From the IMG/VR virus record IMGVR_UViG_3300030115_000006, positions 1-24,370 of that record: a stretch of 24,370 nucleotides of DNA; one strand, written 5' to 3'. This DNA is from a virus. Below, piece after piece: positions 1-24,370 of the stretch; positions within the stretch are counted from its first letter, which is position 1, and every line of letters starts with the position of its first letter. The notes beneath the pieces are model-generated. The model was not told the DNA's origin, made no database searches, and worked only from the letters and a program-made list of their open reading frames with translations. The position numbers and the translations under genes are program-made.

Positions 1-123
1 CTTGATATCAAACCAGAAGATCAAGTAACGAGTAGTAACTACACGAAAACGATTGTATTGCAACACGCACCATCTGTTAACCAGATCGGGGCTATCAATG
101 CCAGTAGCAACGATAAAGAATAG
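1..123 (+). CDS. C-terminal end of upstream gene, probably small terminase subunit (partial)
   Basis: The first frame is open from base 1 to a TAG at 121-123, giving the last 40 residues of a protein whose start lies outside the window. It overlaps the ATG of the large terminase (98) by 26 bases, as expected for tightly coupled packaging genes. The peptide is polar (KPEDQVTSS...KTIVLQHAP) and carries no diagnostic motif. The call as small terminase, the DNA-recognition subunit, rests on position alone. It could be another small upstream gene. Confidence 0.55.
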   Translation, partial: LDIKPEDQVTSSNYTKTIVLQHAPSVNQIGAINASSNDKE

Positions 124-1423
124 CGTCATTGAAACCTATACGCCGCGTGGTGCCAGTGAAAAGATATTTTCCCTCGTGGCAAATGAGGTAGTAGTAGACG
201 GTCCGGCGGGTACTGGCAAGTCACGCGGTTTATTAGAATACGTCAATTACATGTGTATGTCGTACCCTAAGACACGCGCCTTATTAGTTCGTAAAACGCG
301 CCGATCCCTTACAGAGTCCGGTATGGTCACATTTGAACGCCACGTACTACACCCAGCGCAGGGCGTGGAATGGCGGGCCGCTAAACAACAATATCAATAC
401 CCCAACGGATCGATCCTCGCAGTTGGTGGTATGGATAAGCCTATGAAAATTATGTCCTCAGAGTGGGATCTAATCTATGTTCAAGAGGCTACAGAATTTA
501 CGGAAACTGATTGGGAATCTTGCTTAATTCGACTACGCAACAATATAACGCCGCTCCAACAATTGATAGCCGACTGCAATCCATCGGCTCCTAGTCATTG
601 GTTAAAACAGCGAGGCGACGTAAATAAAACCGTGATGCTACATTCTCGCCATGAAGATAATCCGCTATTGTTTACTGATGACGGCATCACAGAAGAGGGA
701 ACGCGCTATCTAACGGTACTAGATAAATTGTCAGGTGTGCTTTACAGTCGCTACCGGTTAGGGTTATGGGCTGCTGCTGAGGGCATGGTCTATCAGGATA
801 CTTGGGATCGTAACCTGAACGTGATAGATCGGTTTCCTATTCCTCCAGAATGGCCGCGTTATCTTAGTGTGGACTTTGGTTATACACATCCGTTTATTTG
901 CCAATGGTGGGCTATAGATCCAGATGGTAGGATGTATCGCTACAGAGAGATTTACCATACGCAACGGCTGGTAGAGGATCATGCTAGGACGATCCTAGAC
1001 GTGTCTAAGTGGGGTAAAGATACCGGCGATCCGTTCCCACAAGCGATCATATGCGATCATGATGCGGAGGGACGCGGTACACTCGAACGTTATCTATCAC
1101 TCAGAACGTTACCAGCGCAAAAGCGTGTTAGTATCGGCATTGAAAAGGTAGCGGCAAGATTGCGAAAAGCCGGCGATGATAAGCCTCGTCTATTCTACAT
1201 GCGTGATAGTGTCATAGAACGCGATCCGGCGTTAGTGGCGGCGCGTAAACCGACATGTAGCGAGGATGAGGTAGAAAGCTATATCTGGCAAAGCGATAAC
1301 GGCAAAATGAGTAAGGACACGCCGGTAAAAGACTTTGATCATGGTCAAGATGCTACACGCTATATGGTATGTTTTTTTGACCTTGTGCCAGCAAACGTTA
1401 CCTATTCTAATCGCGTTTACTAA
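98..1423 (+). CDS. terL: Terminase large subunit (packaging ATPase-nuclease)
   Basis: This motor protein would pump DNA into the prohead at the portal and cut the concatemer. The N-terminal ATPase domain shows a Walker A (GPAGTGKS, residues 35-42), a Walker B with catalytic Glu (LIYVQEA, 125-131) and a coupling motif (ADCNPS, near 158-163). The C-terminal RNase-H-like nuclease shows its acidic residues in YLSVDFGY (Asp259), AIICDHDAE (Asp320) and DFDHGQDATRY (414-418). The length of 441 residues is normal for the family. I chose ATG 98 because it sits after a GGGG-containing stretch and the family start is close to the ATPase fold. The reading frame also extends upstream to a TTG at 53, which has no ribosome site. 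It is followed by the portal gene after 9 bases. Confidence 0.95.
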   Translation: MPVATIKNSVIETYTPRGASEKIFSLVANEVVVDGPAGTGKSRGLLEYVNYMCMSYPKTRALLVRKTRRSLTESGMVTFERHVLHPAQGVEWRAAKQQYQYPNGSILAVGGMDKPMKIMSSEWDLIYVQEATEFTETDWESCLIRLRNNITPLQQLIADCNPSAPSHWLKQRGDVNKTVMLHSRHEDNPLLFTDDGITEEGTRYLTVLDKLSGVLYSRYRLGLWAAAEGMVYQDTWDRNLNVIDRFPIPPEWPRYLSVDFGYTHPFICQWWAIDPDGRMYRYREIYHTQRLVEDHARTILDVSKWGKDTGDPFPQAIICDHDAEGRGTLERYLSLRTLPAQKRVSIGIEKVAARLRKAGDDKPRLFYMRDSVIERDPALVAARKPTCSEDEVESYIWQSDNGKMSKDTPVKDFDHGQDATRYMVCFFDLVPANVTYSNRVY

Positions 1424-1432
1424 AGGAGATGT

Positions 1433-2860
1433 ATGCAACCAACGCAACCACAATACACAATAACACCTGATGATACCAAACGTCAGGAAACGATAGCCGC
1501 CGCGTGGCGAGCTTATCATGGCGAGCTTGTTAAGCCATTGGAGCGTATGCCGGATCAACCTGATGATAACGTCATGTCGAACCGGTGCCAGCCAATTGTA
1601 GATCGTGGTGTAGACTTCTTATTCGGTAAATCTTTGGAGATCTCGCTAGACGAAAACGCACCAGCCGAGGCACAAAAATACCTAGATGATCTATGGGGAA
1701 GACAAGAAAAGCGCATACCACTATTACAAAAACTTGCTATGTCGGGTGCCATCGCTGGTAATGCTTATCTACGTATCATGCCAAACGTCGATCCTACTAT
1801 GACACGGCTCATTGTGGTAGATCCGTCAACAGTATTTGTGCAAACCGAGCCGCAAGATTGCGAGACCGTGATGCTGTACTGTATTGAATACTGCATGACA
1901 GAACAGCAAAACGGCAAAGATATAGCAGTCTATTATAGAGAAGAGATCCAGCGCATTGATCCCGATAACAACGCGATGAATGAGGAAGTAGATACCGATG
2001 CTACGTGGATTATACAGCATTGGACACGTGTTGGTGAGCGTGGTCAATGGCTAAGCGCAGGTGATCCGATCCTGTGGCCTTACGAGTTTAGCCCGTTATT
2101 CGGGTGTCAGAATAAAACCTATCCCCATAGTTACTATGGAATACCGGATCTTACACCGGATCTGATCGGTGTGAATAACTCACTAAACTTAGTGCAATCA
2201 AACGTAAACCGCACTACGAAGCTGTATGGTCATCCTATCATTTACGCTACCGGCGTTGGCACCAGCACGATAGATATTAAACCTGGACGTATTACCGGCT
2301 TACCGACTAGCGAAAGCAAACTGCAAGCCGTTCAATATGTATCAGATCTATCTAACGCGCTTAACTTTGCTGAAAATCTACGATCTGACATTGACGAGCA
2401 ATCATCAGTACCAGGTGTGGCAACAGGCCGTATCAAGGATCTACCACGTGGCACCATGTCCGGTAACGCGATAGAACTACTGTTTATGCCTCTGCTGATG
2501 CTGAACGAAAAGAAGCGGTGCTTATACGGATCGTTGCTGATCGATCTCTCAAATGCGTTGTTAGAGATCGGCGGGTATTCAGATGATATCAACATCGTAC
2601 TAGCATGGCAAAACCCGCTACCACATGATGATTTGCCAGCCGTTCAAGCATCCATCGGTAAGAAACAGATCGGCATATCTAATACTACGCTACAACGGGA
2701 ATTAGGCTATGATCCTGAAATTGAGTTACAGCAAAGCCAAACAGAGGACGCGGTAACACTACAAAACTTTACTAAAGGTCAAGGGCTACCACCACCACCA
2801 CAAGCCGAAACAACACCGCCGGTATCAGTACCCCCTAGCCAGTTTATAGGCGGTAACTAA
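1433..2860 (+). CDS. Portal protein (SPP1 gp6-like)
   Basis: The 475-residue protein would form the dodecameric ring at the unique capsid vertex through which DNA enters and leaves. Its position between the large terminase and a MuF-type protein, its size and its general pattern fit the SPP1 gp6-like portal family. That pattern includes the N-terminal NRCQPIVDRGVDFLFGK region, a central region ending in VPGVATGRIKD, and LPRGTMSGNAIELLFMPL, which matches the long helix region. The C-terminus is a Pro-rich tail (GLPPPPQAETTPP). A strong ribosome site (AAAGGAGAT) precedes ATG 1433. Its stop codon overlaps the next start as TAATG, indicating translational coupling. Confidence 0.93.
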   Translation: MQPTQPQYTITPDDTKRQETIAAAWRAYHGELVKPLERMPDQPDDNVMSNRCQPIVDRGVDFLFGKSLEISLDENAPAEAQKYLDDLWGRQEKRIPLLQKLAMSGAIAGNAYLRIMPNVDPTMTRLIVVDPSTVFVQTEPQDCETVMLYCIEYCMTEQQNGKDIAVYYREEIQRIDPDNNAMNEEVDTDATWIIQHWTRVGERGQWLSAGDPILWPYEFSPLFGCQNKTYPHSYYGIPDLTPDLIGVNNSLNLVQSNVNRTTKLYGHPIIYATGVGTSTIDIKPGRITGLPTSESKLQAVQYVSDLSNALNFAENLRSDIDEQSSVPGVATGRIKDLPRGTMSGNAIELLFMPLLMLNEKKRCLYGSLLIDLSNALLEIGGYSDDINIVLAWQNPLPHDDLPAVQASIGKKQIGISNTTLQRELGYDPEIELQQSQTEDAVTLQNFTKGQGLPPPPQAETTPPVSVPPSQFIGGN

Positions 2861-3906
2861 TGCCAGACATACAGCAAATTACCGATACTTACAAAGGTAA
2901 AATCATGAAACGGGAATCTAGCACGGTACGAGAGATAACCGCGTTATATAACGATGCCATGAAAAATATCAATGTACAGATAGCCGCATTAACTCAGAAG
3001 ATCCAAGATGCAAAGGTTGCTGGTGAGGACGTAAACATTTTATGGCTACACCAGAACATACGGCTACACGATTTAACCGCAACTATCAAAAGCGAGATCG
3101 ATCAGTTTGCTAACGATAGCCTAGACACGGTAACGCAATCTCAAATGTTTGCCGCTAAGACGGGGCAAATACAAGCTATTGATATGTTGCATAGCGAAAC
3201 GCAAGATTCACCCGTAAAACTGACCTTTAACTCGCTACCTGTAGACGCTTTACAGAATTTCGCAGGACGTGCCAGTAACGGATCTCCATTGCATAGCCTC
3301 TTTAGCGGCATGGGTACCACCGCATCACACGATGTAACCGACGCAATATATACCGCTATTGCCACCGGCGCGGGATCGCGTGAAACGGCTAATGTGATTC
3401 AGAACGCCGTAAACACTACGCATGCAAGGGCTTTAACTATTAGCCGAACAGAGACGCTACAAGCGTATCGCGGCGCGTCACTGGATATCTATAAACGCAA
3501 TAGTGATGTAGTAGACCAATGGCGGTGGATGTGTGAAAAAAGCGTTAACACATGCGCTATGTGTTTAGCAATGGATGGTAGCCTACACGATTTAGACGAA
3601 ACGCTTGATAGTCATCCTAATTGCAGATGCGTGGCAACACCCGTAACAAAATCTTGGGATGACATACTATCCCCTCTTGGCATTGATGCTAGCGATATAC
3701 CAGAGACTTCATACGACACGTACCAAACCGGTCAAGAATGGTTTGATGATCAATCGGCTGATAAACAACGCGAGATACTAGGACCGGCAAAGTTTGACGC
3801 ATACCAGGACGGTACAATATCTAGCCTTAGCGATCTGGTTGGCACACGATACGATGCACAATGGGGATCAAGTTACTACGAGTTACCACTAAAAGACGTG
3901 GAATAG
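2860..3906 (+). CDS. MuF-like minor head protein (SPP1 gp7 family)
   Basis: This is a capsid-interior protein attached near the portal; family members are ejected with DNA or assist head assembly. The diagnostic block is a helical segment (ISRTETLQAYRGASLDIYKR, about 194-213) followed by TCAMCLAMDGS (Cys232, Cys235) and SHPNCRC (His252, Cys255, Cys257), the metal-site-like signature of the MuF domain. The first 120 residues are helical and probably bind the portal. The last 65 residues (TGQEWFDDQSADKQREILGP onward) match the short C-terminal extension often seen in these proteins. At 348 residues no toxin domain is fused. The start overlaps the portal stop (TAATG). Confidence 0.9.
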   Translation: MPDIQQITDTYKGKIMKRESSTVREITALYNDAMKNINVQIAALTQKIQDAKVAGEDVNILWLHQNIRLHDLTATIKSEIDQFANDSLDTVTQSQMFAAKTGQIQAIDMLHSETQDSPVKLTFNSLPVDALQNFAGRASNGSPLHSLFSGMGTTASHDVTDAIYTAIATGAGSRETANVIQNAVNTTHARALTISRTETLQAYRGASLDIYKRNSDVVDQWRWMCEKSVNTCAMCLAMDGSLHDLDETLDSHPNCRCVATPVTKSWDDILSPLGIDASDIPETSYDTYQTGQEWFDDQSADKQREILGPAKFDAYQDGTISSLSDLVGTRYDAQWGSSYYELPLKDVE

Positions 3907-3936
3907 TTGACACACAATGAAAGGGCGTTCTATAAT
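3907..3936 (+). promoter_or_regulatory. Consensus sigma-70-type promoter overlapping the scaffold start
   Basis: TTGACA (3907-3912) and TATAAT (3931-3936) both match the housekeeping consensus perfectly and are 18 bases apart. The -10 box runs into the ATG at 3935, so an RNA starting near 3943 would lack that start and would mainly serve downstream genes such as the major capsid gene. It could also be chance, because the same bases carry the scaffold ribosome site (GAAAGGG, 3919-3925). Confidence 0.45.
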
Positions 3937-4591
3937 GAGTACATCTACACCTAATACCAACCTTGAAGGCGCGATGCCAACAAGTAGCGATAATACACCA
4001 GTAACCGCGACGGTTACGAGTACAGCCACGCAAGGCGCGAAGCCAAGCGATTTAGAGACCGCATTAGCCCGTATTGCGGAATTAGAGCATGCTAATAGTA
4101 ACGCAATTCAAGAGAGAGATCGCCACCGCAAGAAATTAACCGCATACGAAAAAACTGAGGAAGATGCTAAACTAGCCGCTTTATCCGATGCTGAAAAGAT
4201 GACGAAAGCGATCACGCAATCAGCAGCGCAGATCAAAGCCTATCAAGAGAAGGTAGCATCTTACGAAGTACGGTTACAAGCGCAATCTTTAGGTATCATC
4301 GATCCTGAGTTAGCAGCCCTTGCGATTAGTTCCACGCTTGAATATGACGATAACGGCATGCCTACCAACGTAGAAAAATTACTCAAGGCGTTAGTGGTGG
4401 CGAAACCATATCTTGTAGCACAATCAGCTACCACACCAGCCACTACGCCGGCTACATCTAATGCGGTACCACCAGCACCAGCGATACCAGCTATGAACCC
4501 AGGCCGCAATAACATACAGTCACCAGCTAATACCGCGCCTGGACCGTTTAAGCCGATCCGCTTAAGTGATGTATTTCAAGGCAAAAAATAA
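3935..4591 (+). CDS. Scaffold protein
   Basis: This would be the internal assembly template for the capsid shell, placed just before the major capsid gene as usual. The 218-residue product has a Thr/Ser-rich disordered N-terminus and then a charged helical, coiled-coil-like region (about residues 35-115: ARIAELEHANSNAIQERDRH and following). Residues 120-160 are an acidic stretch, and the Ala/Pro/Thr-rich linker (SATTPATTPATSNAVPPAPA) leads to a basic C-terminus ending RLSDVFQGKK, the usual coat-binding layout. I chose ATG 3935 because GAAAGGG lies 9 bases upstream. ATG 3917, six codons earlier, has no ribosome site. A later ATG at 3974 could be used from the overlapping promoter-like sequence. 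Confidence 0.8.
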   Translation: MSTSTPNTNLEGAMPTSSDNTPVTATVTSTATQGAKPSDLETALARIAELEHANSNAIQERDRHRKKLTAYEKTEEDAKLAALSDAEKMTKAITQSAAQIKAYQEKVASYEVRLQAQSLGIIDPELAALAISSTLEYDDNGMPTNVEKLLKALVVAKPYLVAQSATTPATTPATSNAVPPAPAIPAMNPGRNNIQSPANTAPGPFKPIRLSDVFQGKK

Positions 4592-4607
4592 CTAAGGAGC
4601 CGTTTAG

Positions 4608-5618
4608 ATGGCTATTCTTACCGGTACGGTAACACTCGCTGATTATGCACAAATGAAAAATCAACCGCTAATCGCTGCCGTTACCTATTCATTGATCTTG
4701 TATGCGAATGTCATGCAAGATATCCCCCTTATTAACCGCAATTCATTAACAGTTAATGGTGCTAGGTTTGAGGGCAATCTACCTACCGTTAACTGGTCAC
4801 AGATCAATGCTGAGGGTGTGACGACACGCGGCGTACCAACTGCCTACCAAGAGCAAGCCTACATTCTCAGAAACTACATTGATGTTGATAAATTCATTGT
4901 TGAGGACGTAAACGCAATCACTGATCCACGTGCCTTGCAATCAGAAGCCTATCTAAAGGCATTGACGTATGACTTTAACTATCAGTTTTTTAAGAACGAT
5001 CACATTAGCGGCAACCAGAACGCGCCGGTGGGTCTAAGATACCGCATTGATAACGGCGGTACGTTTGGGGTACGTCCTGAAAACAAAATCGACGCTTTAG
5101 GCGTGGTGTTATCACAGGCAGCCGCTACCCAGGCATCGTCTAACGCATTTTTAGAATACCTTGATCAATTGCTTTGGAGCGTAGACGCACCGGACGGTAC
5201 CGGCGTTGTTCTTTATATGAATGAAGTGATGAAACGACGCTTGAATTATGCTTTACGTTTAATGGGTACAAGCGGTGGTTTAGATATCACTCAGGATCAG
5301 TTTAACCGTACCATTGCATCATACAAAGGCGCGATCATTCGAGATCCAGGATATAAGGCCGATCAAGCTACTCGTATCATTACCACTACCGAACTAGCTA
5401 ACGGAACGGCTGATACCGGATCAACGTACACATCCATTTACGCCGTCAACTATGGTACCGATCACTTCTATGGCTGGCAATTTGGACCGCCTAACGTTGA
5501 GGATCTGGGTCTAATCTATAACGGTGCGATCTATCGTACCTTAATCGATTGGGCTATTGGTTTGGTCAATGCCTCAACCCGTTCTATTGGTCGATTGTAC
5601 GATATTAAACTAGCCTAG
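4608..5618 (+). CDS. Major capsid protein (HK97-fold type)
   Basis: This is the shell-forming coat protein, 336 residues, directly after the scaffold gene and preceded by a strong ribosome site (AAGGAG, 8 bases from the ATG). Features typical of this capsid class are the N-terminal helix (LADYAQMKNQPLIAAVTYSL), the substrate-like segment RFEGNLPTVNWSQINAEG, YILRNYIDVDKFIVEDVN, and late GTDHFYGWQFGPPNVEDLGL and YRTLIDWAIGLVNASTRSIG. No N-terminal protease or maturation-cleavage signal is evident, which agrees with a separate scaffold. The call relies on position, length and general pattern rather than a single signature motif. Confidence 0.88.
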   Translation: MAILTGTVTLADYAQMKNQPLIAAVTYSLILYANVMQDIPLINRNSLTVNGARFEGNLPTVNWSQINAEGVTTRGVPTAYQEQAYILRNYIDVDKFIVEDVNAITDPRALQSEAYLKALTYDFNYQFFKNDHISGNQNAPVGLRYRIDNGGTFGVRPENKIDALGVVLSQAAATQASSNAFLEYLDQLLWSVDAPDGTGVVLYMNEVMKRRLNYALRLMGTSGGLDITQDQFNRTIASYKGAIIRDPGYKADQATRIITTTELANGTADTGSTYTSIYAVNYGTDHFYGWQFGPPNVEDLGLIYNGAIYRTLIDWAIGLVNASTRSIGRLYDIKLA

Positions 5619-5643
5619 TAGTGGCTACAGAAGGATAAAATAC

Positions 5644-6033
5644 ATGCCTACAGATGCTTTGTTAGCATTACAAGCGAGTGTCACGAAAGCCGCCACGTTT
5701 AACGGCGCGGCGTTGATACTATTAACTGGCACACCTCGCAGGGGATTAAAGGCGCGTGTTATTTATAGCGCGGCCACATCGACTACTACCAACGCTTGCA
5801 CATTCTCGCTAGACGTTTCTTATGATGCCGGTAGTACGTGGAATAGCGATTTTTACCAGCCAATAGCGTTAGCCTTAACGACTACTTCTATCTCTGGTGA
5901 GATTTTTATCCCCTTTGAGGTATCGCCTACTTCAGTAGTGAACGGTATCCAGATCCGTTTAACCGCAACTGTGAGTGGTGGCGGTGTGGCAACGATCACG
6001 TATCAAGGCGACATTACCCTAGCACGTCCATAG
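5644..6033 (+). CDS. Virion structural protein of unknown role, possibly head decoration
   Basis: The product has 129 residues and is predicted to be almost all beta strand (alternating Thr/Ser/Ile/Val, CTFSLDVSYDAGSTWNSDF, NGIQIRLTATVSGGGVATIT). It lies between the major capsid gene and the first connector gene, where many phages encode a capsid decoration or head-fibre protein. The immunoglobulin-like or jelly-roll appearance would fit that job. I see no motif that fixes the function. The ribosome site AGAAGGA precedes ATG 5644, 25 bases after the capsid stop. Confidence 0.7.
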   Translation: MPTDALLALQASVTKAATFNGAALILLTGTPRRGLKARVIYSAATSTTTNACTFSLDVSYDAGSTWNSDFYQPIALALTTTSISGEIFIPFEVSPTSVVNGIQIRLTATVSGGGVATITYQGDITLARP

Positions 6034-6056
6034 TACATAGATAAGGAGTCTCAACA

Positions 6057-6638
6057 ATGGCAGTAAGATCGTCTATGGCGGCTCTCATTACTAAAGTGAG
6101 ACTTCTTATTAACGATACGACTAGTGCCACGTTTGCCGATCAGGACATCCAGGACGTGCTAGACGTTAGCCGTGTGGATATGCGATATGTGGCATTAACG
6201 CCATCACCATCGTATAGCGGTGCCACTATCAGCTATCTTGATTACTACTCAGACTTTACCGACTGGGAAGACGATCTTGTATTAAAACAGTACCGGATAA
6301 CGACTGTCACGCCGTCTACATCTGAAAACCTCGCAGGGCATTGGATCTTTAGTGCCACCACATTACCGCCACTGTTCATTGTTGGTAAGACATACGACGT
6401 GTACCGATCAGCGGCGGATCTGTTAGAGCGTATGGCGGCGAAGTGGGCTATATCGTTTGATTTTACATCCGATGGTCAATCCTTTAGACGTTCACAGGCA
6501 CTACCGATGTTACTAGACCTTGCACACCGATACCGATTACAGCAACGTCCTAGCGTGATCACCGTGCAGCGATCTGATATTGCTAATTCTAATCAAGAGC
6601 GTAACGGCTTACGTCCTACTGAGATTGATTTTTTCTAA
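6057..6638 (+). CDS. Head-tail connector, adaptor type (gp6/gp15-like)
   Basis: This would be the ring protein docking under the portal. The N-terminus (LITKVRLLINDTTSATFADQ, then DIQDVLDVSR) is the typical opening of phage connector adaptors, where a short helix is followed by a 'loss of one residue per turn' helix in the form D-x-x-I-x-x-x-L-D. The middle and C-terminus (SAADLLERMAAKWAISFDFT, DGQSFRRSQALPMLLDLAHR) are helical and also typical, since the family packs helices and a C-terminal tail. The length of 193 residues is somewhat long for adaptors, due to an inserted beta-rich region at about 45-105. The ribosome site is AAGGAG before ATG 6057. Confidence 0.75.
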   Translation: MAVRSSMAALITKVRLLINDTTSATFADQDIQDVLDVSRVDMRYVALTPSPSYSGATISYLDYYSDFTDWEDDLVLKQYRITTVTPSTSENLAGHWIFSATTLPPLFIVGKTYDVYRSAADLLERMAAKWAISFDFTSDGQSFRRSQALPMLLDLAHRYRLQQRPSVITVQRSDIANSNQERNGLRPTEIDFF

Positions 6639-6651
6639 AGGGGGTTAGGCT

Positions 6652-7008
6652 ATGCTTTCAGCTTCTGATATTGCATCAATGACTGCTATTGTCAATGCCT
6701 CTTTTGAGCAAACGGTAGTAGTACAACGTAAAAGCGTAACGAGTGACGGCGCGGGACATGATGTTGAATCCTGGACTACGGTGCTTACTACAAAGGTTAA
6801 TATCTCTAAGCCGACCAGCACACAATTAGCCCTATATGGCTCTATCATTGGTTCGCAATGGGCTTTAATGGTGCGATACGATCCGACTACTGGCATACGC
6901 GAGGGTGATCGGTTTTACTACATGTTGCGTTATTGGTTGGTACAAAACATCCAGAATGCAGAGTCATATACCTACGCTAACGATTTGCTGATAACGGTAA
7001 TTGTATGA
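6652..7008 (+). CDS. Head closure (stopper) protein
   Basis: At 118 residues, in the slot after the adaptor, it fits the small beta-barrel stopper or head-tail joining proteins that seal the head once DNA is packaged. The sequence VVVQRKSVTSDGAGHDVESW is the usual opening (strand, turn with G and D, strand, Trp), and IREGDRFYYMLRYWLVQNIQ is the usual 'G-D-x-x-x-x-x-x-Y-x-V' barrel segment. ATG 6652 follows AAAGGGGG. The stop overlaps the next start as ATGA (7005-7008). Confidence 0.72.
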   Translation: MLSASDIASMTAIVNASFEQTVVVQRKSVTSDGAGHDVESWTTVLTTKVNISKPTSTQLALYGSIIGSQWALMVRYDPTTGIREGDRFYYMLRYWLVQNIQNAESYTYANDLLITVIV

Positions 7009-7397
7009 GTGATTTTAACCATATCCTTGATTACTCGCAACAAATACACGATGCTAGTAGTCAAATAGTGCGAAAGACGGCATTTGATATACAGGCACAT
7101 GCACAAGAAAACGCGAGGGTAAAATATGGCAATATGCGTGCCTCTATCTATGTAGTGACTGACAAAGAGAACACCTACCCAGGTACAGCCGATAAGGATC
7201 TATTACCGTCCATAGATCAAGCTGAGGATGACCAAACCGCATACACTGCCGTTGGTGCTAGCTATGGTATCTATCTTGAAATGGGTACATCGCGTATGCC
7301 AGCATATCCCTACTTAGGGCCGGCTGCTGAAACAGTACGGCCGTCATTTGATGCTGCTATGGGGAAGATACAAGATCTGCTTAAGGAAATTAAATAA
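7005..7397 (+). CDS. Tail completion/neck protein, HK97 gp10-like
   Basis: The 130-residue protein has an N-terminal helix (QQIHDASSQIVRKTAFDIQA) and a signature close to the C-terminus: YGIYLEMGTSRMPAYPYLGP followed by a final helix. That 'Y-x-x-x-x-E-x-G-T-x-x-x-x-A-x-P-x-x-x-P-A' pattern is the hallmark of the HK97 gp10 family of tail-terminus and neck proteins. It sits between the stopper and the DUF3168-like protein, in the normal order. It overlaps the previous gene by 4 bases (ATGA). Confidence 0.85.
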   Translation: MSDFNHILDYSQQIHDASSQIVRKTAFDIQAHAQENARVKYGNMRASIYVVTDKENTYPGTADKDLLPSIDQAEDDQTAYTAVGASYGIYLEMGTSRMPAYPYLGPAAETVRPSFDAAMGKIQDLLKEIK

Positions 7398-7398
7398 T

Positions 7399-7818
7399 AT
7401 GGCTGAAGTATCACAAGCGTATACGTGGCTGTATTCCGCACTCACAGGTGATAGCGCACTCACTAACGCGGCTACCGGTGGCGTGTTTCAAGGTTACGCA
7501 CGTATAGGCACGGCGGTACCCTATGCCACGTTTAACCAGCAAACCAGTAGCGACGTATTAACAATGAATGTAAAGCGACTGTTTAGCAATGGCTTGTATC
7601 AGGTGAAAGCAATAGGGCCGGCGCGGCTGTACTCAACACTTAACACCATTGCGGATCGTATCGATGCTTTGATAGGACGTTCAGGACCGGTAACGCTTTC
7701 ACCTGGATACGTGCTATCCAGTTTCAGAGAACAGCAAGTCCAATACGAGGAATTAGTAAACGGTGAGCAATGGTCACATGTTGGCGGTTTATACCGCATT
7801 TATTTACAGGGGGTATAA
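7399..7818 (+). CDS. Tail terminator-like protein (DUF3168-type)
   Basis: The 139-residue protein opens with YTWLYSALTGDSALTNAATG and continues with VFQGYARIGTAVPYATFNQQ. This resembles the tail-completion family of SPP1 gp17 and DUF3168, which starts with a helix, 'x-L-x-x-D-x-x-L' and 'G-x-V-x-x-x-x-x-x-x-x-P-Y'. It would cap the tail tube at the head-proximal end. I chose ATG 7399, two codons after the previous stop, with AAGGA 11 bases upstream. The same frame extends to 7348 inside the previous gene, but that part would be untypical. It is followed by the tail tube gene after 3 bases. Confidence 0.75.
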   Translation: MAEVSQAYTWLYSALTGDSALTNAATGGVFQGYARIGTAVPYATFNQQTSSDVLTMNVKRLFSNGLYQVKAIGPARLYSTLNTIADRIDALIGRSGPVTLSPGYVLSSFREQQVQYEELVNGEQWSHVGGLYRIYLQGV

Positions 7819-7821
7819 GCC

Positions 7822-8826
7822 ATGCCGATGGAGAGAGCAACGGTAAACCAGAAGATCCAACTAGGGGTAGAGAGTACAGCGGCTCCTGGTACGATTGTAG
7901 CGGCTACCAAGATATTTGAATGTTTCGACTGGCAAATAGGGGTAGAAGCAGATGTAAATTTCTATCGAGGCACCGGACATAAGTTTCCTGGCACCCAAGA
8001 GGAAAACAAAGAATGGTCGGCAATGACCATAGGCGGTAATCTTGATTATAACGGGCTACCGTACCTCATGTCGTCTATCTATGGCAGCATTACACCAGTA
8101 GCGGCGGGTGCATCCACAACGGCTAAAAAATGGATAGCAACGCCACCATTAACTGGACCTATCACGCCACAAACGTACACGATAGAGCAAGGTGATCCAA
8201 CTACCCGAGCGCATAGATTCGGCTATGGACTGATAACAAAGTTTGGGTACAAAGGCACTCGTAAAGATTTTTCGGTTACGGCTGATGGTGTAGGTCAAGC
8301 GTTGGTTGATGGTGTGACGCTAGCAAGTACTGGATTAACTACCGTACCGATTGCACCAGTCGTATCAAAACACGTCAACGTATACCTTGACAGCACATCA
8401 GCCGCTTTAGGCACAACGCAGCTACTGAAGGTACTTAGTGTGGACTTCTTAAGCGACATGTCCTATGACTTGTTTTACCCGCTTAACCGTTCACAGGCAT
8501 CATTCACGAGTCAGGTAGACGTAGCTCCAAAGACGAGTATCAAGCTCAAAGTAGAGGCCGATTCTTTCGGTATGGCGTTACTTGGCTACCTACGCGCCGG
8601 TACACTGTATTACTTGCGTGTGGATTGCGTCGGCAACGCGATAGACGTTCCTAACAGTATCAGCAACGGTTTTCAGCATGATATGGCTATTGCAATTGGC
8701 AAGCCGACAAAATTTGCTGATGATGCCGGTATCTTTGCGATTGAATGGGATTGCATGATTATGGAAGATCCTACTTGGGGTAAAGCGCATACCATGACGG
8801 CTACTAATTTAATCACGGCATTGTAG
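7822..8826 (+). CDS. Major tail protein (tail tube)
   Basis: The 334-residue protein lies between the tail terminator and the chaperone pair, the fixed place of the tube protein in siphoviruses. It is beta-rich with repeated strand-turn patterns: FECFDWQIGVEADVNFYRGT, then MTIGGNLDYNGLPYLMSSIY, and later FGYGLITKFGYKGTRKDFSV and DSFGMALLGYLRAGTLYYLR. The 'G-x-x-x-x-D-Y-x-G-L-P-Y-L-L' stretch and the final strand before SNGFQHDM suit gpV-like tube folds. The family resemblance is general, and the order supports it strongly. GGGGG precedes ATG 7822. Confidence 0.83.
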   Translation: MPMERATVNQKIQLGVESTAAPGTIVAATKIFECFDWQIGVEADVNFYRGTGHKFPGTQEENKEWSAMTIGGNLDYNGLPYLMSSIYGSITPVAAGASTTAKKWIATPPLTGPITPQTYTIEQGDPTTRAHRFGYGLITKFGYKGTRKDFSVTADGVGQALVDGVTLASTGLTTVPIAPVVSKHVNVYLDSTSAALGTTQLLKVLSVDFLSDMSYDLFYPLNRSQASFTSQVDVAPKTSIKLKVEADSFGMALLGYLRAGTLYYLRVDCVGNAIDVPNSISNGFQHDMAIAIGKPTKFADDAGIFAIEWDCMIMEDPTWGKAHTMTATNLITAL

Positions 8827-8836
8827 AGAGGGATAT

Positions 8837-9172
8837 ATGAGACTCTTAGATTTAACGCAACGTACCAAACACGCAACTATGGCATATGACGGCGATGTAC
8901 TCAATTTTGAGTACTATCATCAGCTTGTCACGCCGGCTCTTATTGCCACACTGAACGATATCAAAAAAACATCAGACTATGCCGGCATTAGCAAAAGTTT
9001 AGTAACGCTAGTAGCAGCTTGGGATCTGTTAGATGCCGATGGTACGCCGTTTCCTCTTGATTTAGTTCGACTACAGAATGAAGTACCCGTACTGTTTCAA
9101 GCGCAGGTATTGGAGGGAATTGTTACCGGTATATTCCAGGGGGAAGTAGCAGCGACGCAACTAGTGAGTTAA
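8837..9172 (+). CDS. Tail assembly chaperone, short form (gpG-like)
   Basis: The 111-residue product is mainly helical, starting RLLDLTQRTKHATMAYDGDV, with a hydrophobic middle (YAGISKSLVTLVAAWDLLDA). It lies directly before the tape measure gene, where almost all long-tailed phages encode the chaperone that coats the tape measure protein during tail assembly. GAGAGGG lies a few bases before ATG 8837. The next reading frame continues the same protein by -1 frameshift (see the separate entry), as in lambda G/GT. Confidence 0.78.
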   Translation: MRLLDLTQRTKHATMAYDGDVLNFEYYHQLVTPALIATLNDIKKTSDYAGISKSLVTLVAAWDLLDADGTPFPLDLVRLQNEVPVLFQAQVLEGIVTGIFQGEVAATQLVS

Positions 9173-9378
9173 CCGCATTGCGTCGCTACCTCGCGTTAGG
9201 TACCGAAACCGACACGGCATGGGTGCCAGAATGGTACCCGCTTATACGAGCGGCTCGATACTTACATGTGGCACCCTGGGAACTATTACACCAGTCGGCA
9301 TACTGGTTACAGATAGCGAATATTGCCGAAACAGCCGAGGCACAGGCACAAGAGATCGTCAACAGGCAAGGTACATAA
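8837..9378 (+). CDS. Tail assembly chaperone, long frameshifted form (gpGT-like)
   Basis: The short chaperone is in frame 2, while the open frame that follows (last stop TGA 9079-9081, open to TAA 9376-9378) is in frame 1, so a -1 shift joins them. The best slip point is the run GGGGG at 9139-9143: the zero frame reads CAG GGG GAA, and Gly-tRNA on GGG can re-pair one base back. Slipping at GGG 9140-9142 would give about 180 residues, continuing GSSSDATSELTALRRYLALG. The extension has the Trp-rich helical look of T domains (TAWVPEWYPLIRAARYLHVA, PWELLHQSAYW). Another possible slip site is GAG GGA ATT (9113-9121). The second frame has only a TTG at 9178 and no ribosome site, which argues against a separate gene. 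Confidence 0.7.
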
Positions 9379-11379
9379 ATGGCAATAACAGTAGCACAAT
9401 TGCAAGTGAAAGTAGGCGGCGATACTAGCGAAGCCGAAAATAAACTACGCGGGCTAAACTCACAAGTCAATGAAAGCGGCGGTTTCTTTAAGAACGCGCT
9501 ATCATCGGCTTTAGGTTTCGCTGCTGGTGCTGGTGCTATTGCGGTAGTCGGTAGTGCTGTTAGCGGACTGACAGATTTTATAGGCGGGTCTATTCAAGCT
9601 GGTATTGATCAAGAAAAAGTCATGACGCAAACAGCGCAGGTTATCAAATCTACCGGCGGCGCGGCGGGTATGACGGCTACACAAATTGGCGATATGGCAG
9701 ACTCGCTAGCACGTACCACACCATTTGCTGATGACGTGACGCAATCGGCTGAAAACATGCTACTAACGTTTACCAATATCGGTAGTACGGTATTCCCTCA
9801 AGCCACGAAAACCGTACTTGATATGTCACAAGCGTTAGGGCAAGATACAAAGTCGAGTGCAATTCAACTGGGTAAGGCTCTCGATGATCCAATCAAGGGC
9901 ATCACGGCATTGTCGCGAGTCGGTGTGACATTCACACAATCACAAAAAGATAGCATCAAAGCGATGATGCAACATAACGATACCGCAGGCGCGCAAGGCA
10001 TTATTTTGAAAGAACTATCACGCGAGTTTGGCGGATCAGCTGAGGCCGCTGGTACAACGTTCGCGGGTAAAATGTCGATCCTCAATAACACGATGGATCA
10101 GACGAAAGAAAAGATCGGACTTGCGTTAATACCGGTGCTTGAATCGCTTATGAGTGGCATACAATCTAAGGTATTGCCGATATTTGATAAATTTGCTGCA
10201 TGGTTTATGAAAGACGGCATACCCGCTATCAGCAAATTAGGATCATTAATTGAAGGGGTACTTGTTCCTGCACTAGGGAATATATTTACATGGATCGGTA
10301 ACAACATTATTCCTGTCCTAGAAAAATTTGGGACGTTTGTTGAAACAAAGGTGATGCCGGCAGTTACGCAACTGACTACGATCATCGTTGCTCAAGCCGT
10401 TCCCGCATTTGAGCATTTCTGGACAACGGTTGTCATGAAACTGCTGCCCATTTTTGAGGAATTAGCGACGGTCATTATCACAAAAGTAGTGCCTATTCTC
10501 GCCAACATCGCTACATTTGTCGTAACCCAACTCGTCCCCGCACTCATGAAACTGTGGAATCAGATAGCGCCTGTCTTGATACCGATTTTACACGAATTAG
10601 CGACGGTGATTACCACTAAAATCATGCCTGCTCTAGAGAAAATCGCCAACAAAGTTATGGGTGAACTGTTGCCTTCACTGATGAAACTCTGGAACCACAT
10701 TGAACCCGTCCTGATACCGATCTTGAATATCCTTGGTTGGGTTTTGACGCAAGTTATCTTTCCCGCTATCGGTATTGTGATTGGTATCATTGGTAATATC
10801 ATTGGCATATTGATTGATTTGATATCCCACATTGTCGATCTGATTACATGGTTCTTTGATTTAGCTGATGGTATTAAAAATGCCGTTGGCGGGGCTTTAG
10901 GAGACATTGGCGATTTTATCGATAAGGCCACAAAGTTTTTTACGGATATGCCCGCAAAGTTATTAGATTCTGGTAAGAAATGGATACAAGGACTAATAGA
11001 CGGCATAAAGTCTATGGCTGGATCAATCAAGGATGCCGTAAGTAAGACGATAGGCGACGCGGTACATAATATACCGGTGATCGGTGGCCTTATCCCTGGA
11101 TTTGCAATGGGTACCAGTAGCGCACCTGGTGGCATGGCGATAGTTGGCGAAAACGGGCCGGAATTAGTGATGTTACCGCAAGGATCGCAAGTTATCCCTA
11201 ATAATCAGACACGCAATTTAACTAATAGTACCAACATACCCGCTATGCAACCATCAAATAATGGTCAGCAAATGATCTCGCAGACGATAACCATCATGTT
11301 AGACGGTAGGCAAATAGCACGAACGGTGCTACCTCATATGGCTAGCGAGATACGACTAGCCACCGGAATTAGGAGCTAA
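9379..11379 (+). CDS. Tape measure protein (TP901-type)
   Basis: This 666-residue protein would set tail length and pass through the tube on DNA ejection. At the usual 1.5 Angstrom per residue it predicts a tail near 100 nm. Seen in order: an N-terminal helix (VAQLQVKVGGDTSEAENKLR); a hydrophobic segment at about residues 45-75; the TP901-type core (MLLTFTNIGSTVFPQ, then TKTVLDMSQALGQDTKSSAI and LDDPIKGITALSRVGVTFTQ); and a long stretch of hydrophobic helical repeats from about 250 to 470. In those repeats LWNxIxPVLIPIL and the preceding ELATVIxTKxxP occur more than once. A second membrane-like stretch lies at 450-495, and the tape-measure end motif VGENGPELVMLPQGSQVIPN at about 588. Its ATG abuts the chaperone stop. 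Confidence 0.93.
   Translation: MAITVAQLQVKVGGDTSEAENKLRGLNSQVNESGGFFKNALSSALGFAAGAGAIAVVGSAVSGLTDFIGGSIQAGIDQEKVMTQTAQVIKSTGGAAGMTATQIGDMADSLARTTPFADDVTQSAENMLLTFTNIGSTVFPQATKTVLDMSQALGQDTKSSAIQLGKALDDPIKGITALSRVGVTFTQSQKDSIKAMMQHNDTAGAQGIILKELSREFGGSAEAAGTTFAGKMSILNNTMDQTKEKIGLALIPVLESLMSGIQSKVLPIFDKFAAWFMKDGIPAISKLGSLIEGVLVPALGNIFTWIGNNIIPVLEKFGTFVETKVMPAVTQLTTIIVAQAVPAFEHFWTTVVMKLLPIFEELATVIITKVVPILANIATFVVTQLVPALMKLWNQIAPVLIPILHELATVITTKIMPALEKIANKVMGELLPSLMKLWNHIEPVLIPILNILGWVLTQVIFPAIGIVIGIIGNIIGILIDLISHIVDLITWFFDLADGIKNAVGGALGDIGDFIDKATKFFTDMPAKLLDSGKKWIQGLIDGIKSMAGSIKDAVSKTIGDAVHNIPVIGGLIPGFAMGTSSAPGGMAIVGENGPELVMLPQGSQVIPNNQTRNLTNSTNIPAMQPSNNGQQMISQTITIMLDGRQIARTVLPHMASEIRLATGIRS
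10441..10740 (+). repeat. Internal repeats in the tape measure gene
   Basis: Two tandem-like modules encode the same pattern. ATTAGCGACGGT is exact at about 10458 and 10597, followed by codons for VIxTK. LMKLWN followed by PVLIPIL is encoded at about 10547 and 10681. The spacing is about 135 bases, so one 45-residue module seems to have been copied. Such changes would alter tail length. Confidence 0.65.
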
Positions 11380-11383
11380 GAAC

Positions 11384-11911
11384 ATGGCAGCAGCAGTAAC
11401 AAGAGCGTCATACTTTGGAGCCAACGCCACCGAACCCGCCGGTGTGACAGCCGAGACGGGTACAAAGTTTAGCCTAAACGATACAAATACATCGGGTACC
11501 ACGCCGATCCCGATCCCAACCGCAACAGGCACCGATTATTCGTGGCATAAAATGCTAGCGTTAGAGGTGACAACGGTAGGCACTACCTCAATTAGTAACC
11601 GGCGCGTTGCGTTCGCTGCCACCGCTACTACTGGTTTATCACTCAACTGGAAAAATCTCGCAACGTACACGCAAGCTACAAGCGGTAACAAAGTAGCTGA
11701 CAATGTGGGAACGAACGCAGCGGTACCGTCAACATATGCGGCGGTAACTACCAGCAATCAGCTATGGGATAACACCAGTACCGTCACAACCTCGCTAGGA
11801 CGTAACGGGAACTTTGTGCAATTGATCACAGGTGTGGATTTTACATACGCCGGCGGTGCTGGTTCAGCAATCGCACTTCCTAACATTCTACTTGTCTATG
11901 ACGAGGCATAA
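11384..11911 (+). CDS. Distal tail protein of unknown function
   Basis: The 175-residue protein is rich in Thr, Ala, Ser and Gly and is predicted to be beta-strand (TTGLSLNWKNLATYTQATSG, SAIALPNILLVYDEA at the end). I do not recognise a family. Its place straight after the tape measure is where Dit-like or other tail-tip proteins usually lie, but it is shorter than a normal Dit (about 250 residues). A good ribosome site, AGGAG, precedes ATG 11384. Its stop abuts the next ATG, so the two are probably coupled. Confidence 0.6.
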   Translation: MAAAVTRASYFGANATEPAGVTAETGTKFSLNDTNTSGTTPIPIPTATGTDYSWHKMLALEVTTVGTTSISNRRVAFAATATTGLSLNWKNLATYTQATSGNKVADNVGTNAAVPSTYAAVTTSNQLWDNTSTVTTSLGRNGNFVQLITGVDFTYAGGAGSAIALPNILLVYDEA

Positions 11912-12241
11912 ATGACAGATACTGATATGTGGTCAGTCGTCTATGGTCATAATGGTATCCATTTGACTGAGGACACGCTATCCACGTGGAATAATGTAGA
12001 TATAAACCGCGTATCTACAGTAATCCTGACACATCCACAAGGGCAAATGGTGTGCCACATACCCGCCGGTATGAAGCCGTTTTTCTTTCGTCGGCGTACC
12101 GTAACCGTTCAACAAAGCGAAGACGCGGATCAAGTAGTTACGAGTGTTTCGGTACTTGGCTGGCATGATGAATCTGGCACCGGCTGTTATACATGGATCT
12201 ATCCTGATGGTTCAGTAGCTATCACACACACCGATCAATAG
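11912..12241 (+). CDS. Small protein of unknown function in tail-tip operon
   Basis: The 109-residue protein starts directly on the base after the previous stop (TAA ATG), with no room for its own strong ribosome site, so it probably depends on upstream translation. It has aromatic and charged patches (PAGMKPFFFRRRTVTVQQSE, GTGCYTWIYPDGSVAITHT) and may form a small beta-sandwich. I see no motif. Its location suggests a tail-tip or baseplate part. Confidence 0.55.
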   Translation: MTDTDMWSVVYGHNGIHLTEDTLSTWNNVDINRVSTVILTHPQGQMVCHIPAGMKPFFFRRRTVTVQQSEDADQVVTSVSVLGWHDESGTGCYTWIYPDGSVAITHTDQ

Positions 12242-12259
12242 TTAAGGGGGTATACGTCT

Positions 12260-15200
12260 TTGAGTTATAAGCAGGAAGTCTTAAACGATACGCCGGACGT
12301 ATACCTTAGACTTGGCGAAAGTAGCGGTACGGTAGCTACCGATGTAAGCGGTAACGCTCGCAACGGTACATATAACGGTACTGGTGTGACATACAGCACT
12401 ACCGGCGCGTTAACGACTGATGCTGATACCGCTGTAACTCTTGATGGCACAGCGGGTAAAATCGATTTACCAGTAGGCTACAATCCGAGTGGTGCGGGTA
12501 TCACGGTAGAGGCGTGGTACTATATTGCGCTGTCAACCGATGTGTCAACATCCCCACGTCTGGTAGCCAACGCAAAGACGAATACGACCTTTACTGGTTT
12601 TCAGCTTAGACTTGATTCCGCTTCTGGGTGTGCATTCCAGATCGGATCGGGTTCTACATCGAGTACCGTTTTAGCCACGGCGGGCGCGGTGACGGCGGCG
12701 ACATGGCATCACCTTGTTGGTACCTATGATTCTAGTACATTGCGATTATATCAAGATGGCGTTCTGCTCAATACCGCCGCGTATACGGGATCGGTGACGG
12801 CCTCGGCAACACAAGTATCAATAGGTAGACTGATAACCCCTAGTGGCAACTTTTTTAAAGGTGGCATTGACGAGGTAGCAATCTATCCTAGTGTGCTAAC
12901 GTTGGCACGCATTAAAGAGCATTATCGTACCGGTGCTATCGCACGTGTGGTACCAGCCACAATGTATCTAGGTGTAAGTGGTACCACATCTACACGTACC
13001 GTTACGCCGGCAACGCTGGCATTACTGGCAACCAGTACCCGATCCGTTCCTAGCACCATCGCCACGTTCGCGACCAGTAAACGAACTGTACCAGCAACCA
13101 TCGCCACACTTGCCACGTCTACACGCACGGTACCTCCTACATTAGCACTATTAAAAACCGCTAATAGAGTAGTACCAGCGACGCTATCATTAGGAACATC
13201 GGCTAATAGTCGTACTGTACCCGCTACACTGGCAATGATTGCTACTAGTAACCGGATCGTACCGTCAACAGTAGCGACGTTAGCTACATCCACACGTATA
13301 GTACCTAGTTCGCTTAGTGCCACGTTTACCAATAGCCGATCCGTTCCCGCTACACTCGCTACACTGGCAACTAATAGCCGATCCGTTCTTAGTACAATTG
13401 CTACATTAGCCACTAGTAATCGCGTGGTACCAGCATCTTTATCGTTAGGGACTTCAGTAGTTACGAGTACACGAACGGTACCCGCTACGCTGGCAATGGT
13501 AGCAACTAGTAACCGTGTCATACCGGCAACTATGGCGACGTTGGCAACCAGTACCCGATCCGTTCCTAGTTCGCTAAGTGCCACATTAACCAATAGCCGA
13601 TCCGTACCGGCTACGCTGGCATTATTAGCCACTGCATCACGTATTGTACCAACCACATTAGCAACAATGGCTACAAGTACCCGTACTATACCCGCTACTT
13701 TGTGGCTGTCATCTGTTGCGGTATCAACTAGAACGGTACCAACTACATTAGCGATTACCGCATACAATGCGAGGATCGTACCGTCAACAATTGCGACTAT
13801 TGCTACAACTAAAAGACAAGTACCAGCGACGTTATACCTGTCAGGTAGCACGGTATCGGCATATAAAGCGGCGGTATTGACTGATACCCCACTAGCCTAT
13901 TATCGACTAGCTGAAACAAGCGGTACGGTAGCGACTGATGTAAGCGGTAACGGCTACAATGCTACGTATACCAGTACTGGTGTAACCTATGGTGTTACAG
14001 GTGCGATGGTCAATGAATCAAACACCGGTATCACATTAAACGGTACTACCGGACATGTTGATTTACCCGCCGGCGTTTCATTAAATGGATTAGCGGCATG
14101 TAGTGTAGAAACGTGGGTTAAAATACCGGCGGCGTTAGTGGCAGTATACCCACGTATTGTGGCTAACAGTTATACCGACACGTCACATCAAGGCATACAA
14201 TTATTCTTGCAAGATGTAGGCGGCATTTTTAGCGTTGGCAATGGTACCATTACTGTATTTACTACGCTCGCAGGGCCGTTACCGCCTAACATCTGGCACC
14301 ATCTCGTAGGCACCTATGACGGCATCTACGTCCGGCTCTACATCGACGGGACGCTCATCAACCAGCAGGCGTTAACAGGGACCATTGGCACCGCGGCGTA
14401 TAACCTGTCTATTGGCTATAACCCCGCCTACAGTGGTGATTACTATGCCGGTAGTGTCGATGAAACCGCTATCTATGGCTATGCGCTATCACTCACTCAG
14501 ATACAGAACCACTACATAGCAGCTACCACAAGTACAGCGACGTTAAGTGGCGGCTATACCGTCTCTATCGCAGGTGTGGCATTACCAATTCAGGCCGGTA
14601 CACTGTCAATCAATAAGGCATTAGGGCAACGTTCCACATGTTCATTTACGGTATGGGATACTACCGGACTTAATCACTTTGTTGAAGGTTCACAAGTCAC
14701 AATAACAAATCAGAACGGCGTGACAGACTTTTACGGCTTTGTGCAATCGTCTACAGAAGTCAGGCCAGGATACGGATCGTTATTACTGCATACTATCCAA
14801 TGTATGGATAGCGTGTATCTTGCTGATAAGCGATTGATAGCAAAGACGTATACAGCCATGCAAGCCGGTAAGATCGTTCAAGATATTTTAACGAACGTAT
14901 TATCTTTAGAGGGCGTGACGGCGGGTACGATATCAGCCGGTCCTACCGTACCATTATTAACCGTTAACTATGCAACAGCATCACAGGTTATCATGTTGTT
15001 AGCAGAGAGATCCGGCTATTGGTGGGATATTGACGAAAAGAAACAATTGCAATTTCAACCCGCTACCGGTACCATTGCACCATTTACCGTTAACAGTAAC
15101 AAAGACTTAGAAGCAACTACTGTAAGCGCGGTACGTTCTAGCGATTTATACCGCAATCGTCAATACATGCGTGGCATCAACGCTCCAACATCTAGCCAAA

Positions 15201-15973
15201 CGGAAACACGCAAAGGTGATGGTACGACTAAAGCGTTTCTTATGTCGTACCCGCTATCGCAAGTGCCAACAATCACGCTAAACACGGTAGCCCAAACAGT
15301 CGGCATAAGCGGTGTAGATACGGGTAAAAACTACTATTGGAGCGCAAACAGCAACGTTATAGCCCAGGATACGGGCGGTACCACGCTGATAACGACTGAC
15401 ACGTTGAGCGTGACCTATATCGGTAGTTACGCTGCTATTGTCGAAAGTGACGACTATTCAGCACAAGCCACGCGAGCTGTATTAGAAGGATCTACCGGCA
15501 TAGTAGAAGCAATTGAGGATGTGCCAAACAGTAGGTCACTTGACGACGCGATCCAAGATGCAAACGGTAAGCTAATGCGGTTTACCGTCAATGGCGTTAC
15601 CTTATCATTTGACACGCTTAAGACCGGCCTTAAGCCAGGGCAACTATTAACCGTTACCGCGCCTGAACATAATCTAACTAATGCTCAATTACTCATTGAA
15701 TCGGTACAGGTGTATGATCGCGACCCCGTGCTAGGCTATCACGTCAAGGCGATGTTAGGACCGGTAAATACATCATGGGTACAATACTTTGCTAATCTCG
15801 CTAATAAACCGGCTGTACTCAATAACTTGAATGTTGGCAACAGTGGCACGATTGCGATACCCGTATCGGTATCTGATTCAACCACGTGGGGGGAAACATC
15901 AACAGTAACGGTATACGCATGCCCTATATGCGGAACTAGCACATTTTGTGGAACGGCGGTATTTGTATGTTAG
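12260..15973 (+). CDS. Large tail-tip protein: LamG - 14-residue repeats - LamG - hub-like domain
   Basis: The 1237-residue protein starts at TTG 12260, 9 bases after AAGGGGG. Region 1 (residues about 1-222) is a LamG/concanavalin-like domain (TPDVYLRLGESSGTVATDVS, WHHLVGTYDSSTLRLYQDG, FFKGGIDEVAIYPSVLT). Region 2 (231-533) is 21 tandem units of about 14 residues, consensus VPATLATLATSTRT. Region 3 (534-757) is a second LamG clearly duplicated from the first (YYRLAETSGTVATDVSGNGY, WHHLVGTYDGIYVRLYIDG, YAGSVDETAIYGYALSLTQI). Region 4 (about 758-1195) resembles siphophage tail-hub proteins: GTLSINKALGQRSTCSFTVW, YGFVQSSTEVRPGYGSLLLH, LLAERSGYWWDIDEKKQL, LKPGQLLTVTAP. The tip ends YACPICGTSTFCGTAVFVC. 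LamG domains often bind sugars, so adhesion to the host surface is a likely role, by inference. Confidence 0.85.
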   Translation: MSYKQEVLNDTPDVYLRLGESSGTVATDVSGNARNGTYNGTGVTYSTTGALTTDADTAVTLDGTAGKIDLPVGYNPSGAGITVEAWYYIALSTDVSTSPRLVANAKTNTTFTGFQLRLDSASGCAFQIGSGSTSSTVLATAGAVTAATWHHLVGTYDSSTLRLYQDGVLLNTAAYTGSVTASATQVSIGRLITPSGNFFKGGIDEVAIYPSVLTLARIKEHYRTGAIARVVPATMYLGVSGTTSTRTVTPATLALLATSTRSVPSTIATFATSKRTVPATIATLATSTRTVPPTLALLKTANRVVPATLSLGTSANSRTVPATLAMIATSNRIVPSTVATLATSTRIVPSSLSATFTNSRSVPATLATLATNSRSVLSTIATLATSNRVVPASLSLGTSVVTSTRTVPATLAMVATSNRVIPATMATLATSTRSVPSSLSATLTNSRSVPATLALLATASRIVPTTLATMATSTRTIPATLWLSSVAVSTRTVPTTLAITAYNARIVPSTIATIATTKRQVPATLYLSGSTVSAYKAAVLTDTPLAYYRLAETSGTVATDVSGNGYNATYTSTGVTYGVTGAMVNESNTGITLNGTTGHVDLPAGVSLNGLAACSVETWVKIPAALVAVYPRIVANSYTDTSHQGIQLFLQDVGGIFSVGNGTITVFTTLAGPLPPNIWHHLVGTYDGIYVRLYIDGTLINQQALTGTIGTAAYNLSIGYNPAYSGDYYAGSVDETAIYGYALSLTQIQNHYIAATTSTATLSGGYTVSIAGVALPIQAGTLSINKALGQRSTCSFTVWDTTGLNHFVEGSQVTITNQNGVTDFYGFVQSSTEVRPGYGSLLLHTIQCMDSVYLADKRLIAKTYTAMQAGKIVQDILTNVLSLEGVTAGTISAGPTVPLLTVNYATASQVIMLLAERSGYWWDIDEKKQLQFQPATGTIAPFTVNSNKDLEATTVSAVRSSDLYRNRQYMRGINAPTSSQTETRKGDGTTKAFLMSYPLSQVPTITLNTVAQTVGISGVDTGKNYYWSANSNVIAQDTGGTTLITTDTLSVTYIGSYAAIVESDDYSAQATRAVLEGSTGIVEAIEDVPNSRSLDDAIQDANGKLMRFTVNGVTLSFDTLKTGLKPGQLLTVTAPEHNLTNAQLLIESVQVYDRDPVLGYHVKAMLGPVNTSWVQYFANLANKPAVLNNLNVGNSGTIAIPVSVSDSTTWGETSTVTVYACPICGTSTFCGTAVFVC
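12263..14530 (+). repeat. Duplicated LamG-encoding segments (12263-12925 and 13862-14530)
   Basis: The two LamG-like domains match in DNA as well as protein. An AGCGGTACGGTAGC string, followed by GTAAGCGGTAAC, occurs near 12333 and 13918. The WHHLVGTYD and DE-AIY motifs appear in the same order at about 150 and 200 residues into each domain. They differ enough to imply an old duplication. The repeat block lies between them. Confidence 0.75.
12950..13858 (+). repeat. Tandem repeat block, 21 units of about 42 bp, with a 261-bp super-repeat
   Basis: Each unit encodes V-P-x-[ST]-[LIV]-x-x-x-A-T-[SN]-x-R-x; most have 14 residues, a few 15-17. Units at 13188-13448 and 13449-13709 form a higher-order copy: the same six-unit order with an offset of 261 bp. 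For example, GTACCCGCTAC[AG]CTGGCAATG occurs at 13217 and 13478, and AATAGCCGATCCGT lies near 13331 and 13592. The Gly/Ser/Thr-rich units probably form a beta-structured or extended stalk between the two LamG domains. Confidence 0.9.
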
Positions 15974-16431
15974 ATTTTGATGACGGCTTAAAATGGAGCG
16001 GCCTTATTGTGGTCACGGTATGGGATGACGGCGGGCTAGTTGGTCAACAGATACTGCACAATTTAGTAATGAATACAGGTAAAAACCTACTCGTATCAGC
16101 ATTACAGAATAGCGCGGTAAACGCTAAAATCACGTATGCGTCGTTAGGAAGTGGTAGTACGGCGGTGGCAAATACACAAACCGCGTTAGTTGCTGAACAG
16201 TTTCGTAAGGCTATGACGAGTTACACCACACCAGGCACAGGGCAAAGTAAATCAACTATCTATATCGCACCTGGCGAGGCTACCACGTTTACGACAAACG
16301 AGATCGGCTGGTTTGGCAATGGTGCCACCGTTGCATTAAATAGCGGTACGATGATAGCACGTGTGCTGTATACCCGCGCTAAAGCCGCTACAGAGTCATT
16401 ACAAATAGATCGTATCGACACATTAAGCTAA
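15967..16431 (+). CDS. Tail protein of unknown function (fibre/baseplate accessory)
   Basis: The 154-residue protein starts at ATG 15967, overlapping the stop of the large tail-tip gene by 7 bases, with a weak GGCGG upstream. The stretch ITYASLGSGSTAVANTQTAL, followed by VAEQFRKAM, resembles a phrase common in phage tail-fibre and baseplate-associated proteins (Y-x-x-x-G-x-G-x-x-x-x-x-x-x-x-T-x-L-x-x-E-x-x-R). EIGWFGNGATVALNSGTMIA follows the same pattern. It would attach near the host-facing end of the tail. Confidence 0.6.
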   Translation: MLDFDDGLKWSGLIVVTVWDDGGLVGQQILHNLVMNTGKNLLVSALQNSAVNAKITYASLGSGSTAVANTQTALVAEQFRKAMTSYTTPGTGQSKSTIYIAPGEATTFTTNEIGWFGNGATVALNSGTMIARVLYTRAKAATESLQIDRIDTLS

Positions 16432-16441
16432 GGAGATCAGT

Positions 16442-17434
16442 ATGACATACACACCGACTACTTGGGTAAACGGTACCACACCAGCATCAGCCGCTAATAT
16501 GAATAACATTGAAACGGGTATATCCGGTTTGGATAGTTCCCGATTGATTAAAACTGGTGATACCATGTCCGGTGCATTAGGTATTTCCATGCCAGGGAAT
16601 ACCGTCAACGCGCTTACCATGACATTCCCTAGCGTACCAGCGTCTAATCAATCAATTATGTATGCCACCGTGACAGCCGATTCAAGCGCGAGGTTTAGTC
16701 TATCAATCCGCTCTGATGGGTACGGCATGCTTGGATTAGGATCAGGGACAGCCGCTAGCGGGTATATCTACGGTACAGCCAGTGGCTTACGCACGGATAA
16801 CGATATCACCACATCTACCAACGTAAACGCTGCAAACATAGTCGCGTCTGGTAATCTTGTCTGTGGCACTAGCAGTGCAATATTTCTCGGCAATCTGATG
16901 ATCTGTCAAGCGTACTTTGCCGTGCGTAAAAATGACGGCACAAAACTATTTGAGTGTCGCGCTAATGGCGATTTCACCATATCCGGTGTCACGTTGCGGA
17001 CTGCTGCTGGTTCAAGTAGTGGCTATGGCACCGGTGGTGTGTTTGACACATTCGACATAGCAGAGACGTACACAACTGACATGATATACGAGGCTGGCAC
17101 CGTGTTAGAGCCACAAGGCGACGTATACACGCTATGCAGAGAAGATGGATCGGCGTTTGCTGTTGTGGTATCAGAAGGCGGCGGCGTGCTACTAGGACCG
17201 AATGAAGATGACGTTAACGAGGTAGCCGTTCCTATTGCATTGACGGGCCGCGTAAGGGTTTCAACTAGTGAGGATATACAGTCGCGTCAATGGGTGACGA
17301 GTACTAGCGACGGCAAAGTAAGAGCTATTAAGAAAGGCGAAACGGCGTTTACTTTAGGCTACGCTTTGCACCCTACACACAATGGTAAAGTAGGCGTATT
17401 CTTGCGGCCTTGCATGATGACAGTAAAGCCATGA
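16442..17434 (+). CDS. Tail fibre / receptor-binding-like protein with G2-like C-terminal domain
   Basis: The 330-residue protein opens TPTTWVNGTTPASAANMNNI (followed by ETG), the N-terminal signature of many phage tail fibres (W-x-x-G-x-x-x-x-A-x-x-x-N-x-I-E). Residues 34-200 are a Gly/Ser/Thr-rich shaft with short GTASG turns. The C-terminal part (about 201-324) has FDTFDIAETYTTD, VAVPIALTGRVRVSTSED, WVTSTSDGKVRAIKKG and FTLGYALHP. It resembles the chaperone-like module found at the end of fibres (peptidase G2-type family). I see no sure catalytic site, so self-cleavage is not claimed. AAGGAGATCA lies before ATG 16442. Confidence 0.7.
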   Translation: MTYTPTTWVNGTTPASAANMNNIETGISGLDSSRLIKTGDTMSGALGISMPGNTVNALTMTFPSVPASNQSIMYATVTADSSARFSLSIRSDGYGMLGLGSGTAASGYIYGTASGLRTDNDITTSTNVNAANIVASGNLVCGTSSAIFLGNLMICQAYFAVRKNDGTKLFECRANGDFTISGVTLRTAAGSSSGYGTGGVFDTFDIAETYTTDMIYEAGTVLEPQGDVYTLCREDGSAFAVVVSEGGGVLLGPNEDDVNEVAVPIALTGRVRVSTSEDIQSRQWVTSTSDGKVRAIKKGETAFTLGYALHPTHNGKVGVFLRPCMMTVKP

Positions 17435-17793
17435 GCATGCCACGCAAGCAGCAAAACTTAACACGAATATCTCTTGACGCGATAGCTGAAAAAACAGAGA
17501 GTAACGCCGATCAGTTATCACTACTAGCAACACTCGTAAGTAAGATCGCCGATCAGGTTTCTACGTTAACCGCTTCAGTACAAGTTAATATCACCATGAC
17601 CACAAATACGATAGAACGGCTGGCAAAGTTAGAGGCACGTATCGATAAAACAGAAGCGGTTATGCAAGGAATGCTAGCAACAAAATTGAATCAAGGCTTT
17701 GAATGGAATAAGCAGTATGCCGTGTGGGTAGTCGGTATCATAACCGTTATCCTGAGTGCTTTAATATCTGGCACAGTACACATAGGTAAGTGA
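17431..17793 (+). CDS. XhlA-like coiled-coil membrane protein, lysis-associated
   Basis: The 120-residue protein has an amphipathic, coiled-coil-like N-terminal half (LDAIAEKTESNADQLSLLAT, IERLAKLEARIDKTEAVMQG) and one C-terminal membrane segment (YAVWVVGIITVILSALISG). This is the layout of XhlA, the membrane-bound partner that helps phage or PBSX-type lysis genes work. It lies just before the endolysin candidate. I chose ATG 17431, which overlaps the previous stop as ATGA. An in-frame ATG lies 21 bases upstream inside the fibre gene. Confidence 0.65.
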   Translation: MSMPRKQQNLTRISLDAIAEKTESNADQLSLLATLVSKIADQVSTLTASVQVNITMTTNTIERLAKLEARIDKTEAVMQGMLATKLNQGFEWNKQYAVWVVGIITVILSALISGTVHIGK

Positions 17794-17800
17794 GGACACA

Positions 17801-18814
17801 ATGAGACAAGTACCAAACTTAGTACACATTAGCGAATTTAGTAAAGGCTCCAATGGTGAGCAATTTAACGGGACATGTACCGAGGCCAGCGCGGCCATGA
17901 TCCTAACAGCCGCTAACGGGCTAGCAAATGATTATCAGTCAGTCGTAGATCTGATGATCAGCATACGTGATGTAATGTTTCAGGCTGGTACTGCAAGTGC
18001 AAACGGCGCGGCTACGTTTGCTAACATCGCTAGCGAGTTACGCCGGCGTGGTGCGGATATTGACACACAATGGGATTATCAAGGCGATAGTTTACCGCAA
18101 GATTGGATCGGTTACTTACGCGCTAATGCTGGCATAAAACCGATCATGTTGCAATTAGCCAATGCACAAGCACTTGTAAACGTCTCAGGTACTGACGAGG
18201 ATGTAGGCGTACACTACCACGCATTAACGGTATTAGGTGTGACTGATACGGGCTACATTGTAGGCGATCCTAATAATCCTAATGTCGTTAACGATACCGA
18301 CATATACCCGCTTTGGGCTTTAGAGAATGCGAGCGTATGTGCGTTAATCGCATTGAACGTTAAGGCACAACCACAAGAGGTAACACCTATGGCTACAGTA
18401 GCGACCGTTCCCGATGGTTGGCATGATGACGGTAACGATACCTTAACTGCTCCTAGTGGATGTATCGTGACTGGTGGCTTTCGAGAGTACATCGTAAATC
18501 ATCCCTGGGATGCCGCCGATCAACCGCGTGTAAATGTACAATCGTTTGGAGATACCCGCCGTCAAGATTTTAATTTCAGTGTTTTATATGCGAACGTTGC
18601 CACACATGCGCTATGGTTAGCCGGCGGCAATACTGAAATGCAAAGACGACTAGAAGATAGCTTAACCGCTAATCAACAGATCGTACAATTACAAGCAGAA
18701 CTAGACGCATTGAAAGCGCAAACCGCGCCGATCCCTGTAGCTGATAAACAGGCACAAGAGGCCGCCGCCGCGTTAGCGGTGTTAGTTACCTACATCAAAG
18801 GGGTAGTTAAATGA
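17801..18814 (+). CDS. C39-like cysteine peptidase, candidate endolysin
   Basis: The 337-residue protein has the C39-type papain-like catalytic set in order: GTCTEASAAMIL (Cys26), HYHALTVLGV (His140) and GDPNNP (Asp156), with Gln21 in position for the oxyanion hole. No signal peptide is present, so export would rely on a holin, as for usual endolysins. It lies between XhlA-like and holin-like genes. Residues about 204-250 (GWHDDGNDTLTAPSGCIVTG, then FREYIVNH-PWD) form a second small domain reminiscent of sequences in other Chloroflexota phage lysins, possibly a wall-binding module. The C-terminus (277-320) is a coiled coil. The substrate is inferred to be a cell-wall peptide. GAGG precedes ATG 17801. 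Confidence 0.7.
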   Translation: MRQVPNLVHISEFSKGSNGEQFNGTCTEASAAMILTAANGLANDYQSVVDLMISIRDVMFQAGTASANGAATFANIASELRRRGADIDTQWDYQGDSLPQDWIGYLRANAGIKPIMLQLANAQALVNVSGTDEDVGVHYHALTVLGVTDTGYIVGDPNNPNVVNDTDIYPLWALENASVCALIALNVKAQPQEVTPMATVATVPDGWHDDGNDTLTAPSGCIVTGGFREYIVNHPWDAADQPRVNVQSFGDTRRQDFNFSVLYANVATHALWLAGGNTEMQRRLEDSLTANQQIVQLQAELDALKAQTAPIPVADKQAQEAAAALAVLVTYIKGVVK

Positions 18815-19068
18815 AACCAGGATACTTAACAACAGAATTTTATGTATCGCTGTTAACCTACCTAGTCGCTATAGTCGGCTTGTTTGGCGTACATATCGCT
18901 AATGCCGACGCAAGTATACAAGCTATCGCTAGCGTGGCATCGCTGGTAGTATCAGCAATTACCAGCATGTACTACACACATAGCCGTACATCATTAAAAG
19001 CTAATCTTATTAGCAATATGTCTATGTTGGCAGTTAGCCCAACCCCTACACCACGTCCTGTGGTCTAG
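18811..19068 (+). CDS. Holin-like small membrane protein
   Basis: The 85-residue protein has two hydrophobic segments (YVSLLTYLVAIVGLFGVHIA and IQAIASVASLVVSAITSMYY) joined by a short loop with Asp, and a positively charged tail (YTHSRTSLKAN). This is the class II/III holin layout. The stop of the endolysin candidate overlaps its ATG (ATGA), and AAAGGGG lies upstream. It would make the membrane hole that releases the lysin. It has a Pro-rich C-terminus (SPTPTPRPVV). Confidence 0.75.
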   Translation: MKPGYLTTEFYVSLLTYLVAIVGLFGVHIANADASIQAIASVASLVVSAITSMYYTHSRTSLKANLISNMSMLAVSPTPTPRPVV

Positions 19069-19081
19069 GGAAGGGTACACG

Positions 19082-21088
19082 ATGATCCGTAAGCTTTTAG
19101 CGGCTCTCGCAGTAATGATATTGCTTATTGTTGCTACCGTATATGCAATCAAACCAACATCAGCACAGGCCGCCGCGCCGGTTTCTTACTTTCGTGGTAT
19201 CAATTTGTTTGGAGCGTGGCAAGGCGGGTACGGTGGTACCGATACGTTCGCCACAAATGCTGATCTTGATTACTATCATTCTAAGGGCCTTGACTGGTTT
19301 AGGGTACCGCTCCGTTGGGAAGATTTACAGACCAGTCTAAACGCGCCACTTGATCCTACCTACATCGCTAAAATGGATGCTTTGGTCAAGGCCGCCGGTA
19401 TGCGAGGTCAACATATATCATTTACCGTCATCAATCAAGGCACCTACAACGGTAACAATATTGGTTCATTACAAGTACCAGTAACCGCGTTTGTGGATAT
19501 GTGGTCAAAGCTAGCCACGCATTACCACAATAATACCGCTATCTATGCCTATGATCTCGCTAACGAACCCTGGCACGCGGTAAACTGGCATGCAACAGCA
19601 CAGGCCGCTATCAATGGTATACGCGCTATTGATGCTAGTAAGCCGATCATAGCGGAGCCTCTTGATAACCAGCCTTTTAGATATGACAGTAGCTTTACCG
19701 GCTATAGCGGCGGTAGCATATGGTACGCTGCTCATATTTATGGCGACGTATGCGGTGATCCTAGTGGTTGGGGTCAATATGCAAAGACATATAGTACCGA
19801 TTGCGGATCGCCGGATCTGATGATTAACCGCGTCAAGCCGTTTGTCGATTGGTGCCACGCTACCGGTAATGTATGCGTTGCTAGCGAGTACGGCATACCA
19901 GGGAACTGGATATCAGGTGATGCTAACGGCGTACAATGGGGAACGCCACGCGCCGATCAAAGTCAATACAATAGCATGCTAGATAATCTGTTAACATACT
20001 TAGATGCTAACGGGATATCTGGTAACTATTGGGAAGCCGGCGCGTATGGCGACATTAACAGCGCGTCATCAGTTAACAGTGTAGACGCTCCACAAATAGC
20101 GGTACTCGCTAGTCATCCATCGCATATCACATATAGCTATGCTGATGATTTTAACGCGCCATTTGATGCTACAAAATATTCGACATGCTACCGGTGGGCT
20201 TGTAGCGGCGGGTGGAATGCGGAACTAGAACGCTATACGACTACTCAGATTAGCACCCATGACGGCGTACTTGACCTGAAAGCCGAGCAAAAAGGCATTA
20301 TAGCGCATAACATATCTTATGCGTATCAGTCGGGAATGATCACCACCGCCGATCATTATGCGTACTTGTACGGCGTGACTGAAGTGAGATTCAAAGTTCC
20401 TCACGGTACGGGCTATTGGCCGGCGATCTGGATGTTAGCGGAGAACGGACAATCAACTACAGAATTAGATCTTATGGAGAACATAGGAGATAATGACATT
20501 CATAGTGGTATGCATTGGATAGATAGCGCGGGCAATCATAAGCACTTAGGCACCACCTATACCGTACCTAATCTCTCAAATGACTATCATACTATTAGTG
20601 TGGATTGGCAAGCCGATCATGTGGCCTTTGCTCTTGACGGTGTGGAATACTACCGTGAAACCGATACCACACATATACCCCATACACCTATGTACTTGTT
20701 AGCTAACCTCGCTGTTGGCGGTACGTGGCCTGGCAATCCTACGCCGTCTACTGTATTCCCAGCGAGTTTGCTGATAGACTATATCCACGTCAATACCGCC
20801 ACCGGTACCGTCATCACTGGTACACCTACACCAGTACCTACAAGCACGATAGCACCTACCAATACACCACCATTGCCAACGGTAACACCAACGTTAGTAC
20901 CACCGACTAGCACGCCTTTACCGGTGCCAACAGCGACAATACCACCACCGACTAGTACACCATTGCCAACACCAACGGCAACCATAGCACCTACCAATAC
21001 ACCACCATTGCCTACACCTATTGCATGCGTTACTCAGGTGATAGACTTTGCTAACTATCATGAAACCATCACCATATGCCCTAAGTAA
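19082..21088 (+). CDS. Secreted GH5-GH16 fusion glycoside hydrolase
   Basis: The 668-residue protein has a signal peptide (IRKLLAALAVMILLIVATVY, cut near SAQA-A, residue 31). Residues about 36-340 are a GH5-type TIM-barrel: FRVPLRW (Arg74), DLANEPW (acid/base Glu162), AAHIYGD (His218), ASEYG (nucleophile Glu269) and NYWEAG (Trp317). Residues about 350-570 are a GH16-type beta-jelly roll: YWPAIWM (445-451) and the catalytic ELDLME (Glu461, Asp463, Glu466). Then follow a Pro/Thr-rich linker (about 580-646) and a 20-residue tail with two cysteines. Both catalytic sites look intact. GH5 and GH16 members cut beta-glucan-type polysaccharides, so host capsule, matrix or environmental glucan is the likely target, by inference. 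It is the last gene of the late operon. AGGGAAGGG lies before ATG 19082. Confidence 0.9.
   Translation: MIRKLLAALAVMILLIVATVYAIKPTSAQAAAPVSYFRGINLFGAWQGGYGGTDTFATNADLDYYHSKGLDWFRVPLRWEDLQTSLNAPLDPTYIAKMDALVKAAGMRGQHISFTVINQGTYNGNNIGSLQVPVTAFVDMWSKLATHYHNNTAIYAYDLANEPWHAVNWHATAQAAINGIRAIDASKPIIAEPLDNQPFRYDSSFTGYSGGSIWYAAHIYGDVCGDPSGWGQYAKTYSTDCGSPDLMINRVKPFVDWCHATGNVCVASEYGIPGNWISGDANGVQWGTPRADQSQYNSMLDNLLTYLDANGISGNYWEAGAYGDINSASSVNSVDAPQIAVLASHPSHITYSYADDFNAPFDATKYSTCYRWACSGGWNAELERYTTTQISTHDGVLDLKAEQKGIIAHNISYAYQSGMITTADHYAYLYGVTEVRFKVPHGTGYWPAIWMLAENGQSTTELDLMENIGDNDIHSGMHWIDSAGNHKHLGTTYTVPNLSNDYHTISVDWQADHVAFALDGVEYYRETDTTHIPHTPMYLLANLAVGGTWPGNPTPSTVFPASLLIDYIHVNTATGTVITGTPTPVPTSTIAPTNTPPLPTVTPTLVPPTSTPLPVPTATIPPPTSTPLPTPTATIAPTNTPPLPTPIACVTQVIDFANYHETITICPK
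20818..21030 (+). repeat. Pro/Thr linker repeats in the glycosidase gene
   Basis: The linker DNA is built from short direct repeats. One 29-base unit, ATAGCACCTACCAATACACC and on, occurs exactly at 20849-20877 and 20984-21012. A second unit, CACCGACTAG(C/T)AC, lies near 20901 and 20945. The encoded PTxTPxPTxT linker is the kind seen in Chloroflexota and other secreted hydrolases. Confidence 0.8.
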
Positions 21089-21093
21089 GTACA

Positions 21094-21157
21094 GCCTTTA
21101 GCACGCGCTAAGGCACGATATAAGCACCGCTAATCATCATAGATAGGCGGTGCTTAT
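21094..21157. terminator. Tandem hairpins between convergent genes, probable bidirectional terminator
   Basis: Two hairpins follow the glycosidase stop (21088). The first pairs GCCTTTAGC (21094-21102) with GCTAAGGC (21107-21114), one base bulged, loop ACGC. The second pairs ATAAGCACCGC (21120-21130) with its exact complement (21147-21157) around a 16-base loop. The flanks are AT-rich on both sides but without a long T run, so strength is uncertain. Confidence 0.65.
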
Positions 21158-21185
21158 GCTTTATATTGGAGCGGTCTATATGTAG

Positions 21186-22457
21186 TTATTGATCGGTAGT
21201 ATCAGTCGCCTTAGTCGATGCTAACAGATATTCTTGTACCGTGCTATGCAGTTTATTGCGTTCGTCTAAGGCTTTCAATACAGCCGGCAAAGGACACGCA
21301 TACATCGTGCCGAACTTGTACCCTTGACCCAACGAACGGGCTAAGGTAGTCGCGTCATCTTTAGTACATTGACCATCTGATAAAGCGACTATACCCGCGC
21401 TATTGATCCAACCACCACGCAATGCAACGCCGCTCTTGGTTTCTTTTTTGCCGCTGCTATCCACACGGTATACCGATGTTACCGGCGTGATATCAAGTGC
21501 TGACAGCATCGCCTTATAACCGGTTTCGTTGCCAGTAGTTGATGCTTTAGACGGCTTCTTAGATGCTGCTAATGAACCATCTTGCAAGGCACTAAGGAAC
21601 GTCATCATAACGGCTTTTAGTTCTCCTAATTCGGTAACTATCGCGTTCGTTGATTCATCGCTTTTCGCTTTTACATCGCTAGTAAGCGCGTTCTTAAAAT
21701 CTAATTGCAATTGCTTGATCCGCTGCTCCTCATCCTTCTGTGATTGCGTTACGGCTGGTTTACTCAAAATATTCATAGCTGCTACAAACTGATCCCAAGC
21801 CTCTGTAAAGGGCATATCCTTATTGCCTATCCCTTTGAGGATAATACCGCCGGTACGTTCCTGGTGTTTACGTGCGAACGTGTACCAGTCGGCTAACGGT
21901 TTTTTAGTCACATCATGGATGATATACGCCGTAAATGTTACGAGTAAACCACGTATGATTAACTCAGATACTGTGCCAAAGTGAGGAATAGGCAACAGAT
22001 CAATAGGCGGCGCGTTCTCAGGTATTTTTAAGAATGTGCGAGCAAACACCATTGTAACGGTATAACCGTCAGCAAAGTAGACGAATTTGGCATAAAAGGA
22101 AAACAATCTAGCCTGTTGGGTATCGTTTCGAGTATGCGATAACCGCGCCATTTCACGGGCTAACGGCGCGGCATAATCGGAGATAAGAAACGATAACACA
22201 ATAGCCAAAGCGAGGATACCGGATATCACATCACCACGTAAAGCCGATTGAATGCTAGGATAGGCAAATAGATACATGCCAAAGAATGACATAACCGCCA
22301 TTGTTACTACCGTCACTACACTAATACGTGCTTTATCTTCCTGTAGCGTTACTTCTTTTTCTCCAAAGAATGATCGGCGTACCGTTTCAATAACGCCTAT
22401 ATGCTCACGCTCTACACGCGGTACTATCGCCGCGTCACCTGCCAATATTTCAGACAT
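21186..22457 (-). CDS. Membrane protein with coiled coil, unknown function
   Basis: This 423-residue minus-strand gene is convergent with the late operon and divergent from the HTH gene. The cytoplasmic N-terminus (about 1-42, charged) precedes predicted membrane segments near 45-67, 77-95 and 162-182, plus a weaker one at 123-140. A long charged helical, coiled-coil-like stretch follows (about 235-292), then a soluble C-terminal part (about 310-415; ALRGGWINSAGIVALSDGQC, ARSLGQGYKFG). No enzyme motif is recognised. GGAG lies 9 bases before the ATG. The position apart from the late genes, next to a regulator, suits a lysogenic-conversion or superinfection-exclusion role, but this is a guess. 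Confidence 0.75.
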   Translation of the reverse strand: MSEILAGDAAIVPRVEREHIGVIETVRRSFFGEKEVTLQEDKARISVVTVVTMAVMSFFGMYLFAYPSIQSALRGDVISGILALAIVLSFLISDYAAPLAREMARLSHTRNDTQQARLFSFYAKFVYFADGYTVTMVFARTFLKIPENAPPIDLLPIPHFGTVSELIIRGLLVTFTAYIIHDVTKKPLADWYTFARKHQERTGGIILKGIGNKDMPFTEAWDQFVAAMNILSKPAVTQSQKDEEQRIKQLQLDFKNALTSDVKAKSDESTNAIVTELGELKAVMMTFLSALQDGSLAASKKPSKASTTGNETGYKAMLSALDITPVTSVYRVDSSGKKETKSGVALRGGWINSAGIVALSDGQCTKDDATTLARSLGQGYKFGTMYACPLPAVLKALDERNKLHSTVQEYLLASTKATDTTDQ

Positions 22458-22584
22458 TATTCTAACTCCATTACTATTATTACTGTACTATATGTACTGT
22501 ATGTGTTATACTATACCACAGATACCATATAGCTATCATAGTTAATATAGTTAATATAGGTAGTACAAAAAATAGGAGATACAC
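22458..22584. promoter_or_regulatory. Divergent promoter/operator region
   Basis: This 127-base AT-rich gap lies between the minus-strand membrane gene and the plus-strand HTH gene. An extended -10 (TGTTATACT, 22504-22512) faces the HTH gene; on the minus strand TATAGT (22515-22510) faces the membrane gene. Candidate operators are the TACTGTA direct repeats (22481 and 22495), the GTACTATATGTAC imperfect palindrome (22485-22497) and the exact tandem AGTTAATAT AGTTAATAT (22540-22557). No good -35 is seen. Confidence 0.45.
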
Positions 22585-22791
22585 ATGATCACGTATCGCG
22601 TTAAACAGTTAGCGACTGATCGCAACATCAGCCTAAACGAACTAGCAAAACGAACGGGTATTATGCCAGCAACCATATTACCGATTTGGGCTAATGAGAA
22701 CTCTAATCCGCTTATGGGAACGTTACGCAAAATCGCTATCGCACTAAAAGTCACAGTAGCGGATCTCATTGACGAAAGGGATGGCGAATAA
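22585..22791 (+). CDS. Small Cro/C1-type helix-turn-helix regulator
   Basis: The 68-residue single-domain XRE-family protein has the helix-turn-helix LNELAKRTGIMPATILPIWA (about residues 17-36), followed by the family's ending (PLMGTLRKIAIALKVTVADL). Similar short proteins are frequent in Chloroflexota and other phages. The recognition helix has prolines (MPATILPIW), which is atypical for strong DNA binding. A strong ribosome site (AATAGGAGAT) precedes ATG 22585. It would be the first gene of the operon to 24091 and could control the 127-base divergent region. Its stop overlaps the next start (TAATG). Confidence 0.85.
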   Translation: MITYRVKQLATDRNISLNELAKRTGIMPATILPIWANENSNPLMGTLRKIAIALKVTVADLIDERDGE

Positions 22792-23066
22792 TGGATGAAT
22801 CATACACGCCAACTGAACAGGATCAGAAGGATCTTGCGATGATGGATGATACTACTGACTTCTATAAGATTGCGACAAAAAACTTTGAGGAATTGGTGGA
22901 ATTAGACGCACCAGCCTATATCGTTTCAGTGCTTGATGATTTGCTTGAAGAGGAACGTGCTTTGATAGAACAGGGCATCTATGATATCCAATCACATACC
23001 AAGCTAGTCACGGCCTGGACTAATGCTCAAAACTGGTTAGCAGAACACAGGGGGGGAATAGCATGA
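22791..23066 (+). CDS. Acidic small protein, unknown, paralogue of 23710-23916
   Basis: The 91-residue protein is strongly acidic and helical (YTPTEQDQKDLAMMDDTTDF, APAYIVSVLDDLLEEERALI). Its last part (about residues 34-86) aligns without gaps to the 68-residue product at 23710: 14 of 52 positions are identical, including A-P, LxD, G, H, W and the final H. I know no family for it. The start overlaps the HTH stop, and its stop overlaps the next start (ATGA). Confidence 0.75.
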   Translation: MDESYTPTEQDQKDLAMMDDTTDFYKIATKNFEELVELDAPAYIVSVLDDLLEEERALIEQGIYDIQSHTKLVTAWTNAQNWLAEHRGGIA

Positions 23067-23230
23067 CGTGTTCAAATTGTGGAGCCGTCTGTCATGACGG
23101 GGCTTGTGATATTTGTGGTTGGTCATGCTCATTTTGTGATTGTTGCGGCGGTTATTGGTGCGAATGCACTATAGAGGAATGGTACGACACGAACGGAAGC
23201 CACCATTTCACTTGTATTATTCACGGTTAA
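23063..23230 (+). CDS. Cysteine-rich 55-residue protein with 12 cysteines
   Basis: The short gene starts at ATG 23063, overlapping the previous stop as ATGA, with GGGGGGGAA immediately upstream. It encodes MTCSNCGAVCHDGACDICGW and on. Cysteines are at 3, 6, 10, 15, 18, 22, 25, 27, 28, 33, 35 and 51, plus His11, 47, 48 and 54. The spacing (C-x2-C four times, then CEC) fits a compact zinc- or iron-sulphur-binding fold with two or more metal sites. The stop TAA lies at 23228-23230. No homologue is known to me. Confidence 0.75.
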   Translation: MTCSNCGAVCHDGACDICGWSCSFCDCCGGYWCECTIEEWYDTNGSHHFTCIIHG

Positions 23231-23252
23231 TCAAAAGAGGGAATAGCAGACA

Positions 23253-23717
23253 ATGGATCTAACAAAGTATGAGCTAACAGAAGCAAAGCAAAATTCACAG
23301 ACGTTTGATAGCCGCGATCTCGTATACATTATGGCAGAAGCGGATTATGTATACTTTCGTTACCGCGCAGAATGCGGTAACGATGTATACGCTTATAAAA
23401 TAGAAACCGCTCCAACCGGTGCAACCATCGCCTTTAACATCTGGGATACTGACGTAAGGATACCATACAGTAACATGCCGGCGCGGTGGATAGTTGATGC
23501 AACAGCGAAGCTAAACGAACGTCACTATATCGTTACTTTACGTATGATCCATACCGGTACACGTGTGGATGCAGTGAGACGATACCTACCACGAAAAGAC
23601 GAAACAGAACGCGAGCTAAACGATAGAGTGAAACGTCATGTGTTGTCTTACTGCCAACATCTCAACGTCTTTGGCGGCGTTCCTAGCAATGATATAGAGG
23701 CTACCGATAATGGGTGA
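23253..23717 (+). CDS. Protein of unknown function, 154 residues
   Basis: An AAAGAGGG ribosome site precedes ATG 23253. The protein is mixed alpha/beta, with AEADYVYFRYRAECGNDVYA, RHYIVTLRMIHTGTRVDAVR and a basic helical end (RYLPRKDETERELNDRVKRH). I recognise no family motif. The stop overlaps the next gene's start by 8 bases, and it lies in the same operon as the other small genes. Confidence 0.7.
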   Translation: MDLTKYELTEAKQNSQTFDSRDLVYIMAEADYVYFRYRAECGNDVYAYKIETAPTGATIAFNIWDTDVRIPYSNMPARWIVDATAKLNERHYIVTLRMIHTGTRVDAVRRYLPRKDETERELNDRVKRHVLSYCQHLNVFGGVPSNDIEATDNG

Positions 23718-23916
23718 TAGTTACGCCACGTATGCCAGACGACTAGCAACTAGACTACAAAAAGCAAACGCGCCTAAAGCTGTTATTGAATGCTTAAACG
23801 ATGCCGTTTTACTGAAAGAAGCCGATATCCTACATGGAACGGTAAGTATAAGTATACATATCAATTTGCTCACCATATGCCAAGAGTGTGAAGACTGGAT
23901 ACAAGATCATGCGTGA
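23710..23916 (+). CDS. Small protein, unknown, paralogue of 22791-23066
   Basis: The 68-residue protein starts at ATG 23710 inside the previous gene's last codons. It shares the ungapped 52-residue pattern with the product of 22791-23066 (NAP, LND, ILHG, INLL, EDWIQDH), with Cys replacing some positions of the other. Both may be one small helical fold copied within the operon. Function is not recognised. Confidence 0.7.
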   Translation: MGDSYATYARRLATRLQKANAPKAVIECLNDAVLLKEADILHGTVSISIHINLLTICQECEDWIQDHA

Positions 23917-24091
23917 TATCGTCTTATCTGGCACGTGGGAAGATGATAAGCCTAAACCCTTACGTCCCTGTGACTGGTGCCATAAATACCTATTAGATGC
24001 TACGTTTGACTTTGGCGATAAGCGGATATGTCATGAGTGTTTCGCTTTACATATGGCTACTCGGAGACCGATAGAACAGCCGCTGCGTTAA
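23909..24091 (+). CDS. Small zinc-ribbon-like protein
   Basis: The 60-residue protein has CDWC (C-x2-C), a beta-like FDFGDKRICHEC with a second C-x2-C, and a basic C-terminus (ALHMATRRPIEQPLR). This is a treble-clef or zinc-ribbon-like arrangement. I chose ATG 23909, overlapping the previous stop by 8 bases. A GTG at 23888 in frame would add seven residues, and neither start has a clear ribosome site. It is the last gene before the terminator. Confidence 0.65.
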   Translation: MRDIVLSGTWEDDKPKPLRPCDWCHKYLLDATFDFGDKRICHECFALHMATRRPIEQPLR

Positions 24092-24113
24092 TAACCATAG
24101 AGAGACATACCCT

Positions 24114-24143
24114 ATCGACTGTATAGCCTGTACAGTCGATTTT
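24114..24143 (+). terminator. Rho-independent terminator of the small-gene operon
   Basis: A perfect 10-bp stem, ATCGACTGTA (24114-24123) with TACAGTCGAT (24131-24140), and a 7-base loop (TAGCCTG) are followed by TTTT and AT-rich bases. It lies 22 bases after the last stop codon (24089-24091). Confidence 0.8.
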
Positions 24144-24370
24144 ATATACATCCCCTTTATCATCCTTTATTCAGCAATACCGTAAAACATAGCTTGTGTC
24201 CTAGCCTACGCTAATGAATTTCAAAAAGTAGACGATTCACAAGCAAGATGTACGTTTCGTCATCTGTAGAACATTTAATATAATTTAATATGTTTATGGT
24301 TTACGACGTGCTACAATAAATTTGCCTGTGGTGGGCATAATCAAATAAGTCAAGAGCCGTATATGTGCTA
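24144..24370. promoter_or_regulatory. AT-rich non-coding end region with promoter-like box
   Basis: No gene is visible in the last 227 bases. A perfect TATAAT lies at 24279-24284, with only weak TTCGTC at the -35 place (24256-24261, 17 bases upstream). It is inside a direct repeat, TTTAATAT at 24274 and 24284. A second box, TACAAT, lies at 24312-24317. A promoter for a gene beyond the window is possible. Confidence 0.35.

Follow-up and report, generated by a model that had tools for sequence, protein, structure and literature searches.

The final gene of the lysis cassette in a 24,370-base stretch of soil-phage DNA from IMG/VR (the whole stretch that we analysed, hereafter the window) encodes a 668-residue protein with a GH5 and a GH16 glycoside hydrolase domain behind a predicted export signal. 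Our best explanation, to which we assign a probability of about 0.6, is that this protein is a phage-encoded, Sec-exported endo-β-glucanase of the late (lysis) cluster, which would strip host surface glucan around lysis. Most of the known sugar-cutting enzymes of phages are parts of tails, and glycosidases of soil viruses are usually interpreted as carbon-cycle genes. Here, the same GH5 module that a sister phage has built into its tail is found in a two-domain, predicted exported enzyme in the lysis cassette of the window.

Results

The gene (19082..21088, + strand) starts with ATG. An earlier, sequence-only reading of this DNA had proposed a GH5–GH16 fusion, and Pfam bears this out, with PF00150 matching residues 37–322 (84.7 bits against a cut-off of 23.5, E=1e-23) and PF00722 matching residues 386–552 (71.7 bits against a cut-off of 22, E=7e-20), both far beyond chance. 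The GH5 catalytic domain extends over about residues 35–350 (19184..20131, +), followed by the GH16 catalytic domain at about residues 353–571 (20138..20794, +). All five catalytic residues that had been described as intact are present. E162 and E269 belong to NEP and E-Y-G motifs with aligned counterparts in RBcel1, whose E135Q variant carries NQP at the column of E162, while E461, D463 and E466 form the motif E461-L-D463-L-M-E466, an E-x-D-x-x-E arrangement that aligns with Thermotoga laminarinases. Sequence searches of the PDB returned RBcel1-type endoglucanases for the GH5 half (4ee9, E=1.5e-32), RBcel1 being its nearest solved structure, and the laminarinases 4dfs/3azx for the GH16 half (E=1.5e-29). 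Foldseek, run on an AlphaFold2 model built from 14 sequences and of moderate confidence (mean pLDDT 65), matched RBcel1 with a TM-score of 0.75 and GH16 laminarinases with 0.66, both by target length. Among NCBIfam models, EglC and BglS were nearest to the GH16 half, then ExoK, all scoring under their curated cut-offs; of these, EglC and ExoK are endoglycanases of rhizobia.

Behind the GH16 domain, a Pro/Thr-rich stalk leads into a C-terminal tail bounded by cysteines (C649...C666; 20807..21085, +), modelled as a low-pLDDT stalk and a predicted β-hairpin at residues 650–665. The GH5 domain contains four cysteines, compared with none and one in the two tail-protein versions described below, and these extra cysteines together with the stalk fit a protein life outside the cytoplasm, in an oxidising exterior. 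Since the glycoside hydrolase domains are of glucanase type and no peptidoglycan hydrolase domain was found in the protein, it is not a SAR or signal-peptide endolysin.

The N-terminus, MIRKLLAALAVMILLIVATVYAIKPTSAQA-AAP, shows a basic start, a hydrophobic core of ~19 residues and an AxA site at residues 28–30. Judged by inspection, without a dedicated predictor, residues 1–33 thus have the hallmarks of a Sec-type signal, which we place at residues 1–30 (19082..19171, +), with probable cleavage after SAQA30. We inspected 21 GH16 and 13 GH5 ORFs of viruses, and a clear signal peptide was seen in a single one, from record L218, the number of which points to an isolate genome.

The window contains a tailed-phage late module with terminase, portal, capsid, tape measure and tail proteins. 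Its 330-residue tail fibre (16442..17434, +) lacks a GH5 domain. A 127-residue protein with one C-terminal transmembrane segment, as read from its sequence (17410..17793, +), separates the fibre from an endolysin-like protein of 337 residues (17801..18814, +), the stop of which is overlapped by the gene for a holin-like protein of 85 residues with two transmembrane segments (18811..19068, +). The GH5–GH16 gene follows 13 nt downstream, with a strong GGGAAGGG ribosome-binding site in the gap, and a long hairpin, a possible terminator, lies behind it (21119..21157, +; z = -4.7 for 21089–21185). The placement noted earlier, last of the late genes and after a holin, therefore holds. The label holin was given from position and hydropathy, as the protein has no family match; its positional counterpart in the sister phage G089 matches PHROG holin families. 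The lysin-like protein combines an N-terminal Cys/His/Asp peptidase-like part, assigned to a putative peptidase class solely from the conserved C26, H138/H140 and D156, with a C-terminal domain common to the lysins of related phages. It has no meaningful match in phages, plasmids, the PDB or Pfam, the PDB giving a weak match to a β-agarase module (E=0.04).

Convergent with the GH5–GH16 gene, on the other side of the hairpin, is a gene for a 423-residue membrane protein (21186–22457, −) with no family match and no relative among the loci of related phages. Further upstream, a tail protein of 1237 residues (12260–15973) has two LamG domains that flank an extended array of 'RTVPATLATLATS'-type short repeats; in G089, repeats of this kind are located in a separate 615-residue protein (L213:10798–12645).

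The GH5–GH16 gene has a codon-usage correlation of 0.83 and a GC3 of 0.44, both inside the range spanned by the structural genes of the phage. Because of this, and because the GH5 module also occurs in other phages, contamination at a contig join, a concern attached to the sequence-only reading, is unlikely. The junction between holin and hydrolase is seen in one assembly: no second contig crosses it, and the near-identical contigs obtained from other samples are confined to the left part of the window and stop short of the lysis genes (at positions 9770, 7791 and 12279). A benefit to a lysogen, which had also been considered, found no support, as, apart from a small Cro/C1-type HTH, nothing related to lysogeny, such as an integrase, was recognised in the window, and a pattern-based, non-exhaustive scan of 84,980 species genomes with the capsid profile gave neither a prophage relative nor a host. 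A Chloroflexota-type host was a guess from the Pro/Thr stalk alone and is not claimed.

An alignment scan for GH5 domains in 2.9 million viral contigs returned two close matches only, and a second, tighter scan gave both again. They belong to two soil phages, and both lie inside tail proteins. In G088 (IMGVR_UViG_3300029902_000001), the GH5 domain, 55% identical to ours, is part of a tail-like protein of at least 1142 residues with a LamG-like part; GH5 and LamG are all that this phage has in common with the window, and its connection to the host of the window phage is indirect. In G089 (IMGVR_UViG_3300015024_000006), the domain is 50% identical and sits in a 972-residue fibre (PHROG tail fibre), composed of a GH5-containing unit and a full-length, 46% identical homologue of the window fibre. 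Outside these two, identity was about 35% or less in everything searched, with bacterial genomes probed by short peptide patterns only and chromosomes barely covered. Since the closest GH5s sit in tail proteins, the GH5 half resembles a depolymerase module of phages that here takes an exported form. In a tree of 16 GH5s, with thin bacterial sampling, the window, G088 and G089 share one clade (100/100).

The GH16 half is closest to proteins of bacterial plasmids (37–41% identity, the best being 41% in Shinella), viral contigs reaching up to 38%. These viral relatives were matched by profile-type queries for each domain where whole-protein queries had failed: exact-peptide scans of viral and genome collections with the whole protein gave no match, nor did a whole-protein search of 47 records of related phages. 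Among GenBank phage records, none reaches 80% coverage of the protein. GH5 and GH16 were found together at no other locus among those examined, so that the same two-domain order, which the sequence-only reading had suggested looking for in phages, did not recur. At the level of titles and abstracts, we found no prior report of an exported GH5–GH16 phage enzyme.

We regard G089 as a sister phage because its late genes and those of the window occur in the same order (terminase, portal, tape measure, tail proteins, fibre, lysin), with identities of 52% for the terminase, 43% for the portal, 57% for the tail protein MTP and 35% for the lysin. It was the only phage detected in a scan for kin with a lysin of the window type. 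A capsid search of viral contigs revealed a large family (41 members in one search and 93 in another, of which 80 were kept). No GH16 was found in the records of these capsid relatives that we searched, many of which are fragments. PF00150-type matches were found in four, above the cut-off in G020, G022 and G025 and weak in G065. The proteins of G020 and G022 are ~320-residue clan GH-A members encoded directly upstream of the lysin, without a signal peptide, while that of G025 has 1126 residues with GH39- and GH5-like parts. The recurrence of clan GH-A hydrolases beside the lysin (G020 and G022, larger in G025) points to host-coat degradation as a habit of this lineage.

Other variable elements were observed in the same family. 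Its lysins exchange catalytic N-terminal domains (peptidase-like, amidase, GH25) on one C-terminal domain of no known family (17801–18814 in the window; L057:2127–3155; L072:1278–2357; L213:8372–9355). The capsid relatives G025 and G037 encode small proteins (L060:15875–16507; L078:17507–18256) in which Pro/Thr-rich stretches are combined with similar C-terminal domains rich in Cys, that of G025 having a hydrophobic N-terminal segment. In G032, a 447-residue protein (L091:12683–14026), the start of which resembles pectate-lyase-like tailspikes, is encoded in a variable region flanked by baseplate and lysin genes, which hints at a site of depolymerase exchange.

Discussion

The use of GH5 in tail proteins points to a host surface glycan as its target, and the exported two-domain version in the lysis cassette suggests a diffusible form that is used late. 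The GH5–GH16 gene would be expressed late, and its product would leave the cell via the host Sec machinery during virion assembly and spread into the envelope or biofilm matrix. There, GH5 (β-1,4 type) and GH16 (β-1,3 or 1,3-1,4 type) would cut one host surface glucan, presumably the same that is attacked by the tail-bound GH5 in other phages, with GH16 adding a second bond specificity. A matrix loosened in this way would unblock lysis and virion release and uncover neighbouring cells. The enzyme thus plausibly acts on host extracellular glucan, as the sequence-only reading had it, and stripping of the host coat is its most likely role, ahead of a role in soil carbon or a benefit to a lysogen. 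We further propose, tentatively, that one GH5 depolymerase module is switched in this lineage between two formats, an entry tool tethered to the virion and a diffusible enzyme secreted around the time of lysis. If true, the secreted GH5 would be a phage public good, stripping the host coat for progeny and neighbours, through a format switch within one family. A change from tail to secreted form or the reverse would both be compatible with our data.

A different origin, compatible with the same function, is that a secreted GH5–GH16 enzyme of the host was taken whole, the tail GH5s having come from the same pool of host genes by separate captures. The export signal and the Pro/Thr stalk follow the architecture of bacterial secreted proteins, and the GH16 half has its closest relatives on bacterial plasmids; however, codon usage is fully phage-like, and plasmid records cover at most 46% of the protein. 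We consider such a capture possible, at clearly less than even odds. This also bears on the earlier description of the enzyme as built like a bacterial secreted β-glucanase, of which the predicted exported two-domain format stands, whereas the GH5 domain proved closest to those in tail proteins of soil phages.

It is unlikely that the gene is an auxiliary metabolic gene, digesting plant or fungal β-glucans of the environment to provide sugar for the infected cell, a role that has been suggested for other glycoside hydrolases of soil viruses. GH5 and GH16 are classic families for such polymers, an active viral GH5 from soil is on record (PMC6786970), and the predicted export would fit; but the gene stands at the end of the lysis cassette, a stage at which extra sugar would be of little use to the cell, and the nearest GH5s are in tail proteins, where the host surface is the target. 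We find it slightly less probable still that the N-terminal signal remains uncleaved and anchors the enzyme to the infected cell's surface, where it might, for example, remove the coat or block superinfection by destroying a glycan receptor. The signal could be such an anchor, as residues 2–22 form a helix in the AlphaFold2 model, and receptor destruction would explain a cell-side version in this phage, given that its relatives attack the same glycan. Yet a clear AxA site follows the hydrophobic core, and the genomic position suggests late expression, which would be late for superinfection exclusion. That the protein is a virion component despite its signal, a tail depolymerase like the GH5-carrying tail proteins of its kin, is very improbable, as its 668 residues contain GH5 and GH16 only and no tail or fibre family, export conflicts with cytoplasmic virion assembly, and the gene lies downstream of the lysis genes.

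The window enzyme can be set beside several known systems. The endo-1,4-glucanase RBcel1 (4ee9) has the GH5 fold and both catalytic glutamates in common with the window enzyme, but it is a single-domain protein, about 30% identical to our GH5 domain, and not from a phage. Likewise, the laminarinases 4dfs and 3azx, as well as EglC and ExoK, share the GH16 jelly roll and the ExDxxE active site, but they have no GH5 fusion, and the laminarinases are about 29% identical to the window domain in fold alignments. Phage-encoded GH16 β-glucanases are found in the Sinorhizobium/Rhizobium phages phiM12, phiM19 and RHph_X2_24; in contrast to the window enzyme, these have 403–405 residues (two examined), with no signal peptide seen and no GH5, and lie outside the lysis cassette in the records examined.

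A precedent for export is the signal-peptide endolysin Lys44 of Oenococcus phage fOg44, a late phage enzyme that uses host Sec export, in a literature where depolymerases are described as virion parts (PMC6116005). Lys44 is a peptidoglycan lysin, whereas the window enzyme is a predicted glucan depolymerase. The soil viral GH5 endomannanase, the activity of which has been shown, was reported as a carbon-degradation gene (PMC6786970); it resembles our case, by its description, as a GH5 enzyme of a soil virus. Our case points to the host coat as the target of at least some of these soil viral 'carbon' enzymes. The closest comparison remains with the tail GH5s of G089 and G088, which have the same catalytic motifs as the window enzyme, G089 also having the same fibre–lysin–holin order. 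Those domains are held within a tail protein, without signal peptide or GH16, whereas that of the window is free, predicted to be exported, fused to GH16, enriched in cysteines and encoded behind the holin, so that one module in a fixed and a free format makes a direct test possible.
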